Source: Actinomycetales bacterium (GTDB lineage: Bacteria; Actinomycetota; Actinomycetes; Actinomycetales; Kineosporiaceae). From it: 64,000 nt of DNA. The notes under the pieces were generated by a model. It was not told where the DNA came from, searched no databases, and worked only from the letters and a program-made list of their open reading frames with translations. The stretch is from the NCBI GenBank assembly GCA_012719445.1, contig JAAYAH010000144.1, forward strand, positions 1 through 64,000, given 5' to 3'. Positions within the stretch are counted from its first letter, which is position 1; each line of letters begins with the position of its first letter. Position numbers and translations under genes: made by a program. Shown in pieces: positions 1-64,000 of this stretch.

Positions 1-51
1 GCTCCTTTCCGCGGACCCGATACGTGTCTTGACAACTCGTATTGTCCCAGG

Positions 52-723
52 TCAGGGGCACCTTTCTACGTCCTGACACACACCAGAACCATGATCAGTC
101 AGATCGGCGTGAATATCCCAGGCATACACCTGCGACCCACCCCGCCGCGCCGTCCACGTCCCCCCACTCACCGACACCTCCGCACCCGGCGTCCCCTGCC
201 CACACGACCCCGACGACCCCCCACCACCCGACGACGATGTCGTCGTGGTCGTCGTGGTCCTGGAGCTCGACGACGTGGTCGTCGTCCGCGTGGTGGAGGA
301 CGACGAGGAGGAGCCCGGCGACCCCGTGCAGGCGACGCCGTTCACCGCGAAGCCGCTCGGGGCCGGGTTCGTCGTCCCCGACGAGGTGCCCTGGAACCCG
401 AACGACGTGCCGGCGCCGCTGCCCAGGGAGGCGTTGTAGCTCTCGTTGACCGCCGTCACGGACGAGCCGCTCTGGGTCACCCGCGCGTTCCAGGCCGAGC
501 TCACCTGCTGTCCCGCGGTGAACGACCAGGTCAGCGTCCATCCGGTGAGGGCGTCCCCCAGGTTGTTCAGCGTCACGTTGGCGACGAAGCCCCCCGGCCA
601 CTGCGACGTCACCGCGTAGTCGACCCGGCAGCCCACCGCCGCCGAGGCCGAGGGAGGGGCGATGACTCCGACACCGGCCGCTGTCGCGGCGGACAGCAGC
701 AGAACCGCAAATCTTCTGTGCAT
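52..723 (-). CDS. Secreted CBM2 protein, catalytic part missing (truncated pectate-lyase-like)
   Basis: The 223-residue protein begins with a signal peptide (residues 1 to about 28, ending PPSASA). A family 2 carbohydrate-binding module follows (about 30-133, with WPGGFVANV, the NESYNASLGSG stretch and flanking Cys32 and Cys132), then a Ser/Thr linker and a Gly-rich spacer. The tail starts like a pectate lyase (EVSVSGGTWTARRGGSQVY), but the frame leaves that pattern at AWDIHADL and stops after about 23 low-GC residues with no catalytic residues. CBM2 modules bind cellulose or other plant polysaccharides outside the cell. The usual enzyme would be far longer, so this looks like the surviving 5' end of a deleted or rearranged pectinase. 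It may still be secreted as a binding protein. The promoter and operator at 887-915 look intact. The start is ATG 723 with GGAGA about 9 bases upstream. Confidence 0.8.
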   Translation of the reverse strand: MHRRFAVLLLSAATAAGVGVIAPPSASAAVGCRVDYAVTSQWPGGFVANVTLNNLGDALTGWTLTWSFTAGQQVSSAWNARVTQSGSSVTAVNESYNASLGSGAGTSFGFQGTSSGTTNPAPSGFAVNGVACTGSPGSSSSSSTTRTTTTSSSSRTTTTTTTSSSGGGGSSGSCGQGTPGAEVSVSGGTWTARRGGSQVYAWDIHADLTDHGSGVCQDVERCP

Positions 724-886
724 CGTTACCAGTCTCCGATCGGGGAGGGAGGGAGAGCTGCGCCGCTCGAGACGTCGTCGGGCCGGGGCGTCCCGACCTC
801 ACGCCGGCGCCCGGACAGGCAGTGTCCTCGACCGCCTGTCGGACCGAATCCACGAAGCAGGCGCTGACGGCTCCCGGCCGGAACCG

Positions 887-915
887 ATGCTAGGGGAGGT
901 CCTGAAACGATTCAA
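887..915 (-). promoter_or_regulatory. Promoter with overlapping LacI-type operator for the CBM2 gene
   Basis: Read on the minus strand, TTGAAT (915-910), a 17-base spacer and TAGCAT (892-887) form a plausible sigma-70-type promoter for the gene starting at 723. The imperfect palindrome CTGAAACGATTCAA at 902-915 overlaps the -35 element and has the form of a LacI/GalR-family operator (TGAAACG-type half-sites). It matches 11 of 14 bases of the site at 55300-55313 beside the PL11 lyase gene. A repressor bound here would block polymerase. The identity of the repressor is unknown. Confidence 0.5.
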
Positions 916-967
916 CCCATCGGTCACGCTCTCGCGGCTCTCGCTGTCGCGGCGTAGGGTTGCCGCG

Positions 968-1894
968 ATGATCGCAGGCAGGTCGGCCAGGACCCGCTCG
1001 GCTCGCCACCCTCGCCTGCGCGCGACCGGCCTCCTGCTGGTGTGGGCGATGGTCATCATGTCCGGCCTGACCCGATCCGCACCCGCCGACCTCACCGAGG
1101 TGACGATCGTCGCGGCGCGCACCGTCCGCGGTCCCGGGATCCTCGGCGGCGACGTGTCCTGGCCGCAGTGCTCCCGCGCCCTCACCGGCTACGACCTGCC
1201 CATGCCGGCCAAGGACTCCGGCTTCGTGATCATCGGGCTGACCCACGGCCGGCCGTTCACGGACAACCCGTGCCTGGAGACCCAGCTCGCGTGGGCGTGG
1301 TCGCACGAGGTGCCGGCGATGACCTACACCATGGCGGCTCACCCCACCGACGCCCAACTGGAGGCGACGGGCCGGAACGGTCCCTGGGCGCCGACGACCC
1401 GGGCCGACCGGCTGCGCAACGCCGGGTACGCCCAGGCCCGCGACGCCCTGCGCACCCTCGACGAGGCCGGGTTCCGGCCGCCGATGGTGTGGATCGACGT
1501 CGAGCACCTGCGCAAGCAACCGTGGCCGATCGGCTCGACGGCGAAGCACAAGGCCAACCGGCACGTCCTCACCGGGCTGATGTGGGGGTTCGCCGACGCG
1601 CGGATGCCCTTCGGGTTCTACTCCTACGCCAACGGGTGGAAGGAGATCACCGGTGGTTGGCGGCTGCCGGAGGTGCCGGTGTGGGCCACCGCGGGACGCC
1701 GCGACCGCGACGCCGCGGTGGCGATGTGCGAGCGGCCGAGCTTCTCCGGCGGGCCGGTGCTCATCGCCCAGTGGTACAACGACGTGCGCGACGACGACAT
1801 CAGCTGCATCCCCTTCACCCTCAGACCACCGGTCCCGCCGGCACCGGGTCCGCCCCCGCTGCCGGCGACGGTCGCCTCGTGGCCGCCGGGGTAG
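968..1894 (+). CDS. Secreted glycoside-hydrolase-like (DUF1906/GH25-type fold) protein
   Basis: The 308-residue protein has an N-terminal basic region and one hydrophobic segment (about residues 19-36), which is a signal peptide or anchor. The exported part starts GGDVSWPQC, holds WIDVEH in the middle (an Asp-x-Glu pair typical of GH25-like barrels) and a late IAQWYND strand, and ends in a Pro-rich tail. This is the pattern of actinobacterial 'glycoside hydrolase domain' proteins related to GH25 and DUF1906, which probably act on cell wall or surface glycans. The substrate cannot be told. ATG 968 is chosen because the -10-like TAGGGT (955-960) lies exactly 7 bases upstream, which suggests a leaderless mRNA. 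The upstream extension in the same frame has no protein-like features. The gene is convergent with the GGDEF gene that ends at 1917. Confidence 0.7.
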   Translation: MIAGRSARTRSARHPRLRATGLLLVWAMVIMSGLTRSAPADLTEVTIVAARTVRGPGILGGDVSWPQCSRALTGYDLPMPAKDSGFVIIGLTHGRPFTDNPCLETQLAWAWSHEVPAMTYTMAAHPTDAQLEATGRNGPWAPTTRADRLRNAGYAQARDALRTLDEAGFRPPMVWIDVEHLRKQPWPIGSTAKHKANRHVLTGLMWGFADARMPFGFYSYANGWKEITGGWRLPEVPVWATAGRRDRDAAVAMCERPSFSGGPVLIAQWYNDVRDDDISCIPFTLRPPVPPAPGPPPLPATVASWPPG

Positions 1895-1916
1895 GCGTCG
1901 GCCGGTCCGGCCGCGG

Positions 1917-3932
1917 TCAGGGCAGGAGGGGCTCGCCCACCCCGTCGACGGCCACCCGGTCCCTGCCCAGCGCCTTGGCCCGGTAGAGGGCACGGTCGGC
2001 GGCCTCCACCACCCACTCGGGCCCGATCCCCGGCCGGGCCGTGGCCACCGCGACGCCGATGCTCGCCGTCACCACCCCGGCCACCGGCGAGGCGGCGTGC
2101 CGGATCCCCGCCTCGGCCAGCAGGGCACGGAACCTGGCGGCGACGGCCCTCGCCGCCGCGTGCCCGCTCCGCGGCAGGACCAGGGTGAACTCCTCCCCGC
2201 CGTACCGGCAGGCCAGGTCGCTCGGGTCGCACACGGACTGCTGCAGCAGCGCGGCGAACGTGCACAGGGTCTCGTCCCCGCGCACATGCCCGTAGTAGTC
2301 GTTGTAGGCCTTGAACAGGTCGACGTCGACCATGAGCAGGGCGAGCTCGTCACCGGTGTCGCGCTGGGCCCGCCAGTGGTGGTCGAGGTGCCGTTCGAAG
2401 GCGCTCCGGTTGGCGATCCGGGTCAGCCCGTCGAGCATGAGGGACCGGCGCAGCTCGTCGTTGGCCCGCTGCAGCTCGAGGTTGGCCTGCTGCAGGTCCT
2501 GTTGCGCCCTGCGACGGGTGTCCACCTCGGCCTTGAGTTCGTCGGTCCGCCGCGCGATGACCTGCTGCAGCCCGGCCGCGTGCTCCCGGAGCTGGAGGGT
2601 GCCGAAGATGGCCTCCAGCGTGCGGCTGAGGTCGGTGTGCAGCATCTCGCTCACCGTCAGCTGGCCGCCGGTCTGCTCGAACAGGACGTACCCGAACTCT
2701 GCGTCGCCCGCGGTGAGGGCCTGGACGGCCAGGACCCCGGTCCCGAGCTCGCCGCGCAGCGCGTCCGGCAACAGCCGGTGGGAGGGGAACGGCTCCGACG
2801 GCGGAGGGTGCGCCCGCCCGCCCCGGAAGTCGAGGACCAGCCGCACCGGGCCCCCCGGCGCGGCGTGGATGTCCCCGCCGTCGAGCAGGCGGTCCTGGAT
2901 CGCCAGGAAGCAGCGGCCGAGGCCCAGGTGGTCGAGCCGCTCCGCGAGGGCGTCGACCACCTGGCCGAGGCTCCGGCACCGCAGCAGCGCCCGGTTGGTC
3001 CCGAGGATGGCGTCCTGCCCGGCGAGCCGGCTCTGCGTCAGCGCGGACATGGTGACCGCGGCCTCCAGTCGTTCCGCGGTGCCGTGGGTCCCGCAGGTCG
3101 ATCCCCGCAGCACCAGCCGGGACGGCAGGACGACCCGCTCCTCGACCGGCCCGCCGTCCAACTGCCGGAGCAGCAGGGTCCCCGCCGCGGCACCCTGGCC
3201 CTCGAGGTCCTGGTCGACGGTGGTGATCCCCGGCCAGGTCACCTCGGAGACCCGCTCGTTGTCGAACCCGGTGACGACCACCTGCTCGGGGACGCGCCGC
3301 CCGGCGTCGGTGAGGGCGCGCAACGCGCCGACCGCGGAGAGGTCGTTGAGGGCGACCACGGCGTCCGGCTCCGCTCCGTCCCGCAGCAGCGCGCGGACGG
3401 CCCGGTAGGTGCGGTCGTGCCAGAAGTCCCCGTCGACGACGAGGTCCTCGTCCACGGCGATACCCCGACGGGCCAGCTCCTCGCGGAACACACCCTCCCG
3501 TTCCGTGGAGTCCGGGTGACCGGCCAGCCCACGGACCAGGACCGGCCGGCCGACCTCGCACTCGTCGAGCAGGTGCGCCATCAGGGCCCGCATCCCGGCG
3601 GTGTTGTCGATCCGCACGCTCGCGGCCCCCGGCACGTCGAGCCCGACGAGGACGGAGGGCAGCGCCAGTTCGGTGAGGAGCCCCAGCAGCGCGAGCTCCT
3701 CCCCCGGGATGACGCCCTTGGTCGCGATCACGCCGCAGCACGAGGAGTGGCGGATGAGGTCGACGACGGAGCACGGCAGGGTCTCGTTCGAGGGATCACG
3801 GGCGCAGGCGACGGAGGAGACGGCGACGGCCGAGACGCCGCGGGCGGAGAGGACGTCGTGCACCCCGCGCAGGATGCGGGTGTGGTACTCCTCCACCCCG
3901 GTTGTGACCACCACCACCAGCGGACCGGGCAT
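1917..3932 (-). CDS. LacI-type ligand-binding domain fused to a diguanylate cyclase (GGDEF)
   Basis: The 671-residue soluble protein has no transmembrane segment and no helix-turn-helix. Residues 1 to about 280 are a LacI/GalR-type periplasmic-binding-protein fold ([14 protein letters not shown] at the start, [25 protein letters not shown] near 218-242). Residues about 300-445 are a middle domain shared with the sensor kinase at 48180-50468 ([20 protein letters not shown]). A coiled coil covers about 450-497, and a GGDEF domain runs from about 498 with an active RYGGEEF motif at 576-582. The RxxD inhibitory site is absent: the equivalent residues are Asp569-Pro-Ser-Asp572. It should make c-di-GMP in response to a cytoplasmic ligand, probably a sugar. 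ATG 3932 with GAGGA 10 bases upstream is preferred to GTG 3986, because the fold starts directly at [10 protein letters not shown]. Confidence 0.88.
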
Positions 3933-4279
3933 CTCGATCGGGTCCTCGCCTTCTCGTCCGTGCCCGCGAACGGACGTCGCGGGCACGCGACACGCCTCGG
4001 GCCGGCCCGGGTACCGCGCCGGGACTGCGGAACGAACCGGGCAGCGCCGCTCCGAAGCGTACTCAGCTCCCTACCGTTCGCCTATGTCGACCTGGGGCCC
4101 ATGTCCCCCGGTTCCGGACATCCACCCTCTCGCCCGGAGCGCCCCTCCCCTCCCGGCCGACCGGGGACCGCGAACCGGCACCGGACGTACCCACCGCCGT
4201 CCCGACCGAGGAAGATGGCACCTCGGGTGCAGCAGGAACGGGCACCGGCGAGCCGGAGCGAACACGAAGGAGACACGGC
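3933..4279. other. Divergent intergenic region between the LacI-GGDEF gene and gpsA
   Basis: These 347 bases hold no convincing gene. A -10-like TACCGT at 4072-4077 points toward gpsA and would give a leader of nearly 200 bases. The gpsA ribosome binding site is GAAGGAGA at 4267-4274. I see no strong hairpin or recognisable operator. Confidence 0.5.
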
Positions 4280-5278
4280 ATGCGCGTCACCGTCCTCGGA
4301 GCCGGGTCGTGGGGGACGGCACTGGGAGCAATCCTCGCGACCAAGGGCCTGCCGGTGACGGTGTGGGACATCGACGTCCCGATGCTCCGGACCCTCGCCT
4401 CCGCGAAGGAGAACACCCGCTACCTGCCTGGCATCCGGCTGCCGGAGACCATGGACGCCACCCCGGACCTCGCCGCCGCGCTGGTCGGCGCGGACCTCGT
4501 GATCTTCGCTGTCCCCTCGCACGCGATGCGCCGGGTGGCCCAGGACGCCCGCGAGCACCTCGGCCAGGACGCGCTGCTGTGCTCGGTGGCCAAGGGCATC
4601 GAGGTCGAGACCCTGATGACCATGAGCGAGGTGCTCGAGGACGTGCTGCCGGAGCCGGCGCACCGCAACCTCACGTTCCTCTCCGGGCCGTCCTTCGCCA
4701 AGGAGGTGGCCAGGGGGCTGCCGACGGCGGTCACCATCGCGAGCCGTTTCGAGGACGCCGCCCGGCTCGCCCAGAAGGTCTTCCACACCCGCAGCTTCCG
4801 GCCGTACACCACGCCCGACGTGGCCGGGGTGGAGATCGGCGGCTGCGTGAAGAACGTCGTCGCCATCGCCGCGGGCATCGCGGACGGCCTCGGCTACGGC
4901 GAGAACGCCAGGGCGGCCCTGATCACCCGAGGCCTCGCCGAGATCATCCGGCTGGCGGCCTGCAAGGGCGCGAATCCGCTGACCCTCGGCGGGCTGGCCG
5001 GTCTCGGCGACCTGGTCCTGACCTGTTCCTCGGACCTCTCCCGGAACCGGACCGTCGGCTTCCAGCTCGGCCTCGGCAAGGGGCTTGAGGAGATCCAGGC
5101 GGCGCTGGGGCAGGTCGCGGAGGGAGTCATCAACGCGCGCAGCACCCGGGCGCTGGCACAGAAGTACGGTGTGGACATGCCGATCAGCGAGACGGTGTAC
5201 CGGGTGATCTACGAGGGCTTCTCGCCGCACGACGCGGGCGTCGATCTCATGATGCGGGAGACCAAGCCGGAGTTCTGA
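4280..5278 (+). CDS. gpsA: Glycerol-3-phosphate dehydrogenase [NAD(P)+]
   Basis: The cytoplasmic enzyme reduces dihydroxyacetone phosphate to sn-glycerol 3-phosphate for phospholipid synthesis. It has 332 residues, the usual length. The N-terminal Rossmann loop is [12 protein letters not shown] (residues 5-16). GPSFAKE and the substrate-site stretch [19 protein letters not shown] follow, and then the C-terminal helical domain with [17 protein letters not shown]. The start is ATG 4280 with a strong GAAGGAGA about 6 bases upstream. The zinc operon follows 65 bases downstream on the same strand but has its own regulated promoter, so the two need not be co-transcribed. Family assignment is secure. 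Confidence 0.97.
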
Positions 5279-5307
5279 TCCGCGCGGTTCCTCCCCCGGC
5301 ACTCGTT

Positions 5308-5344
5308 TTGACACCCCTCACCCTGGCATTGATAATCGTTCTCA
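5308..5344 (+). promoter_or_regulatory. znuA promoter with embedded Zur box
   Basis: TTGACA (5308-5313), a 17-base spacer and GATAAT (5331-5336) make a near-consensus promoter. The -10 lies inside TGATAATCGTTCTCA (5330-5344), which fits the Zur/Fur-family consensus (TGATAAT then TTxTCA). The predicted transcript starts at or next to ATG 5344, so the mRNA would be leaderless, and Zur bound here would cover both the -10 and the start site. The gene order znuA-znuC-znuB-zur supports zinc-dependent autoregulation. Zinc-bound Zur as repressor is known for the family; binding here is inferred. Confidence 0.85.
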
Positions 5345-6354
5345 TGAAGCGTTCCCCTCGCCGACTCCTGGTCGCCGCCGTCACGCTCGCCGTACCGCTC
5401 GCGACCGTGACCGGCTGCGGTGACGGCGGCGGGAGCGGCGGCACGGACCAGGTCTCGGTCGTCGCGGCCTTCTACCCGCTGCGGTACGCCTCGGAGCGGG
5501 TCGGCGGCGAGCACGTCAGGGTCACCGACCTCACCAGGCCCGGGACGGAGCCGCACGACCTCGAACTCGACCCCCGGGACGTGGTGACCCTCGCCGAGGC
5601 GGATCTCGTGGTGTACCTGCCCGGGTTCCAGCCCGCCGTGGACGACGCGGTCGCCGCGGAGGTCGGGGACTCCGCCCTCGACGTCGCCCCGGCCGCCCGC
5701 CTCGACCCTCGACCGGCGGAGGGGGCGGACCGAGCGACGGACCGAGCGACGGACCAGGAGACCCCGGCGACCAGTGGGACGACGACCGGACACGACGACG
5801 GAGCAGAACACGGCACCGAGGGTGGGCACGGCACCGCCGACCCGCACTTCTGGCTCGACCCGTCCCGCCTCGCGGACGTCGCCGACACGATCGCCGTGCG
5901 CCTGGCCGCCCTCGACCCGGCGCACGCCGCGGACTACCGGGCCGGCGCCACCGGGCTGAGGGCCGAACTGGAGACCCTCGACGCCGAGTTCGCCTCCGCC
6001 CTGGCCACCTGCACCAGCCGTGACCTGGTCACCAGTCACGAGGCCTTCGGCTACCTGGCCGGACGCTACGACCTGCGGCAACTCGGCGTCGCCGGGCTCA
6101 ACCCCGAGGCCGAGCCGAGTGCGGCGGCCCTCGCGGCGCTCGCCGACGTCGTCCGCGAGCGCCGGGTGCGGACGATCTACCACGAGACCCTGGTCAGCCC
6201 GGACGTCGCCACCACCCTGGCCCGCGAGACCGGCACCAGGGTCGCCGTGCTCGACCCGATCGAGGGCGTCACCAAGGACTCGGCGGCCAGGGACTACCCC
6301 GGCATCATGCGGGCCAACCTGGCGACCCTGCGCGAGGGGCAGGAGTGCTCGTGA
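5344..6354 (+). CDS. znuA: Zinc ABC transporter substrate-binding lipoprotein
   Basis: This 336-residue lipoprotein captures zinc outside the membrane and hands it to ZnuB/ZnuC. The lipoprotein signal is residues 1 to about 25 (basic MKRSPRR, then a hydrophobic stretch to the lipobox VTGC). The mature part is a cluster-A1 metal-binding fold with PHDLELDPRD (first His ligand), an acidic His-rich loop (GHDDGAEHGTEGGHG) before PHFWLDP, SHEAFGYLAGRY, and the C-terminal YHETLVSPDVA and VLDPIEG. The His-rich loop is typical of zinc rather than manganese members. ATG 5344 is the start implied by the promoter. A start at 5308 would put the Zur box inside the gene and precede the signal peptide. Confidence 0.93.
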   Translation: MKRSPRRLLVAAVTLAVPLATVTGCGDGGGSGGTDQVSVVAAFYPLRYASERVGGEHVRVTDLTRPGTEPHDLELDPRDVVTLAEADLVVYLPGFQPAVDDAVAAEVGDSALDVAPAARLDPRPAEGADRATDRATDQETPATSGTTTGHDDGAEHGTEGGHGTADPHFWLDPSRLADVADTIAVRLAALDPAHAADYRAGATGLRAELETLDAEFASALATCTSRDLVTSHEAFGYLAGRYDLRQLGVAGLNPEAEPSAAALAALADVVRERRVRTIYHETLVSPDVATTLARETGTRVAVLDPIEGVTKDSAARDYPGIMRANLATLREGQECS

Positions 6355-7253
6355 CCGACGCGCGCGCCACCGCCGCCGGCCCGGGCCCGGTGATCGCCGC
6401 CGGCCCGGGCCCGGTGATCGCCGCCGAGCCGAGCCCGGTGATCACCCTGCACCGGGTCTCCATCGGGTACGGCGCCCGGCCCGCCGTCCACGACGTCGAC
6501 CTTCGCGTCGACCGGCACGAGATCCTCGCCCTCGTCGGCCCCAACGGGTCGGGCAAGACCACCCTGGTACGCGGCGTCCTCGGGTTGGCCCGGATCCTCT
6601 CCGGCGAGATCGCGCTGTTCGGGATCGACGCCGGGTCCTTCCGTCAGCGGTACCGGATCGGGTACGTGCCGCAGCGGCACACCGTAGGCGGCGCCGTCCC
6701 CTCCACCGTGTGGGAGGTGGTCTCCACAGGGCGCCTGCCCCGCAGGCGGTGGTCCGCCCGCCTCACCCGGGCCGACCGGGAGACCGTCGCCGAGGCGATC
6801 GCGACCGTCGACCTGAGCGACCGCTGCCACACCCCGGTCGCCTCGCTCTCGGGAGGGCAGCAACGGCGGGTCCTCATCGCCAGGGCGCTGGCAGCCCAGC
6901 CCGAGGTGATGATCATGGACGAGCCGACGGCGGGGGTCGACACCGCGGGCCAGGAACGGCTCACCAGCACCCTGGCCGCGCTCATCACCCGCGGGTTGAC
7001 CCTGCTCATCGTCACCCACGACATCCGACCCCTCACGCCGGTGCTCACCCGGGTGGTGGCGATGGAGGACGGCCGGATCGTCCTCGACACCCCGGCCCGG
7101 AGACTGCCCGGATCCGCGGGGGGCGCGCTGGACCGGTACCTCGCCCCGGGCGCCGACCCGGGGCACGAACCGGCGGGACCGCGGGAGCGTCCGGGCGACC
7201 CGGAACGGGACGGACAGCCCGGCTGGTTCGGCAACCCCGGCCTCGGGACGTGA
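6351..7253 (+). CDS. znuC: Zinc ABC transporter ATP-binding protein
   Basis: This ATPase powers the ZnuABC importer at the inner face of the membrane. It has Walker A GPNGSGKTT, the Q-loop GYVPQRH, signature LSGGQQRR, Walker B VMIMDEPTAGVD and the switch His in IVTHD. An unusual N-terminal lead of about 28 residues contains three copies of an eight-residue unit (AAGPGPVI twice and AAEPSPVI), encoded by 24-bp repeats at 6372-6443. The C-terminus has an extra Pro/Gly-rich tail. GTG 6351 is preferred to GTG 6345 because AGGAG (6341-6345) is then 5 bases upstream and the codon overlaps the znuA stop as GTGA, which suggests translational coupling. Confidence 0.93.
   Translation: MTDARATAAGPGPVIAAGPGPVIAAEPSPVITLHRVSIGYGARPAVHDVDLRVDRHEILALVGPNGSGKTTLVRGVLGLARILSGEIALFGIDAGSFRQRYRIGYVPQRHTVGGAVPSTVWEVVSTGRLPRRRWSARLTRADRETVAEAIATVDLSDRCHTPVASLSGGQQRRVLIARALAAQPEVMIMDEPTAGVDTAGQERLTSTLAALITRGLTLLIVTHDIRPLTPVLTRVVAMEDGRIVLDTPARRLPGSAGGALDRYLAPGADPGHEPAGPRERPGDPERDGQPGWFGNPGLGT
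6372..6443. repeat. 24-bp x3 tandem repeat inside znuC
   Basis: Three adjacent 24-bp units (6372-6395, 6396-6419, 6420-6443) encode the repeated peptide AAGPGPVI. The third unit has diverged to AAEPSPVI. The period is a multiple of three, so the frame is kept. Confidence 0.9.
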
Positions 7254-7263
7254 CGGAGGAGCC

Positions 7264-8217
7264 GTGGAACTCCTGCAGTACGACTTCATGCAGCGGGCAC
7301 TGGTCGCCGCGCTGCTCGTCGGGATCACCGCCCCGGTCGTCGGGATCTACCTGGTCCAGCGCCGGCTGGCCCTGATCGGCGACGGGATGGGACACGTCGC
7401 CCTCACCGGCGTCGCCGTCGGGGTGCTGACCGGGACGGCGCCGGTGCTCACCGCGCTGGTCTTCGCCGTCGCGGGGGCCGTGACCATCGAACTGGTCCGG
7501 GCCAGGGGGAGGACGTCGGCGGACGTCGTCCTCGCGGTGATGTTCTACGGCGGCATCGCGGGCGGCGTCGTGCTCATGGGGCTCTCCCCCGAGGGCACGG
7601 CCAACCTGAACTCCTACCTCTTCGGGGCGATCGCGACCACCACCCCGACGGACCTCGTCGTGTTCACGGTGCTCAGCGTGGTGGTGGTGCTCGTCTCCGT
7701 GCTGCTGGGGCGGCAGCTCTTCGCGGTGAGCAACGACGAGGAGTTCGCCAGGGCCAGCGGGATGAGCGTGCTGGGGCTCAACGTCACCCTCGCCGTGCTC
7801 ACCGCCGCCACGATCGTGATCTCCATGAGGGTCGTCGGCCTGCTGCTCGTCAGCGCTCTCATGATCGTCCCGAACGCGCTCGCCCAGCTGGTCGCGTCGA
7901 GCTTCCGCGGAGCCCTGACCGTCGCGGTGCTCGTCGGCGGCACGGTCAGCGTGGCCGGGACGGTGGGCTCGTACTACGCCGCGACCGCCTCCGGCGGCAC
8001 CATCGTGCTGCTGGCCATCCTCGCCTTCCTGCTCGCCGCCGCCGGTTCCGCGGTCCGGCAGGCCGTCCACTCCCGACGCCGGCGGCCCACCGAGAACCAC
8101 CGGCACGAGCACGGGCCCGGCTGCGGTCACGAGACGATCTCCCACGGGGACCACGTGGACTACCTCCACGACGGTCATCGGCATGCGGCGCACGGCGCCC
8201 ACTACGACCACCACTGA
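7264..8217 (+). CDS. znuB: Zinc ABC transporter permease with His-rich tail
   Basis: The 317-residue ABC-3 family permease forms the zinc channel with ZnuC. About eight or nine hydrophobic helices span residues 12 to about 270, with the family motifs QRRLALIGDGMGHVALTG near the start and MRVVGLLLVSALMIVPNA later. The cytoplasmic C-terminal tail (about 275-317) is very rich in His (HRHEHGPGCGHETISHGDH and further), a likely metal-buffering extension seen in some zinc permeases. The start is GTG 7264 with GGAGGA directly upstream (7255-7260). It follows znuC by 10 bases. Confidence 0.93.
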   Translation: MELLQYDFMQRALVAALLVGITAPVVGIYLVQRRLALIGDGMGHVALTGVAVGVLTGTAPVLTALVFAVAGAVTIELVRARGRTSADVVLAVMFYGGIAGGVVLMGLSPEGTANLNSYLFGAIATTTPTDLVVFTVLSVVVVLVSVLLGRQLFAVSNDEEFARASGMSVLGLNVTLAVLTAATIVISMRVVGLLLVSALMIVPNALAQLVASSFRGALTVAVLVGGTVSVAGTVGSYYAATASGGTIVLLAILAFLLAAAGSAVRQAVHSRRRRPTENHRHEHGPGCGHETISHGDHVDYLHDGHRHAAHGAHYDHH

Positions 8218-8279
8218 CGGCGTCCCGGACGGGGCACCCGGCGGACCGACGGGTCCTGGCACGGAGAGGAGCGAGCGGC

Positions 8280-8675
8280 GTGCCGAGAACGCAGCACCGG
8301 GAGACCCGGCAGAGCCACGCCGTCCGCGCCGCGCTGGCCGGGAACCAGCAGTTCCAGAGCGCCCAGCAGTTGCACGGCCGGCTGCGCGCCCGCGGCGACG
8401 GCGTCGGGCTGGCGACGGTGTACCGCACCCTGCAGCGGCTCGTGGAGCAGGGCGAGGTCGACGTGCTGCGCACCGACGACGGGGAGGCCATCTACCGCCT
8501 GTGCAGCCGGGAGCACCACCATCACCTCACCTGCCGGAGCTGTCGCCGGACCGTGGAGATCGACAACTCGGCGGTCGAGGCCTGGGCCCGGCGGATCGGC
8601 GAGGAGAACGGCTACGCCGACGTCGAGCACATCGTGGAGCTGGTCGGCACCTGCGCGGACTGCGCTGCGAGCTGA
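8280..8675 (+). CDS. zur: Zinc uptake regulator, Fur family
   Basis: This 131-residue repressor binds DNA when loaded with zinc and should control the operon in which it sits. The N-terminal winged helix has the recognition stretch GLATVYRTLQRLVEQGEV. The dimerisation domain has the metal-site motif EHHHHLTCRSCRRTVEI and a second CxxC pair (CADCAAS) near the end, the structural zinc site usual for Zur/FurB. GTG 8280 is the start, with GGAGAGGAG about 8 bases upstream. It is the last gene of znuA-znuC-znuB-zur and is convergent with the short SARP gene, only 6 bases away. Confidence 0.92.
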   Translation: MPRTQHRETRQSHAVRAALAGNQQFQSAQQLHGRLRARGDGVGLATVYRTLQRLVEQGEVDVLRTDDGEAIYRLCSREHHHHLTCRSCRRTVEIDNSAVEAWARRIGEENGYADVEHIVELVGTCADCAAS

Positions 8676-8681
8676 ACGGGA

Positions 8682-9212
8682 TCAGCCGAGGCCGGCGACG
8701 TCGGCCAGCACGGACCGCCGCGCCTCCTCCAGCCGGGCAGCGGCCGCGGCGAAGGCAGGCTCCTCACGGAGGTCGCCGAGAGCCGGCCCGCGCCACAGCC
8801 CGGCCGCCGCGCGCAGGGCGGCCAACGCGGCGACCGGGTCGCCGTCCGCCCTCCTGGCCCGGCCCTCGGCCGCGAGCCGCTCGAAGCGGATCGCGTCCAC
8901 GGCGTCGCCCGGGAGATCGAGCAGGTAGCCGCCCTCGGCCCGGCGGAGCGGGGCATAGCCTCCCCGGCCGGCGAGAACCCTGCGCAACCGGGCGACGTGC
9001 ACCCCGATGCCGGTCAGGGCGCTCGCCGGGGCGTCGAGGCCCCACACCGCCTCGACGATCCGGGACAGCGGCACCACCTCGCCGGGGGTCAGGGCGAGGA
9101 CGGCCAGCAGGGCGCGCGAGCGCTGCCCGACGACGACGACCGGCTCGCCCGCGACGAACGCCTCGAGCGGGCCGAGGAGCCTCACCTCGACGACCGCCGG
9201 TCCGGAGTTCAC
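8682..9212 (-). CDS. Short SARP-type regulator with incomplete BTAD
   Basis: The 176-residue protein starts with an OmpR-like winged helix of the SARP (AfsR/DnrI) type (VEVRLLGPLEAF, then VGQRSRALLAVLALTPGEVVPLSRIVEAVWG and GIGVHVARLRRVL). It continues into the bacterial transcriptional activation domain (AALRAAAGLWRGPALGDL, RLEEARRSVLADVAGLG) and stops there. A usual SARP has about 260-280 residues and a complete BTAD. GTG 9212 is preferred because the -10-like TACCTT (9225-9220) ends 7 bases upstream (leaderless). SARPs activate secondary-metabolite genes, but no such cluster is visible here. It may be a degraded paralogue or a short variant that only binds DNA. Confidence 0.75.
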   Translation of the reverse strand: MNSGPAVVEVRLLGPLEAFVAGEPVVVVGQRSRALLAVLALTPGEVVPLSRIVEAVWGLDAPASALTGIGVHVARLRRVLAGRGGYAPLRRAEGGYLLDLPGDAVDAIRFERLAAEGRARRADGDPVAALAALRAAAGLWRGPALGDLREEPAFAAAAARLEEARRSVLADVAGLG

Positions 9213-9409
9213 GGTGAAGAAGGTACGCGGCCCAGACGCCCCCGAACAGGGCGTTCCCGCGAGTGATCGGGTCGATGAGGCCAGCCCGGGGCATCGGTGC
9301 ACGGTAAGGTTCGCCGTACCGACCGGGATGCACGCCGAGGGCTTCCGTGGCAGGACAGCCCACCGACCGCCGCCCTCAAGCCGGGGACGGCCGCAGCCGA
9401 AGGGACGCC

Positions 9410-10354
9410 GTGACCCTGTTCCGCTGGCGCAAGGACCCCGTCCCTGCCCAACGTCCGGACCCCGAGTTCAGCTACCTGAGCGCGGACCAGGGAGCGCGGC
9501 TGCGGGCACTGGTCCGGGAGGCGTTCGCCGAGCGCGGGCTCGAGGTCACCATGCACGCGGGGCACGTCGAGGCGGCCGACGGCGGGCGGTACGGCCTGAC
9601 CAACGTGGCCGCGAACTGCCGGGCCAGCAAGGAGCGCGACTGGCCGAAGGTCATCCGCAGCCACGTCGCGACGATCCTCAGGGCGGCGGAGCGCACCATC
9701 GACCCGGACCAACTGGACTCCGACGAGGTGATGGCCCACGTCTTCGTCCGGGTCGTCGGGACCTCGACCATTCCCGACCTGACCGCCTTCGGCTACCGGC
9801 GGGACCTCGGCGGGGATCTCGTCGAGCTGCTCGCCCTAGACTTCCCCGAGTCGGTCGCGATGCTCACCGACGAGGTGGTGAGCCGGTTCGGCGTCGACGA
9901 CCTGCGCCGGGCAGGGGTCACCAACCTCGTCTGCGAGCCGTTCGGGAACTACGAGCAGGTGGTCCGCAAGGACGGGACGGCGTTCGGGGTCGTCCTCGGC
10001 GAGAGCGTCTACACCGCGAGCCGGCTGCTGACCATGGACGACGTCCTCCGCCGGACCGTCCGGTCCGTCGAGGCGCCGTACGGGGTGCTGGTCAGCGTCC
10101 CGTTCCGGCACCAACTGGCCTTCCACGTGATCCGCGACGCCACGGTGGTCCCGGCCATCGAGTCCATGGCCGTGTTCGCGGCGTCGGGGTACGGCGACGG
10201 GATCGGCCCGGTCAGCCCGTTCCTCTACTGGTCGCACGGCGGCCGGCTGACCCAACTCTCCCACCCGGGCGAGGACGGCGGGCTGAGGATCGAGGTCGAC
10301 CACGAGTTCGCCGAGGTGCTCGCCGACGTGGGGATCACCGACGACGAGCCCTGA
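9410..10354 (+). CDS. Conserved actinobacterial protein of unknown function
   Basis: I do not recognise this 314-residue soluble protein. It has no signal peptide or membrane segment. Visible features are a short basic N-terminus (VTLFRWRKD), an early segment that opens YLSADQGARLRALVREAF, the block GLTNVAANCRASKERDWPKVI, and a C-terminal half with VTNLVCEPFGNYEQVV and LLTMDDVLRRTVR. The order (DFPESVAMLTDEVVSRFGVDDLRRAGVTNL) recalls the DUF1444/YtpQ family, but only loosely. GTG 9410 is chosen because GAAGGGA lies 5 bases upstream; an ATG-like start at 9347 would add 21 low-complexity residues. A 10-bp hairpin just after the stop separates it from the convergent F420 gene. Confidence 0.7.
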   Translation: MTLFRWRKDPVPAQRPDPEFSYLSADQGARLRALVREAFAERGLEVTMHAGHVEAADGGRYGLTNVAANCRASKERDWPKVIRSHVATILRAAERTIDPDQLDSDEVMAHVFVRVVGTSTIPDLTAFGYRRDLGGDLVELLALDFPESVAMLTDEVVSRFGVDDLRRAGVTNLVCEPFGNYEQVVRKDGTAFGVVLGESVYTASRLLTMDDVLRRTVRSVEAPYGVLVSVPFRHQLAFHVIRDATVVPAIESMAVFAASGYGDGIGPVSPFLYWSHGGRLTQLSHPGEDGGLRIEVDHEFAEVLADVGITDDEP

Positions 10355-10364
10355 CCGGCGTCGC

Positions 10365-10389
10365 CCGCGACTCAGCGGGTGAGTCGCGG
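10365..10389. terminator. Bidirectional hairpin between convergent genes
   Basis: A perfect 10-bp stem (CCGCGACTCA at 10365-10374 and its complement at 10380-10389) with the 5-base loop GCGGG. It overlaps the stop codon of the minus-strand oxidoreductase and follows the plus-strand gene by 10 bases. No U-tract is seen, as is common in high-GC actinobacteria. Confidence 0.7.
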
Positions 10390-11361
10390 CAGCACCTCGC
10401 GGCCGAAGACCTCGATCCACTCCTCCTGGTTCCGGCCGACGTTGTGCAGGTAGATCCGGTCGGACCCGAGGTCGGCGTAGGCCTGGATCCGGGCCCGGTG
10501 CACGTCGGGGTCGCTGGAGACGACCATCCGGCCCGCGAAGTCCTCCGGGCGGACCAGCGCGGCGATCCGCTCGAGGTCGTGGGGTGAGCGGATGTCGGCC
10601 TTCGGGAAGGCCATCCCCCCGTTCGGCCACTCGGTCATCGCGTTGGCCAGCGCCTCCTCGTCGGTCGGCGCCCAGGACAGGTGCACCTGGAGCACCTTCG
10701 ACATGGCGTCGGGGTCCCTGCCGGCCTCCCGCGCGCCCTCGGCGAACCGCTCCAGCAGCCGGGCGATCGCGTCGATCGGCGCTCCGACGGTGATGATCCC
10801 GTCGCAATCCCGCCCGGTCCGCCGGGCGGTGACCGGACCGGCCGTGGCCACCAGGATCGGCGGCGGAGCCTCCGGCATGGTCCACAGCCGGGTGGTCTCC
10901 ATCCGGAAGTACCGGCCGTCGTGCTTCACGTCCCTGCCGGTGAACAGCTTCCGGATCACCTCGATCGCCTCGAACATCATCGCGATGCGCTGCGGCGCCT
11001 CCGGCCAGTACCCGGCGACGACGTGCTCGTTGAGCGCCTCCCCCGAGCCGAGCCCCAGCCAGTGCCGGTCCGGGTACATGGTCGCGAGGGTCGCGGAGGC
11101 CTGGGCCACCATCGCCGGGTGCCAGCGGAAGCTGGGACAGGTGACCCCGGGGCCGAGGTCCCCCGCGGTGCGCTCCCCCACCGCCGTCAGCACGTTCCAG
11201 ACGAACGGCGCCTGCCCCTGGCGAGGTACCCAGGGCTGGAAGTGGTCGGCGGCCATGCACCCCGAGAAGCCGTTCCGCTCGGCGAGGACCGTGTAGTCCA
11301 CCGCCTCCCGCGGTCCGAACTGCTCCAGCATCGCTGCGTACCCGACGGTGAGACCGGCCAT
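10372..11361 (-). CDS. F420-dependent LLM-class oxidoreductase
   Basis: The 329-residue cytoplasmic protein has the luciferase-like TIM barrel of F420-dependent enzymes close to F420 glucose-6-phosphate dehydrogenase (TIGR03557-like). Visible blocks are the early AADHFQPW, PSFRWHPAMVAQASATLATMYPDR, WLGLGSGEALNEHVVAGYWP (phosphate or F420-binding region) and the late DRIYLHNVGRNQEEWIEVFGREVLP. It likely transfers hydride between F420 and an alcohol, aldehyde or sugar phosphate. The substrate is not identifiable. ATG 11361 (MAGLTVGYAAM) is the best start; the upstream in-frame extension lies over an intergenic 19-bp repeat. Confidence 0.85.
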   Translation of the reverse strand: MAGLTVGYAAMLEQFGPREAVDYTVLAERNGFSGCMAADHFQPWVPRQGQAPFVWNVLTAVGERTAGDLGPGVTCPSFRWHPAMVAQASATLATMYPDRHWLGLGSGEALNEHVVAGYWPEAPQRIAMMFEAIEVIRKLFTGRDVKHDGRYFRMETTRLWTMPEAPPPILVATAGPVTARRTGRDCDGIITVGAPIDAIARLLERFAEGAREAGRDPDAMSKVLQVHLSWAPTDEEALANAMTEWPNGGMAFPKADIRSPHDLERIAALVRPEDFAGRMVVSSDPDVHRARIQAYADLGSDRIYLHNVGRNQEEWIEVFGREVLPRLTR

Positions 11362-11411
11362 ACGCCGACGGTATCCGTGCCGGGCGGGGGATGCCTCCCC
11401 GCCCACCGGGG

Positions 11412-11457
11412 CGTCGAGCACCGGAACGGACGTCGAGCACCGGAACGGACGTCGAGC
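11412..11457. repeat. Intergenic 19-bp tandem repeat
   Basis: Two full 19-bp units (11412-11430, 11431-11449) and an 8-base partial unit (11450-11457) between the F420 gene and the LacI gene. The period is not a multiple of three. Confidence 0.85.
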
Positions 11458-11497
11458 TCCCGCAGCGACGGCCTCCCGGGGCGGTCCGTGGCGAGGG

Positions 11498-12556
11498 TCA
11501 GCCCGCGGGCTCGGTGTCCGCTGTCGCCGGCACCGGACCGGGCATGCCGGGCCTGGCCGTCGTCCCGCGCGGGGCGAGGGACGGGGTGGAGTCCCGGTAG
11601 GTCCCCGGCGCGTCCCCCGCCACGATCTCCAGCAGGCGGCGGATCGCGTGGGCCCCGTAGGCGGCGACGTCCCGGCTCATCGCGGACAGCGGCGGGTGGG
11701 TCAGCCGACACAGCGGTGAGTCGTCCCAGGCCACCAGGGAGACGTCGGCGGGGACGGAGAGTCCCATCTCGGCGGTCACGGCCATGCCGGCGACCGCCAT
11801 GACGTCGTTGTCGTAGATCACGGCGGTGGGGCGGTTCGGGGACGACAGCAGGGCCCTGGTCGCCCTCGCCCCGACGTCGTCGGAGAAGTCGGTGTCCACC
11901 GTCGGCGCGGACTCCAGGTGCAGCCGCCTGGCCGCCTGTTCGAAGGCCTCGGTCCGGACGGCCGTGTGCCGCATCTCGGGCGGACCGCCGACCCGGGCGA
12001 TGCGCCGGTGCCCGAGCGCCGCGAGGTACTCCATGACGTTGGTCATGGCCGTGCTGTCGTCGGTCCAGACGCTGGTCAGGCCGGCGACCCCCCCGGGACC
12101 TCCGGCGATCACGGCCGGAAGGCCGATGGAGGTCAGCGCCGCCACCCGCTCGTCCTCGACGCAGAGGTCGATCATCACCACGCCGTCCACCCGGCGCGCC
12201 GACCACCACTGGCGGTAGACGGCCATCTCCTCGACGTGGTCCGCGACGACCTGGAACAGCAGCCCGATCCCGCGCTGGGACAGCTCGGCCTGGATCCCGG
12301 AGATGAACTCCATGAAGAACGGCTCCAGGCCGAGGGTGCTCGCCGGCCGGGCGAGCACCAGGCCGACGGTGTCGCTGCGGGAGGCCGACAGCGCCCGCGC
12401 CGCGCTGTTCGGCGTCCACCCCAGCTCGGCGGCAATGGCGAGGATCCTTGCCCTGGTCGCTTCGGAGACCCCTGGCTGACCGTTGAGCGCGTAGGAGACG
12501 GCACCCTTCGAGACGTGGGCGCGTTGGGCGATGTCCGCGATCGTCGGCCGCTTCAC
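11498..12556 (-). CDS. LacI-family transcriptional repressor
   Basis: The 352-residue regulator has an N-terminal LacI helix-turn-helix (PTIADIAQRAHVSKGAVSYALNG, then the hinge helix GWTPNSAARALSASRS). A GalR-type sugar-binding domain follows, with MEFISGIQAELSQRGIGLLF, VDGVVMIDL, HRRIARVGG and PTAVIYDNDVMAVAGM. GTG 12556 is the start, with GGGAGG about 8 bases upstream. The gene is downstream of the secreted GH5 mannanase gene on the same strand, separated by a strong hairpin (12718-12751). It probably represses plant-polysaccharide genes nearby and releases on binding an oligosaccharide. The ligand cannot be told from sequence. Confidence 0.92.
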   Translation of the reverse strand: MKRPTIADIAQRAHVSKGAVSYALNGQPGVSEATRARILAIAAELGWTPNSAARALSASRSDTVGLVLARPASTLGLEPFFMEFISGIQAELSQRGIGLLFQVVADHVEEMAVYRQWWSARRVDGVVMIDLCVEDERVAALTSIGLPAVIAGGPGGVAGLTSVWTDDSTAMTNVMEYLAALGHRRIARVGGPPEMRHTAVRTEAFEQAARRLHLESAPTVDTDFSDDVGARATRALLSSPNRPTAVIYDNDVMAVAGMAVTAEMGLSVPADVSLVAWDDSPLCRLTHPPLSAMSRDVAAYGAHAIRRLLEIVAGDAPGTYRDSTPSLAPRGTTARPGMPGPVPATADTEPAG

Positions 12557-12717
12557 GGCGGGTGCCTCCCGCCCGGACGGCGCGCGGCCGCCGGGGATGG
12601 ACTGACATTCGGTCTTGCCCGCAGCGTACGTGGTGATCTTCTCTCTCCGAAGCGGGGGCATGGAGGTGGGAGCCGGATCACCGCCCGTGCCGTGCTCCCG
12701 ACGTCCCTGGACGGACC

Positions 12718-12751
12718 CCGGCCCGCCCGCCCGATGCGGCGGGCGGGCCGG
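12718..12751 (-). terminator. Strong hairpin terminator after the GH5 mannanase gene
   Basis: A 12-bp perfect stem (CCGGCCCGCCCG at 12718-12729 with its complement at 12740-12751) extends by two further C-G pairs to leave a 6-base loop. It starts 29 bases past the stop of the minus-strand GH5 gene and lies before the LacI gene. Confidence 0.8.
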
Positions 12752-12779
12752 TGCTCCTCGGCTCACGTCCCGGTCGGTC

Positions 12780-14831
12780 TCACTCGGCCCGGACGTTGTC
12801 GACGAGGAAGGTGCCGGGGTTGAAGTAGAGGTACACGGCCTGCACCTTGGTGAGGTCGAGGTCGACCCCCTCACAGGTGATGCCGTTGATCAGGTCCACC
12901 TCCCGGGTGTAGGTGGCATCGGCCGCCGTCCACGGCCAGTCCGACGCCTGGCACCAGGCCCAGGTGTCCCCGGTCTTCAGCGCGACCCCGCTGCCCGTCC
13001 CGGCGTCCGGGCCGGTCTTGAGATCGAACTTGACCGTCGACTTCGCGCTCAGGTCCAGCGGGGAGGCGAAGACCTTGCCGAACCAGCCGCCCGTGCTGGT
13101 CACCTCCAGGCCCTGGCTGCCCTGGGTGGCGTAGGCGCTGGTGACGGCGACCGTCCCGGCGTCCTCCCAGTCGGCCGAGGCCCAGCCGTCCAGGGCCGCG
13201 TCGCCCTCACCCTCGAAGGACGCGATCGTGATCGCGGCTCCCGGGTCGGGCTTCACGACGACGGTGAGGGTCGCCGCGTTCGAGGTCCGGCGCTTGGAGT
13301 CCTGCACCGTGTAGGTGATGCTCGGCCTGCCGACGAACCCGGCGACCGGGGTGAAGGTGACGGTGCCGTCCGCCGCGGCGACGAAGGTGCCCTGCTCCCT
13401 GGTCAGGCTGGACTGCCGACCGGCCGTCGCCGGGTCGAGGTCGACCGAGGAGGCGACGATCCTCGCCTTGTCCCAGGCCACGTCGTTCGCGGTGACCGTC
13501 ACCGACGCCGGGGTGTCGAACTCGGTCACGGCCGTGTCGTGGTCGGCGACCGGTGGGAAGCTGCGGGCGGTCCGGTTCAGCTGGGCCGCAAAGTTGGACA
13601 GGGTGCTGCACACCGGGCTGGGGCAGTACACGGTGAAGCCGTCGTAGTCCGGGTACAGCGTGCCGTCGTCCTGGACGTCGCTGAGGATCCAGTACAGGGC
13701 TCCGTCACCACCGCCCTTCAGCCAGGTGTCGGTCCACTCCTTGTAGACGACGTTCCGGTCGGCCTTGGTCGGCCAGCCGAACTCGCCGAGCATGACCGGC
13801 TTGCCGATCTTCCTGGCGTCCTTCAGGTGCTCCGCGAGCCAGGCGACGCTCCACGCGTCGTCCTTGCCCCAGCCACCGGGGTACAGGTGCAGGGACATGA
13901 CGTCGACGGTGCGGATCCTGGTGAACGCGACGGTGTCGACGCCCTCGCCACCGTTGCGGGTCCAGTCCTCGGACTCCGGGTCCTTGTCGTAGAAGCCCTC
14001 GTCACCCACCGAGGTGAGGTGCCTGCGGTCGATCGACTTGATGTGCGCCGTCATCTCGGCCGCCCAGTCGATCAGGGTCTCGGTGGTGCAGTTCTCCGAC
14101 CGCGGGTAGACACCGGCGGAGAGGCACCGGGGCTCGTTGCCGAGCTCCCAGGTCATGATGGTCGGATCGTCCTTGTACTTCAGCCCGGTGAGCGGGTTCG
14201 ACCGGTTGAGCACGTAGGTGATCCAGTCCTTGTACCACCCCTTGATCTTCGGGTCGGTGTAGAACTCGTCGTGGTAGGTGCCCCCGGCCCAGCGCACGTA
14301 CTGGTCCATGCCGCCGAAGTTGTTCCAGTTGTTCACCAGCGGGAGGACCAGCTTGATCCCGTTCTGCTTGGCCTTCCAGACGATGTAGTCGAGTCGCTCG
14401 ATGCCGTCGGGGCCCTCCTTGACCACGGGCCTGCCCGCCTCGGCGTCCCAGTGCTGCAGCCACACGGTGGTGTCCGGCGCGTCGACGGAGCCGGAGCCGT
14501 CGGCGTTCTGGACCTCCTGGGAGAACCACGAGCGCACCACGGTGAAGCCGGCGTCACGCGCCTTGTCGAACACCGCGTCGACCATCGTCGGCGACTTGTA
14601 GAACAGGTAGTAGTTGTTGGTCCCCGCGAAGCGGAAAGGCTTTCCGGCGAGGTGCAGATCGGCGCCGGCCCTCTTGACGAACTGGTTCTGCAGGGCCGAG
14701 AACTGCGAGTCCTTGACGGGGGATGGCGCCGGGCCGGGCGCGGCACCGGCGGGACCGGCTCCGAGACCCATCAGGGGAGCGAACAGCGCGGCGGCCACGA
14801 CCGCCGCGAACCGAGTGTGGCGTCTGCGCAT
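12780..14831 (-). CDS. Secreted GH5 beta-mannanase-like enzyme with Ig-like domain and CBM
   Basis: The 683-residue secreted enzyme has a signal peptide (1 to about 30, ending PAGA). A GH5 barrel follows (about 45-440) of the endo-1,4-beta-mannanase type: FAGTNNYYLFY, acid/base Glu233 in WELGNEPR, HLYPGGWG, and nucleophile Glu350 in VMLGEFGWP. Residues about 445-550 form a cadherin/Ig-like spacer (VTVTANDVAWD, GRPSITYTVQDSKRRTSN). The last 125 residues look like a mannan-type carbohydrate-binding module (SFEGEGDAALDGW, WFGKVFASPLDLS, TFLVDNVRAE). It cuts mannan chains in plant hemicellulose outside the cell. The LacI gene downstream may regulate it. ATG 14831 has GAGAGGTG about 8 bases upstream. 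Confidence 0.9.
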   Translation of the reverse strand: MRRRHTRFAAVVAAALFAPLMGLGAGPAGAAPGPAPSPVKDSQFSALQNQFVKRAGADLHLAGKPFRFAGTNNYYLFYKSPTMVDAVFDKARDAGFTVVRSWFSQEVQNADGSGSVDAPDTTVWLQHWDAEAGRPVVKEGPDGIERLDYIVWKAKQNGIKLVLPLVNNWNNFGGMDQYVRWAGGTYHDEFYTDPKIKGWYKDWITYVLNRSNPLTGLKYKDDPTIMTWELGNEPRCLSAGVYPRSENCTTETLIDWAAEMTAHIKSIDRRHLTSVGDEGFYDKDPESEDWTRNGGEGVDTVAFTRIRTVDVMSLHLYPGGWGKDDAWSVAWLAEHLKDARKIGKPVMLGEFGWPTKADRNVVYKEWTDTWLKGGGDGALYWILSDVQDDGTLYPDYDGFTVYCPSPVCSTLSNFAAQLNRTARSFPPVADHDTAVTEFDTPASVTVTANDVAWDKARIVASSVDLDPATAGRQSSLTREQGTFVAAADGTVTFTPVAGFVGRPSITYTVQDSKRRTSNAATLTVVVKPDPGAAITIASFEGEGDAALDGWASADWEDAGTVAVTSAYATQGSQGLEVTSTGGWFGKVFASPLDLSAKSTVKFDLKTGPDAGTGSGVALKTGDTWAWCQASDWPWTAADATYTREVDLINGITCEGVDLDLTKVQAVYLYFNPGTFLVDNVRAE

Positions 14832-15235
14832 CTGCGTGCACCTCTCACCGACCGGGGTACGTGACCACCCTGGTCACGCTGCGGCACGCTGACGTGGTCC
14901 CGACCAGACCGACGCCGATACGCCAGCGGTACGGAGGACCGGGGGGCCCACCGGGTCGAACGGGCACGACGCAGAGGGGAGCCTGTCGGCTCACCTCTCC
15001 ACTGCCCGCGAGGGGACGGTACGCGGCGGGTTCGCACGTCGTCAACCAGATCTGCTGAACCGATCCAGTTCGTATTCAGAATTCCAGGAATCCGCCGACA
15101 ACCTGCAGTTATGCGCTCACGCGCCGGTGTGCTGCCCGAGCCCCGGACAGGGAGCGGCGACACGGTGACGCCCCGGCGCGAAGGGATCCCACGCGAGGGC
15201 GATGAGACCCACTTGTCCGGTTCAGAACGTACGGA
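14832..15235. other. Regulatory region upstream of the GH5 mannanase
   Basis: No gene is seen in these 404 bases. On the minus strand TTGACG (15045-15040), an 18-base spacer and TACCGT (15021-15016) make a possible promoter, giving a leader of about 180 bases. Just upstream is CTGAACCGATCCAG (15055-15068), which resembles the CTGAAACGATTCAA operator at 902-915. In the leader is a perfect inverted repeat, GTGACCA and TGGTCAC around CCC (14861-14877), 30 bases before the start codon. These are candidates for repressor or attenuator control, not proven sites. Confidence 0.45.
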
Positions 15236-15577
15236 TCACAGGTACAGGCCGGTCTGCCCGTCCTCCACCCGGGGAGCGGCGACGGCGTGGATGTCCCGCT
15301 CGCGCAGGAGGACGTACTGGTTCCCGTGCAGCTCGACCTCGGCGTTGTCGTCGGGGTCGTAGAGCACCCGGTCGTTCACCTGGACCTGACGCACGTGCTG
15401 CCCGATGGCCACCACCGACGCCCAGGCCAGTCGCCTGCCGACGGTCGCTGTCGCCGGGATCACGATTCCGGCGGTCGACCGCCGCTCCCCCGCCTCGCCG
15501 TCGACGGACACCAGGACGCGATCGTGCAGCATCCGGATGGGAAGCCGGGATTCGAGCGCTCCTTCGTTCGTGCCCAC
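15236..15577 (-). CDS. GroES-like co-chaperonin paralogue
   Basis: The 113-residue protein matches the GroES/Cpn10 fold: MLHDRVLVSVDGE at the start of the barrel, a mobile-loop region (ERRSTAGIVIPATATVGRRLAWASVVAIG), NDRVLYDPDDNAEVELHGNQYVLLRERDIHAV to the end. It differs from a standard GroES in its Arg-rich mobile loop and in a roughly 15-residue N-terminal lead. No groEL lies beside it, so it is probably an additional GroES-like protein, not the main co-chaperonin. GTG 15577 is chosen because the -10-like TAGCGT (15590-15585) ends 7 bases upstream. ATG 15532 is a possible shorter start. Confidence 0.75.
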   Translation of the reverse strand: MGTNEGALESRLPIRMLHDRVLVSVDGEAGERRSTAGIVIPATATVGRRLAWASVVAIGQHVRQVQVNDRVLYDPDDNAEVELHGNQYVLLRERDIHAVAAPRVEDGQTGLYL

Positions 15578-15665
15578 GGGCCGAACGCTACCGCGCGCGG
15601 TCCCCGGGTCCGACACCGCGCGTCTCCTCTGGGTGAAGGTTTCGTCACCCAGAGGGATCAGGTAC

Positions 15666-15977
15666 TCACCCGCGGCGGCGGTACCGGAACCAGACGGCGG
15701 CCAGCACCGCCGCGGTCCCGAGCGCGACGGCCCCCAGCCGCTCGACCCTGAGCTCTCCCTGCGACCCATGCAGCGCGGCCTTCGCCCGCCCGGCGGCCCC
15801 GGCCGCGCTACGCCTGGCCAGTTCGCGGGGCCTGAGCCGCTCGGCGAGCTCGTCCACCGTCATCTGCAGATGCCGGTACCTCTCCCGCAGCTCCCGCTCC
15901 AGCTCCTCCGGCCGTCGGGGCATCGGGGCCGACCCGGACCCCCGACCGCCGGCCACGGCGTCGCCGCCAGCTCCCAT
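15666..15977 (-). CDS. DUF3618 membrane-tethered protein
   Basis: This 103-residue actinobacterial protein has a central helix with the DUF3618 pattern (RPEELERELRERYRHLQMTVDELAERLRPRELARRS). It ends in one hydrophobic segment (LGAVALGTAAVLAAVWF) and a basic RYRRRG anchor. It is probably a small inner-membrane protein with its helix in the cytoplasm. Such proteins often accompany phage-holin-like or DUF948 stress proteins, but none is adjacent here. ATG 15977 has GGAGGT 6-7 bases upstream. Function is unknown. Confidence 0.8.
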   Translation of the reverse strand: MGAGGDAVAGGRGSGSAPMPRRPEELERELRERYRHLQMTVDELAERLRPRELARRSAAGAAGRAKAALHGSQGELRVERLGAVALGTAAVLAAVWFRYRRRG

Positions 15978-16141
15978 GATCACACCTCCGACGGCTCGGA
16001 CCCCGCAGGTCACGCTCGTGGTCCGGCCAACGCTAGTCCAGGCGTCACGACGCGGCACCCACGGGCACGTCCGGGTACGGTGAACTCGCCGCGGCGAGGA
16101 GCGACCGCGCCGAGAGCCGATCCCCCCGAGGAGGTCCGCCC

Positions 16142-16606
16142 GTGCCGAGACTGGCCGTCGGGGACGTCGCGCCCGACTTCTCGCTCACCGCAGCGGACGC
16201 CTCGACGGTGACGCTGTCGGAGTACCGGGGGCAGGCCGTGGTCGTCTACTTCTATCCCGCCGCGATGACCCCCGGCTGCACCACGCAGGCCTGCGACTTC
16301 CGCGACAGCCTCCCGGCCCTGCACGCCGCGGGACACACCGTGCTCGGCATCTCGCCCGACCCGCCGGCGAAGCTCGCCCGGTTCGCCGAGCGCGACCAAC
16401 TGACCTTCCCGCTGCTCTCCGACCCCGACCACGAGGTGATGGAGGAGTGGGGGGCGTGGGGCGAGAAGGTCCTCTACGGCAGGCGACACGTCGGCGTCAT
16501 CCGCTCGACGGTCGTCGTCGGCCCCGACGGGCTGGTCGTGCTCGCCCGGTACAACGTCCGGGCCACCGGTCACGTCGCAGGGCTGAGGACGGCGCTCGGC
16601 GTCTGA
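16142..16606 (+). CDS. bcp: Thiol peroxidase of the Bcp/PrxQ type
   Basis: The 154-residue cytoplasmic peroxiredoxin reduces hydrogen peroxide and organic peroxides. It has VGDVAPDFSLTAADASTVTLSEYRGQ, then VVVYFYPAAMTPGCTTQACDFRD with the peroxidatic Cys in TPGCT and a second Cys five residues on, the resolving position in many Bcp proteins. GISPDPPAKLARFAERDQLTFPLLSD completes the family pattern. GTG 16142 follows a GAGGAGG site. A hairpin terminator lies 26 bases after the stop. Confidence 0.93.
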   Translation: MPRLAVGDVAPDFSLTAADASTVTLSEYRGQAVVVYFYPAAMTPGCTTQACDFRDSLPALHAAGHTVLGISPDPPAKLARFAERDQLTFPLLSDPDHEVMEEWGAWGEKVLYGRRHVGVIRSTVVVGPDGLVVLARYNVRATGHVAGLRTALGV

Positions 16607-16632
16607 GCCCGCCACCCGACGCATCGGAGGAT

Positions 16633-16670
16633 GCAGGGTTTCCGGGGGTCGGCACCACCGGAACCCCTGC
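16633..16670 (+). terminator. Hairpin terminator after bcp
   Basis: Arms at 16633-16645 and 16658-16670 pair over 13 bp with one G-U wobble around a 12-base loop. It lies between bcp and the tRNA gene. Confidence 0.65.
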
Positions 16671-16752
16671 AGCTCGCGCAGCGACCGAGCGGCACCGAGG
16701 ACCGTGGAAGGACCGAGCCGGGCCCGAGACGCTCCGCGTAGGCTGGGGGCGC

Positions 16753-16834
16753 GCGGGAGTGGTGTAACTGGCAGCCACGCAGGATTTAGGTTCCTGTGCC
16801 TTCGGGCGTGAGGGTTCGACTCCCTTCTCCCGCA
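16753..16834 (+). tRNA. tRNA-Leu (anticodon UAG)
   Basis: The acceptor stem GCGGGAG (16753-16759) pairs with CTCCCGC (16827-16833), with discriminator A at 16834. The anticodon stem CAGGA/TCCTG encloses the loop TTTAGGT with anticodon TAG at 16787-16789. A long variable arm (around TGCCTTCGGGCG) and the T-arm AGGGTTCGACTCCCT identify a type II leucine tRNA. No CCA is encoded. A -10-like TAGGCT (16739-16744) precedes it by 8 bases. Confidence 0.95.
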
Positions 16835-16948
16835 CCCAGGATCGACCTGCGGCACCACTGCCGCCCCCAGGAGCTCCGGAGCCGTGGTGCCGTTCAGGGG
16901 GTCGAGCACCTGTGAGGACTGCAGCCCAGGCCGGCGACGGAAGTCCCG

Positions 16949-18631
16949 TCACTCCACCACGACCTCGAGGGCGTGCCAGCCGGTCGCGCCGTCCGGCTCC
17001 GGATCCGACCGCTCCCCCTGCTGCACCGCGCCGGTCCCGTCGACCGCTCTGACCCGCAGCACGTGGGTGCCGGGGGTCGCGTCCCAGAAGTAGATCCACT
17101 GCCGCCAGGTGTCCACGCTCGCCTCTGCGGCGAGGGTGGCGGGCCGCCAGGGGCCGTCGTCCACCCGGACCTGCACGCCACGGATCCCCCGATGCTGCGC
17201 CCAGGCGATCCCCGCGACGGGGACCCGCCCCGGCCGCACCCGGGCATCCAGCTTCGGGACGTCGATCCGGGCCGAGGTCTTCACCGGGGCCCGTTCGGAC
17301 CAGCCGCGACTCGACCAGTACGCCGTGGCCCGGTCGAACCGGGTCACCTCGAGCTCCACGACCCACTTGGTCGCCGACACGTAGCCGTACAGCCCGGGGA
17401 CGACCATCCGCACCGGGAAGCCGTGCACCAGCGGCAGCGGCTCGCCGTTCATCCCGACGGCCAGCAGCGCGTCCCGGCTGTCGGTGAGCACCGGGAGCGG
17501 GGTCGAGCAGGTCCAGCCGTCGGCCCCGGTCGACAGCACCATGTCGGCCTCGGGCAGCGGTGACGCCTCGGCGAGCAGGGGGGCGATCCGGGCACCGAGC
17601 CAGGTGGCGTTGCCGATGAGGTGGCCGCCGACCTCGTTGGAGACGCAGGCCAGGGTCACGTCCCGTTCCACCAGGCCGCGGCCGAGCAGGTCGGCGAAGT
17701 CCAGTCGCACCTCCCGACGGACCAGGCCGTGCACCCGCAGCGACCAGTCCTCGGGGTCGATCCGGGGCAGGGCGATGCTGGCGTCGATCCGGAAGAAGTC
17801 GGCGTTCGGGGTGCGGAACCGCTCGACCCCGGGGACACCCACCTCGACGGTCGGGGGGATCGGCCGCTGGGCCTCGTCCGGGACGGGCAGCCGGACCCCG
17901 GCCCGCCACTCGTCGACCCGACGCAGGTACCCGTTCAGCCACCGGCCGAACCCCGTCCCGAGGAGGCCGACGCCGGCGACACCGGCCGCGGCGACGAGGA
18001 TCGCCCGCCGGTCCGGACCGGTGAGCACCGGCTCCTCCGGCGGAAGCGCGGGCGAGCCGCGGGACGGCTCCTGGGGCACTCCCGCGAGGGTGCCGAGCCC
18101 GGAGAGGGCGAGGGCACCGGCCGCGGCCCCGAGCAGGCTGGGCAGGGGTGCCCCGAGGGTCGCCTCGGGCCGGGTGATCGCGGCCAGCGCGGCGACGGCA
18201 CCGAGGGCGTACACCGCCCGGCGGGCCACGACCGGACGCCTCCGGGCGACCAGGCCGATCACGGCGGACAGGACGAGGAGCACCGCGACGGTGCCGACGA
18301 CGAGGGCGAGCTTGTCCTGGAACCCGAAGACCTCGATGGCCGCGTCCTTGAGCCACGGCGGGACGCGGTCGATAACGGCCTCGCCGACGGCGACGACCGG
18401 GGCCGCCCACTCGCCGACGAACGCCGCCACCACCTGCGCGGTCCCGAGCCCGAACACCGCGGACCCGACGCCGACGGCTGCCCAGACCGGTGCCGTCGAG
18501 CGGATGTCGGGAGCGTCGGGATCCCCGGCGGGATCGGCTCCGGTGCGGGGACCGAGGGCGCCAGGAGGGTCGGGACCGTCCTGCCCGCCCGGCTCCGGGT
18601 TCCGGCTCTGGGCGGAGGGGGTCTGCTCCAC
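16949..18631 (-). CDS. Membrane-bound molybdopterin oxidoreductase of the sulfite-oxidase family
   Basis: The 560-residue protein has a Pro/Gly-rich N-terminus, then about five hydrophobic helices between residues 48 and 235. A sulfite-oxidase-type molybdopterin domain follows (about 270-440: NADFFRIDASIALPRIDPEDWSLRVHGLV, DVTLACVSNEVGGHLIGNATWLG with the Mo-binding Cys, VHGFPVRMVVPGLYGYVSATKWV). A C-terminal Mo-co dimerisation domain (VAGIAWAQHRGIRGVQVRVDDGPW) ends the protein. It probably acts on the outer face of the membrane on sulfite or a similar oxo compound. The substrate is not determined. GTG 18631 is the likely start. Confidence 0.88.
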   Translation of the reverse strand: MEQTPSAQSRNPEPGGQDGPDPPGALGPRTGADPAGDPDAPDIRSTAPVWAAVGVGSAVFGLGTAQVVAAFVGEWAAPVVAVGEAVIDRVPPWLKDAAIEVFGFQDKLALVVGTVAVLLVLSAVIGLVARRRPVVARRAVYALGAVAALAAITRPEATLGAPLPSLLGAAAGALALSGLGTLAGVPQEPSRGSPALPPEEPVLTGPDRRAILVAAAGVAGVGLLGTGFGRWLNGYLRRVDEWRAGVRLPVPDEAQRPIPPTVEVGVPGVERFRTPNADFFRIDASIALPRIDPEDWSLRVHGLVRREVRLDFADLLGRGLVERDVTLACVSNEVGGHLIGNATWLGARIAPLLAEASPLPEADMVLSTGADGWTCSTPLPVLTDSRDALLAVGMNGEPLPLVHGFPVRMVVPGLYGYVSATKWVVELEVTRFDRATAYWSSRGWSERAPVKTSARIDVPKLDARVRPGRVPVAGIAWAQHRGIRGVQVRVDDGPWRPATLAAEASVDTWRQWIYFWDATPGTHVLRVRAVDGTGAVQQGERSDPEPDGATGWHALEVVVE

Positions 18632-18744
18632 CAGCCCAGGATGCGGCCGGTCCGCTGAGCTCGCACCCGGGGCGGGGCGAACCCCCGAGACGCGGCGGTG
18701 AGCGCGCGGGGCTCAGCCGGACGGCGTCCGGATCCGCGGGACGC

Positions 18745-19521
18745 TCAGCCCAGCAGTGCCCGGATCCGCGGGACGAGGGCTCGGAAGGCCCGGCCGCGGT
18801 GGCTGATGGCGTCCTTCTCCGCCGCACTCATCTCCGCGGTGGTGCGGCGCTGCCCGTACGGCTGGAAGACGGGGTCGTAGCCGAAGCCGTTGCTGCCCCG
18901 GGGCTGGTGCACCAGGGTGCCGTCGATCCGTCCCTCCACGACGTGCGCCGTCCCGTCCGGTAGGGCGAGCACCGCCGCGCAGGCGAAGTGGGCACTGCGG
19001 GCGCCGTCCGCGACGTCGGAGAGCTGGGCGAGGAGCAGGTCCAGGTTGGCCACGTCGTCCCCGTGCCTGCCGGCCCACCGGGCACTGAACACCCCGGGCG
19101 CCCCGCCGAGGACGTCGACGCACAGCCCGGAGTCGTCGGCGACCGCGGGCAACCCGGTGGCGAGCGCCACCGCACGGGCCTTGAGGGTGGCGTTCTCGGC
19201 GAAGGTCGTCCCGGTCTCCGGGACGTCCGGCACGTCGGGGAACGCCGCGACCCCCACGATCTCCAGCCGCGTCCCGGCGTGGGGCTCCTCGGGGTTGTGC
19301 CCGGCCCCCGACGGGGAGCCCAGCTCCTCGGCATGGTCGACCCGGTCGGCATGGTCGACCCGGTCGGCCTGGTCGGCATGGTCGGCCCGGTAGGCAACGG
19401 GGTCCAGCACGGGGATGCCGGCCTCGCCGAGGATGCGCGACAGCTCCAGCACCTTGTGCGGGTTGCGCGTGGCGAGCACGAGCCTCCTGGTCGCCGTCCG
19501 CGCCGTCGTGGACTCCGTCAC
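18745..19521 (-). CDS. rdgB: dITP/XTP pyrophosphatase (non-canonical purine NTPase)
   Basis: The Ham1/RdgB enzyme removes inosine and xanthosine triphosphates from the nucleotide pool. It has [52 protein letters not shown], and [14 protein letters not shown] roughly 40-residue insertion after LDPVAYR, not expected in the family, contains the repeated [10 protein letters not shown] peptide, encoded by 18-bp repeats at 19333-19386. GTG 19521 overlaps the rph stop as GTGA, with GGAGG upstream, so translation is likely coupled. The gene ends the murI-MBL-rph-rdgB group. Confidence 0.95.
19333..19386. repeat. 18-bp tandem repeat inside rdgB
   Basis: Two 18-bp units (19333-19350, 19351-19368) followed by two 9-bp half units up to 19386. 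They encode the HADRVD-type insertion in RdgB. The period keeps the reading frame. Confidence 0.85.
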
Positions 19522-20246
19522 CGCCCCAGCGCCTCCTCCTGCCGACGTGCCAGCACGGCGCACCCGGACACGGCGAGATCGAGCAGGGCGTCCAGCTCGG
19601 CCCGGTCGAACGGCACCCCCTCCGCCGTGCCCTGCACCTCGACGAACCGGCCGTCCCCGGTGACCACGACGTTCATGTCGGTCCCTGCGGCGACGTCCTC
19701 GGTGTAGCAGAGGTCGAGCACCGGCCTGCCGTGCACCACCCCGACGCTGACCGCGGACACCGACCCGGTCAGCGGCTCCTTCCCGGACCGGAGGACGCCC
19801 TTGTTCCTCGCCCAGGCGACGGCGTCGGCGAGCGCCACGTACGCCCCGGTGACGGCGGCGGTGCGGGTCCCTCCGTCGGCCTGGAGCACGTCGCAGTCCA
19901 GCACGACGGTGTTCTCGCCGAGCGCCCTGGTGTCGACGACCGCGCGCAGGCTCCGCCCGATCAGGCGGGAGATCTCGTGGGTCCGCCCGCCGATCCGGCC
20001 CCGCACCGACTCCCGGTCGGACCGGGTGTTCGTCGACCGGGGGAGCATCGCGTACTCGGCGGTCACCCAGCCCTCACCGGAGCCCTTGCGCCAGCGCGGC
20101 ACGCCCTCGGTGAACGAGGCCGCGCAGAGCACCCGGGTCTTGCCGAACTCCACCAGGACACCGCCCTCGGCGTGGTCCAGCCAGTTCCGCGTGATGCGTA
20201 CCTCGCGCAACTCGTCCGGAGCGCGCCCATCGGGTCGGATCGTCAC
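19518..20246 (-). CDS. rph: Ribonuclease PH
   Basis: The 242-residue phosphorolytic exoribonuclease trims tRNA 3' ends in the cytoplasm. It has the PH fold with [11 protein letters not shown] at the start, [66 protein letters not shown], and the phosphate-site region [20 protein letters not shown] (written here as [10 protein letters not shown]). GTG 20246 is chosen because the -10-like TAGGCT (20260-20255) is 8 bases upstream, as for murI. TTG 20255 would add three residues. The stop overlaps the rdgB start. Confidence 0.95.
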
Positions 20247-20303
20247 GGACGGCAAGCCTAGACGAGGCCACCCACCACCTCCGCGCGAGGACTCCGGCCG
20301 GCC

Positions 20304-21113
20304 TCACACCTCGTGCACGTCTCCGGGCAGTGCCAGCAGCACCGGCCCGGCGAAGACCTCGCGGGCCTCCGCCGACACGACGGCCGGATCGGTCCAGGCC
20401 GGGATGTGGGTGAGCAGGAGCCGCCCCGCCCCGGCCTCCGCGGCCACCTGCCCGGCGCGCCGTCCGGTGAGGTGGACCCCGCGCACGGCGTCCTCGCGAC
20501 CCTCCTGGAACGACGCCTCCGCCAGCAGCAGGTCGGCACCCCGGGCCAGGGTGGCCAGGGCGGGGCAGGTGTCGGTGTCCCCGGAGAAGGCCAGCACCCG
20601 GCCGCCGTGTTCCAACCGCAGCCCGTAGGTCTCGACGGGGTGCCGCACCCGGTACGCCGTCACCGTCACCGGCCCGAACCGGACCGGCGTCCCCTCCGCC
20701 CACTCCCGGACGTCGAACACCTCGGCGAAGGAGGGCCGGTCGGCGTCCTCGGCGGCGGGCGCGTCGGGGCCGATGTCCCCCCGCGCGTCGTAGGCCCGGT
20801 CCAGCCGGTCCAGGGTCCCCCGCGGCCCGTGCACCGGCAGCCGTCCGGGGTGCCTGCCCTCGGGGTCGTAGGTGCGGACGACGTACAGCCCGCAGGCGTC
20901 CAGGCAGTGGTCGGCATGCAGGTGGCTGAGCAGCACGGCGTCCAGCTCCCGCAGCCGGACCACCCGCTGCAACGGGCCCAGTGCCCCGTTGCCCAGGTCG
21001 ATCAGCAGCCGCCAGCGCCGGTCCTGCGCGTCGTCGGCCTCCACCAGGTAGCAGGACGTCGCGGCCTCGGGCCCCGGGAAGGACCCGGCGCAGCCGACGA
21101 CCGTGAGCCTCAC
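20304..21113 (-). CDS. MBL-fold hydrolase, Rv1339-like
   Basis: The 269-residue metallo-beta-lactamase fold protein has the zinc-binding signature [43 protein letters not shown], and late [27 protein letters not shown]. The same position between murI and rph in mycobacteria is held by Rv1339, reported as an atypical cyclic-nucleotide phosphodiesterase, so that activity is a reasonable guess. A tRNase-Z-like role is less likely given its length. GTG 21113 overlaps the murI stop (GTGA). There is a 57-base gap before rph, which has its own promoter-like box. Confidence 0.85.
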
Positions 21114-21913
21114 GCGAAGACCCCCGCGTGCTCGACGGCGGCCACCTCGGGACCGAGGAACCGGCGGGCCAGCCGCGCGAACGGCTCGGGATCGCCGGTG
21201 GCCAGGAACCGGTGCCGCGGTGCGGGCAGGTCCGGCTGCCGTTCCAGATCGTGCGAGACCAGCGCCCGGTAGACGTCCTTCGCGGTCTCCTCGGCGCTGG
21301 ACACCAGGGTCACCCGCTCCCCCATCACCAGGGAGATCACCGCGGTGAGCAGCGGGTAGTGGGTGCAGCCGAGGACGAGGGTGTCGACGTCCGCCTCCCG
21401 GACCGGGTCGAGGTACCGGTGCGCGACGGCGAGCAGCTCGGGACCACCGGTGACGCCGCGCTCGACGAACTCGACGAAGCGGGGGCAGGCCCTCGCGGTG
21501 AGCTGCACGCTCGAGGCGACGGCGAACGCGTCGTCGTAGGCCCGGGAGTTGATCGTCGCCTTGGTGCCGATCACCCCGATCCGCCCGCTCCTGGTCGCGG
21601 CGACCGCGCGCCGGGCCGCGGGCAGGATGACCTCGACGACCGGGACGTCGTACCGTTCCCGGGCGTCGTGCAGGGTGGCGGCGCTCGCCGAGTTGCACGC
21701 GATGACCAGCAGCTTCACCCCGGACTCGACCAGGCCGTCCATGATGTCCAGGGCGTGTGCCCGCACCTCGGCGATGGGTTTCGGACCGTAGGGTCCGTGC
21801 GCCGTGTCGCCGACGTAGACCACCGGCTCGTGCGGCACCTGGTCCAGGACCGCCCTGGCCACGGTGAGCCCGCCGACGCCGCTGTCGAGGATTCCGATCG
21901 GTGCGTCCGTCAC
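21110..21913 (-). CDS. murI: Glutamate racemase
   Basis: The 267-residue cytoplasmic enzyme converts L- to D-glutamate for peptidoglycan. It has [17 protein letters not shown] with the first catalytic region, [27 protein letters not shown] with catalytic Cys, and [11 protein letters not shown] with the second catalytic Cys. GTG 21913 ([12 protein letters not shown]) is preferred to the upstream GTG 22018 because TAGGCT (21927-21922) lies 8 bases upstream in the same arrangement as for rph; the extension is Pro/Gly-rich. It heads the murI-MBL-rph-rdgB group. Confidence 0.96.
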
Positions 21914-22103
21914 GGACAGCGAGCCTACGGGGGACCCCGGCCGGGAGGCGGGAGACGTCCCGCACGCCCACCGGTGGCCAGGTGTGATCATTTCCACGTT
22001 TTGACCCCACTTCGCCACCGGTGGGCGGGCACGCGGGCGGGCGGGTGGGACTGGCGGGTGGGGTGGGCGGCTGGACCGGTTGCCGGGTGGGGTCGGGGCG
22101 CTG

Positions 22104-22709
22104 TCAGCCGGCGACGGCTTCGACGAGCGACTCCTGCCACCAGGTGAGCACGTCGTAGAGCAGCGCGAGCCCGGCCCAGGGGTGGTCCTCGTCGGCGAAC
22201 CCCGAGGCCACGGCGTGCAGCCGGGAGGCGTCCTCGTCCGTGCGCAGCCCCAGCCGCTCCGCCAGCACCAGCCGGACGTCGGTCATGGCCACCAGCAGCG
22301 CCTGCGCCTGGTCGAGGGTCAGCGCCGTCTCCGCGCCGCCGGTCGCCGGGCCGGCCTCCAGCGCGTCGACGGCCCGGCGGATCGCCTCCTGCTTGCGCTG
22401 CCGCAGGCCGCGCTCGGTCAGCCGGCGGAACTCCCCCGCCAACTCCGGGTCCTCCCGGTGCCCCTCGGGGAGCAGCCGGGCGATCGCCGGGTCCTCCGGC
22501 GGTGCGACGGGCCCGGGCGAGAGGTCGATGCCCACCAGTTCCGCCAGCGGGTCGACGTCCCGCGCGGCCCCGTGACCGGCCGTGCCGTCGTCGAGGAGAT
22601 CGTGCACCTGGGAGAGCAACGACACGAGGACGTCGCGCTCGTCGGGACCCAGGTTCGGCTGGATCCGGGCGGACTCGCCCCGGCCGCGACGCCGGAAGGG
22701 ACGGCTCAC
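22104..22709 (-). CDS. DUF2017 protein
   Basis: The 201-residue cytoplasmic protein belongs to the actinobacterial DUF2017 family, whose function is unknown and which is nearly always found next to clpS. It has an Arg-rich N-terminus ([11 protein letters not shown]), [39 protein letters not shown], and ends [24 protein letters not shown]. It starts 4 bases after the ClpS stop, so the two are co-transcribed and may act together in ClpCP proteolysis. That role is inferred from position only. Confidence 0.88.
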
Positions 22710-22713
22710 CCGG

Positions 22714-23004
22714 TCACCTGTCCTTCTGGAAGGTCGCCCACAGCCCGAAGGCGTGCATGGCCTCGGTGTGCCGCTCCATCTCCTCGCGGCCGCCGGTCGC
22801 CACGACCGCCCGCCCGCGCTGGTGCACGTCCAGCATGAGCTTCGTCGCCTTCTCCTCGGGATAGCCGAAGTAGGTCCGGAACACGTAGGTGACGTAGGAC
22901 ATGAGGTTCACCGGGTCGTTCCACACGAGCGTCACCCAGGGCGGATCGAGGGCGACCCCCTCCTCGATGTCCGGTTTCTCGAGTTCGACGGGTGCGACGG
23001 ACAC
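22714..23004 (-). CDS. clpS: ClpS adaptor of the Clp protease
   Basis: The 96-residue adaptor delivers N-degron substrates to ClpC/ClpA. It shows the core motif [19 protein letters not shown], then [47 protein letters not shown], which contains the substrate-pocket and ClpA-contact regions. GTG 23004 follows TAGAGT (23016-23011) by 6 bases, so the mRNA may be leaderless. Forms a pair with DUF2017. Confidence 0.95.
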
Positions 23005-23085
23005 CCTCCAACTCTAGGACCCGACCGGGGCGTCCGACGCCCGGCGCGGCCCGGGCGGGGCAGCCCGGGCCCCCGGCACCCACCG

Positions 23086-24558
23086 TCAGCCCACCGACAG
23101 GACGCTCCAGCCGTAGGGACCGAGGACGACGTCACCGTCCCCGTCGAGGTGCAGGTCGTCGCCCGCCTCGACGCGGGACCGGCCGAGGCCGGGGAGGCGG
23201 TCGGCGGGAACGGTGGCCGGTTCGTCGGCGCTGTTGAGCAGGGTGGTGACCGCGGGGGGTCCGCCGGCAGCCGGGCCGTCGGCCGAACGCACCGCCGGGC
23301 CGTCGGCCGAACGCACCGCCGGGCCGTCGGCCGAACGCACCGCCGGGCCGTCGGCCCGAGGCACCGTCCGCAGCACCACCGTCCGTTCGGTGAGGTGCTC
23401 CACGGTGGTCCGGCCCCTGGCCAGCCAGGGGTGGCGGCGGCGGACGGCGACGAGCCGCTGGTGCAGCCGGTAGATCGGCCAGCCGTGGGGTGCCAGCTCC
23501 GCCGGCGTCGCCGGGAACGAGGGCCGGATCTCGTCGTCCCCGCCGAACCGTTCCTCCTTCTCGCCACGGAACGCCTGCTCGTCGCCGTAGTAGACGGACG
23601 GCGTCCCGGCGACCGTGAACAGGATCGCGAGCGCGTGGGGAAGGTGCCGGGGATCGTCCAGCCGGGTGCCCAGCCGGGTCACGTCGTGGTTGCCGATGAA
23701 GGTCTGCGGCAGGAACGCCTCGGCGAACCGGGCGTGCCTGCCGAGGGCGTGGTCGAGCTCGAAGAAGTTGCCGTCGTTGAGGCTGCTCCAGACCGCCTTC
23801 CACAGCTCGTACTGGGTCACCCCGTCCAGCCCCGAGGTCTCGACGTACTCGACGTAGTCCTCGTGGATCATCTCGCCGAAGACCCACGCGTCCGGGTGCT
23901 CCGCCCTGACCCGCCGCAGCACCGGCGCCCAGAACTCCGGCGGGACGGCGTACGCGGCGTCGAGCCGCCAGCCGCTCGCCCCGCGGTCCAGCCAGTGCGT
24001 CATCACCCGGGTGACGTGGTCGGCGACGGCCGGTTCACCGTGCTCCAGGGCCACGAGGTCGCGATGGCCCTCGAAGCAGTCGTGGTCCGGGCCGCCGAAG
24101 TCGGGGTGCTCGCGGTCCCAGTGGATCCGGAACCACCGGGCCGCCTCCGAGTCGGGGCCGTCCCGCAGCGCCTCCTGGAACTGCCGGAACCCCCGCCCCA
24201 CGTGGTTGAAGACCCCGTCCAGCACCACCCGGAGCCCGCGCTCCGCCGCCTGCTTGACCAGCCGGTCGAAGCTCGCGGCGTCCCCCAGCCGGGGGTCGAT
24301 CCGGAAGTGGTCCAGGGTGTCGTACCCGTGGCTGCGGGAGGCGAAGACGGGGCCGAGGATCAACCCGGAGCAGCCGAGCTCGGCGACGTAGTCCAGCCAG
24401 GGCAGCAACCGGTCCAGCCGGTCGGTCACGGGGAGCTCCCGGGACGCGTCGCCGGCCGAGTCGGGGTGGGTGTCGCCGACCAGCCCGGGGGCGCCGGTGA
24501 ACCCGAGCGGGTAGACGTGCCACCACACGACGTCTCCTGGCCAGGACACCACGACCAT
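23086..24558 (-). CDS. Intracellular GH13 alpha-amylase-family enzyme
   Basis: The 490-residue protein lacks a signal peptide. It shows GH13 regions: GLVLDGVFNHVG (region I, here RVVLDGVFNHVG), GWRLDAAY (region II with the Asp nucleophile), FGEMIH (region III with the acid/base Glu) and FIGNHDVTR (region IV). It resembles the cytoplasmic alpha-glucosidase/cyclomaltodextrinase type that cuts maltodextrins or related alpha-glucans. A C-terminal segment carries nearly four copies of the eight-residue unit ADGPAVRS, encoded by 24-bp repeats at 23270-23362. ATG 24558 has GGGAGGGA directly upstream. It is divergent from pncB. Confidence 0.9.
   Translation of the reverse strand: MVVVSWPGDVVWWHVYPLGFTGAPGLVGDTHPDSAGDASRELPVTDRLDRLLPWLDYVAELGCSGLILGPVFASRSHGYDTLDHFRIDPRLGDAASFDRLVKQAAERGLRVVLDGVFNHVGRGFRQFQEALRDGPDSEAARWFRIHWDREHPDFGGPDHDCFEGHRDLVALEHGEPAVADHVTRVMTHWLDRGASGWRLDAAYAVPPEFWAPVLRRVRAEHPDAWVFGEMIHEDYVEYVETSGLDGVTQYELWKAVWSSLNDGNFFELDHALGRHARFAEAFLPQTFIGNHDVTRLGTRLDDPRHLPHALAILFTVAGTPSVYYGDEQAFRGEKEERFGGDDEIRPSFPATPAELAPHGWPIYRLHQRLVAVRRRHPWLARGRTTVEHLTERTVVLRTVPRADGPAVRSADGPAVRSADGPAVRSADGPAAGGPPAVTTLLNSADEPATVPADRLPGLGRSRVEAGDDLHLDGDGDVVLGPYGWSVLSVG
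23270..23362. repeat. 24-bp tandem repeat inside the GH13 gene
   Basis: Three identical 24-bp units (23270-23293, 23294-23317, 23318-23341) and a diverging fourth. They encode ADGPAVRS on the minus strand near the C-terminal beta domain, outside the catalytic barrel. Confidence 0.9.
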
Positions 24559-24613
24559 TCCCTCCCGCGATGCTCGTGCCCGTGACCCTCGGGGACGGGC
24601 CTACGCTGCCGAC

Positions 24614-25933
24614 GTGCCGTCGACAGCGTTGCTCACCGATCAGTACGAACTCACCATGGTCCAGGCCGCGCTCCGGAACGGCACGGCACGCCGCCGGTGC
24701 GTCTTCGAAGTCTTCGCCCGGCGTCTCCCGCCGGGCCGCCGGTACGGGGTCGTCGCAGGGACGGCGCGCCTGCTGGACGCGATGACCGCCTTCACCTTCG
24801 GCGAGGAGGAGCTGGCCTCCCTCGCGGAGCGTCGGGTCGTCGACCGGGAGACGCTGGACTGGCTGGCCGACTACCGCTTCGGCGGGGACGTCTCCGGGTA
24901 CCCGGAGGGCGAGTGCTTCTTCCCCGGCTCCCCCGTCCTCGTCGTCGAGGCGCCGTTCGCCGAGGCCGTGCTGCTGGAGACGCTCGCACTGTCGATCCTC
25001 AACCACGACTGCGCCGTCGCCTCGGCAGCCAGCCGGATGGTCTCCGCGGCGCACGGGCGGCCCTGCCTGGAGATGGGGGCACGGCGCACCCACGAGGAGG
25101 CGGCCGTCGCCGCGTCCCGGGCCGCCTACCTCGCCGGGTTCTCCGCGACGAGCAACCTGGAGGCCGGTCGCCGCCACGGCGTCCCGACCATCGGCACCGC
25201 GGCGCACGCGTTCACCCTGCTCCACGACGACGAGCGGGCGGCGTTCGCGGCGCAGGTGGCGGCCCTCGGCACGGGGACGACGCTGCTCGTGGACACCTAC
25301 GACGTGCCGACGGGGGTCGCCACCGCCGTCGAGGTCGCCGGGCCGTCGCTCGGCGCGGTCCGGCTGGACTCCGGGGACCTGCTGGAACAGGCCCTTGCGG
25401 TGCGGACGCAGCTCGACGGTCTCGGGGCACGGGACACCCGGATCGTGGTGACCAGCGACCTCGACGAACACGCCATCGCCGCGCTGGCCTCGGCCCCCGT
25501 GGACGCCTACGGCGTCGGCACGTCGCTGGTCACCGGATCGGGAGCGCCGACGGCGAACCTCGTCTACAAGCTCGTGGCGCGCGAGGCCGCCGACGGGAGC
25601 ATGGTCGGCGTCGCCAAGCGCAGCCACGACAAGCCGACCATCGCCGGGCGCAAGGACGCGCTGCGGCGGTACCGGCCGGACGGCACGGCCGAGGCCGAGG
25701 TGCTCCGGCTGACCGCGACAGCAGCCGCCGGGACCGGTGAGCGCCGGCTGCTGCACCCGCTGCTCCGGCGCGGGGAGCCGGTGGGGACCGACGGGCTGGT
25801 CGAGGCGAGAGCCAGGCACGCCGCGTCCCTGGCCGAGCTGCCGGCAACGGCGCGGCAGCTGTCCCGGGGCGAGCCCGCCATCCCGACGGTGGTCGAGCAC
25901 GCCCCGGCCCCCGGAGGGAGGATGGCGGGGTGA
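24614..25933 (+). CDS. pncB: Nicotinate phosphoribosyltransferase
   Basis: The 439-residue enzyme converts nicotinate and PRPP to nicotinate mononucleotide in NAD salvage. It has TDQYELTMVQAALRNG, FEVFARRLPPGRRYGVVAG, the active-site stretch GARRTHEEAAVAASRAAYLAGFSATSNLEAG, GTAAHAFTLLHDDE, VRLDSGDLLEQA and GVGTSLVTGSGAPTANLVYKLV. GTG 24614 is preceded by TACGCT at 24602-24607 with 6 bases between, so the mRNA may be leaderless. It pairs functionally with pncA just downstream: PncA makes nicotinate and PncB uses it. Confidence 0.95.
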   Translation: MPSTALLTDQYELTMVQAALRNGTARRRCVFEVFARRLPPGRRYGVVAGTARLLDAMTAFTFGEEELASLAERRVVDRETLDWLADYRFGGDVSGYPEGECFFPGSPVLVVEAPFAEAVLLETLALSILNHDCAVASAASRMVSAAHGRPCLEMGARRTHEEAAVAASRAAYLAGFSATSNLEAGRRHGVPTIGTAAHAFTLLHDDERAAFAAQVAALGTGTTLLVDTYDVPTGVATAVEVAGPSLGAVRLDSGDLLEQALAVRTQLDGLGARDTRIVVTSDLDEHAIAALASAPVDAYGVGTSLVTGSGAPTANLVYKLVAREAADGSMVGVAKRSHDKPTIAGRKDALRRYRPDGTAEAEVLRLTATAAAGTGERRLLHPLLRRGEPVGTDGLVEARARHAASLAELPATARQLSRGEPAIPTVVEHAPAPGGRMAG

Positions 25934-26012
25934 CGACCGGGCCGTGGCCGGCGCGATGACGACCGGGCCGTGGCCGGCGGGATGACGACCGGAGGGAGGA
26001 CGGCGGGATGAC
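25931..26012. repeat. 26-bp x4 repeat spanning the pncB-pncA junction
   Basis: Copies begin at 25931, 25957, 25983 and 26009. The first two units are almost identical and the last is only the tgacgac core. Each copy carries (A/G)TGACGAC, the sequence of the pncA start, so the start codon itself is repeated three times upstream. The 26-bp period puts successive copies in different frames. Confidence 0.85.
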
Positions 26013-26676
26013 GACGCGGGCGCTCGTGATCGTGGACGTGCAGAACGACTTCTGCGAGGGAGGATCGCTCCCGGTCTCCGGCGGGGCCGGGGTCGCCGCC
26101 GCGATCACGGACCACCTCCGGTCCGGCGCCGGGGCGTACGCGGCCGTCGTCGGCACCCTCGACTGGCACGACGACCCCGGCGGCCACTTCGCCGCCGAGC
26201 CGGACTTCGTCGACTCCTGGCCGGTGCACTGCCGGGCGGGCAGCCCCGGCGCCCGGCCGCACCCGGCCCTGGACACCCGGCACGTCGAGCGGTGGTTCAC
26301 CAAGGGGCTGACCTCCGCCGCGTACTCCGGGTTCGAGGGCACCGCGCGGGAACCGGGGTTCGATCCGCGGTCCTTCGTGATCACGAAGGACCCGGAGGCC
26401 ATGCCCGCACAGATCCTTCGCGATCACGGGTCCACCTGGTCGGGCGAGGGGCTGGCCGGGTGGCTGCGCGACCGGGGCGTGGACGCCGTGGACGTCGTCG
26501 GCATCGCCACCGACCACTGTGTCCGGGCGACAGCCCTCGACGCCGTGGGCGCCGGGTTCGCCACCCGGGTGCTGCTCGACCTGACCGCGGGGGTCGCGGT
26601 GCCGACCACCGAGGCCGCCCTGGTCGCGCTCCGGGAGGCCGGGGTGCGGCTCGAGGGGCGGCCCGTCCTCGGCTGA
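26008..26676 (+). CDS. pncA: Nicotinamidase with in-frame insertion
   Basis: The enzyme hydrolyses nicotinamide to nicotinate. At 222 residues it is about 36 longer than M. tuberculosis PncA (186). The catalytic triad is present (Asp10, Lys99, Cys171 in ATDHCVRAT), as are the metal ligands Asp52, His54, His60 and His74. A segment of about 30 residues (roughly 114-146, containing FDPRSFVITKDPEAM) is inserted between YSGFEG and WLRDRGVD. It is encoded around a 24-bp perfect palindrome at 26369-26392. ATG 26008 follows GGAGGGAGGA, which separates it from the upstream repeated start-like codons. Confidence 0.93.
   Translation: MTTRALVIVDVQNDFCEGGSLPVSGGAGVAAAITDHLRSGAGAYAAVVGTLDWHDDPGGHFAAEPDFVDSWPVHCRAGSPGARPHPALDTRHVERWFTKGLTSAAYSGFEGTAREPGFDPRSFVITKDPEAMPAQILRDHGSTWSGEGLAGWLRDRGVDAVDVVGIATDHCVRATALDAVGAGFATRVLLDLTAGVAVPTTEAALVALREAGVRLEGRPVLG
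26369..26392. repeat. 24-bp perfect palindrome inside pncA
   Basis: GGTCCTTCGTGA (26369-26380) is followed directly by its exact reverse complement (26381-26392). A degenerate relative (GATCCTTCGCGATCACGGGT and two more bases) lies at 26412-26433. Both fall within the extra segment of PncA, so a palindromic element appears to have been inserted in frame and kept. Confidence 0.85.
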
Positions 26677-26786
26677 ACCCGGCTCCCGCCCGACGGCGGG
26701 GCGCTCGCCCGACAGACTCCCTCGGCCGCCCTCGGGCCCGTCCCGGTCGTCGGGTGGACCCGGGGCGCGGGTCGTATGGTCGCCCC

Positions 26787-27716
26787 ATGGCCCACGAGGA
26801 ACAGCCGCTGCCGTGCCTGCCCGGTGCCAGCCGGGACCCGGGCACCGGAGGAGTCAGCCAGGTCCTGCTCGACGCGCTGTTCGAGGACGCCGCGCTGCTC
26901 GCCCTGCCTGCCGAGCAGGCCGTCGCGGCGCACCGGGAGCACCGGGAGGCGTGGTACGCCGGCCTCGTCGGACCGCTGCTCGTCCCGGTCGGCTCCGTCG
27001 AGGCGGTCTGCGCCGCCTTCGGGCCGGCCGAGGACGGGCTGCGCGTCGCTCTCCTCAGCGAGCCGTCTGCCGGCCAGGAGGCGATCCACCGCGCCGGTGA
27101 CGTGCTGCGCGAGGACGGCCGAGCCGAGGTCGTCGCCGTGCACCTGCCGCTCCCGGCGGGAGGGGACCCGGGCTCCGCCGCGCGGCAACTGCTGGACGCC
27201 CTCGCCCTCAGCGTCCCGGCGAGGGTCGAGCTGCGTCCCGAGCCGGGCTGGGAGGAGGCGCTCGCCGTGCTGGCCGAGGACGGCGCGGAGGAGGTGGCGC
27301 TACGGTGCGGTCCCGCCGACCCGGGCCGGCCGGGTGGGCCGGGCTGGCCGCCGGTCGAGCTGGCCAGGGCCCTGCGGTCGGTCGTCGACCGCGGTCTCAC
27401 GGTCCGGGTGCTCGGTGTCCGGACCGCGGTCGGCGCCGCTGCCGGGGAACGGGGACCGGACGGCGCGCCGTCCACCGTCGGTGCGCTCAACCTGCTCTGT
27501 GCCGTGCGGGCCGCCCTCAACGGCGCCGAGTCCGCCGAGCTCGCCGACGTCGTCGCGGAGACCTCCGCCGCGCCGCTCGCCGCAGCCGCCCGCCGGATGA
27601 GCGACCCGGACGCCGCCGTGGTGCGGGCCTTCCTCACGTCCGTCGCCGCGGTGGACGTGCCCGCGGTCGTGGCCGAGCTGGTCGGGCTGGGGCTGGTCAC
27701 GGCGTCGGCTGACTGA
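26787..27716 (+). CDS. Conserved hypothetical protein, Ala/Glu-rich
   Basis: I do not recognise this 309-residue soluble protein. It has no signal peptide, membrane helix or catalytic motif. Visible stretches are LLDALFEDAALLALPAEQAVAAHREHREAWYAGLVGPLLVPV, PGWEEALAVLAEDGAEEVALRCGPA and a helical C-terminus ending VPAVVAELVGLGLVTASAD. ATG 26787 is strongly supported: TATGGT (26775-26780) lies exactly 6 bases upstream (leaderless). Coding bias is typical of the window. The 124 bases after it contain imperfect GGCGGTCGGCACC repeats and no gene. Confidence 0.7.
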   Translation: MAHEEQPLPCLPGASRDPGTGGVSQVLLDALFEDAALLALPAEQAVAAHREHREAWYAGLVGPLLVPVGSVEAVCAAFGPAEDGLRVALLSEPSAGQEAIHRAGDVLREDGRAEVVAVHLPLPAGGDPGSAARQLLDALALSVPARVELRPEPGWEEALAVLAEDGAEEVALRCGPADPGRPGGPGWPPVELARALRSVVDRGLTVRVLGVRTAVGAAAGERGPDGAPSTVGALNLLCAVRAALNGAESAELADVVAETSAAPLAAAARRMSDPDAAVVRAFLTSVAAVDVPAVVAELVGLGLVTASAD

Positions 27717-27840
27717 CCCCGGCGGCACCCGGTCCGCCGACCCGGGCGGTCGGCACCCGCGTACGACACCGGGCGGTCCGCACCGGCCAACGACCCCGGC
27801 GGTCGGCACCGACCGGTCGGCACCGGACGGACCGAGCCGG

Positions 27841-28560
27841 TCAGCCCCGCTCGGCGGCCGCGACGGCCACGGTGCGAGGGAGCTTGTCGTGCAGGGCCTG
27901 GTGGTAGGGGTCCCACAACGGCCAGGCGCTGTCCATCACCAGGTACATGAAGCCGACGATCGGCAGGTGTCTCGCCCCCTCACGGGTCAGCCACCGCAGC
28001 AACGACTCGCCCCAGGTCGGCCTGGCCTCGCGCGCGAAGGAACGGACCCTGATCCCGAAGGCTCTCTTCCCCGGCGTCGTCCCCAGGAGAGCGATCGCTG
28101 GCACGGTGTAGACCAGGCTCACCAGGACGGCCACGAGCAGGAACCTCGTCGACGCGTCCTGGAACCGCGGGTCCGCCGCGAGCGCGGAGACGTCGGACAG
28201 CTCGGCCGTCGTCGTCCGGTGCTCGGTCTCCCACGCCGCCACGGCGTCGGCCAGCTCGCGCAGGTAGGTGAACCCGACCCCGGCGGTGATCATCATCTTG
28301 AGGACCCAGTCCGTCACCCTGGCCGCGAGCCGCCTGCCGAGGGCGCCGACCGGAACGCCGTCGGGGGTGGTCGGCCGGGGGCCGCCCGGTCCGGGCGACG
28401 GGTCGACCAGGCGCCAGCCCGGGCGTCTCTCCGGCACCGGGGGGACCTGCTGCCCCGCCGAGCGGGTGACGGAGCTCCAGCCGACCCCGTCCCACCACCG
28501 TTCGAGACCCGGCGTCGCGTGGTCGGGGTACCAGCCGGGAGGAGGAGATCCAGCCACCAC
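27841..28560 (-). CDS. DUF2510-RDD membrane protein
   Basis: The 239-residue protein starts with a DUF2510 motif (PPPGWYPDHATPGLERWWDGVGWSSVTR), common at the N-terminus of actinobacterial membrane proteins. A Pro-rich linker leads to an RDD domain (LGRRLAARVTDWVL, then two to three hydrophobic helices, and LGTTPGKRAFGIRVRSFA). RDD proteins are inner-membrane proteins of unclear transport or scaffold role. GTG 28560 is the first good start. The neighbour on the same strand, upstream, is the TPR-GGDEF gene, whose 3' end lies 122 bases away. Confidence 0.82.
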   Translation of the reverse strand: MVAGSPPPGWYPDHATPGLERWWDGVGWSSVTRSAGQQVPPVPERRPGWRLVDPSPGPGGPRPTTPDGVPVGALGRRLAARVTDWVLKMMITAGVGFTYLRELADAVAAWETEHRTTTAELSDVSALAADPRFQDASTRFLLVAVLVSLVYTVPAIALLGTTPGKRAFGIRVRSFAREARPTWGESLLRWLTREGARHLPIVGFMYLVMDSAWPLWDPYHQALHDKLPRTVAVAAAERG

Positions 28561-28681
28561 GCCAGCCTGCCCTACCCGCCGGACCCGCCACCAGGGTGCG
28601 GAGCACCGGAACCGCAGCCGGAGGGCTGGGGACCGACGACCGGGCGGTCAGGGAGCGGGCGGTCCCGACGGTCCCGGGCGG

Positions 28682-30325
28682 TCAGGGAGCCGACGGTCCC
28701 GGCGGGGAGCATCCGTCCACGACGACCCGGTTCCGACCGGCCCGCTTCGCCTCGTAGAGGGCCTCGTCGGCGCGGTGAAGGGCCTCGGTCCGGCCGGACG
28801 CGGGCCCGCAGGCGACACCGACGCTCACGGTGATCGCCAGGCCGGCCCTGATCCCGGTCCAGGGGTGATCGGCGACGGTACGCCGGATCCGCTCCCCGGC
28901 CTCGCTGCCGAACCGTGCCGCCTGGCCGGGCAGGACGACGAGGAACTCCTCCCCGCCCCAGCGCGACACCCGGTCCACCTCCCGGACGGCCCCGACGAGC
29001 AGCCTGCCGAGCTGACGCAGCACCTCGTCCCCGACGGCGTGCCCGAACCGGTCGTTGACCAGCTTGAAGTCGTCCACGTCGAGGAGCAGCAGGCACACCG
29101 GGTCCTCGGCGGGCAGCGCCCGGAGCACCCGCTCGACGCCTCTGCGGTTGTCCAGCCCGGTCAGCGGGTCCTGCTCCGCCGTGCGGGCGAGGACCTCGGT
29201 CTTGGCGATCAACGACCGTCGCTCGCCCTCCACCCCGGCCCGGGAGAACACCTGGTCCATGAACGCCAGCTCCTGCTGCTGGTGCCGCTCCCACAGCCGG
29301 TGACCGAGCAGCCGGGCGTCGGCCAGCGCCCCGGCGGTGTCCCCCATCGCCTCGTGGACCCGCCCGCGCAGCAGCAGGGTGGACACCTCGTCGGTGAGGT
29401 CGGCTCCCTCGGTGAGGATCGGGACCGCCGCGTCGAGCTCGGCGAGGGCCTCCTCCAGCCGGCCGAGCCGGTACAGGCACCGCCCCCGCACCAGGTGCAG
29501 GGACGCCAGCGGGACGGCGGTCAGCAGCTCGTCCGCGGCACTCGTCGACTCCAGCACCTCCCAGGCCCGCTCCGCGCAGCCCAGCTCGCAGAGCGCCGAG
29601 GCGAGCAGCCGCGGCCCGTGCACCGCCCGGACGGTCTTCGGCTCCCCGCGGTCGAGAAGCTGGCGGGCCAGGTGCTCGGCCCGCTCCACCAGGCCGGCCC
29701 GGATCCGGTAGCCCTCCCCGCCCGGCCGGATCCGGTCGGCGCGCCGCAGCAGCACCTCCGCGACGTCGTGGGTCGCCGCCGACCAACGGGCGAGGTCCCC
29801 GACGAGCTCGCTCTGGGCCACGGCGACCTCGGCGAACTCCAGCGCCCGGTCGTGGTCGTTGACCTGCCGGCACAGCCCGGCCAGCCGGATCGCGAGGTCG
29901 GCTCCGGTCCGGGGGTCGCGGTCGTACCCGGGCACCGACGCGTACCCGACCAGGGCCCTGACGGCCATCTCCGTCGATGCCTTCACGTTCCCCCTGGCGG
30001 CGTGGACGCCTGCGGCGACGAGACAGCTGGCCGCGGCCTGCTGCGGCATGCCGGCCGCCTCGTAGAGCACCGCCGCGCCCCTGGCGTCCTCGGCGGGACC
30101 GTCGTCCCCGCGGCCGCGACCGGCCGGACAGGGGTCCTCGGAGCGGAGCAGCCCCGCCCGGACCACCGCTCTCGCCTCCAGGAGCCGGGCCCGGTCGGCC
30201 CCCGCGGGGAGGTGGGCGAGCAGGGCGTTCACCTCGTACAGCCAGGTCCCGATGGTCACCCGGTCGGCGACCAGCGGAACGTCGGCGAGCACCGCCTGCA
30301 CCCGCGCCGGAGGACCCGCACCCAC
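28682..30325 (-). CDS. TPR-like sensor diguanylate cyclase (GGDEF)
   Basis: The 547-residue soluble protein has an all-helical N-terminal half (about 1-375) with TPR-like repeats (ARWSAATHDVAEVLLRR, LHLVRGRCLYRLGRLEEALAELDAA, LLRGRVHEAMGDTAGALADAR). The C-terminal GGDEF domain runs from about 390 (DPLTGLDNRRGVERVL), with the active motif RWGGEEF and an RxxD inhibitory site (REVD) before it. It should synthesise c-di-GMP in response to a protein partner that binds the TPR region. It is divergent from the MASE1-PAS-GGDEF-EAL gene, with 252 bases between. GTG 30325 is the likely start. Confidence 0.85.
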   Translation of the reverse strand: MGAGPPARVQAVLADVPLVADRVTIGTWLYEVNALLAHLPAGADRARLLEARAVVRAGLLRSEDPCPAGRGRGDDGPAEDARGAAVLYEAAGMPQQAAASCLVAAGVHAARGNVKASTEMAVRALVGYASVPGYDRDPRTGADLAIRLAGLCRQVNDHDRALEFAEVAVAQSELVGDLARWSAATHDVAEVLLRRADRIRPGGEGYRIRAGLVERAEHLARQLLDRGEPKTVRAVHGPRLLASALCELGCAERAWEVLESTSAADELLTAVPLASLHLVRGRCLYRLGRLEEALAELDAAVPILTEGADLTDEVSTLLLRGRVHEAMGDTAGALADARLLGHRLWERHQQQELAFMDQVFSRAGVEGERRSLIAKTEVLARTAEQDPLTGLDNRRGVERVLRALPAEDPVCLLLLDVDDFKLVNDRFGHAVGDEVLRQLGRLLVGAVREVDRVSRWGGEEFLVVLPGQAARFGSEAGERIRRTVADHPWTGIRAGLAITVSVGVACGPASGRTEALHRADEALYEAKRAGRNRVVVDGCSPPGPSAP

Positions 30326-30577
30326 TGGCTCAGGCTGACAGGGTGATCACGGAGGCAGGGGGCGTTCCGGGCGGGGCGCCACCCGGTGGCAGGGACGGCG
30401 TCACGCCAGGTCATCCGGTGGTCACACCATCCGACGGGTCCGCCGGGCCCCGACGATCGGCGGTGCATCGGCGGTGCGACCGGTGGCCGCATCGCGGAGA
30501 GCCTCAAGAGATGCCCCCGATCTTCCGAATCCTGTTCCACCGGGGTCGCCGTTCCGGAGTCGGGAGGCTGGTGCACC

Positions 30578-33406
30578 ATGGCCGCGGCTTCGGGAGGTCG
30601 GACGGCCACCGGCCCCGGCCTGCCCGCCGCGCTCACCGGTCCGCTGCCCCTCGTCGCCGGGTTCGGCGTGCTCATCCTGCTGTTCGGTGCGTTCAGCGGC
30701 CAACTGCTGCGGGACGCCGTCACCGGGACCACCATCTGGCACCCGGAGGCCGGTCTGGCCGCCGCCGCGCTGACCAGGGCCAGGGGTCGGATGCGGGTGC
30801 TGCTGGCCGTCGTCCTGTTCTCCGCCCTCTGCACCGTCGACGTCCTCGCCGGAGCCCAGCCCCATGTCGTCGCCGGACGGGCGGTCGCGGCGACGGTCCA
30901 GGCACTCGTCATCGCGCTCCTCCTGGACCGGCTGCTGTCCGGCGGCGCCCCGGGGGCGGCAACGAGCCGGGGGCACCGGTGGGCCGACCGACCGGTCGGC
31001 ACCGACAGGGCCTGGTCGAGCGGGATGACCCTGCAGGGGCCGGGAGACATGGCCCGGCTGACCGCGGCGGCCGGTGTCGGCACCGTCGTCGGGGCGGCGG
31101 TGGCGGTCGGCCACGCCGCCCTGCCCGGAGCCGGTCAGCTCGCCTGGGACCCGGGCACGGTGCTGCTGGCGGCACGGGATCACGTGGCGGGTCAGCTCAC
31201 CGGGGTCCTGGTGCTGGCTCCCGTGCTGCTGGCCATCGGATCGCGGGCGGTCCGAGTGCGGGGCCGCCGGGTCGAGTGGACCCTGCAGCTCCTGACCACG
31301 GTCGGGATCACCTGGGTGGCGTTCGTCCCGGACGGCGAGCGGCCGTTCGTCTTCCTCACCATCGTCCCGCTGCTCTGGGCCGCGGCCCGGCTCGGCCTGC
31401 TCCGCACCGCCGTCAGCCTGGTGGTGTCCACGACCATCGTGGCCCTGGGAACCCTGGAGAGCGGCGGGCCGTTCGCCGCCCTCGACCACGACGACCTGGT
31501 GATGACGATGACCCAGTTGCTGGTCGTCGTGAACGCCCTGTCCGCCCTGGCACTGGCCCTCACCGCCCAGCGGCGGGACGAGGCCATCGCCCGCCTGGTC
31601 GCCGAGGAGGACTCCTACCGCAGGACCTTCGACAGCTCCCTGCTCGGCATGGCCGTCGTCGAGCTGACCGGCGCCGGAGCCGTCCTGGAACGCTGCAACC
31701 CCGCCCTGGTGGAGATGCTCGGCGGCGACCCGGTCGGCCGGCGGTGGACCGACCTCATCGCCGAGGAGGACCGGACCGCCATCACCTCGGCGACCCTGGG
31801 CCTGCGGGACGGCGCCATGTCGGGGTGGCGGGGCGAGCTGCGGCACCGGGTGACCGACGGCCAGCGGTGGCTGGAGGTCGCGCTGGCGCCCCTGCCGGGG
31901 GACGACGGGACGGTCGGGCGGCTGAGCGCCCAGGTCGTCGACGTCACCGAACGCCGGCTCGCCGAGGACCAGCTCCGCGACATGGCCCTGCACGACACCC
32001 TCACCGGGCTGCCGAACCGGACCCTGCTCATGGACCGCCTCGGCCTCTCCCTCTCCGGCGCGCAGCGCACCGGCGGTCGGGTCGCGCTGCTGTTCTGCGA
32101 CCTCGACGACTTCAAGAACATCAACGACACCGCGGGACACGCCCACGGCGACCGGATGCTCGTCGAGGTCACGGGCCGCATCGTGGGCGCGGTCCGACCG
32201 ACGGACACCGTCGCCCGGCTCGGCGGGGACGAGTTCGCCGTGCTGTGCCCCGACGTCCCCGACGCCGAGACCGCCGAGTCCATCGCCCTCCGGGTGCTCA
32301 GCGCCCTCGCCGAGCCGGTGGCCATCGACGACGCGGTCTACAGCCCTGGGGGCAGCCTCGGGATCGCCCTGTCGCGACCGGACAGCAGCGCCGACTCGCT
32401 GCTGCGCGAGGCGGACACCGCGATGTACCAGGCCAAGCGGAGCGGCAAGCGCCAGCTCGCCGTGTTCACCGACGAGCAGCAGGAGTCCGCGCTGCGCACG
32501 GTGCGGCTGGAGTCCCAGCTCACGCAGGCCGTCGAGCAGCGGCAGTTCCGGCTGTTCTTCCAGCCGGTGATGGACCTGCGGACCGGCCGGGTGGTCGCCA
32601 TGGAGGCCCTGGTCCGCTGGCAGCACCCCGACCGGGGTCTGCTGGCCCCCGGCGAGTGGCTCGACGTCGCCGAGCAGGGACCGACCATCCACGCCATGGG
32701 GCGGTGGGTGCTGGAGGAGGCGTGCCGGGTCGCGGTCACGTGGGAGGAGCTCCACGGCGCCGCCGCCCCGGTCATGCACGTCAACGTCTCCCCGCGACAG
32801 CTGCAGACGGGGTCCTTCCCGGAGGAGGTCACCGCGGTCCTCGACCGGTTCGGCCTGCGCGGGTCGAAGCTCGTGCTGGAGCTGACCGAGACCCAGTTCG
32901 ACCGGGTCCGGGACTCGTTCCGCGCCGACGTCGAGCGGCTGCGGGCGTTCGGGGTGCGCGTGGCCGCCGACGACTTCGGCACCGGGTACAGCCCGCTGAC
33001 CCGGCTCACGGAGCTCCCCGTCGACATGATCAAGATCGATCGGCAGTTCGTCGCCGACATGCACGAGGACGAGCGGGCCCTCGCCGTCGTCCAGGCGGTG
33101 CTGGGGCTGGGCAAGGCGCTGGGGCTCGACGTCGTCGCCGAGGGGGTGGAGACCCCGTCCCAGGCCGACCGGCTGCGCCGGCTGGGCTGCGGGACGGCGC
33201 AGGGCTACCTGTGGAGCCCGCCGCGGGCGGCCGAGGCCGTGCAGGACATGATCGGTTCCGTCCAGCGCCGGGTACCGCGGCAGCGCCGCGGGCGCAAGGC
33301 GGCCAGCACCACGGCCGGCACCAGGGACGGCGTCACGGACGGCGCGCGGTCCGGCGAGGACGACGTCCGCGACGGGTCACGGGACGACCAGCCCACCCGG
33401 AGCTGA
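30578..33406 (+). CDS. MASE1-PAS-GGDEF-EAL c-di-GMP protein
   Basis: The 942-residue inner-membrane protein starts with a MASE1-type sensor of about eight helices (15 to about 330: FGVLILLFGAFSGQLLRDAV, GTTIWHPEAGLAAAAL, VTWVAFVPDGERPF written here as WVAFVPDGERPF). It is followed by a PAS domain (about 345-460), a GGDEF domain with ARLGGDEF and RPTD inhibitory site, and an EAL domain with MEALVRW, NVSPRQL, LELTET, DDFGTGYSPL and VVAEGVET. Both catalytic domains look intact, so it may be a bifunctional cyclase and phosphodiesterase. The C-terminal tail is basic and low in complexity. ATG 30578 has GGGAGG 10 bases upstream. Confidence 0.9.
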   Translation: MAAASGGRTATGPGLPAALTGPLPLVAGFGVLILLFGAFSGQLLRDAVTGTTIWHPEAGLAAAALTRARGRMRVLLAVVLFSALCTVDVLAGAQPHVVAGRAVAATVQALVIALLLDRLLSGGAPGAATSRGHRWADRPVGTDRAWSSGMTLQGPGDMARLTAAAGVGTVVGAAVAVGHAALPGAGQLAWDPGTVLLAARDHVAGQLTGVLVLAPVLLAIGSRAVRVRGRRVEWTLQLLTTVGITWVAFVPDGERPFVFLTIVPLLWAAARLGLLRTAVSLVVSTTIVALGTLESGGPFAALDHDDLVMTMTQLLVVVNALSALALALTAQRRDEAIARLVAEEDSYRRTFDSSLLGMAVVELTGAGAVLERCNPALVEMLGGDPVGRRWTDLIAEEDRTAITSATLGLRDGAMSGWRGELRHRVTDGQRWLEVALAPLPGDDGTVGRLSAQVVDVTERRLAEDQLRDMALHDTLTGLPNRTLLMDRLGLSLSGAQRTGGRVALLFCDLDDFKNINDTAGHAHGDRMLVEVTGRIVGAVRPTDTVARLGGDEFAVLCPDVPDAETAESIALRVLSALAEPVAIDDAVYSPGGSLGIALSRPDSSADSLLREADTAMYQAKRSGKRQLAVFTDEQQESALRTVRLESQLTQAVEQRQFRLFFQPVMDLRTGRVVAMEALVRWQHPDRGLLAPGEWLDVAEQGPTIHAMGRWVLEEACRVAVTWEELHGAAAPVMHVNVSPRQLQTGSFPEEVTAVLDRFGLRGSKLVLELTETQFDRVRDSFRADVERLRAFGVRVAADDFGTGYSPLTRLTELPVDMIKIDRQFVADMHEDERALAVVQAVLGLGKALGLDVVAEGVETPSQADRLRRLGCGTAQGYLWSPPRAAEAVQDMIGSVQRRVPRQRRGRKAASTTAGTRDGVTDGARSGEDDVRDGSRDDQPTRS

Positions 33407-33444
33407 GGACCCGGCGGGCAGCGATCGGCCCACCAGGCGCTCAC

Positions 33445-33522
33445 CGAAGATCTTGGTGGATCCGAACCTCCCAGCGCCTCATATCCACCAAGATCTTCGC
33501 TACAGATCCACCAAGATCTTCG
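33445..33522. repeat. Three-copy palindromic repeat (17 bp units)
   Basis: One copy of CGAAGATCTTGGTGGAT (33445-33461) and two copies of its exact reverse complement (33483-33499 and 33506-33522). Copies 1 and 2 can form a 17-bp hairpin with a 21-base loop. The unit has lower GC than its surroundings. It follows the MASE1 gene stop by 38 bases and may act as its terminator, but the third copy suggests a REP-like mobile repeat. Confidence 0.85.
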
Positions 33523-33542
33523 ACGAGCACCCCGCGACGCGG

Positions 33543-33818
33543 TCACCCCTCGCCGTCGCCGCCACCCCTGCTGCCGCTGCCCTTGCTACCGCCGCCGAAC
33601 CCGCCGCGGTCATCGCGGTCATCACGAGGGTTCCTGCCGTTCGTGGTGCTCTTGGTCCTGGTGCTCTTGTTCTTGGTCTTGGTGGTCTTGGTCCTGGTGG
33701 TCCTGGACCGCCTGCGGCGCCTCCGCTCGCCCGGTTCGACGGGCTGGCATCCGGCGAGCCCGAGCACCGAGCCCAGCGCCCCGACGATCAGGGTGCGCCT
33801 GGTGACCTCGACACGCAT
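33543..33818 (-). CDS. Small basic lipoprotein-like protein
   Basis: The 91-residue protein begins MRVEVTRRTLIVGALGSVLGLAGC, a twin-arginine-like or lipoprotein signal with lipobox LAGC at about residue 23. The rest is extremely rich in Arg, Lys, Thr and Gly (RRRRRRSRTTRTKTTKT, then TRTKSTTNGRN and a Gly-rich end). Its function is not recognisable. It could be a surface-anchored polycation that binds teichoic acid, polysaccharide or DNA. Start choice is uncertain: ATG 33818 suits the signal, but ATG 33830 and GTG 33845 are in frame. The simple codon repeats make a spurious ORF possible. Confidence 0.5.
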   Translation of the reverse strand: MRVEVTRRTLIVGALGSVLGLAGCQPVEPGERRRRRRSRTTRTKTTKTKNKSTRTKSTTNGRNPRDDRDDRGGFGGGSKGSGSRGGGDGEG

Positions 33819-34078
33819 GGTGACGCACATCCCCCCTGTCGACACTCACAGTGATGATCACATTACTCGACGTCGAGGACCGGGTGGTCATCCCCTGCGG
33901 GCACCCGCGCCGGGACCGATCCCGCTGGGCAGGACGACCGGGCCGGGTCCGTCCCGCCCTCCGGTCTCGGGTACCACCGTCACCCGGTCACCGTGCCGGA
34001 CCGAGAGCGCCGGACCGACGAGAGGCCGACGGAGCCGACCGGTGCTGCCGGACCGAGAGCGCCGGGCCACGGCGACGG

Positions 34079-35926
34079 TCAGCGGCGGCCGACGAACCAG
34101 CGGCGCAGGGTCTCGATCCGCTGCTGCAGCTGCTCGGCGTTCGCCCGGGGAACGTCCGGGCCGCCGCAGGCCCTGCGCAGCTCCGCGTGCACCGTGGCGT
34201 GCGGCTGGGAGGTCCGCCGGGCCCAGGCTCCGACGAGGTTGTGCAGCTCCTTGCGCAGTGCCGCGATCTGGCGGTGCCCGGACACCTCGGCGAGGGTCGG
34301 CGCACCGTCGGCGGTGTCGACCGTGGCACCGGCCCCGGTGGCGTCGCTCCGCCCCGCCCGACCGCGTCTCCCCTTCGCGGCAAGCTGCTCGGCCTGCCGC
34401 TGCCGCAGCAGCACGGTGACCTGCTCGGGCTCCAGCAGCCCGGGGATGCCGAGGAAGTCCTGCTCCTCCTCGCTGCCGACCTCGGCACCGGTGCCGAACT
34501 CCTGCGAGTCGAACAGCACCCGGTCGAAGGTGGCCTGGGCCTCCAGCGCCTCGAACGACAGCTGATCCATGGTCGCGGACGCCGTCTCCGCGCGGTTCGC
34601 CTCGGCGAGCAGGGCGTCCTCCGGCGACCAGCTCTCGTCCTCGGTCCGCGGCCGGTCGAGGGCGTGGTCACGCTCCGCCTCCAGCTCGGAGGCCAGCCCC
34701 AGCAGCACCGGCACGCTCGGCAGGAACACCGACGCGGTCTCCCCGCGCCTCCTGGCCCGGACGAACCGGCCGACGGCCTGGGCGAAGAACAGCGGGGTCG
34801 AGGTGGACGTCGCGTACACGCCGACGGCGAGCCGCGGGACGTCGACCCCCTCCGAGACCATCCGGACGGCGACCATCCATCGTTGGTCGCCGCTGCCGAA
34901 CTCCTCGATCCGCTCCGAGGCCCCGGCGTCGTCGGAGAGCACGACCACCGGTGGCTGACCGGTGACGTCGCGCAGGATGGCGGCGTAGGCACGCGCCGTC
35001 TCGTGGTCGGTCGCGATGACCAGTCCCCCGGCGTCGGGGACCCCGTGCCTCACCTCGGTGAGCCGCCGGTCGGCCGCCCTGAGCACCGCGGGGATCCACT
35101 CGCCCTTCGGGTCGAGCGCGGTCCGCCACGCCTGGGCCACCGCGTCGTTGGTGAGCGGCTCGCCGAGCCGGGCGGACATCTCGTCGCCCGACCGGGTCCG
35201 CCACCGCATCTGTCCCGAGTAGGACAGGAAGATCACCGGGCGGACGACGCCGTCCGCGAGCGCGTCCCCGTAGCCGTAGGTGTAGTCGGCCCGGGAGCGG
35301 CGCACCCCCTCTGTGTCGGCGAGGTAGGTGACGAAGGGGATCGGGCTGGTGTCGGACCGGAACGGCGTCCCGGTGAGCGCCAGCCGCCGCGTCGCCCCCT
35401 CGAACGCCTCCCGGACGGCGTCCCCCCAGGACAGCGCGTCCCCGCCGTGGTGGATCTCGTCGAGGATGACGAGGGTCCGGCCGACCTCGGTACGGGCCCG
35501 GTGCAACAGCGGCTTGCTGGCGACCTGCGCGTAGGTGACGGCGACCCCGTCGTACATCCGGCCGTGCGCGCCCTGGCTGTTGCGGAAGTTGGGGTCGATC
35601 CTGATGCCGACCCGCTGCGCCGCGTCGGCCCACTGCCGCTTGAGGTGCTCGGTCGGGCAGACGACGGTCAACCGCTGAACGATCCCGCGTTCCCGCAGCT
35701 CGGCGGCCACCCGCAGGGCGAACGTCGTCTTGCCCGCCCCGGGGGTCGCCACCGCGAGGAAGTCCCTCGGGGTGGAGCGCAGGTAGGTGTCCAGCGCTTC
35801 CTGCTGCCAGGCGCGGAGCTTCGAGGCGGTGCCCCAGGCGGCCCTGCGCGGGTACGCCGGGGACAGGCTGGACGCCGCGGTCGCGCTCGCATGGCTCCCC
35901 GTTGCCGGCGTACGCGTTGTGCTCAC
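34079..35926 (-). CDS. SF2 DEAD/DEAH-box helicase
   Basis: The 615-residue cytoplasmic helicase shows Walker A ATPGAGKTTFA (about 60-70), motif Ia VVCPTEHLKRQW, Walker B VILDEIHH (about 153-160), motif III LTGTPFRSD, and a second RecA domain with MVSEGVDVPRLAVGVYAT and VGRFVRARRRG (motifs V-VI). The C-terminal 200 residues form a Glu/Ala-rich helical region. It matches the common actinobacterial 'DEAD/DEAH box helicase' that resembles restriction-type ATPases. No methylase or nuclease is adjacent, so it appears to act alone. GTG 35926 is the start; TAGCCT lies 9 bases upstream. Confidence 0.88.
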   Translation of the reverse strand: MSTTRTPATGSHASATAASSLSPAYPRRAAWGTASKLRAWQQEALDTYLRSTPRDFLAVATPGAGKTTFALRVAAELRERGIVQRLTVVCPTEHLKRQWADAAQRVGIRIDPNFRNSQGAHGRMYDGVAVTYAQVASKPLLHRARTEVGRTLVILDEIHHGGDALSWGDAVREAFEGATRRLALTGTPFRSDTSPIPFVTYLADTEGVRRSRADYTYGYGDALADGVVRPVIFLSYSGQMRWRTRSGDEMSARLGEPLTNDAVAQAWRTALDPKGEWIPAVLRAADRRLTEVRHGVPDAGGLVIATDHETARAYAAILRDVTGQPPVVVLSDDAGASERIEEFGSGDQRWMVAVRMVSEGVDVPRLAVGVYATSTSTPLFFAQAVGRFVRARRRGETASVFLPSVPVLLGLASELEAERDHALDRPRTEDESWSPEDALLAEANRAETASATMDQLSFEALEAQATFDRVLFDSQEFGTGAEVGSEEEQDFLGIPGLLEPEQVTVLLRQRQAEQLAAKGRRGRAGRSDATGAGATVDTADGAPTLAEVSGHRQIAALRKELHNLVGAWARRTSQPHATVHAELRRACGGPDVPRANAEQLQQRIETLRRWFVGRR

Positions 35927-36117
35927 GGTGTCGAGAGGCTATCCGAACCGGCCGACCGACATGCCGGGCTCCTCCGCTTACCGGTCACTGCGGGACCCGT
36001 GTGCTATACGGACGGCGACCTCGGGGTGGCACAGCTCGGAGCAGCACGATTCAGGGCGCCGTTCGGAGCGTGGTCCGGGGCGTGGCTCGGAGACGGCGTG
36101 GCTCGCGGCGGAGTGGC

Positions 36118-36414
36118 TCAGTCGCCCGACCCCTCGCCGTCCTGCGGCGGGAATCCGTCGAGGATCTCCTTGCAGCGCGGGCACACCGGGAACTTCTTCG
36201 GGTCGCGCCCGGGGACCCACACCTTGCCGCACAGCGCGACCACCGGCATGCCGGTCACCGCCGACTCGACGATCTTCTCCTTGCGCACGTAGTGCGCGAA
36301 CCGCTCGTGGTCCCCCGGCTCGACGGTCCGCTCCAGGAGCTCGCGCTCGAGGACGGCGGTACCGGCGGTCTCCGGGGACGACAGCGGCGAAGGCTCCGGC
36401 GGGAACGTGCTCAT
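36118..36414 (-). CDS. DUF3039 zinc-ribbon protein
   Basis: The 98-residue actinobacterial protein matches DUF3039: ETAGTAVLERELLERTVEPGDHERFAHYVRKEKIVESAVTG, then GMPVVALCGKVWVPGRDPKKFPVCPRCKEI. The Cys in ALCGK and the CPRC pair would bind zinc. Function is unknown. ATG 36414 is preceded by TAGACT (36426-36421) with 6 bases between, a leaderless arrangement. Confidence 0.9.
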   Translation of the reverse strand: MSTFPPEPSPLSSPETAGTAVLERELLERTVEPGDHERFAHYVRKEKIVESAVTGMPVVALCGKVWVPGRDPKKFPVCPRCKEILDGFPPQDGEGSGD

Positions 36415-36478
36415 GCCAGGAGTCTAGGACCGGACGACCGGTGGGCCCCGCCGACCGGGGACGGCAGGGTGGACGGCG

Positions 36479-37045
36479 TCAGTTCAGCGACGGGTCGTCC
36501 GGGTAGGTGGAGACCAGGGCGAGATCCCCGCGCTGCCGCCGCAGCACCTGCTGCCAGAGCACGGCCGGCTCGTCGGAGAAGGCGTCCCGCGCCTCGGCGT
36601 CCACGACGTACCAGGCCCCCTCGCCGATCTCCTCCTCGAGCTGGCCTGCTCCCCAGCCGGCGTAGCCCGCGAAGATCCGCAGCCCGGCGACGCCGCCTGC
36701 CACCACCTCGGGCGGGGCGTCGAGGTCGACCAGCCCGAGCGAGCCGAAGATCCGCTTGACCCCGACCGGCTCCTCGCCGTCCCCCGGCACGGCCACCAGT
36801 CCCAGCGCCGAGTCGAGCTGGACCGGCCCGCCGCGGAACAGGCGCCCCGGGGACGTCGCGAACGGCTGCCAGCCGGGGAGCACGACCGAGACGTCGACGT
36901 CGAGCGGGCGGTTGACGACGAGTCCCAGGGCACCGTCCTCCCCGTGGTCGAGGAGGATCACCACGCTGCGACGGAAGTTCGGGTCACGGAGCACGGGACT
37001 GGCCACGAGCAGTCGACCGACGAGCCGTTCCACCTCCTCCGTCAC
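36479..37045 (-). CDS. YqgE/AlgH family protein (DUF179)
   Basis: The 188-residue cytoplasmic protein has GRLLVASPVLRDPNFRRSVVILLDHGEDGALGLVVNRPL, the conserved core of YqgE/AlgH, and IFAGYAGWGAGQLEEEI with the GYxGWxxGQL motif. Its function is unsettled. GTG 37045 overlaps the stop of the VanZ-like gene as GTGA, with GGAGGGG about 14 bases upstream, so the two are coupled. Confidence 0.92.
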   Translation of the reverse strand: MTEEVERLVGRLLVASPVLRDPNFRRSVVILLDHGEDGALGLVVNRPLDVDVSVVLPGWQPFATSPGRLFRGGPVQLDSALGLVAVPGDGEEPVGVKRIFGSLGLVDLDAPPEVVAGGVAGLRIFAGYAGWGAGQLEEEIGEGAWYVVDAEARDAFSDEPAVLWQQVLRRQRGDLALVSTYPDDPSLN

Positions 37046-37461
37046 CCGGACATCATCCCCTCCGGTGGGGAATCGTGCTTCCCGGGTGGCCCGGCCGAGC
37101 GGGTCGCCCCGACGGCCTCCGGCCACCAGGAGGCACCGATCGCACCGGCGGCGTCGGCGAGGGAGTCCCCCGGCTCACCGCTCCGCGCGGGGTAGAACTG
37201 ACCCTGCACGGCCTCCGAGGCCACGGCGTGGACGAGCAGGGCTGCCAGCAGCTGGCGGGTCGGGACCCCGGCCCAGCGACCGGTCCACGCGACGGCCGCG
37301 AAGATCGCGACATGGGCCACCTTGTCCCAGGGCAGACCACCGGGCGGGGACACGCCCCACGGCCAGTACAGGACGACGAGCTGGACGACGATCGCGGCCC
37401 CGAAGGCGACCCGCGCCGCGCGCCCGCCCGCCGGGGTCGGCCGGCTAGAGGCCCTCATCAC
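37042..37461 (-). CDS. VanZ-like membrane protein
   Basis: The 139-residue protein has three or four hydrophobic helices and the VanZ-family pattern: LPWDKVAHVAIFAAVAWTGRW (conserved Asp-Lys-x-x-His), ASEAVQGQFYPAR (Glu-x-x-Gln) and GDSLADAAGAIGA (Asp-x-x-x-Asp). VanZ relatives are linked to glycopeptide resistance and envelope functions, but most are uncharacterised. It overlaps the zinc-ribbon gene by 17 bases and the YqgE gene by 4, so the three form one operon. Confidence 0.85.
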   Translation of the reverse strand: MMRASSRPTPAGGRAARVAFGAAIVVQLVVLYWPWGVSPPGGLPWDKVAHVAIFAAVAWTGRWAGVPTRQLLAALLVHAVASEAVQGQFYPARSGEPGDSLADAAGAIGASWWPEAVGATRSAGPPGKHDSPPEGMMSG

Positions 37462-37795
37462 CGCGGGCTGCGGCGAGCAGTTCCTCGAACTCCTCCGGGT
37501 GGACGGCCGCGAGCTGCTCCAGCGCCCGCAACCTGGCCCGGCGGACCCTGACCTCCCGGTCGCCCCGGCCGGGGACCCCCACCCCGGTCAGGGTTCCGTT
37601 CGCGGGTGCCGCCGGGGCCGTCGGGGCCGCCACCTTGGTGACCCTGACCGCCGACCGGGATGCTGCCGCCTGGGCCGAGGAACGCGGCCGCGAGGCGCGG
37701 TCCCGGCACTCCTGGCAGGTCTGCGAGTCGTCGGAGAACTCGACGATCTGACGGATCTTCCGGCATTCCTCGCACCGTTGCCACTGTGAGGCCAC
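37445..37795 (-). CDS. Small zinc-ribbon protein
   Basis: The 116-residue protein starts VASQWQRCEECRKIRQIVEFSD and has a second pair, CQECRDRA, making a four-Cys zinc ribbon. The rest is Ala/Pro-rich with an Arg-rich helix and an acidic end (EEFEELLAAARGDEGL). It could bind nucleic acid or act as an anti-sigma-like or adaptor factor. I do not recognise a named family. GTG 37795 has GGAGCGG 4-5 bases upstream. First gene of the zinc-ribbon, VanZ, YqgE operon and divergent from the nickel/cobalt transporter. Confidence 0.72.
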   Translation of the reverse strand: MASQWQRCEECRKIRQIVEFSDDSQTCQECRDRASRPRSSAQAAASRSAVRVTKVAAPTAPAAPANGTLTGVGVPGRGDREVRVRRARLRALEQLAAVHPEEFEELLAAARGDEGL

Positions 37796-37957
37796 GTGTC
37801 CGCTCCACCGTCCTGTCTCTAGGCGAGTGACGTCTTCTCGTGTGTGCCACCCGGTAGGGCCGCCCCGAGTGCAATTTCTACAGGCCCGGGACGGGGCGAT
37901 CACTCGCGGGGTCGGGAACCCGGGCCGGGCCGGGGGTCGCGAGCCGGGCCGGCGCGT

Positions 37958-37985
37958 GCAGTTGGGAAGACTTCGCAGTTGCGAA
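37958..37985 (+). promoter_or_regulatory. Candidate metal-responsive operator upstream of the ECF transporter
   Basis: GCAGTTGGGAA (37958-37968) recurs as GCAGTTGCGAA (37975-37985) with a 17-bp period. The second copy also forms an inverted repeat TTCGCA-GT-TGCGAA (37972-37985). Direct or inverted TTGC/GAA half-sites are reminiscent of nickel-responsive Nur boxes, and the downstream genes encode a nickel/cobalt importer. The site lies 53 bases before the first start codon. No B12 riboswitch pattern is seen. Confidence 0.4.
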
Positions 37986-38038
37986 TGGTTGGCACCCGTA
38001 GCAGGGTGGGCAGGTCGGTTCGACCCGGGAGGGGCACC

Positions 38039-38848
38039 ATGCACGTTCCGGACGGGTTCATCGACCTCCCCGTGTCGATCGGTGCCGCGGTCATCGCCGC
38101 CGGAGCGGTCGCGGTGAGTCTGCGCGGAGCCCGCCGGGAACTGGACGAACGGAGCGCTCCCCTTGCCGGCCTGGTCGCGGTGTTCGTCTTCGCCGCACAG
38201 CTGATGAACTTCCCCGTCGCCGGCGGCACCAGCGGACACCTGCTCGGCGCGGTGCTCGCCGCGGTCCTGGTCGGACCGTGGACGGGAGCGCTCTGCGTCA
38301 CCGTGGTGCTGCTCGTCCAGGGTCTCGTCTTCGCCGACGGCGGGATCACCGCGATCGGCGTCAACGTCACCGACATGGCCGTGATCGGACTGGCGGCCGG
38401 GTACCTGGTCTTCCTCGCGCTGCGGGCGGTGCTGCCGTCGACCCGGGCCGGGGTCGTCGTGGCGGCGGCAGGCGGGGCCTTCGCCTCGGTGCCGGCGGCC
38501 GCGGGGGGCTTCGTCGCCTGCTACGCCCTGGGCGGCACGTCCTCGGTGCCCGTCGGCACGGTGTTCGCGGCGATGGTCTCGGTGCACCTGCTCATCGGCA
38601 TCGGCGAGGCCCTCATCACCGCCTTCACGATCAGCAGCGTGATCGCGGTACGGCCGGACCTGGTCCACGGCGCGGCGGGACTCCGCCGACCGGAGACGCT
38701 CGCCGTCCGCCCGGGGGGCACCGCCGGCACCGGTCCGGTGACCCCCGAGGTCCCCGACGACCTCCGGGATCCGGCCGGAGCGCCGCCCACCCAGGACCTC
38801 GCCGCCGGCTCCCGGTCCGCGCCCTGGTCCGCCGAGGAGTCCCGATGA
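38039..38848 (+). CDS. cbiM: Nickel/cobalt ECF transporter substrate-binding membrane subunit (CbiM/NikM)
   Basis: The 269-residue inner-membrane protein starts MHVPDGFIDLP. The N-terminal Met-His provides the metal ligands, and the PDGF form is commoner in nickel (NikM) than cobalt (MHIMEGF) proteins. Seven or so helices follow, with QLMNFPVAGGTSGHLLGAVLAAVLVGPWTG and FADGGITAIGVNVTDM, both family signatures. The cytoplasmic tail after about residue 210 is long and Pro-rich. ATG 38039 has GGGAGGGG 5-8 bases upstream. The stop overlaps the next gene as ATGA. Confidence 0.92.
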   Translation: MHVPDGFIDLPVSIGAAVIAAGAVAVSLRGARRELDERSAPLAGLVAVFVFAAQLMNFPVAGGTSGHLLGAVLAAVLVGPWTGALCVTVVLLVQGLVFADGGITAIGVNVTDMAVIGLAAGYLVFLALRAVLPSTRAGVVVAAAGGAFASVPAAAGGFVACYALGGTSSVPVGTVFAAMVSVHLLIGIGEALITAFTISSVIAVRPDLVHGAAGLRRPETLAVRPGGTAGTGPVTPEVPDDLRDPAGAPPTQDLAAGSRSAPWSAEESR

Positions 38849-39291
38849 CCCGCACCCGCGTCCTGCTCGCCGTCGGCCTCCTGCTGTCGCTGCTCGTCGC
38901 GGGGGTCGCCAGCCACTACGCGAGCAGTGCCCCGGACGGGCTGGAGAAGGTCGCTGCCGACAAGGGGTTCGACGAGACCGCCCGCGACCACGACCTCGCC
39001 GGCTCCCCGTTCGCCGACTACCAGACCGACGGGGTCGGCGACAGGCGCCTGTCCGGCGGCCTCGCCGGGATCACCGGGGTGGCGCTGACCGGGGCCCTCG
39101 CCTGCGGTCTCTTCCTGGTGCTCCGCCGGCGCCGTCCCCCCGCACCGGGCCGGGACGAGGCGCTGTCCCCGGCATCCCCGGTACCCTCACCGACACCGGC
39201 ATCTCCGGCATCTCCGACGTCACCGACGTCACCGACGTCACCGACGTCACCGACGTCACCGACGTCACCGACGTCACCGGGCGGAGGGTGA
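38845..39291 (+). CDS. PDGLE-domain subunit of the nickel/cobalt transporter (NikN-like)
   Basis: The 148-residue protein has two hydrophobic helices (LLAVGLLLSLLVAGVASHYA and GITGVALTGALACGLFLVL). Between them is the PDGLE signature SAPDGLEKVAADKGF, with SPFADYQTDG further on, that marks the NikN type of accessory subunit. This supports nickel over cobalt. The C-terminus is an unusual run of Thr-Ser-Pro repeats (seven 9-bp units at 39214-39276), which is probably an unstructured tail. ATG 38845 overlaps the cbiM stop. Confidence 0.88.
   Translation: MTRTRVLLAVGLLLSLLVAGVASHYASSAPDGLEKVAADKGFDETARDHDLAGSPFADYQTDGVGDRRLSGGLAGITGVALTGALACGLFLVLRRRRPPAPGRDEALSPASPVPSPTPASPASPTSPTSPTSPTSPTSPTSPTSPGGG
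39214..39276. repeat. 9-bp x7 repeat in the NikN-like gene
   Basis: Seven exact CCGACGTCA units encode Pro-Thr-Ser repeats at the C-terminus. The unit is a multiple of three, so copy-number changes would keep the frame. Confidence 0.95.
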
Positions 39292-39294
39292 CCG

Positions 39295-40062
39295 ATGGCG
39301 GGCACGAGCCACGTCCACCGGCTGCTCCTGCCCGGGGAGTCGCCGGTCCACCGGCTGCCCGCGCACGTCAAGCTCCCCGCCACCCTTGCCTTCGTGGTGC
39401 TCGTCGTGCTGACGCCGAGGGAGCAGTACTGGGCCTTCGCCGCCCATGCCGCGCTCCTCGGCGTCGTCGTCGCCGTCGCCCGGCTCCCCCCGGCCACCCT
39501 GCTGCGCCGGATGGTCGTCGAGGTGCCCTTCCTCGCCTTCGCCGCCCTGATGCCGTTCCTGTCCACCGGGGACCGGACCGAGGTGCTCGGCCTCTCGCTG
39601 AGCGTGGACGGCCTCCACTCGGCGTGGAACGTGGTGGCCAAGGCCACGCTCGGGGTGGCCGCCTCGGTGCTGCTGGCCGCGACGACCGACGTCCGGGACC
39701 TGCTCGTCGGCCTGGAACGGCTGCGGATGCCCAGCCTCCTGGTCCAGATCCTCGGCTTCATGATCCGGTACGGCGACGTCGTGACCGGGGAGATGCACCG
39801 GATGCGGGTGGCCAGGGAGTCCCGGGGGTTCGTCGCCCGGGACGTCCGGCAGCTCCCCGTGGTCGCCCGGTCCGCCGGTGCCCTGTTCGTGCGGACCTAC
39901 GAGCGCGGGGAACGGGTGCACCTGGCCATGCTCTCCCGCGGCTACACCGGCCGGATGCCCGGCCACGACGCCACCTCGACGAGCCCGGCCCACCTGCTCA
40001 CGGCCTCGGCTCTGCCGCTCGCCGCCGGGCTGGTGACCGTGCTGGCGCTGCTGACCTCATGA
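39295..40062 (+). CDS. cbiQ: ECF transporter permease subunit (CbiQ)
   Basis: The 255-residue T-subunit spans the membrane with about five helices and couples the ATPase to CbiM. It has the family features HRLPAHVKLPATLAFVVLVVL, LLVGLERLRMPSLLVQILGFMIRYGDVVTGEMHRMRVARESRGF (the coupling helices with the Ala-Arg-x-x-Arg-Gly signatures) and HLAMLSRGYTGRMP. It starts 3 bases after the preceding stop. GGAGGG is just upstream of ATG 39295. Confidence 0.93.
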   Translation: MAGTSHVHRLLLPGESPVHRLPAHVKLPATLAFVVLVVLTPREQYWAFAAHAALLGVVVAVARLPPATLLRRMVVEVPFLAFAALMPFLSTGDRTEVLGLSLSVDGLHSAWNVVAKATLGVAASVLLAATTDVRDLLVGLERLRMPSLLVQILGFMIRYGDVVTGEMHRMRVARESRGFVARDVRQLPVVARSAGALFVRTYERGERVHLAMLSRGYTGRMPGHDATSTSPAHLLTASALPLAAGLVTVLALLTS

Positions 40063-40084
40063 CCGCCGACCTCAGGGAGCGCCG

Positions 40085-40978
40085 ATGAGCCACGAGACCA
40101 TGCCGAGGGTCCTCGGTCGGTGCGACCCCGACGACACCCTCCCGGGCGATGTCCACCAGACCGCCCTCCCGGGCGATGTCCACCAGACCGCCCTCCCGGG
40201 CGATGTCCACCAGACCGCCCTCCCGGGCGATACCCACCAGACCGTGCTCCGGGTCGAGGGACTCGCCCATGCCTATCCCGACGGGCAGCAGACCCTCTTC
40301 GGAGTGGATCTCACCGTGCGCCGGGGCGAACGGGTCGCCCTCCTCGGGCCGAACGGCGCCGGCAAGACCACGCTGGTCCTCCACCTCAACGGCATCCTGA
40401 CCGCCGGTCGCGGGACGGTGCACGTCGGCGGGCTGCCGGTGACCACCGAACACCTGAGGGAGATCCGGCGGCGAGTGGGGATCGTGTTCCAGGACCCGGA
40501 CGACCAGCTCTTCATGCCCACCGTCCGGGACGACGTAGCGTTCGGTCCCGCCAACCTCGGCCTGCGCGGCGCCGCCCTCGACGCCCGGGTGACCAGGGCC
40601 CTCGACCAGGTCGGACTGGCCGACCTCGCCGACCGCGCGCCGCACCACCTGTCCTTCGGCCAGCGCAGGCGGGCCGCCGTCGCCACCGTGCTGGCCATGG
40701 AGCCCGAGATCCTTGTCCTCGACGAACCGTCGAGCAACCTGGACCCTGCCAGCCGCCGGGAGCTCGCCGACATCCTCCGCGGGCTGGACGTCACCGTGCT
40801 CATGGTCACCCACGACCTGCCCTACGCGCTCGAACTCTGCCCCCGATCGGTGATCCTCTCCGGTGGCGTCATCGTGGCCGACGGACCGACCCCGCGACTG
40901 CTGGCCGACACCGAGCTGCTCGCCCGGCACCGGCTCGAACTGCCGTACGGGTTCGACCCCCAGCTCCTCGCCCGGTAG
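40085..40978 (+). CDS. cbiO: ECF transporter ATPase (CbiO) with repeated N-terminus
   Basis: The 297-residue ATPase has Walker A GPNGAGKTTL, Q-loop VFQDPDDQLFMPTV (an ECF-type signature), LSFGQRRRAAVATVLAMEPEILVLDEPSSNLDP and VTHDLPYALELC. Before the ATPase domain lies a repeated lead: four copies of LPGDVHQTA (27-bp units at 40139-40246), the last degenerate. A standard CbiO begins near LRVEGLAHAY, so the repeat is an added segment; its His residues might bind metal, but that is only a guess. ATG 40085 begins 22 bases after the cbiQ stop. Confidence 0.93.
   Translation: MSHETMPRVLGRCDPDDTLPGDVHQTALPGDVHQTALPGDVHQTALPGDTHQTVLRVEGLAHAYPDGQQTLFGVDLTVRRGERVALLGPNGAGKTTLVLHLNGILTAGRGTVHVGGLPVTTEHLREIRRRVGIVFQDPDDQLFMPTVRDDVAFGPANLGLRGAALDARVTRALDQVGLADLADRAPHHLSFGQRRRAAVATVLAMEPEILVLDEPSSNLDPASRRELADILRGLDVTVLMVTHDLPYALELCPRSVILSGGVIVADGPTPRLLADTELLARHRLELPYGFDPQLLAR
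40139..40246. repeat. 27-bp x4 tandem repeat inside cbiO
   Basis: Units at 40139-40165, 40166-40192, 40193-40219 and 40220-40246. The first three are identical and the fourth has base changes. They encode LPGDVHQTA at the N-terminus of the ATPase. Confidence 0.92.
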
Positions 40979-41073
40979 TCCGTCCCCGCCCCTACACCAC
41001 CGCCCGGTCCGACCCGACAAGAGGACGGCGGCGGTGTCGCCGGTCACGACCGCGACGAGCGGGACGGAACGGA

Positions 41074-41129
41074 CGGCACGCACGACAGCGGGCGGCACGG
41101 GCGGCACGCACGACAGCGGGCGGCACGGG
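41074..41129. repeat. Intergenic 28-bp x2 repeat
   Basis: Two exact 28-bp copies (41074-41101 and 41102-41129) within the 187-base gap between cbiO and the metalloprotease gene. The period is not a multiple of three. Confidence 0.9.
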
Positions 41130-41165
41130 CAGCAACGAGCGGCACGGGCGAGGAGGCCGACAGCC

Positions 41166-43637
41166 GTGGACGAGGCGGTGGGTCGGGCGAGGCGGGCCGG
41201 CACGGTCGCGGCACGCGTCCTGACGCTCCTCGGCCCCGTCGCCCTGCTCGTGGTCGCCCCCTGCCTCGCGGCGGCCTCCCCCGATCCGACCCCGGGACCC
41301 GCCTGCTCGGTCACCGGCCGGGTGACCGGCCCTGGCGGGCGGGCGGTGCCCGGGCTGAGCGTTCGGCTCAACGGCGCGGGACTGAGTGACGTCACCACCG
41401 TCACCGGGGCCGACGGCAGGTACCGGTTCCCCTCACCGGCCCGGTTCGGCTCCGGCTACGACCCGATCGGCGGGCTCGCCGACCGGGGCGGTTCGTCGTT
41501 CGACCCCGGCACCGAGACCGTCACCGTCTCGGTCCACCCGAGGGATCCCGAGGGGCTGTTCGAGTTCCGGCACACCACGGCCGAGGGCAGTGTCCCCGCC
41601 GAGGTCCGGACCGTCCCGTTCCGGCTGACCAGGGACGCGACGTGCGTCCGGGACGTCGACCTGGCGACGCTCCGGGACACCGGCCACGCCCGCCCGGCGG
41701 AGCCCGCCCGCTGGGCCGACCTCGTCGTCCTGTTCGAGCAGGCCCGGCAGGGGTACGCGTTCGCGACCTCGGAACTCGGCTTCCGCCCGGACCTCGGCCT
41801 CCCGCTGTGGATCCTCCCGTGGTGCGTCGAGAGCGCCGACATCACGTGCCCGAGCGGCGAGCAGGGCGGGCCGCCGCCGCTGGCGTTCTACCGGGCCGAC
41901 GGCGAGCACCCCTCCATCCCGCTGCTGCCCCAGGTCAGCGACGGACAGGTGGGCTGCCCCGACGACACACTGCTGCACGAGATCGGTCACGCGGTCCTCG
42001 GCGACGCCAACGGGAGGGGCAATCCCTCGGCCGCGGACCGGCACCCGCACGCGGGGTACTACGGCAACAGCTCCTCCAACGACTCCTGGATCGAGGGCTG
42101 GGCCACCTTCTTCGCCGTCCAGGTGCGGCAGCGGAGGTTCGGGCGCAGCGACCCGCACCTCGTGCTGTGCGGGCCGAGGGGCCGGTCGGTGATCGACCTG
42201 GAGACCAACCACCGGGTGTGGGACGGCCTGGGGCGCTACGAGGAGTTCGCGGCGGCCGGGCTGCTCCTCGATCTCGTGGACAGCACCCAGGACCACCCCT
42301 CGGCCAGGATCCAGGACGTCGTCCGGACCGTCGTGCTGCGGCCTGCGACCGGGCCGCCGATCGTCGTCGGCAGGGTGCTCCGGCACGGCCGGGACGCGAT
42401 CTCGGTGCGGGTGGAGTTCCTCGACCCCGACGGGACACCGGTGCACGACGCCGCGGCCTGGGTGTTCCCCGACGGGACGTTCCGGGTCCCCGCGCCGCCG
42501 GGCCTGGATGTCGCGTCGGTCCGGGTCGCCGAGTTCGCGGGCTGCCTGCCGGGCGACGACGACGAACCGGTGCGGGTCGGCGTCGGCGAACTGTGGAAGG
42601 CCGTCACCGAGTACCACAGCGTCGACACCAGGGGCGGGCGCCGGGACACGACGATGGTGTTCGACCTGGCCGACCTGTACGCGGCCGTCACGGCCCGGTT
42701 CTCCGGCGACCGGGACCTGGACGGGGTCGACGACATCGACCAGGTCTTCGTCGACCACGGGGTCTTCGCCGACCCGGACCGGCAGTACCGCCACGTCACC
42801 GGCGCCGAGATCGGGATGACCACCCGCCGTCCGCTGGGCGTCGGTCCCGCCGCCGTCCGCTACACCACCGAGGTGGCCGCCGGGCTGCCGGTCCGGATCC
42901 GGAGCACGGTCCCGACCACCGTGATCGCCTTCGTCGACCGTCCCTCCCCCCGGGAGTCCGACTCCTACGCCTACCAGATCACCCCCGGGCCGACCGGGGT
43001 GAGCACGGTCGTGGTGCCACCGGAGGGCTCCGGAGCGACGGTCTCCCTCCTGGCCGTGGCACCGGGCCACCTCCCGGAGGTGGTCGCGACCTTCGACTCC
43101 GCGACCACATGGGCCGGCGGCCGGGTTCCCGCGGGCCGGGACCCGCAGGTCCTCCGGATCGCGCTCCGGCCGGGCAGCGTGCCGCTCGCGACCGGTGCCG
43201 GTACCGGAGCGGTCGCCACCGTGGGGACGGACGGCACCGACGGCACAGCCGACACCGCCGGCACCGGGGACGGCGCCCGCGACGGGGGCGAGCGCGACGG
43301 GAGAGCCCACCGGGTCGCCGAGCGCGGGTCCGACGCCGTGGTCCGGCTGCCCTTCCTCCGGCTGTCCCGGGCACAGGCGATCCCCCTCGGCGGTGGGCTG
43401 ACCCTGCTCACCCTGTTCGCCGTCGCCCTGCTCACCCTCACCCCGCTGGACCGGCGGCTGCGGGTCACCGGCACCGGCACGTCCCCGGACCCCTCCCACG
43501 GCTCGGCCGGCGACTCCCCCGAAGGCACCGGCGACTCCGGTGCGGATGCGGGCGGCTCCCGCGAGGAGGCGGCGGTGCCAGGAGGTCCACCGGCAACCCG
43601 CCCCGGGGCCTCGGGCGGCGGGTCGGCCACGTGCTGA
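41166..43637 (+). CDS. Surface-anchored HEXXH zinc metalloprotease-like protein
   Basis: The 823-residue protein has an N-terminal signal (VARVLTLLGPVALLVVAPCLAAA, about 16-37). A carboxypeptidase-regulatory-like fold follows (VTGRVTGPGGRAVPGLSVRLNG... about 48-92). The zinc-binding HEIGHA is at 271-276, and WIEGWATFF (Glu310) is a candidate third ligand, as in gluzincin-like peptidases. A C-terminal helix (LGGGLTLLTLFAVALLTLTPL) near 740 and an acidic tail suggest anchoring with the catalytic part outside the cell. I do not recognise a named family. GTG 41166 has GAGGAGG about 11 bases upstream. It follows the ECF operon and could be co-transcribed with it. Confidence 0.75.
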   Translation: MDEAVGRARRAGTVAARVLTLLGPVALLVVAPCLAAASPDPTPGPACSVTGRVTGPGGRAVPGLSVRLNGAGLSDVTTVTGADGRYRFPSPARFGSGYDPIGGLADRGGSSFDPGTETVTVSVHPRDPEGLFEFRHTTAEGSVPAEVRTVPFRLTRDATCVRDVDLATLRDTGHARPAEPARWADLVVLFEQARQGYAFATSELGFRPDLGLPLWILPWCVESADITCPSGEQGGPPPLAFYRADGEHPSIPLLPQVSDGQVGCPDDTLLHEIGHAVLGDANGRGNPSAADRHPHAGYYGNSSSNDSWIEGWATFFAVQVRQRRFGRSDPHLVLCGPRGRSVIDLETNHRVWDGLGRYEEFAAAGLLLDLVDSTQDHPSARIQDVVRTVVLRPATGPPIVVGRVLRHGRDAISVRVEFLDPDGTPVHDAAAWVFPDGTFRVPAPPGLDVASVRVAEFAGCLPGDDDEPVRVGVGELWKAVTEYHSVDTRGGRRDTTMVFDLADLYAAVTARFSGDRDLDGVDDIDQVFVDHGVFADPDRQYRHVTGAEIGMTTRRPLGVGPAAVRYTTEVAAGLPVRIRSTVPTTVIAFVDRPSPRESDSYAYQITPGPTGVSTVVVPPEGSGATVSLLAVAPGHLPEVVATFDSATTWAGGRVPAGRDPQVLRIALRPGSVPLATGAGTGAVATVGTDGTDGTADTAGTGDGARDGGERDGRAHRVAERGSDAVVRLPFLRLSRAQAIPLGGGLTLLTLFAVALLTLTPLDRRLRVTGTGTSPDPSHGSAGDSPEGTGDSGADAGGSREEAAVPGGPPATRPGASGGGSATC

Positions 43638-43696
43638 CCGCGACCCGGCGGCCACCTGGCTGCCGGTGCCGAACGGCGACTGGCAGGCTGGACGTC

Positions 43697-44671
43697 GTGA
43701 ACGACACGGTCCGGCCCGCGGGCGGTACGCGGGACAGCGCCCCCTCGCTGACCCGGTACGCCTGGCTGTCCATCGCGGCGGCGGTCGCGACCATCTTCCT
43801 CAAGTCCGGGGCCTACCTGGTCACCGGATCGGTCGGGCTGCTCTCGGACGCCGCGGAGTCGCTGGTCAACCTGGCCGCCGCGATCGTGGCCCTCATCGCG
43901 CTGAAGGTCGCGGCGCGCCCCGCCGACGCCGACCACCATTTCGGGCACGGCAAGGCCGAGTACTTCTCCGCCGCCTTCGAGGGGCTGATGATCTTCGGGG
44001 CCGCCGCCGCCATCCTGGTCAGCTCGGTACGCCGGTTCCTGCACCCGATCCCGCTGGAGAGCCTCGGCCTCGGTCTCGCCATCTCCCTGGTGGCGACCGT
44101 GGTGAACGGCGCGGTGGGGGTGCTGCTCCTCCGGGCAGGTCGGAGGTACCGGTCCACGACCCTCACCGCCGACGGCAAGCACCTGATGACCGACGTGTGG
44201 ACCTCGGCCGGGGTGATCGTCGGCGTGCTGCTCGTCGGCGTGACCGGCTGGGAGCGCCTCGACCCGGTCGTCGCGGCGGTCGTCGGGCTGAACATCCTCG
44301 TCACCGGGTCGCGGATGATGGCGGCGTCGATGCGGTCACTGCTCGACGCCGCGCTCCCGGCGGCGGACATCGACCAGGTGGTCGCCGTCCTCGACCGCTT
44401 CCGGGGTCCCGAGGTCGACTTCCACGGCCTGCAGACCCGGGAGTCCGGCCGGTACCGGTTCGTGTCGCTGCACGTGCTCGTCCCCGGCCTGTGGACGGTG
44501 CACCGCGGCCACGACCTCGTCGAGGAGGTCGAGGCGGCGATCCGGGAGGCCCTGCCCGACACCACCGTGCAGACCCATCTGGAGCCCATCGAAGACGCCC
44601 GCGCCTACGCCGACGTCGCCTTCGACTCCCACCCCGAGAGGCCGGCGCACCCGGTCGACCGGGGCCGGTGA
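43697..44671 (+). CDS. Cation diffusion facilitator (CDF) efflux protein
   Basis: The 324-residue inner-membrane metal/proton antiporter has six helices and the cytoplasmic C-terminal domain. The TM2 metal site lies in VGLLSDAAESLVNLAAAIVAL; where FieF has Asp-x-x-x-Asp, this has Glu and Asn (ESLVN). The TM5 site is normal (HLMTDVWTS, His-x-x-x-Asp). HHFGHGKAEYFSAAFEG is the loop signature. The C-terminal domain (FHGLQTRESGRYRFVSLHVLVPGLWTVHRGHDLVEEVEAAI) is complete. It probably exports zinc, iron or manganese; the metal cannot be assigned. GTG 43697 is 59 bases after the protease stop. Confidence 0.88.
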   Translation: MNDTVRPAGGTRDSAPSLTRYAWLSIAAAVATIFLKSGAYLVTGSVGLLSDAAESLVNLAAAIVALIALKVAARPADADHHFGHGKAEYFSAAFEGLMIFGAAAAILVSSVRRFLHPIPLESLGLGLAISLVATVVNGAVGVLLLRAGRRYRSTTLTADGKHLMTDVWTSAGVIVGVLLVGVTGWERLDPVVAAVVGLNILVTGSRMMAASMRSLLDAALPAADIDQVVAVLDRFRGPEVDFHGLQTRESGRYRFVSLHVLVPGLWTVHRGHDLVEEVEAAIREALPDTTVQTHLEPIEDARAYADVAFDSHPERPAHPVDRGR

Positions 44672-44677
44672 CGGACG

Positions 44678-45874
44678 TCAGCGCACCGTGGAACCGGAGA
44701 CCCGGGGGCTGCCCGAGCCGAGGAAGAAGATGCCCGGGTACCCACGGGTCTCGAAACCGTCACTCGGGTTGCGACGGAGCACGGATCCGCGCTCGATGCT
44801 CATGGTCCCGGTGCGGTCGTTGCTGACGAAGAACACCGCGCCGCCGCCCTCGTTGGCGTGGTTGTCGGTGATCCGGGTCCCCGCGATCCGCACGGTGAAG
44901 GTGTTGCCGTCGGTGTAGATGCCGCCCCCGCTGCCTCCGCCGGGGGTCCCCGCGCGGGCGGGGTTGGCTCCGTGGCCGATCGCCGAGTTGTGGCTGATGA
45001 TGCTGTTGAGCACCACCCAGGAGACCCCGATGCTGCTGAGCGCACCGCCGTTGGAGCACCGCCCACCCCGGCCGGGCGCCCCGCCGAAGGTGCTCCCCAC
45101 CACGTAGACGGGCTGTCCCCGGTACTGGCTGAGCACCCGGATCGCCGCACCGCCGACATCCGGCCCGTTGCCGTCGCACCGGTTGCGGAGGAACCGGGAG
45201 TTGACGACCGTGAACCGGCCGCCGCGGACGAAGATCGCGCCTCCGCCGCCGCCCTCCATGGTCTCCCCGGTGGCGTTGCCGTCGACGAAGGTGAGGTTCT
45301 GCACGGTGAGCCGGGGGTGGTCCTGGTCCTGGCAGTGCGACGTCGTCCAGCCCTGGGCCTGGTCGCAGGTGTTCATGTAGAGGATCCGCCGCTTGCCGCC
45401 GCCGCTCAGGGTCACCTTGCCGCCGCCGTCGAGGACGATACGCGGACCGGTCGCGTTCCGGATCTTGGCCGTCCGGTTCAGAGTGATCGTGATCGGGTCG
45501 GGCCCGCAGGAGAAGGTGATGATCCCACCCTTGGCCACCGCCGACACCACCGCGGCCGAGGTGCAGCTGCCCGGGGTGCCGTTGCCGATCACCCTGGTCG
45601 GGTGGGACGTGTCGACAGCCCTGGCCGCCGCCGGGACGGGGGCGTGACCGTCCGGGTTGCCCGCCGAGAACCTCGGCATGGACTTCCTCGTGGTCGTCGG
45701 GGTGGTCCTCGTCGTGGACGAGACCGTCGACGAGCCGGTCACCACCATCGCGGAGGGGATCCCCAGCGTCGCCGGCTCCCGGCCCCGGTCCGGCGCGTCC
45801 CGGCCGCAACCGGCACCCGCGGCGGTCAGCGCCGCGGTGAGCAGGACGGCACTCACCCGGGTAGAGCGCGACAC
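44678..45874 (-). CDS. Right-handed beta-helix surface lipoprotein
   Basis: The 398-residue protein has a lipoprotein-like signal (SAVLLTAALTAAGAGC, Cys about 23), a Ser/Thr/Pro-rich stalk, then a parallel beta-helix of the polymorphic-outer-membrane or pectate-lyase-like type: GGKVTLSGGGKRRILYM, LTVQNLTFVDGNATG, GGGGGAIFVRGGRFTVVNSRFLRN, GGALSSIGVSWVVLNSIISHNSAIGHG, and IAGTRITDNHANEGGGAVFF. It lacks a recognisable lyase active site. It is probably a carbohydrate-binding or adhesion protein on the surface. GTG 45874 is supported by TACAGT (45887-45882), which ends 7 bases upstream. It is next to the GH5 cellulase gene on the same strand. Confidence 0.8.
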   Translation of the reverse strand: MSRSTRVSAVLLTAALTAAGAGCGRDAPDRGREPATLGIPSAMVVTGSSTVSSTTRTTPTTTRKSMPRFSAGNPDGHAPVPAAARAVDTSHPTRVIGNGTPGSCTSAAVVSAVAKGGIITFSCGPDPITITLNRTAKIRNATGPRIVLDGGGKVTLSGGGKRRILYMNTCDQAQGWTTSHCQDQDHPRLTVQNLTFVDGNATGETMEGGGGGAIFVRGGRFTVVNSRFLRNRCDGNGPDVGGAAIRVLSQYRGQPVYVVGSTFGGAPGRGGRCSNGGALSSIGVSWVVLNSIISHNSAIGHGANPARAGTPGGGSGGGIYTDGNTFTVRIAGTRITDNHANEGGGAVFFVSNDRTGTMSIERGSVLRRNPSDGFETRGYPGIFFLGSGSPRVSGSTVR

Positions 45875-46059
45875 CCGGACGACTGTAGCCACGGATCCGA
45901 CTCCGTGACCACGGCTCGGCGGGAGGATCACCTCACCCCCGCCGGGTACGTCACGTACGCCCGGGAATGCGACACGCCGGCCCCACCACGAGGCGCGGGG
46001 CCTTTCGGAGGTGGGAACCCCGGAGACCCCGCACCTGCGGTGAGGCGGAGCAGGGCGGT

Positions 46060-46098
46060 GGACGGAGGGGCGACGCCTGGAGCGGGGCCCCTCCGTCC
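46060..46098 (-). terminator. Hairpin terminator after the GH5 cellulase gene
   Basis: GGACGGAGGGG (46060-46070) pairs perfectly with CCCCTCCGTCC (46088-46098) around a 17-base loop. It lies 11-50 bases past the stop of the minus-strand cellulase gene. Confidence 0.7.
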
Positions 46099-46109
46099 GG
46101 CGACCGGTG

Positions 46110-47609
46110 TCAGCTGGTCGGGAAGTTGTCCGACGTCATGATCCGACTGCGGACCAGGATCCCGGACTCCTTGAGCACGCTGGTGCCCGCGTAGTTGCTG
46201 CCGGAGCAGGTGCCCGCCTTGAACGCCGCGCTGCTCTCGGTGTGGTCGGAGAAGGTCCAGTTGGCGTAACTGACCTTCAACGAGTCCATCAGGTTGAACC
46301 ACGCGGTGGAACTGCTCTGGTCGACGCCGCCGTCACCGGTGTAGGTGACCGTGCCGAACTCGGTGACGAACATCGGGATCCGGGCGGCCGCCCGGCTGAG
46401 CGTCTGCCGGTAGTTGTCCCCGTGCGACGCGGCGTAGAAGTGGAACGCGTACATGACGTTGCCGGCGTTCACGGGGCTGTTGATGACCTCGTTCTCGTTG
46501 CCGCCCTCGGAGACGCCCAGCGAGGACCAGGCGCGGGTGCCGACGATGACGATCGCGTCCGGGTCGGCGTTGCGGATGACCGGGATGACCTGCTCGGCGT
46601 AGCTCTTGATCTGCGCCCAGCTCACCCCGTTGGGCTCGTTGGCGATCTCGTAGATGACGTTGTTCTTGTTCGCGTGCCGGGCCGCGACGGCGGCGAAGAA
46701 GGTCCTGGCGTTGTTGAGGTTGTAGTTCGGGTCGCCGGGGGTCAGCGTGTGGAAGTCGATGATCGCGTACATGCCGCGGGCCGTGGCCATGTCGACGTAG
46801 GTGTTGACCCGGTCGGTGAACAGCGCCGGGTTCGTCTCGTAGCCCTGCTCCTGCACGTACATGGAGACCCGCAACAGGTCGGCCTTCCAGTCGTTGGCCA
46901 GCGCGTCGAGGGAGGCGTCGTTGATGCACTGCGGGAACCACTGGATCCCGTGCGTGCTCATGCCCCGCAACTGGATCGGCTTGCCGTACTGGTTGCACAG
47001 GTTGGTGCCGCAGACCCGCAGTTGACCGTTGATCCCCACCGGGGTCCCGGTCGGCCCGGTGGACGTGGTGGTGGTCGTCGTGGTGGTCGACGTCGTGGTG
47101 GTTGTCGGCCGGGTCGTCGTGGTGGTCGACGTCGTGGTGGTTGTCGGCCGGGTCGTCGTGGTGGTCGACGTTGTGGGCCGGGTCGTCGTGGTGGTCGACG
47201 AGGTCGGCTGGACACCGCCGCAGGTGACGCCGTTCACCGCGAAGGATGTCGGCGGGTTGTTCGAGCCGGTCCAACTCCCGATGAACCCGGGCGACGCCGA
47301 GGCCCCGGTCGGGACGTTACCGTTCCACGTCTCGTTCCTCACGGTCACGTCGGACCCGCTGGAGGTGAACACCCCGCCCCAGCCCTGGGTGATCGCCTGG
47401 CCGTTGGGGAAGGTGAAGGTGAGGGTCCAGCCATTCCACGCGTCACCCAGGTTCTTGATCACGAGCGATCCCTGGAATCCGCTCTGCCACTGGTTGGCGA
47501 CGGAGTACTGGACGTCACAGGCCACCGCGGCCTGAGCGGAGGAACCGATCCCCGTGAGGAGGGCCATTCCGGTGAGGCCGGCCACGAGGAGTGAACAACA
47601 ACGTCTCAT
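46110..47609 (-). CDS. Secreted CBM2-GH5 endoglucanase (cellulase)
   Basis: The 499-residue secreted enzyme cuts beta-1,4-glucan. It has a signal peptide (1 to about 27, ending SSAQA), a CBM2 (about 29-130, with ANQWQSGFQGSLVIKNLG and SFAVNGVTC), and a linker of Thr runs broken by RP (135-188). The GH5 subfamily 2 barrel (about 193-499) has LRGMSTHGIQWFPQ, IDFHTL, acid/base Glu325 in YEIANEPNG, HFYAASHG, and nucleophile Glu417 in MFVTEFGT. ATG 47609 is the start. The gene is divergent from the LacI-type sensor kinase, a pairing that suggests functional linkage. Confidence 0.95.
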   Translation of the reverse strand: MRRCCSLLVAGLTGMALLTGIGSSAQAAVACDVQYSVANQWQSGFQGSLVIKNLGDAWNGWTLTFTFPNGQAITQGWGGVFTSSGSDVTVRNETWNGNVPTGASASPGFIGSWTGSNNPPTSFAVNGVTCGGVQPTSSTTTTTRPTTSTTTTTRPTTTTTSTTTTTRPTTTTTSTTTTTTTTSTGPTGTPVGINGQLRVCGTNLCNQYGKPIQLRGMSTHGIQWFPQCINDASLDALANDWKADLLRVSMYVQEQGYETNPALFTDRVNTYVDMATARGMYAIIDFHTLTPGDPNYNLNNARTFFAAVAARHANKNNVIYEIANEPNGVSWAQIKSYAEQVIPVIRNADPDAIVIVGTRAWSSLGVSEGGNENEVINSPVNAGNVMYAFHFYAASHGDNYRQTLSRAAARIPMFVTEFGTVTYTGDGGVDQSSSTAWFNLMDSLKVSYANWTFSDHTESSAAFKAGTCSGSNYAGTSVLKESGILVRSRIMTSDNFPTS

Positions 47610-48179
47610 CGAAGATCCTTACTGGACGAGAGAGAACCACCGGGAGTTGTCACACCATTCCCTCCCGGAGCCCGCGCGTCAAGTGGCGTGACCGGCGGCC
47701 ACGACAGTTTTACGCTGCGTTTCACACACATTCCCACGCTGACATGATTGATCATCAACCAGGGTAGTGATCAACCCTTTCACCTGCGGTTCCGGTGAGC
47801 CTTGGGCCCGGCTCCGGCTGGTGATCAGTTGTCTCTTCACCGTGTTCAGCCGGAACGGGAACCGGTTTACCGACAATTTCCGGTCACTCGAGTCACGACA
47901 CTCACAGCTTGAGGTGTCACCGGACGGCCGCCCGGACGACAATGACGATCATCACGGGTCTGACGGCGAGATCCGTCACCCAACGTACCCGTCGGCGTAT
48001 CAGCAGGTCGGCGGCCGCCCGCGCCCCGTGGCCGGGGCAGGAGAACCACAGGACCCTGGCCATCGGCGCCGGGCCGCTGACGCCGTTCCGGGCCATCAAG
48101 CCGCCGTCCGGCCGTGTCGACGTACCGGGGGGCGCTGGGACCCGGGCCGAACCGGCCCCGCCGGGACGAGGTGACGCGG
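47610..48179. other. Divergent intergenic region between the cellulase and the sensor kinase
   Basis: No convincing gene is present in these 570 bases. The part at 47690-47790 is AT-rich for this genome. It holds TTGATCATCAA (47748-47758, perfect arms around C) and GGTAGTGATCAACC (47763-47776, an imperfect inverted repeat sharing TGATCA), which could be binding sites for a regulator of one or both genes. I cannot place a confident -35/-10 pair for either gene. Confidence 0.4.
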
Positions 48180-50468
48180 ATGACCGGTCGAGCCGACCGC
48201 ATGGTCGTGTCGATCGCCACCGGCATCGACCTGTACCAGACGGCCCTGCTCCGGGGGATGTGCCGGGTTCTCACCCCGCTGGGGATCCCCCTCGTCGCCT
48301 ACACGAACCGCAACTACAGCGCCCACTACGGCCCCGACGGCAGCGGCATCACCCACGGGAACTGCGACCTCGGCCCGGTCGTCCACCCCGCGCTCGAGTG
48401 CCTGCTCCGACACCGCGACCTCCTGGGCGTCGCCGTGGCCAACTCGCTGTCGAGTCACCAGCAGGCGGCCCTGGGTGAGCTGACGGCCTCGCTGAACCTG
48501 CCCGTGGTGTACATCGCGCAGGACCTCCCCGGCCAGGACTGTGTCCGTGGCGACAACGCCCAGGGCATCAGGGCGGTGATGGAGCATCTCCTCGACGACC
48601 GCGGAGCGCGGCGGCTCGCCCTGGTCAGGGGGCTGGCGCACCAGCCGGACCACGTCGAGCGGGAGGCGGTGTTCCGTCGGGAGATCACTGCGCGCGGACT
48701 GACGGTGGACGAGGAACTGGTCCTCGACGGGGCGGCCGAACGCGAGGTCGCCCGCAACGCGATGCGCGCGCTGCTGGCCAGGCGCCGGGACCTCGACGCC
48801 GTGGTGACCACCGACGACCTCTGCGCCGAGGCGGTGGTCAGCGTCCTCCACGAACACGGGCTGCGGGTCCCGGACGACGTCATGGTGACCGGGTTCGACG
48901 ACTACCCGAACGCCAGCATGACCTGGCCCGGGTTGACGACCGTCGACCAGGACCTCGTCGGGCAGGGCGCCAACGCCGCCCGGCTTCTCCTCGACCAGGC
49001 CACGGGCTGCTCCCCCCGCGGAACGGTGGTCACGCCCTGTCGGCTCGTCGTCCGGGGCTCGACCATCGGGGACGCGGCGAACGGCACGGACGGTGAGGTC
49101 TCGGCGCGAAGCATCGCCCGCGCAGCCCAACTGCACCTGAACTTCCACCACGGGGTGCGCAGGCTCGGCCGGGTGCTGGCGGAGTGCAGGACTCTCGCCG
49201 ACGTCGGCGAGGCCCTGTCCACCTGCCTGTTCATGCTCGACGTGCGCCGGTGTTTCCTGGTCGTCCACGAGCGGGCCGAGGCGGGCGGCCCCGACGGCGT
49301 CCCGCACCAGCTCTCCCGGCTGGTGCTGGACCACCGGGACGGGGTCTCGCACCCGATCCCCGATCCGGTGTTCTCCTCGTGCCGCCTGCTGCCCGACAGT
49401 CTCCGTTCGGAGCTCCGCGAGGGGCAGCTCGTACTCCAAATGATGATCATGAACGACGAGACCCTCGGCTACCTGCTCACCGAGCACCTCGCGGCGCCGG
49501 TGGCGGTCATGGAACAGGTGGCCCTGGACGTGACCCGAGCGGTGCAGGTCGTACTCAGTACCCAGGAGCTCGAACAGCGGGTGGAGGAACGCACCCGGGA
49601 ACTCCAGGTCGCGCAGGGCGAACTGCTCAGCGCCGCACGCAGGGCAGGTATGGCCGAGATCGCCACCAATGTCCTGCACAACGTCGGCAACGTCCTCAAC
49701 AGCGTGAACATCTCGGCCGGCCGGCTGGCGCGGGGACTGCAGGAGTCGAGGTCCGACGGTCTGCGCCGGGCCGTCGGCCTCCTCTCCGACCCGGACGGCC
49801 ACCTCGGCGCCGTCCTCGCCGACGACGCCGAGGGCCGGCTGCTGCTGGAGTACCTGGTCGGGATCGACCAGGCGCTCGGGGAAGAACGGGCCACCCTCCT
49901 GGAGGAGGCGGCCCAGCTTCGGAAGCGGGTCAATCACATCAAGGCCATCGTGGCGACCCAGCAGTCCTACGCCGGGGTCGGGAGGATCACCGAGTTCGCC
50001 GACGTCGCCGACCTCGTGGACGACGCCCTCCGCATCAGCGCCGAGTCCCTGGCCCGGCAGGACGTGGAGGTGGTCAGGGCGTGCGAGACCATCCCCCCGA
50101 TGCTGCTCGACCGGGCCCGGATCGTCCTCGTCCTGGTCAACCTGATCACCAACGCCCGCGCGGCGATGGAGTCCGTCCCGCCGGGGAGCCGCCGGCTCAC
50201 CGTCGGTCTCACCGCGACGGCCGGCGCCCTGAGCCTGTCGGTGGGGGACACGGGTGAGGGGATCGACGAGGAGAACCTCGACCGCATCTTCGGCCACGGG
50301 TTCACCACCCGCCCGGACGGGCACGGGTTCGGGCTGCACAGCTGTGCCCTGGCCGCGTCGGAGATGGGCGGGACGCTGCGGGTCCACAGCGACGGGCGGG
50401 GACACGGCGCCGTGTTCACCCTCGAGCTCCCGATCCCGGACGCGCAGCAGGGAGGGGCGATCCGATGA
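48180..50468 (+). CDS. LacI-type ligand-binding sensor histidine kinase
   Basis: The 762-residue soluble kinase lacks membrane segments and helix-turn-helix. Residues about 8-295 are a LacI/GalR-type sugar-binding fold (SIATGIDLYQTALLRGM, VMVTGFDDYPNASMTWPGLTTVDQDLVGQGA). Residues about 315-458 are the middle domain shared with the protein at 1917-3932 (RCFLVVHER, SRLVLDHRDGVSHP, RLLPDSLRSEL). A coiled coil spans 460-487. The kinase core follows, with phosphoacceptor candidate His500 in NVLHNVGNVLNSVN, N box NLITNARAAM, G1 DTGEGI and G2 GHGFGLH. It should phosphorylate the REC protein encoded next, whose start codon overlaps its stop (ATGA). ATG 48180 has GAGGTGA about 6 bases upstream. Confidence 0.9.
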   Translation: MTGRADRMVVSIATGIDLYQTALLRGMCRVLTPLGIPLVAYTNRNYSAHYGPDGSGITHGNCDLGPVVHPALECLLRHRDLLGVAVANSLSSHQQAALGELTASLNLPVVYIAQDLPGQDCVRGDNAQGIRAVMEHLLDDRGARRLALVRGLAHQPDHVEREAVFRREITARGLTVDEELVLDGAAEREVARNAMRALLARRRDLDAVVTTDDLCAEAVVSVLHEHGLRVPDDVMVTGFDDYPNASMTWPGLTTVDQDLVGQGANAARLLLDQATGCSPRGTVVTPCRLVVRGSTIGDAANGTDGEVSARSIARAAQLHLNFHHGVRRLGRVLAECRTLADVGEALSTCLFMLDVRRCFLVVHERAEAGGPDGVPHQLSRLVLDHRDGVSHPIPDPVFSSCRLLPDSLRSELREGQLVLQMMIMNDETLGYLLTEHLAAPVAVMEQVALDVTRAVQVVLSTQELEQRVEERTRELQVAQGELLSAARRAGMAEIATNVLHNVGNVLNSVNISAGRLARGLQESRSDGLRRAVGLLSDPDGHLGAVLADDAEGRLLLEYLVGIDQALGEERATLLEEAAQLRKRVNHIKAIVATQQSYAGVGRITEFADVADLVDDALRISAESLARQDVEVVRACETIPPMLLDRARIVLVLVNLITNARAAMESVPPGSRRLTVGLTATAGALSLSVGDTGEGIDEENLDRIFGHGFTTRPDGHGFGLHSCALAASEMGGTLRVHSDGRGHGAVFTLELPIPDAQQGGAIR

Positions 50469-52750
50469 CCCTGTCACCGAACCGGCGGATCCTGCTCGTC
50501 GACGACGCCCCGGCCATCCACGAGGACTTCGCCAAGATCCTCGGGGGGAGGTCCCCGGCGACGTCGCGGCTGGACGACCTGGAGGCCGAGCTCTTCGGGT
50601 CCGACGCCCCCCGGGACCGGACCGCCACCGGCTTCCAGCTCGACTCCGCGTTCCAGGGCCGGGAGGCGCTGGCCATGGTGCGGGCGTCCCTGACCGCGGA
50701 CCGGCCGTACGCCCTCGCCTTCGTCGACATGCGCATGCCGCCGGGCTGGGACGGCGTGGAGACGATCGAACGGATCTGGGAGTGCGACCCCAGGATCCAG
50801 GTCGTCATCTGCACCGCCTACTCCGACCACTCCTGGCACGACGTCCTGCACCGCCTGGACGTGTCGGACCGGCTCCTCGTGCTCAAGAAGCCCTTCGAGG
50901 AGATCGAGGTGCTCCAGTTGGCGAACGCGCTGACCGTGAAGTGGCAGCGCACCCTGGAGGCCGGTCTGGAGACGGCGGCCCTCGAACGACTCGTCAACGA
51001 GCGCACGGCGGCGCTCGGGGCGGCCAACCTGGAGCTGAGGAAGGAGATGGAGGAGCACAGGCGGGCCGAGGCGGAGCTGAGGATCTCGACGGCGGTCTTC
51101 GACCACTCCCCCGACGGGATCGCGGTCCTCGACGCCAAGACCCGCGTCGTCTCGCTGAACCCGGCCTTCACCGCCATCACCGGGTACACCGCGACGGAGA
51201 TGCTGGGACGACCCGTCGGGCTGCTCTACCCCGGCCGGCGCCGGAAACACCTGTACCGGGCGCTCCTGGACACCATGCGGCGGCACGGCCACGGGGAGGG
51301 GGAGATCAGGAGCAGGCGGAAGGACGGCGAGGAGTTTCTCGCCCACGTCGACGTGTCCGGCGTCGGCGGCGGTGACGGCCCTCCCGACCAGTACGTCCTC
51401 CTCGTCAACGACGTCACCGAACTGCGCCGCAAGGACGAACACATCCACCGGCTCGCCTTCCACGACGAGCTGACCCGACTGCCCAACCGGGCGCTGCTCG
51501 CCGATCGCCTCGGTCACCGGATCGCTCTCGCCCGGCGCACGGGCAACCCGCTGGGGATCCTGTTCGTCGACCTCGACCGGTTCAAGGTGATCAACGACTC
51601 CTGCGGGTACGACGTGGGCAATCGCCTGCTCACCGCGACGGCCGAGCGGCTGAAGGACTGCCTGCGCGACTCCGACACCATCGCCAGGGTCGGCGGGGAC
51701 GAGTTCCTCGTCGTCCTCACCGCGACGCAGGGACCGGAGGAGCATGCCGTCACGGCGCGACGCGTCATCGCGCAGCTCTCCCGGCCGCTGACGGTGGACG
51801 GCCGGCCGATGCAGGTGGGGGCCTCGGTCGGCATCGCCTGCTACCCCGACGACGGTGCCGACGCGGCCGAGCTCATGACGCACGCCGAGGCCGCCATGCG
51901 GTCGGCGAAGTCCTCCGGAGGCGGCACCTACCGGTTCTTCCGGCAGGAGATGACGGCCAGGGCACAACTCCGTCTCCAGGTGGAGATGGAACTGCGGGAC
52001 GCCGTGCGTCAGGGCGGCCTCGAGCTCTTCTACCAGCCGAAGGTGACGGTCGCCGACGAAGCGCTCTGCGGCGCCGAGGCCCTGGTGCGATGGCGTCACC
52101 CCGACCGCGGCCTGGTCGGCCCGCTGGACTTCATCCCCCTCGCCGAGGAGACCGGCATCATCACCGACCTGGGCCTCTGGGTCCTCGACGAGGCGTGCCG
52201 CCAGTCCCGAGCCTGGCGGGACAGCCATGGCGAGCCGGTGAAGATCAGCGTCAACATCTCGGCGGTCCAGGTCTGCCAGGGCGACCTGGTCAAGGAGGTG
52301 GTCAGGGCCTGCGACCGGCACGACGTCGATCCCGCCGACCTGGAGCTCGAACTGACCGAGAGCATGATCACGGACAACCTCGGTGTGGTCTCGTCGACCT
52401 TGGCGGGACTGCGCGAGATCGGCTCCACGGTGGCCGTCGACGACTTCGGCACCGGGTACTCCAGCTTCGTCTACCTGCGCGACCTCCCGGTGGACGTTCT
52501 CAAGATCGATCGGTCCTTCGTCATGGACATGGAGCGGAGAGCCCCGAACCAGGAGATCGTCAAGGCGATCGTCTCCCTCGGCCGGGCCCTGTCCATGGAC
52601 GTCGTGGCCGAGGGGGTCGAGACCCGTGAACAGGCGGACCTGTTGCGATCCCACGGCTGCCGCACGGCCCAGGGCTACCTCTTCTCCCGCCCGGTCCCGG
52701 CCGAGGAGTTCGAACGGTCCTGGCTGCACGACGTCGCCCCCGCTCCCTGA
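50465..52750 (+). CDS. REC-PAS-GGDEF-EAL response regulator
   Basis: This 761-residue output protein is the likely partner of the sensor kinase. The REC domain (about 6-150) has acidic Asp13/Asp14, phospho-acceptor Asp88 in FVDMRMPPGWDG, Thr117 and Lys142 in VLKKPFEE. It is longer than usual because of an inserted loop near residues 30-65. A coiled coil (about 160-205), PAS (about 207-325), GGDEF (VGGDEF, with RDSD inhibitory site), and EAL (AEALVRW, NISAVQV, LELTESM, DDFGTGYSSF, VVAEGVET) follow. Both enzymatic domains look intact, so phosphorylation may set the balance between c-di-GMP synthesis and breakdown. Confidence 0.93.
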   Translation: MTLSPNRRILLVDDAPAIHEDFAKILGGRSPATSRLDDLEAELFGSDAPRDRTATGFQLDSAFQGREALAMVRASLTADRPYALAFVDMRMPPGWDGVETIERIWECDPRIQVVICTAYSDHSWHDVLHRLDVSDRLLVLKKPFEEIEVLQLANALTVKWQRTLEAGLETAALERLVNERTAALGAANLELRKEMEEHRRAEAELRISTAVFDHSPDGIAVLDAKTRVVSLNPAFTAITGYTATEMLGRPVGLLYPGRRRKHLYRALLDTMRRHGHGEGEIRSRRKDGEEFLAHVDVSGVGGGDGPPDQYVLLVNDVTELRRKDEHIHRLAFHDELTRLPNRALLADRLGHRIALARRTGNPLGILFVDLDRFKVINDSCGYDVGNRLLTATAERLKDCLRDSDTIARVGGDEFLVVLTATQGPEEHAVTARRVIAQLSRPLTVDGRPMQVGASVGIACYPDDGADAAELMTHAEAAMRSAKSSGGGTYRFFRQEMTARAQLRLQVEMELRDAVRQGGLELFYQPKVTVADEALCGAEALVRWRHPDRGLVGPLDFIPLAEETGIITDLGLWVLDEACRQSRAWRDSHGEPVKISVNISAVQVCQGDLVKEVVRACDRHDVDPADLELELTESMITDNLGVVSSTLAGLREIGSTVAVDDFGTGYSSFVYLRDLPVDVLKIDRSFVMDMERRAPNQEIVKAIVSLGRALSMDVVAEGVETREQADLLRSHGCRTAQGYLFSRPVPAEEFERSWLHDVAPAP

Positions 52751-52768
52751 CGGGAAGCGGGGGCGACG
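52732..52768 (+). terminator. Hairpin over the response-regulator stop
   Basis: Arms at 52732-52747 and 52752-52768 (GTCGCCCCCGCT with its complement) pair with a single-base bulge; the stop TGA is in the loop. Probably the terminator of the kinase-REC operon. Confidence 0.65.
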
Positions 52769-52805
52769 CGGTGTCGATCGGGCCCCTCTACCGATCGGTC
52801 CCCGA

Positions 52806-52827
52806 GCTGACCCTGCCCTAGGTCAGC
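52806..52827 (-). terminator. Hairpin after the PL11 gene
   Basis: GCTGACC (52806-52812) pairs with GGTCAGC (52821-52827), giving a 7-bp stem with an 8-base loop, 22 bases beyond the stop of the minus-strand PL11 gene. Confidence 0.5.
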
Positions 52828-52848
52828 CGGCGGTGTGGGAGCCGGTCC

Positions 52849-55107
52849 TCAGCCGGCGGTGCAGGAGACGGTGGCGCCGCTGCCGGTGCCGGTGCCCTGG
52901 AAGCCGAAGCTGGTGGACTGGCCGGCGCCGAGGGACCCGTTGTAGTTCTGGTTGGTGACCGTGACGGTGCCGCTGGTGCCGGAGTTGACTCCGTTCCAGA
53001 TGTTGGAGATCGCCGCTCCGCTGGGCAGGGTCATGGTGACCCGCCACCCGGTGATCGCCGAGGATCCGGCGGTGACGTTGACGTTGGCCACGAACCCGCC
53101 CGGCCAGGAACTGGCCACCGCATAGGACGCCGTGCAGGTCCCGCCACCGCCACCGGACGACGTCGTGGTCGTGGTGGTCCGCGGCGCCGTGGTCGTGGTG
53201 GTGGTCCGCGGCGCCGTGGTCATGGTCGTGGTGGTGGTCTGTTGCCGGGTCGTGGTGGTGGTCTGCTGGGTGGTGGTGGTCCCGCCGGGCACGTAGACGT
53301 TGGGCCAGGGCGCGGGGCTCATCCCGTTACCGATGTGGAAGCTGGGGTGCGGCGGCTGGTTGTAGGCGGTGTTCTGCCAGGCCAGTGCCACCCGGTACAT
53401 CGGGTCGTGCAGCAGGGTCGGGATCCGGGTGCCGGTCAGGTGCGGCGTGGAGTAGATCCGCAACGCGGTGTTGCTGCTGGTCGGCCAGATGACCTCCTCG
53501 CGCCAGTCCCCGAGGATGTCCCCGACCAGGGACGGATTCGACTTGGTGCCGTTGTTGGAGTGCACCCCGGAGGCGCTGAGCAGCGTGCCGGACCCGTACT
53601 TGGTGATCGAGGTGCCGTCCTCCAGTTCCCGGGTGGTGTCCCCGTCCCACCAGACCAGGAAGTTCGCCGAACCCGGCTTGCTGCCCACCGAGGACCCCGA
53701 GGCACCGCTGAACAGGTTGGACTCCCCCGACGACCACGCCTCAGCCCCCGGGCTGCCGGCGTAGACGTCCCCGGCCACCCCACGACCGTTGTCCCCGCCA
53801 CCGGTGTGACCCCAGATCACCGACCCGTTCCTCAGGTCCACCATCGCCGCGATGGTGGAGTTGCTCTCCTGGACCTTGAACATCTCCAGCCCCGACCGGG
53901 AGGGGACCAGGTCCCCCACGTGCATCGCGTCACCGTGACCCAACCGGGTGTTCCACAACCCGGTGCCGTTGTCGTCGATCGCCGCCGCACCGTAGATGAT
54001 CTCGTCCCGGCCGTCACCGTCGGCGTCGGCCACCGACAGGTTGTGGTTGCCCTGCCCGGCATAGGAGGTGTTGCTGTTGGAGTCGAAGGTCCACCGGTGC
54101 ACCAACTGCCCGCCACGGAAGTCCCAGGCCGCCAGCACCGCACGGGTGTAGTACCCACGACACATCACCAGCGACGGGTGCACCCCGTCCAGATAGGCCG
54201 TCGCAGCCAGGAACCGGTCCACCCGGTTGCCGTAGGAATCCCCCCACGACGAGACCGTCCCCCGCGGCGGGTCATAGTCCACCGTCGACATCGCCGCCCC
54301 GGTCTGCCCGTTGAACATCGTCAGATACTCCGGACCGGACAGGATGTAGCCGGAGGAGTTCACGTAGTTCGCGCCGGCGTTGCCGATGACCTTGCCGGTG
54401 CCGTCCACGGTCCCGTCAGCGGTCTTCACGGCCATCTCGGCCTTGCCGTCACCGTCGTAGTCATAGACCTGGAACTGGGTGTAGTGCGCCCCCGACCGAA
54501 TGTTACGACCCAGGTTGATCCGCCACAGCCGGGTCCCGTTGAGCTTGACCCCGTCCAGGTACGTCGGATCGGTCACCCCCGAGTTGGCGTTGTCCTGAGC
54601 GTTGTTCGGATACCACTTCAGCACGATCTCCAACTGACCGTCACCATCAAGATCCCCCACACTGGCGTCGTTGGCCGTGTAACTGCCACCCGGCGGCGAG
54701 ATCGGCACATCCAGATACCCGCTGCCGAACTGCAACGCCGGCGCCGAGTCCGACTGCTCCGAGCCGTTGACCACCGCCCGCACCGTGTAGGCCACCCCCA
54801 CAGCCGCCCCCGAATCCAGATAGTTCGTCGCCCCCGTGACCGGCGAGGAGTTCACCCTCGACCCGCCCCGATACACGTTGAACGCCACATCCTGCGGATC
54901 CGTACCCAACAACCGCCAACTCACCAGGTTCGCCGACCCCGACCGCACACTCACAACCCCCCGGTCCAACCGCTCCGCCTGCCGAGCCGAAGCCGCCTGC
55001 GCACCACCAGCCGTGACCACCCCCGCCACGACCACCCCCGACACCGGTAACACCAACGCAGCCACCACGGCCACACACGACCGGCGGCCGTTCACGAATG
55101 TTCGCAT
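52849..55107 (-). CDS. Secreted PL11 rhamnogalacturonan lyase with CBM2
   Basis: The 752-residue enzyme cuts the rhamnogalacturonan I backbone of pectin. A signal peptide (1 to about 39) leads into the beta-propeller of polysaccharide lyase family 11: RQAERLDRGVVSVRSGSANLVSWRLLGTDPQ, VGDLDGDGQLEIVLKW, YDYDGDGKAEMAVKTADGT, VADADGDGRDEIIYGAA, GDILGDWREEVIWPTS and LAWQNTAYNQPPHPSFHIG. The DGDG-type loops bind calcium. A Thr-rich linker and a C-terminal CBM2 (about 652-752) complete it. ATG 55107 lies about 215 bases downstream of a predicted start site. Operator-like TTGAAAGGTTTCAA is in the leader. Confidence 0.95.
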   Translation of the reverse strand: MRTFVNGRRSCVAVVAALVLPVSGVVVAGVVTAGGAQAASARQAERLDRGVVSVRSGSANLVSWRLLGTDPQDVAFNVYRGGSRVNSSPVTGATNYLDSGAAVGVAYTVRAVVNGSEQSDSAPALQFGSGYLDVPISPPGGSYTANDASVGDLDGDGQLEIVLKWYPNNAQDNANSGVTDPTYLDGVKLNGTRLWRINLGRNIRSGAHYTQFQVYDYDGDGKAEMAVKTADGTVDGTGKVIGNAGANYVNSSGYILSGPEYLTMFNGQTGAAMSTVDYDPPRGTVSSWGDSYGNRVDRFLAATAYLDGVHPSLVMCRGYYTRAVLAAWDFRGGQLVHRWTFDSNSNTSYAGQGNHNLSVADADGDGRDEIIYGAAAIDDNGTGLWNTRLGHGDAMHVGDLVPSRSGLEMFKVQESNSTIAAMVDLRNGSVIWGHTGGGDNGRGVAGDVYAGSPGAEAWSSGESNLFSGASGSSVGSKPGSANFLVWWDGDTTRELEDGTSITKYGSGTLLSASGVHSNNGTKSNPSLVGDILGDWREEVIWPTSSNTALRIYSTPHLTGTRIPTLLHDPMYRVALAWQNTAYNQPPHPSFHIGNGMSPAPWPNVYVPGGTTTTQQTTTTTRQQTTTTTMTTAPRTTTTTTAPRTTTTTTSSGGGGGTCTASYAVASSWPGGFVANVNVTAGSSAITGWRVTMTLPSGAAISNIWNGVNSGTSGTVTVTNQNYNGSLGAGQSTSFGFQGTGTGSGATVSCTAG

Positions 55108-55299
55108 TGCGATCTCTCCAGAGGTTCAGGGACTTCCTGCGATTGCACCGACGACTCGGGGACCAGCGTCCGGCGACAGTCCATCCATGGGCACAGGGCA
55201 GCACCGGCCGGCACGGCCGGTTGCCCGTTCAGTCCGGCTCCGGGTACGCCCCTCTTCCACCAGGGACGGTCCCCGGGCCCACCATGACTCCCACCCGGA

Positions 55300-55313
55300 T
55301 TGAAAGGTTTCAA
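55300..55313 (-). promoter_or_regulatory. Operator-like palindrome in the PL11 leader
   Basis: TTGAAAGGTTTCAA has perfect 6-bp arms with a 2-base centre. It falls at about +9 to +22 relative to the predicted PL11 start site, a typical place for a repressor site. It shares 11 of 14 bases with CTGAAACGATTCAA at 902-915. Confidence 0.55.
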
Positions 55314-55328
55314 CTGCCCGGTGCCGGG

Positions 55329-55357
55329 AAGATATGTCGACGTCGGCACCTTGTCAA
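55329..55357 (-). promoter_or_regulatory. Promoter of the PL11 lyase gene
   Basis: On the minus strand TTGACA (55357-55352), a 17-base spacer and TATCTT (55334-55329) form a near-consensus promoter. It lies about 222 bases upstream of ATG 55107, with the start site near 55322. Confidence 0.65.
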
Positions 55358-55664
55358 GAGCCGCACGCGCTCCCTGCCCACCGCGAGACCCGCTGCGCCC
55401 AGCGCGAGACCCACCGGGGGACCGTCGGACACCCGGTCGGTGCCGCCTCCACCGCGGGACCGACCAACGTCCGGGACCGATTCCGACCGCAGGACTGTCG
55501 CCACCCCCGGCGGGCGCGACCCGTTGCCGACCCCGATGACTCGCCCAGCTCGTCGGGCCGGGGCCGGAATGGCTCCGAGGCGTTTCGGAGTGACGATCCA
55601 CGAGCACACGCTCCCCGAACGATAATCCGCAGGGATGATCCGGGCACGGGCTCGGTGTGCCATT

Positions 55665-55693
55665 TTGACAGCACTCCCGAATACGTCCATGAT
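55665..55693 (+). promoter_or_regulatory. lsr2 promoter
   Basis: TTGACA (55665-55670), a 17-base spacer and CATGAT (55688-55693) precede lsr2 with a predicted 5' leader of about 30 bases containing GAGGGGG. Confidence 0.6.
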
Positions 55694-55728
55694 GTGAGTG
55701 CTTGTATCCGACCTCCCGAGGGGGAATT

Positions 55729-56067
55729 GTGGCGCAGAAGGTCCAGGTAGCGTTCATCGACGACGTCGACGGCAGCGATGCCGCGGGGACGGTCACCTTC
55801 GGTCTCGACGGCAAGGATTACGAGATCGATCTGTCAGAGGCGAATGCCCAGGCGCTCCGTGACGCCTTGGCGCCATGGGTCGGTCACGCACGCCGGGTCA
55901 GCGGTCGCGGTTCGTCGCGCGGACGCTCCGGTGGCAAGGCATCCCGTTCCGGCAGTCGCGCCGATCTCGTCGCCGTCAGGGCATGGGCACGGGAGAACGG
56001 TTACCAGATCAGTGACCGTGGCCGGGTTTCCGGCGAGGTGCTCGCCGCCTACGACGCGGCGCACTGA
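55729..56067 (+). CDS. lsr2: Lsr2 nucleoid-associated protein
   Basis: This 112-residue H-NS-like protein bridges DNA and silences AT-rich, often acquired, genes. The N-terminal dimerisation domain has VAQKVQVAFIDDVDGSDAAGTVTFGLDGKDYEIDLSEANAQALRDAL. A Ser/Gly/Arg linker leads to the C-terminal DNA-binding domain (VRAWARENGYQISDRGRVSGEVLAAYDAAH) with the RGR minor-groove hook. GTG 55729 has GAGGGGG just upstream. A 16-bp perfect hairpin follows its stop. Confidence 0.96.
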   Translation: MAQKVQVAFIDDVDGSDAAGTVTFGLDGKDYEIDLSEANAQALRDALAPWVGHARRVSGRGSSRGRSGGKASRSGSRADLVAVRAWARENGYQISDRGRVSGEVLAAYDAAH

Positions 56068-56107
56068 ATCCCTCCGACTCCCGCCGGCACGCCGGCACAG
56101 AAACCCC

Positions 56108-56150
56108 CGTCCGGTCACCGGTGATTCGACGAGCCACCGGTGACCGGACG
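56108..56150 (+). terminator. Strong hairpin after lsr2
   Basis: CGTCCGGTCACCGGTG (56108-56123) pairs perfectly with its complement at 56135-56150 around an 11-base loop, 41 bases after the lsr2 stop. No U-tract is seen. Confidence 0.8.
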
Positions 56151-57259
56151 ATCATCTCTCGGGTCGGCCACCGGTCGGCCCGAATTGGTGTTTATGTGCA
56201 CTCTCGTCCTCCAGTGTCTCCGGTGAACCCTCACCGGCAACTCCGGAGACGCCCTCCCCTGATCTCCCGAAGACGCAGGTCAGCGCCGTGTCCGGCGCAC
56301 TGGGACGGCCCACGTTCGGGGCAGCGTCCCGGAGCGGGCGATCACTCCGGGACGTGACCAGGAGTGGGCGCCCGCCATTCGCCGGGTCGTCCCGCGCGGC
56401 ACGGAGAACCGCGATCCTGACGTGGTCGAGCAGGCGCCGTGGTATGCCGCAAGCCGACAGAAAGCCCTCTCTTCGGATGAGTCGCTAATGATCCTCGACA
56501 CCGACGGGTGATCCCTGTCATCGGACCGGAAGGATGGCGGGCCAGCCGTCGCTCCCGGGGACCCCGGTTCTCCTGACCGTCCACCCGGTCCACCGGTTCA
56601 GCATGACCGTCGACAACGATCGGCCACCGAGTCCGACGCACCCCCCGGTTCGCTCCGTCCCCGGTTCGGAAACGGATGCCAAACAGTGCATAACGATTCG
56701 GAAAAGTCGGTGGCGGTGCCCTGAACCAGGGGAACGGATGTCGTCCGATTCCTTCCGGCGGCGTCACCGAGACGCGCTGGGATCGCCGCACCCGCCCTCG
56801 GTGAACGCCGAGGACGGGTGGACGGCGGTGACACGGGGATCGGCCCCGGAAAAACCCCGGAACCGTCCGGGGAGAGGGACCGGAACCCGGGCCGGTCCCG
56901 GTCGGACGGTCGAAGGACGAACACCCCTGCGTCGGCGGAACCACGTCACATCGCGGGTGCCAGCACGTCGGCACCGTGACAGGAATGCCCCGGGAGGTGT
57001 CCCCCCGACGGTTCGCCTTTCCCGGGCACCACGTATTCAGGGCACCGCCTTTCCCCGGGGCCTCGGCCGCGGGACTGCCCGTCTCACCAGGACCGGACGG
57101 GCGCCTCCGGGTACGGTTGCCGCTGGGCACGCGGGGCATCGTCTCCTCCCCCGGGGGCCACACCGGAGACGCTGAGTCGCAGATCGTCGACCTTCGCCAG
57201 GGGCGGGGTCGTCGCCCTGCCCCTGGCGTCCACCCCGTCCCTCACACCGAGGAGCGTCT
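56151..57259. other. Gene-poor stretch of about 1.1 kb
   Basis: No convincing protein gene is present; open frames on both strands are Arg/Pro-rich and overlap one another with no recognisable domain. Two overlapping hairpins lie at 56216-56250: GTCTCCGG can pair with CCGGAGAC (56243-56250), or CCGGTGA (56220-56226) with TCACCGG (56231-56237). The GC content falls locally near 56680-56705. It may hold regulatory RNA, a decayed gene or an Lsr2-bound region. Confidence 0.45.
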
Positions 57260-57925
57260 GTGCCGAACCCGGAGTCCCCGCCCCCCTCCCCGACTCCTCC
57301 CTGCACCGCCCCACCCGCTGCCGTGGCCGAGGCACTGCGCCGAGCCGGGTCGCTGGGCTTCCGCCACTCCTGCGAACCCCCGGTCGGCCCCCTGCTGGCC
57401 GCCCTGGCCGCGGCCGTGCCACCGCACGGCCGGATCCTGGAGTTGGGTACCGGCGCGGGCGTCGGGTCGGCGTGGCTCATGTGGGGGCTCGGTGCACGTC
57501 GGGATGCGACCCTCACCACCGTCGAGATCGACGACACCCTGGCCGAGCGGACCCGCGCGGCCGGATGGCCGTCCTGGGTCACCGTCGTCGCCGCCGACGC
57601 GGAGGAGGTCCTACCCGGCCTCGGCCGGTTCGACCTGGTCTTCGCCGACGCTCCCGGCGGCAAGTGGACCGGGCTGGACTCGACGATCTCCGCTCTGAAC
57701 CCCGGCGGCGTCCTAGTCGTCGACGACATGGACCCGGGCCGGTACGAGGACGCCGCGCACCGCGCCGCGGTCGTCCGGATCCACGAGCGCCTTCGGGAGC
57801 ACCCCCGGCTGCTGACCGTCCGGCTGGACACCGGCAGCGGCATCGTGCTGGCCACCCGGCGGCGGGACGAGCCCTCCGACGCGGAGCATCTCCGGGCGCC
57901 TGCGGGAGCGGAGGAGGGTCGGTGA
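57260..57925 (+). CDS. Class I O-methyltransferase-like protein
   Basis: The 221-residue cytoplasmic protein has a Rossmann-type SAM domain: ILELGTGAGVGSAWLMWGL (motif I), LTTVEIDDTLAERTRAAGW, VVAADAEEVLPGLGRFDLVFADAPGGKW and LNPGGVLVVDDMDP. It resembles the O-methyltransferase family 3 or tRNA-modifying relatives. The substrate is unknown. GTG 57260 has GAGGAG 7 bases upstream. Its stop overlaps the GTG of the next, broken reading frame (GTGA). Confidence 0.85.
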   Translation: MPNPESPPPSPTPPCTAPPAAVAEALRRAGSLGFRHSCEPPVGPLLAALAAAVPPHGRILELGTGAGVGSAWLMWGLGARRDATLTTVEIDDTLAERTRAAGWPSWVTVVAADAEEVLPGLGRFDLVFADAPGGKWTGLDSTISALNPGGVLVVDDMDPGRYEDAAHRAAVVRIHERLREHPRLLTVRLDTGSGIVLATRRRDEPSDAEHLRAPAGAEEGR

Positions 57926-58205
57926 CGAGCATCCCCGAGGTGTCCACCGACCCGCACGTCGCCCCGGCCTTCCCGACCTCGGCGCTGGTCACGATCGACA
58001 AGCAGCGGGACTTCCGGCTGGTTTCGATCAGCGACGCGATCTCCCGCACCCGCCCCGACGCGCTGCGGGAGATCGCCGGTATCGGGTGAACCTCATGGAG
58101 ACCTCCGCGGTGGTCGCTGCCCTGCTCGACAGCGAGACCACCCGGGACGCGGCCCAGGGGCACGCAGTCCGCAGCGCACGGTCCGGCCCGTGCTCAAGCA
58201 CGTGA
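57922..58205 (+). pseudogene. Remnant of a cysteine-hydrolase (isochorismatase-like) gene
   Basis: The frame from GTG 57922 encodes 55 residues and includes PTSALVTIDKQRDF, close to the TALVTIDVQRDF signature of isochorismatase-like cysteine hydrolases, with Asp in place. It then loses the pattern and stops at 58089. A second short frame starting GTG 58086 runs to 58205 with no match I can name. A complete enzyme would be about 180-200 residues with a catalytic Cys, absent here. It overlaps the methyltransferase stop by 4 bases, so it was probably once the second gene of that operon. Assignment is tentative. Confidence 0.4.
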
Positions 58206-58229
58206 CTCGCCAGGTCGATTGACCAGACC

Positions 58230-59441
58230 ATGACCACCTCTGTGGACTCGCACGCCGACCGTTGGTTCGCTGTCGGCAGCAGTCGCGAGACGGATCACCG
58301 CCGGGCGGGTGCAGAGGCAGCCAGAGCTGCCCAGGAGGCGGGACCCGCGACTCTCCTCGTCGTCTTCTGTCCGAGCCTGTACGAATCGGACAGGGTCCTG
58401 GAGGGCGTGTGCTCGGTCACGTCGGACGACGTCCTGATCGTCGGTGGGACGGCGATGGGGGAGATCGCCCCGGCCATCCCGGGGGCCCTGGAGACGGGTG
58501 ACCCGAGGGCCGTCGTGGTGGCCGCTCTCGGCGGTCCGGGGTTCTCGGTCCACGACACCGTCGTGCGCGATGCGAGCCGTGACCGACGAGCGGTGGGTGC
58601 GACAGCCGCTGCCGCGACGGAGGGCCTCACGGACTCGCACCAGGCGCTCCTCATGCTCGCCGACGGCCTGACGCGCGAGCAGCACGAACTGGTCCGCGGT
58701 GCCTACTCGGTCCTCGGCGCCGAGGTTCCGATCGTCGGAGGCTGCACGGCGGACGAGGTCAAGTACACGTTGACGCACCAGTTCCACGGCTCGGGTGCCG
58801 GCGTCGAGCGGCTGAGCGACTCGGTCGTCGCGGTCGGTCTCGGGTCGAACGCCCCCATCGGCGTCGGTGTCTGCCACGGCTGGGAGAAGCAGGGCGAACC
58901 GATGGTGGTCACGAGCAGCACCGGGGGCGAGGTGTTCCTCCTCGACGACGAGCCGGCCCTCGACGTCTACCTGGATCGGATCGGTGCCACCCGTTCCCTC
59001 CTCGACGACAAGGACAAGTTCTCCGCCGTCACCATCCAGAATCCCCTGGGACTGTCCCGGCGCAACGGCCAGGACCTCCGCGTCGTGCACAGCGGTGACC
59101 CCGATCGCGGCTCGCTGCTCTGCCTCGCCGATGTCCCGCAAGGCGCGCTGGTCTGGAACATGTCGGCGAACGCCACGGATCTCGTCGATGCCGCGTCCCG
59201 GTCGTGTCGGATGGCGGTCGACGGGCTCGGAGGCGTGCCGCCCCGGGGGCTCCTGGTGTTCGACTGCGGCGCACGCAAGCTCAAGTTCGATCCCGACGAG
59301 CTGAGAGCGGAGCAGGAGGCGATCGCCCAGGTGGCCGACGGTGCCCCGTTCGCCGGCTTCTACACCTACGGCGAGATCGCACGGACAAGGGGGTCTCGCG
59401 GGATGCACCACCTCACCGTTGTGACCCTCGCGTTGGCGTGA
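58230..59441 (+). CDS. FIST-domain sensor protein (NosP-like)
   Basis: The 403-residue soluble protein has a FIST_N domain (about 25-225: ATLLVVFCPSLYESDRVLEGV, VLIVGGTAMGEI, ALLMLADGLTREQHELVRGAYSVLGAEVPIVGGCTADE) and a FIST_C domain (about 240-390, with FSAVTIQNPLG, NMSANATDLVDAASRSC, LLVFDCGARKLKF and GAPFAGFYTYGEIAR). Some FIST proteins (NosP) are haem proteins that sense nitric oxide and control neighbouring kinases or c-di-GMP enzymes; others bind amino acids. Here the next gene, 25 bases downstream, is a GAF-GGDEF-EAL protein, which fits that pattern. ATG 58230 is the first good start; the ribosome binding site is weak. Confidence 0.88.
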   Translation: MTTSVDSHADRWFAVGSSRETDHRRAGAEAARAAQEAGPATLLVVFCPSLYESDRVLEGVCSVTSDDVLIVGGTAMGEIAPAIPGALETGDPRAVVVAALGGPGFSVHDTVVRDASRDRRAVGATAAAATEGLTDSHQALLMLADGLTREQHELVRGAYSVLGAEVPIVGGCTADEVKYTLTHQFHGSGAGVERLSDSVVAVGLGSNAPIGVGVCHGWEKQGEPMVVTSSTGGEVFLLDDEPALDVYLDRIGATRSLLDDKDKFSAVTIQNPLGLSRRNGQDLRVVHSGDPDRGSLLCLADVPQGALVWNMSANATDLVDAASRSCRMAVDGLGGVPPRGLLVFDCGARKLKFDPDELRAEQEAIAQVADGAPFAGFYTYGEIARTRGSRGMHHLTVVTLALA

Positions 59442-59466
59442 CCGCGGTTCACCCGCGGGGTCTCCG

Positions 59467-61635
59467 ATGCCCTTCCACTGGTCGATCCACCAGCTCACCG
59501 AGTACCTCGTCAGTGTGAGCAAGCCGCAGAGCCCCGAGGCAGTGATCACAGTTGCCCTCGACCGGTCCGTCGAGGCCCTGGACGCGGAGTTCGGAGCGGT
59601 GTGCATCGACGGCACGTCCCGCGGGAGCACCGGCTTCGGTCGAGCCGGTGTGCCGGACGCCTTCGTCGACTGCACCGACGACGTCGTGCGGCTCCCCGGG
59701 ATCGGTGAGGTCCACCTGTCGCGAGGGGCACTCGAGGAGGAACTCGGGGGGATCAGGGCCGCGTCGAGGTCCGAGCTCGTCATCGGCCGGGTCGACGAAC
59801 CGCACAGCGCCGAGGAGCACCAACTGCTCCAGGGCATGGCCCTGGTGCTGGGGCTGGTGCTCCGGAACCTGGAGACGCTCCGAGCCGAGCGTTCACGGCA
59901 TCAGCTCGTGCGGACCCTACTCGCCATCCAGCAGGCGATCTCGGCGCGGCGTCCGCTCAGCGAGCTCCTCGACGCGATCACCAGGGGCGCCTCCAACCTG
60001 CTCGGCGGCTGCCCCGTCGTCCTCCTGCTGTCGGACGGGCTCACACCGGGAACCCTCGTGCCCGCCTCGGCCTTCGACGTCGACGAGCTGGACGAGGTGA
60101 CCCTCACCATGGCCCGCGAGGTCATGGAGACCGGACGAACAAGGTCGGGCGGGCACGCCGTCGAAGGTCGGCCCGAGCTCATGGAACGGGTGGTCGTGGC
60201 CGGGGAGAGCACGGGCTGTCTGGTGGCTCGACCCTCCCCCGACAATGCCTCGGAACGAGACCACGGCGAGCTCCTCGCCGCCTTCGCCCAGCAGGTGAAC
60301 CTGGCCCTGACCGACGCGAGAACCCTCGACGCCATCAGAGAGGCGTATCACGACTCCATCACCGGGTTGCCCAACCGAGCCCTCTTCCTGGAGCGACTCG
60401 AGCAGGCGCGATCCCTCGCCCTCGCCCACAGGAACGAGCTCACCGTCCTCTTCGTCGACCTCGACAGGTTCAAGGCCGTCAACGACACCCTCGGGCACCA
60501 GGTCGGTGACGAGTTGCTCGCCGAGGTCGGTCGGCGTATCCGGACGTGCATCCGGCCGTCGGACACCGCGGCCCGGCTGGGCGGCGACGAGTTCTCGATT
60601 CTGCTCGAGGGCGCCGACGAGAACACCGGCTGCATGGTGGCCAGCCGTGTCATCGCCGACCTGTCCCGGGCGTTCGTGATCGCCGGCCGTGAGATCTTCA
60701 TCGGTGCCAGTGTCGGGATAGCCCAGCTGACCACGGGGCACGGTGACGCGGGCTCTCTGCTCAGCGACGCGGACGTGGCGATGTACTGCGCCAAGCGGGC
60801 AGGCCGCGGACGGTGGGTCGTCTTCGAGCCGAGCATGTCCCGGGAGCTCATCAACCGCCTCGACCTGCGTACCGACCTGCAGCACGCCCACGACAACGGA
60901 CAGCTCTGGCTGGCCTATCAGCCCATCGTCAGGATCGACTCGCTCGAGGTGGACGGGGTGGAGGCACTGATGCGTTGGGACCACCCCACCCGGGGTGCCG
61001 TTCCACCCGTCGAGTTCATCCCGATCGCCGAGGAGACCGAGACCATCGTCACTCTCGGGGCGTGGGCGCTCCGTCAGGCCGTGGCCCAGGTCACCAGTTG
61101 GCGTGTCGGACCGTCGTCCCCGCGGCTCAGCCTGAACCTCTCGCCCCGTCAACTGGTCGACCCGAGCCTTCCTGAGGTGATCGAGAAGGTTCTGGAGTCC
61201 TTCTCGTTCCCGCCGGAGGCGCTGACCATGGAGATCACCGAGTCCCAGCTGGTCAGCCAGGAACTCGCGCAGACAAGGCTGACCGCGTTGAAGGACCTCG
61301 GCGTCAGCCTGGCCATCGACGACTTCGGGACCGGCTACTCCTCGCTGTCCTACCTCCGCCAGCTCCCCATCGACCAGGTCAAGATCGACAAGAGCTTCAT
61401 CCAGGGGCTGGCTCCCGACGCGCCCGATGCGATCGCCGTCATGCGCGGCATCCTGGAGATGTGCCAGGGGTTGCGGATGCAGACGCTCGCCGAGGGGATC
61501 GAGGAGCCCGTGCAGCTCGAGCTCCTGGCCGAACTCGGATGCGATCTCGGCCAGGGGTACCACCTGGCCCGTCCGATGCCCCCGGATCGGTGGCCCGAGT
61601 TCGCCGAGAGAACGGCGGTGCCGGCGGTCAGCTGA
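59467..61635 (+). CDS. GAF-GGDEF-EAL c-di-GMP protein
   Basis: The 722-residue soluble protein has two GAF-like sensory domains (about 8-140 and 150-285), then GGDEF (LGGDEF, with RPSD inhibitory site) and EAL (VEALMRW, NLSPRQL, MEITESQ, DDFGTGYSSL, TLAEGIEE). Both enzymatic domains seem intact. It probably receives the signal of the FIST protein encoded just upstream and changes c-di-GMP accordingly. ATG 59467 begins 25 bases after the FIST stop. The tail ends ERTAVPAVS. A 19-bp hairpin that also serves ssrA lies 164 bases past its stop. Confidence 0.92.
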   Translation: MPFHWSIHQLTEYLVSVSKPQSPEAVITVALDRSVEALDAEFGAVCIDGTSRGSTGFGRAGVPDAFVDCTDDVVRLPGIGEVHLSRGALEEELGGIRAASRSELVIGRVDEPHSAEEHQLLQGMALVLGLVLRNLETLRAERSRHQLVRTLLAIQQAISARRPLSELLDAITRGASNLLGGCPVVLLLSDGLTPGTLVPASAFDVDELDEVTLTMAREVMETGRTRSGGHAVEGRPELMERVVVAGESTGCLVARPSPDNASERDHGELLAAFAQQVNLALTDARTLDAIREAYHDSITGLPNRALFLERLEQARSLALAHRNELTVLFVDLDRFKAVNDTLGHQVGDELLAEVGRRIRTCIRPSDTAARLGGDEFSILLEGADENTGCMVASRVIADLSRAFVIAGREIFIGASVGIAQLTTGHGDAGSLLSDADVAMYCAKRAGRGRWVVFEPSMSRELINRLDLRTDLQHAHDNGQLWLAYQPIVRIDSLEVDGVEALMRWDHPTRGAVPPVEFIPIAEETETIVTLGAWALRQAVAQVTSWRVGPSSPRLSLNLSPRQLVDPSLPEVIEKVLESFSFPPEALTMEITESQLVSQELAQTRLTALKDLGVSLAIDDFGTGYSSLSYLRQLPIDQVKIDKSFIQGLAPDAPDAIAVMRGILEMCQGLRMQTLAEGIEEPVQLELLAELGCDLGQGYHLARPMPPDRWPEFAERTAVPAVS

Positions 61636-61798
61636 TCCGGCTCCCTCCGCCCGGGCGGGTCACGTCCCGGACGATGCACCGGGCACTGCCCAGGAACGCC
61701 TGGCGACGCCGACTCGCAGACTCACCGGACTCAGGCGCCTGAGCCCGAGACACCCCCAGCGCATCGCGGGATGCGTGGACGATCGCGACCATGGGCAA

Positions 61799-61839
61799 GA
61801 CGCATGCGAACCGGGACGACGTCCCGGTTCGCATGCGTC
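61799..61839. terminator. 19-bp perfect hairpin after ssrA
   Basis: Arms 61799-61817 and 61821-61839 pair perfectly around the 3-base loop GAC. It starts 7 bases beyond the ssrA 3' end on the minus strand, and would also stop plus-strand transcripts from the GAF-GGDEF-EAL gene. Confidence 0.85.
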
Positions 61840-61845
61840 GATCTC

Positions 61846-62215
61846 TGGTGGAGGTGGCGGGAATCGAACCCGCGTCCGTCGGCGAGGACTCAGGACTTCT
61901 CCGGGCGCAGCCTGCTGCGGCTTTTCTCAGCCCCGGCGATCACGCAGGCGGGTCGCCGAGCCGGGCTCAGTCGCTGTGGGTGTCCCCACGGACCCCGCGA
62001 CCGGGTCCGTGAGCAGTGGCCTCCTAGTCGACGCCAGACACCGGGCCGGAGGCGCACCCGGGCTGACGGCTACATGACTCGCTCAGGCGGCGAGGGTGTA
62101 GCTGGCGCGATTGGTATCGGCACCTATTGGTTTGCGACGGTGGTTCACGAGATCACGTCGCCTCCTCGGCCCGCTTCCCCTGAATCGACGTCCGACGTCG
62201 AAACCTGTCACCCCC
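61846..62215 (-). ncRNA. ssrA: Transfer-messenger RNA (tmRNA)
   Basis: The 370-base RNA rescues stalled ribosomes. Its 5' end GGGGGTG (62215-62209) pairs with CACCTCC next to the encoded ACCA at 61846, giving the tRNA-like acceptor stem. The T-arm has GCGGGTTCGATTCCCGC. The tag frame starts at resume codon GCC (62121-62119) and reads ADTNRASYTLAA before TGA (62085-62083). The end LAA is standard for protease recognition. A -10-like TAGACT (62243-62238) precedes the 5' end by about 22 bases, so the 5' end needs RNase P trimming. Confidence 0.95.
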
Positions 62216-62333
62216 TCTGTGCAGTTGTGGTCCGCCCAGTCTATCCGGGCGCGTCCGGGTGCCGCGACGTCCGACCGGGGCCACCGACCAGGCCGACCGG
62301 CCGGCCCCGCCGACCGCACAGTCCAGGATCCGG

Positions 62334-62389
62334 CCGCCGGACCGGGTCCCCGTCCGTGGCCCAACCGCCGGACCGGGTCCCCGCCCGTG
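62334..62389. repeat. Intergenic 31-bp-period repeat
   Basis: Two copies of a roughly 25-base sequence starting CCGCCGGACCGGGTCCCCG lie at 62334-62358 and 62365-62389, with a 31-bp period. They occupy the gap between ssrA and the PAS protein gene. Confidence 0.75.
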
Positions 62390-62442
62390 ATCGGACGACC
62401 CGAGGTCTTCACGTTCGCTCCCCCGGTGCCGATACCACCGAG

Positions 62443-64000
62443 GTGACGGCTGTCGCTCCGGGTGGCGGGGGCCGGGAAACGATCCCGGAGGCATTCGCGC
62501 CACCGGTCCGGGCATTGATGTCCGAGTTCTCCTGTTATGCGGAGAACCTCATCGGGGGTGTCCTGGTCCTCGATCCCCACCGGTTCGTCGTCCAGGCGTC
62601 ACCGGCAGCCGCCCGCCTGCTCGGTACGACCCCCGAGTGCCTGGTCGGAAGCCCCTGCCCCGTCCCGGAACCGAGCGGTCCCGGTGTTCCCCGACCGCGG
62701 CACGGCGGACCGGAGGGCGACCCGGCACCCGTTCGTCGCGTGATCGCCGTCCCCGGCGCCGACGGGACGGTCCGGACCGTCCTGGTGAGCTGGACCGCAG
62801 CTCCCCACGGATCGGTGGTCGGCCTCGTCGACGCGACCCAGATCGTGCCGCACGTCGACGCGCCAGACGGGCTCGACCGGGGCCGGCGGCTCACCGGCCT
62901 CGTCGAATGGGAGCTCGATCCCGAGACCGGCTCCGTGCTCCGGAGCCGGTGGGACCCCGAGGTGTTCGGTCTCCCCGCCGGCTCCGCGATCCCCGACCGG
63001 GAGACGCTCCGGGAGCTGATCCACCCGGCGGACCGGGAACACGTCTGCGACGCGGTGAGCCGGGCGGCGCCCGGGCGGCCGCTGACCGTCCGGTTCCGGG
63101 TGAACTGCCCCGACGGTCGCACCCGTCACCTCCTCACCCGGATGGAGCATGACGACGGGTCGGGCGACGAACGACGGCTGCTCGTCGGCGCGACCCTCGA
63201 CGTCACCGAGATCCAGGAGACGGCGGGACACCCCGAGGAGAGCGGGCTCCAGCTCGACGCCGCCGTCCGGATGACCGGGCTCGCCTCGTGGTCGTACCGG
63301 CTCGACAAGGGTGAGCTCTGGCTCTCGGACACGATGAGCGCCCTGCTCGGCCGGGATCCGGAGCTCGGCCAGCCGACCACCGACGAGCTGATGCGTCTGA
63401 TCCACCCGGACGACCACGAGGCCCTCCGGGACCTGTTCGGACAGGTCCTGGTCCAGGACGGTCCCGTCGAGTTCTCCGTCCGGGTGCTGCCGTATGGCGG
63501 CGGTGAACGCTTCCTGAGGTGCTGGCTGGGCACCGGCTGGAGCTCCAGCGGCGCGGTGGAGAGCGTCTGGGGGACGTGTCTCGACGTCACCGGTGACGAG
63601 TACACGCTCCGCGACCTCCGCAGCAGCAGGGAGGAACTCCGGCTGGCCTTCGAGGAGGCCCCGACCGGCATGGCCATCGTCCAGGTCGTCAAGGGGTACT
63701 CGGCCGGCCTGCCCCGGATGAACCGGGCGCTGCAGGAGATGCTCTCGCTGCCCGACAGCCAACTGACGAAGGAGGACCTGGACACGCTGTGCCCACCCGG
63801 CGCCAGGGAGATCCACGGAGACGTGTTCACCGCGCTGGCCGGCGGGCAGGTGTGCGAGTCCCAGTACACGGCGGACTTCTACCGCCCCGACGGCAGCGTC
63901 GGCGAGATGTCCATCCGGGTCTGCTCCTCCCGGGGCCCCGACGGCAGCGTCAGCAAGCTGCTCTACCACGCGATGGATGTCACGGAGCAGCAGAGCACGG
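62443..64000 (+). CDS. Multi-PAS signalling protein (5' part, cut by the window)
   Basis: The frame is open from GTG 62443 to the window end (519 codons). It carries four PAS-like domains: about 26-100 (YAENLIGGVLVLD), about 140-245 (LVEWELDPETGS, LIHPADREHV, GATLDVTEIQ), about 260-370 (LASWSYRLDKGELWLSDTM, LIHPDDHEAL, GTCLDVTGDE) and about 390 onward (LRLAFEEAPTGMAIVQV, ending MDVTEQQ). Such proteins usually end in GGDEF/EAL or a histidine kinase, and PAS-3 repeats often bind flavins or small molecules. ATG 62518 is an alternative start with no better ribosome binding site. Confidence 0.85.
   Translation, partial: MTAVAPGGGGRETIPEAFAPPVRALMSEFSCYAENLIGGVLVLDPHRFVVQASPAAARLLGTTPECLVGSPCPVPEPSGPGVPRPRHGGPEGDPAPVRRVIAVPGADGTVRTVLVSWTAAPHGSVVGLVDATQIVPHVDAPDGLDRGRRLTGLVEWELDPETGSVLRSRWDPEVFGLPAGSAIPDRETLRELIHPADREHVCDAVSRAAPGRPLTVRFRVNCPDGRTRHLLTRMEHDDGSGDERRLLVGATLDVTEIQETAGHPEESGLQLDAAVRMTGLASWSYRLDKGELWLSDTMSALLGRDPELGQPTTDELMRLIHPDDHEALRDLFGQVLVQDGPVEFSVRVLPYGGGERFLRCWLGTGWSSSGAVESVWGTCLDVTGDEYTLRDLRSSREELRLAFEEAPTGMAIVQVVKGYSAGLPRMNRALQEMLSLPDSQLTKEDLDTLCPPGAREIHGDVFTALAGGQVCESQYTADFYRPDGSVGEMSIRVCSSRGPDGSVSKLLYHAMDVTEQQST

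Follow-up and report, generated by a model that had tools for sequence, protein, structure and literature searches.

The closest described system is NosP-NahK-NarR of Legionella pneumophila (Lpl0330/Lpl0329), a nitric oxide (NO) two-component system whose regulator is a bifunctional DGC/PDE, in which a soluble kinase likewise lies beside a REC-bearing GGDEF-EAL regulator (PMC8846402, PMC11237717). In this system NO-NosP activates NahK, NahK phosphorylates NarR and the cyclase (DGC) activity of NarR falls (PMC11237717, PMC8846402). A LacI-type sensor coupled to a c-di-GMP output is found in the soluble LacI/PBP-GGDEF proteins of Clostridia, Treponema and Actinobacteria, many of which were recovered in our genome scan, and according to a 2022 census c-di-GMP enzymes commonly carry PBP-clan and LacI-like domains, which are almost unstudied (PMC8846402). 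The sensor fold and its effector domain are also shared with the LacI/GalR repressors (e.g. Thermobifida CelR), which have an N-terminal HTH. Finally, HTH-less LacI domains precede histidine kinases at three other loci (L131, L093 and L125), with sensors that are distantly alike; one of these, L131 7908-11111 from an Opitutaceae MAG, encodes a soluble LacI-type PBP-HisKA-HATPase-REC-REC kinase. Nothing closer than these systems was found in the literature on LacI-sensor kinases.

The 64,000-nucleotide stretch analysed here (the window) belongs to the genome (G000; 5.42 Mb in 283 contigs) of a flagellated, cellulose-degrading actinobacterium. Searches of this genome return 92 matches to CBM2 and three to PilZ, as well as flagellin. 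The window carries a kinase-regulator pair and the neighbours listed below.

48180..50468, + strand: soluble histidine kinase of 762 aa with a LacI-type sensor (ORF, Pfam, no TM)
48180..49073, + strand: LacI/PBP-type sensor domain without HTH, kinase residues 1-298 (Pfam Peripla_BP_3)
49104..49574, + strand: predicted divergent GAF-fold domain, kinase residues 309-465 (AlphaFold2 and Foldseek)
49575..50465, + strand: coiled coil, DHp (His500, codon 49677-49679) and CA, a NahK-like transmitter (49-52% identity to the L188/L220 kinases; HATPase_c)
50465..50468, + strand: ATGA shared by the stop codon of the kinase gene and the start codon of the regulator gene (sequence)
50465..52750, + strand: response regulator REC-PAS-GGDEF-EAL, 761 aa (ORF, Pfam)
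50465..50959, + strand: REC domain, Asp88 (codon 50726-50728) (64% to Variovorax, 67% to the L220 regulator; motif positions)
51080..51439, + strand: PAS domain (Pfam; 51% to native L044)
51455..51922, + strand: GGDEF domain; both its GGDEF motif and an RxxD I-site are present (71% to native L044)
51989..52693, + strand: EAL domain, motifs intact (Pfam; 73% to native L044)
46110..47609, - strand: CBM2-GH5 cellulase, a divergent neighbour with no evidence of belonging to the system (Pfam, adjacency statistics)
1917..3932, - strand: paralogue sharing the sensor and GAF-fold domain of the kinase, with a GGDEF output (family search)

The original prediction, a soluble LacI-type kinase overlapping a REC-PAS-GGDEF-EAL gene by ATGA and divergent from a CBM2-GH5 cellulase gene, is confirmed by the ORFs and Pfam. 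In the kinase, the Pfam scan returns Peripla_BP_3 (5.8e-28) and HATPase_c (1e-18) and no HTH, the protein starting within the PBP fold, and no TM-like stretch is present (highest 19-residue hydropathy 1.56). Motif inspection places the phospho-accepting histidine at His500 in the H-box ATNVLHNVGN and shows the N, G1 and G2 boxes to be intact (NLITNARAAM, DTGEGI and GHGFGLH). All four regulator domains (Response_reg, PAS, GGDEF and EAL) exceed the curated Pfam cut-offs; the REC residues Asp88, Thr117 and Lys141/142 are present, as are the RDSD I-site and the GGDEF, EAL and DDFGTG motifs of the output. The two proteins together hold all that a canonical two-component system requires (His, N/G boxes, REC Asp/Thr/Lys), and the predicted His500 and Asp88 proved to be correctly assigned. 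Also supported are the reading as a cytoplasmic LacI-type sensor kinase with a c-di-GMP regulator as its partner, and the view that this layout is unusual. The kinase-REC pairing is strongly backed by Variovorax and by a MAG labelled Dactylosporangium, in each of which the same HK-REC pair stands side by side.

This kinase departs from the other systems in different ways. Unlike the LacI/GalR repressors it lacks an HTH and has a kinase output, and whereas the LacI/PBP-GGDEF proteins act directly through GGDEF, most of the distant ones lacking the GAF-fold domain, here the sensor is followed by a kinase and a separate regulator. The L131 and L125 kinases are of the HisKA type, unlike the window kinase, and L131 is a hybrid with receivers. 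The mark of the NahK/NarR-type group, a VLHNVGN-type transmitter adjacent to a REC-PAS-GGDEF-EAL regulator, is seen in the window pair, with membership resting on a Variovorax FIST-HK-RR locus, which matches the operon layout of the Legionella system; the comparison with Legionella runs via Variovorax rather than sequence to sequence. However, the window kinase has LacI and GAF-fold sensors of its own, the window PAS-GGDEF-EAL is of an actinobacterial type (~40% to the Variovorax regulator), and no NosP (FIST-FIST_C) gene is found by Pfam among the immediate neighbours, which are the cellulase and a rhamnogalacturonan lyase. Judged by its sequence, the window pair would work like the NosP system and is not one.

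The best PDB relatives of the sensor domain are LacI-family effector domains, including cellobiose-bound CelR (5ysz), the second-best structural match with 28% identity, which is too distant for a ligand to be assigned from the alignment. Arg161 and Asp240 are invariant in the sensor family alignment and align with effector-contact positions of LacI. Behind the sensor, kinase residues 309-465, a domain left unnamed in the original prediction, have no Pfam match; their AlphaFold2 model (pLDDT 92) retrieves in Foldseek top matches that all contain GAF (best E 8e-4), and the region is accordingly modelled as a divergent GAF fold. The window kinase belongs to a family by homology along the length of the sensor and GAF-fold domain, at 37-52% identity among 24 aligned sequences.

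This family is large in the host. The genome has 76 Peripla_BP_3 matches, and a census drawn from most, not all, of these loci, and including proteins cut at contig ends, finds 36 proteins with the sensor type of the kinase (the kinase included), 35 of which have a recognisable GAF-fold domain behind the sensor. At least 27 of the 36 end in an intact GGDEF domain (GGEEF motif), the RxxD I-site being kept in only seven of 27 such members; a further member has an incomplete GGDEF domain lacking the motif, L034 and L044 have the architecture sensor-GAF-PAS-GGDEF-EAL, and five are cut by a contig end or have no readable output. The window kinase is the sole member with a kinase output, HATPase_c standing in place of a GGDEF on the same chain. 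In a second layout, ~9 further host proteins join a LacI-type domain to GGDEF(-EAL); proteins of this kind at L002, L020, L026, L044:5381-8734, L046, L047 and L048 lack the GAF-fold domain seen in the first family. L022 4585-10467 (G000:C194) is a tandem array of three LacI-GAF sensor genes, of which two have a GGDEF output and the third runs off the contig. The contig of the window carries six GGDEF domains in or beside the window (1917-3932, 28682-30301, 30578-33406, 50465-52750, 59467-61635 and one just past 64000), one of which is a LacI-GAF-GGDEF paralogue. Twelve other genomes of the host's family have three or fewer sensor-GAF relatives each.

Domain-by-domain comparison gives each part of the pair a different nearest relative. 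The sensor (54%) and GAF-fold domain (50%) of the kinase are closest to the native paralogues L024/L035, whereas its coiled coil shares 66% and its DHp-CA 49% identity with the Variovorax kinase, and the window REC is 64% identical to the adjacent Variovorax regulator. The PAS, GGDEF and EAL domains are 51, 71 and 73% identical to those of native L044, against only 38 and 41% to Variovorax for GGDEF and EAL. By these identities the pair reads as a mosaic, with a native sensor half, a transmitter and REC that match the Variovorax and L220 pairs, and an output closest to two native one-component proteins.

In Variovorax (L188/L189) the gene order is FIST, kinase, regulator, and kinase and regulator again overlap by ATGA. 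In the Dactylosporangium-labelled MAG (L220), the matching kinase module ends an STK-AAA-GAF protein and the adjoining regulator resembles that of the window over its full length (REC 67, PAS 42, GGDEF 58 and EAL 51%). The DHp H-box and REC alpha1 are nearly identical between these two pairs and that of the window. The LHN[VL]GN motif is intact where a REC is adjacent or nearby (window, Variovorax, L220 and L224); among four related kinases without an adjacent REC, the histidine is lost in L222, the motifs are altered in L223 and L225, and L221 is near-intact (LHNIGS), the H-box being visibly degenerate in two of the four. L222 10168-15708 (G765:C580) is an STK-AAA-GAF kinase with a related transmitter whose H-box region reads VLTTIDKVL and no longer has the histidine.

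Beyond generic HATPase, no counterpart of the window HK or REC is present among the fetched host-genome loci, and no other REC of the window type was found in 396 genomes of the phylum. A vertical actinobacterial origin of the transmitter was considered and rejected, since the phylum and family samples give only generic HATPase matches (27-41%) and nothing else for REC in the 396 genomes. A second LacI-type kinase of the window family was found neither in the 12 other family genomes nor in a 395-genome class sample, so that conservation lends the fused kinase itself no support. The conservation expected for the gene trio thus divides: the trio itself is not conserved, there being no LacI-kinase in those samples, and the HK-REC core does recur in distant genomes. 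Because the HK-REC pair is rare and patchy in Actinobacteria, its distribution suggests that it was probably acquired by transfer.

The order in which the parts came together was first read as a simple insertion of an HK-REC cassette into a one-component gene. In this reverse order, which would leave today's mechanism identical, a native LacI-GAF-PAS-GGDEF-EAL protein resembling L044 was split at the coiled coil; the sensor-GAF and PAS-GGDEF-EAL halves both look native, with only HK and REC foreign, and the linker segment that follows REC can be aligned to the one between GAF and PAS in L044 (45%). However, L220, the closest outside relative of the output, already has a REC before the same PAS-GGDEF-EAL and an HK beside it, and it branches outside the clade of the window regulator, L044 and L034 as their sister (99/99; the clade itself 100/100, with L044 and L034 grouped at 89/83). 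Moreover, the L044 and L034 sensors are not sisters of the kinase sensor: in the sensor-GAF tree the kinase groups with L024 and L035 (99/98), L044 with L029 (100/99) and L034 with L026 (100/100). A single clade for the three sensors is rejected (AU test, p=9e-92), as is a clade of the kinase and L044 sensors alone (p=2e-5). The disagreement between sensor and output trees implies that one output module lies behind three family sensors from separate clades, and since REC and HK are both present in L220, their loss from L044 and L034 is the more economical explanation. The L220 pair and the trees therefore demote the insertion order to a rather unlikely one; with moderate confidence, and from one outside pair, we infer that HK and REC were lost in L044 and L034.

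In the preferred reading, which we consider likely, a NahK/NarR-type phosphorelay has been re-plugged behind a cytoplasmic LacI-GAF sensor and controls a bifunctional cyclase/phosphodiesterase. Domains, motifs, mosaic composition, gene pairing and trees can be read from the sequence; ligand class, phosphotransfer, sign and physiological output are inferred. The Venus-flytrap sensor would close on a small, polar cytoplasmic ligand from the LacI-effector class, probably a sugar or sugar derivative, and the signal would pass via the GAF-fold domain and the coiled coil to the NahK-like DHp/CA, altering autophosphorylation of His500 and then phosphotransfer to Asp88 of the co-translated regulator. 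Phosphorylated Asp88 may shift the GGDEF/EAL balance, most likely towards less net c-di-GMP synthesis as in Legionella NarR, a sign borrowed by way of the Variovorax pair, and the changed c-di-GMP pool would govern motility, attachment or development. In evolutionary terms, the output of one LacI-GAF-GGDEF family member would have been replaced by the transmitter of an existing HK/REC-PAS-GGDEF-EAL pair, whose PAS-GGDEF-EAL module, without HK and REC, also came to lie behind two other sensors. In many GGDEF-EAL proteins only one domain is active, and the H-box has been lost from a related transmitter (L222), so that the regulator might instead serve mainly as a receptor for c-di-GMP or as a local scaffold, or the kinase might be a pseudo-sensor, the pair then not setting c-di-GMP levels. 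Here, however, every kinase box and REC residue is intact, as are the GGDEF, I-site and EAL motifs, and we regard this reading as very unlikely.

The cellulase next to the pair invites another interpretation, in which the ligand of the sensor is cellobiose or a similar product of the divergent GH5 cellulase, its functional partner, and the pair is a dedicated unit coupling attachment or motility to cellulose breakdown. Such a role is suggested by the CBM2-GH5 gene 570 bp away, by a CBM2 rhamnogalacturonan lyase downstream of the pair, by the CelR-cellobiose match and by the many CBM2 matches in the genome. The statistics, computed from the contig coordinates of search matches, argue against it: six of the 36 sensor family genes have a CBM2 domain within 5 kb against ~4 expected (no more than ~12% of the genome falls inside that distance), compared with 9/29 ordinary LacI regulators of the host, which are enriched there, and 6/64 other GGDEF genes. 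The immediate neighbours of the paralogues include CBM2 in only 2/56 cases and are mostly housekeeping genes. Moreover, no CebR-type operator is found in the 570-bp gap, neither kinase nor regulator has a DNA-binding domain in the Pfam scan, and the distance to CelR does not allow a ligand call. This gap also contains three TGATCA palindromes in ~80 bp (47749, 47768 and 47822), possibly the operator of another regulator. Co-regulation with the cellulase was rejected on account of the missing operator and the absent family-wide CBM2 enrichment. The proposed tie of attachment or motility to cellulose breakdown products is thus not borne out and a cellulose-sensing unit appears improbable; since the family is not CBM2-enriched, its neighbours are mostly housekeeping genes and no CebR-type site is present, the position of the cellulase beside the pair is best put down to chance, the genome being rich in CBM2.

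The individual parts of the system are known; their combination is new and its scale unusual. Little has been documented about how c-di-GMP enzymes sense sugars or metabolites. Actinobacterial genomes, with MAGs excluded, encode 0-80 GGDEF proteins, the numbers being highest in zoospore formers (PMC10746217); the host has 106 GGDEF matches, some of them contig-end fragments, and ~100 GGDEF proteins would exceed this range (PMC10746217). There is about an even chance that the host lineage has built a large cytoplasmic metabolite-to-c-di-GMP network (36 LacI-GAF and ~9 second-layout proteins of ~100 GGDEF proteins), in which HTH-less LacI sensors were repurposed and outputs (GGDEF, PAS-GGDEF-EAL, or HK plus REC-PAS-GGDEF-EAL) are swapped at one joint behind the GAF-fold domain. 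With dozens of paralogous LacI sensors and intact cyclases in one genome, one of them rewired through a phosphorelay, ligands and the effects of output swaps become directly comparable, and the network, if true, would be a natural set of one- and two-component swaps on the same sensor fold.
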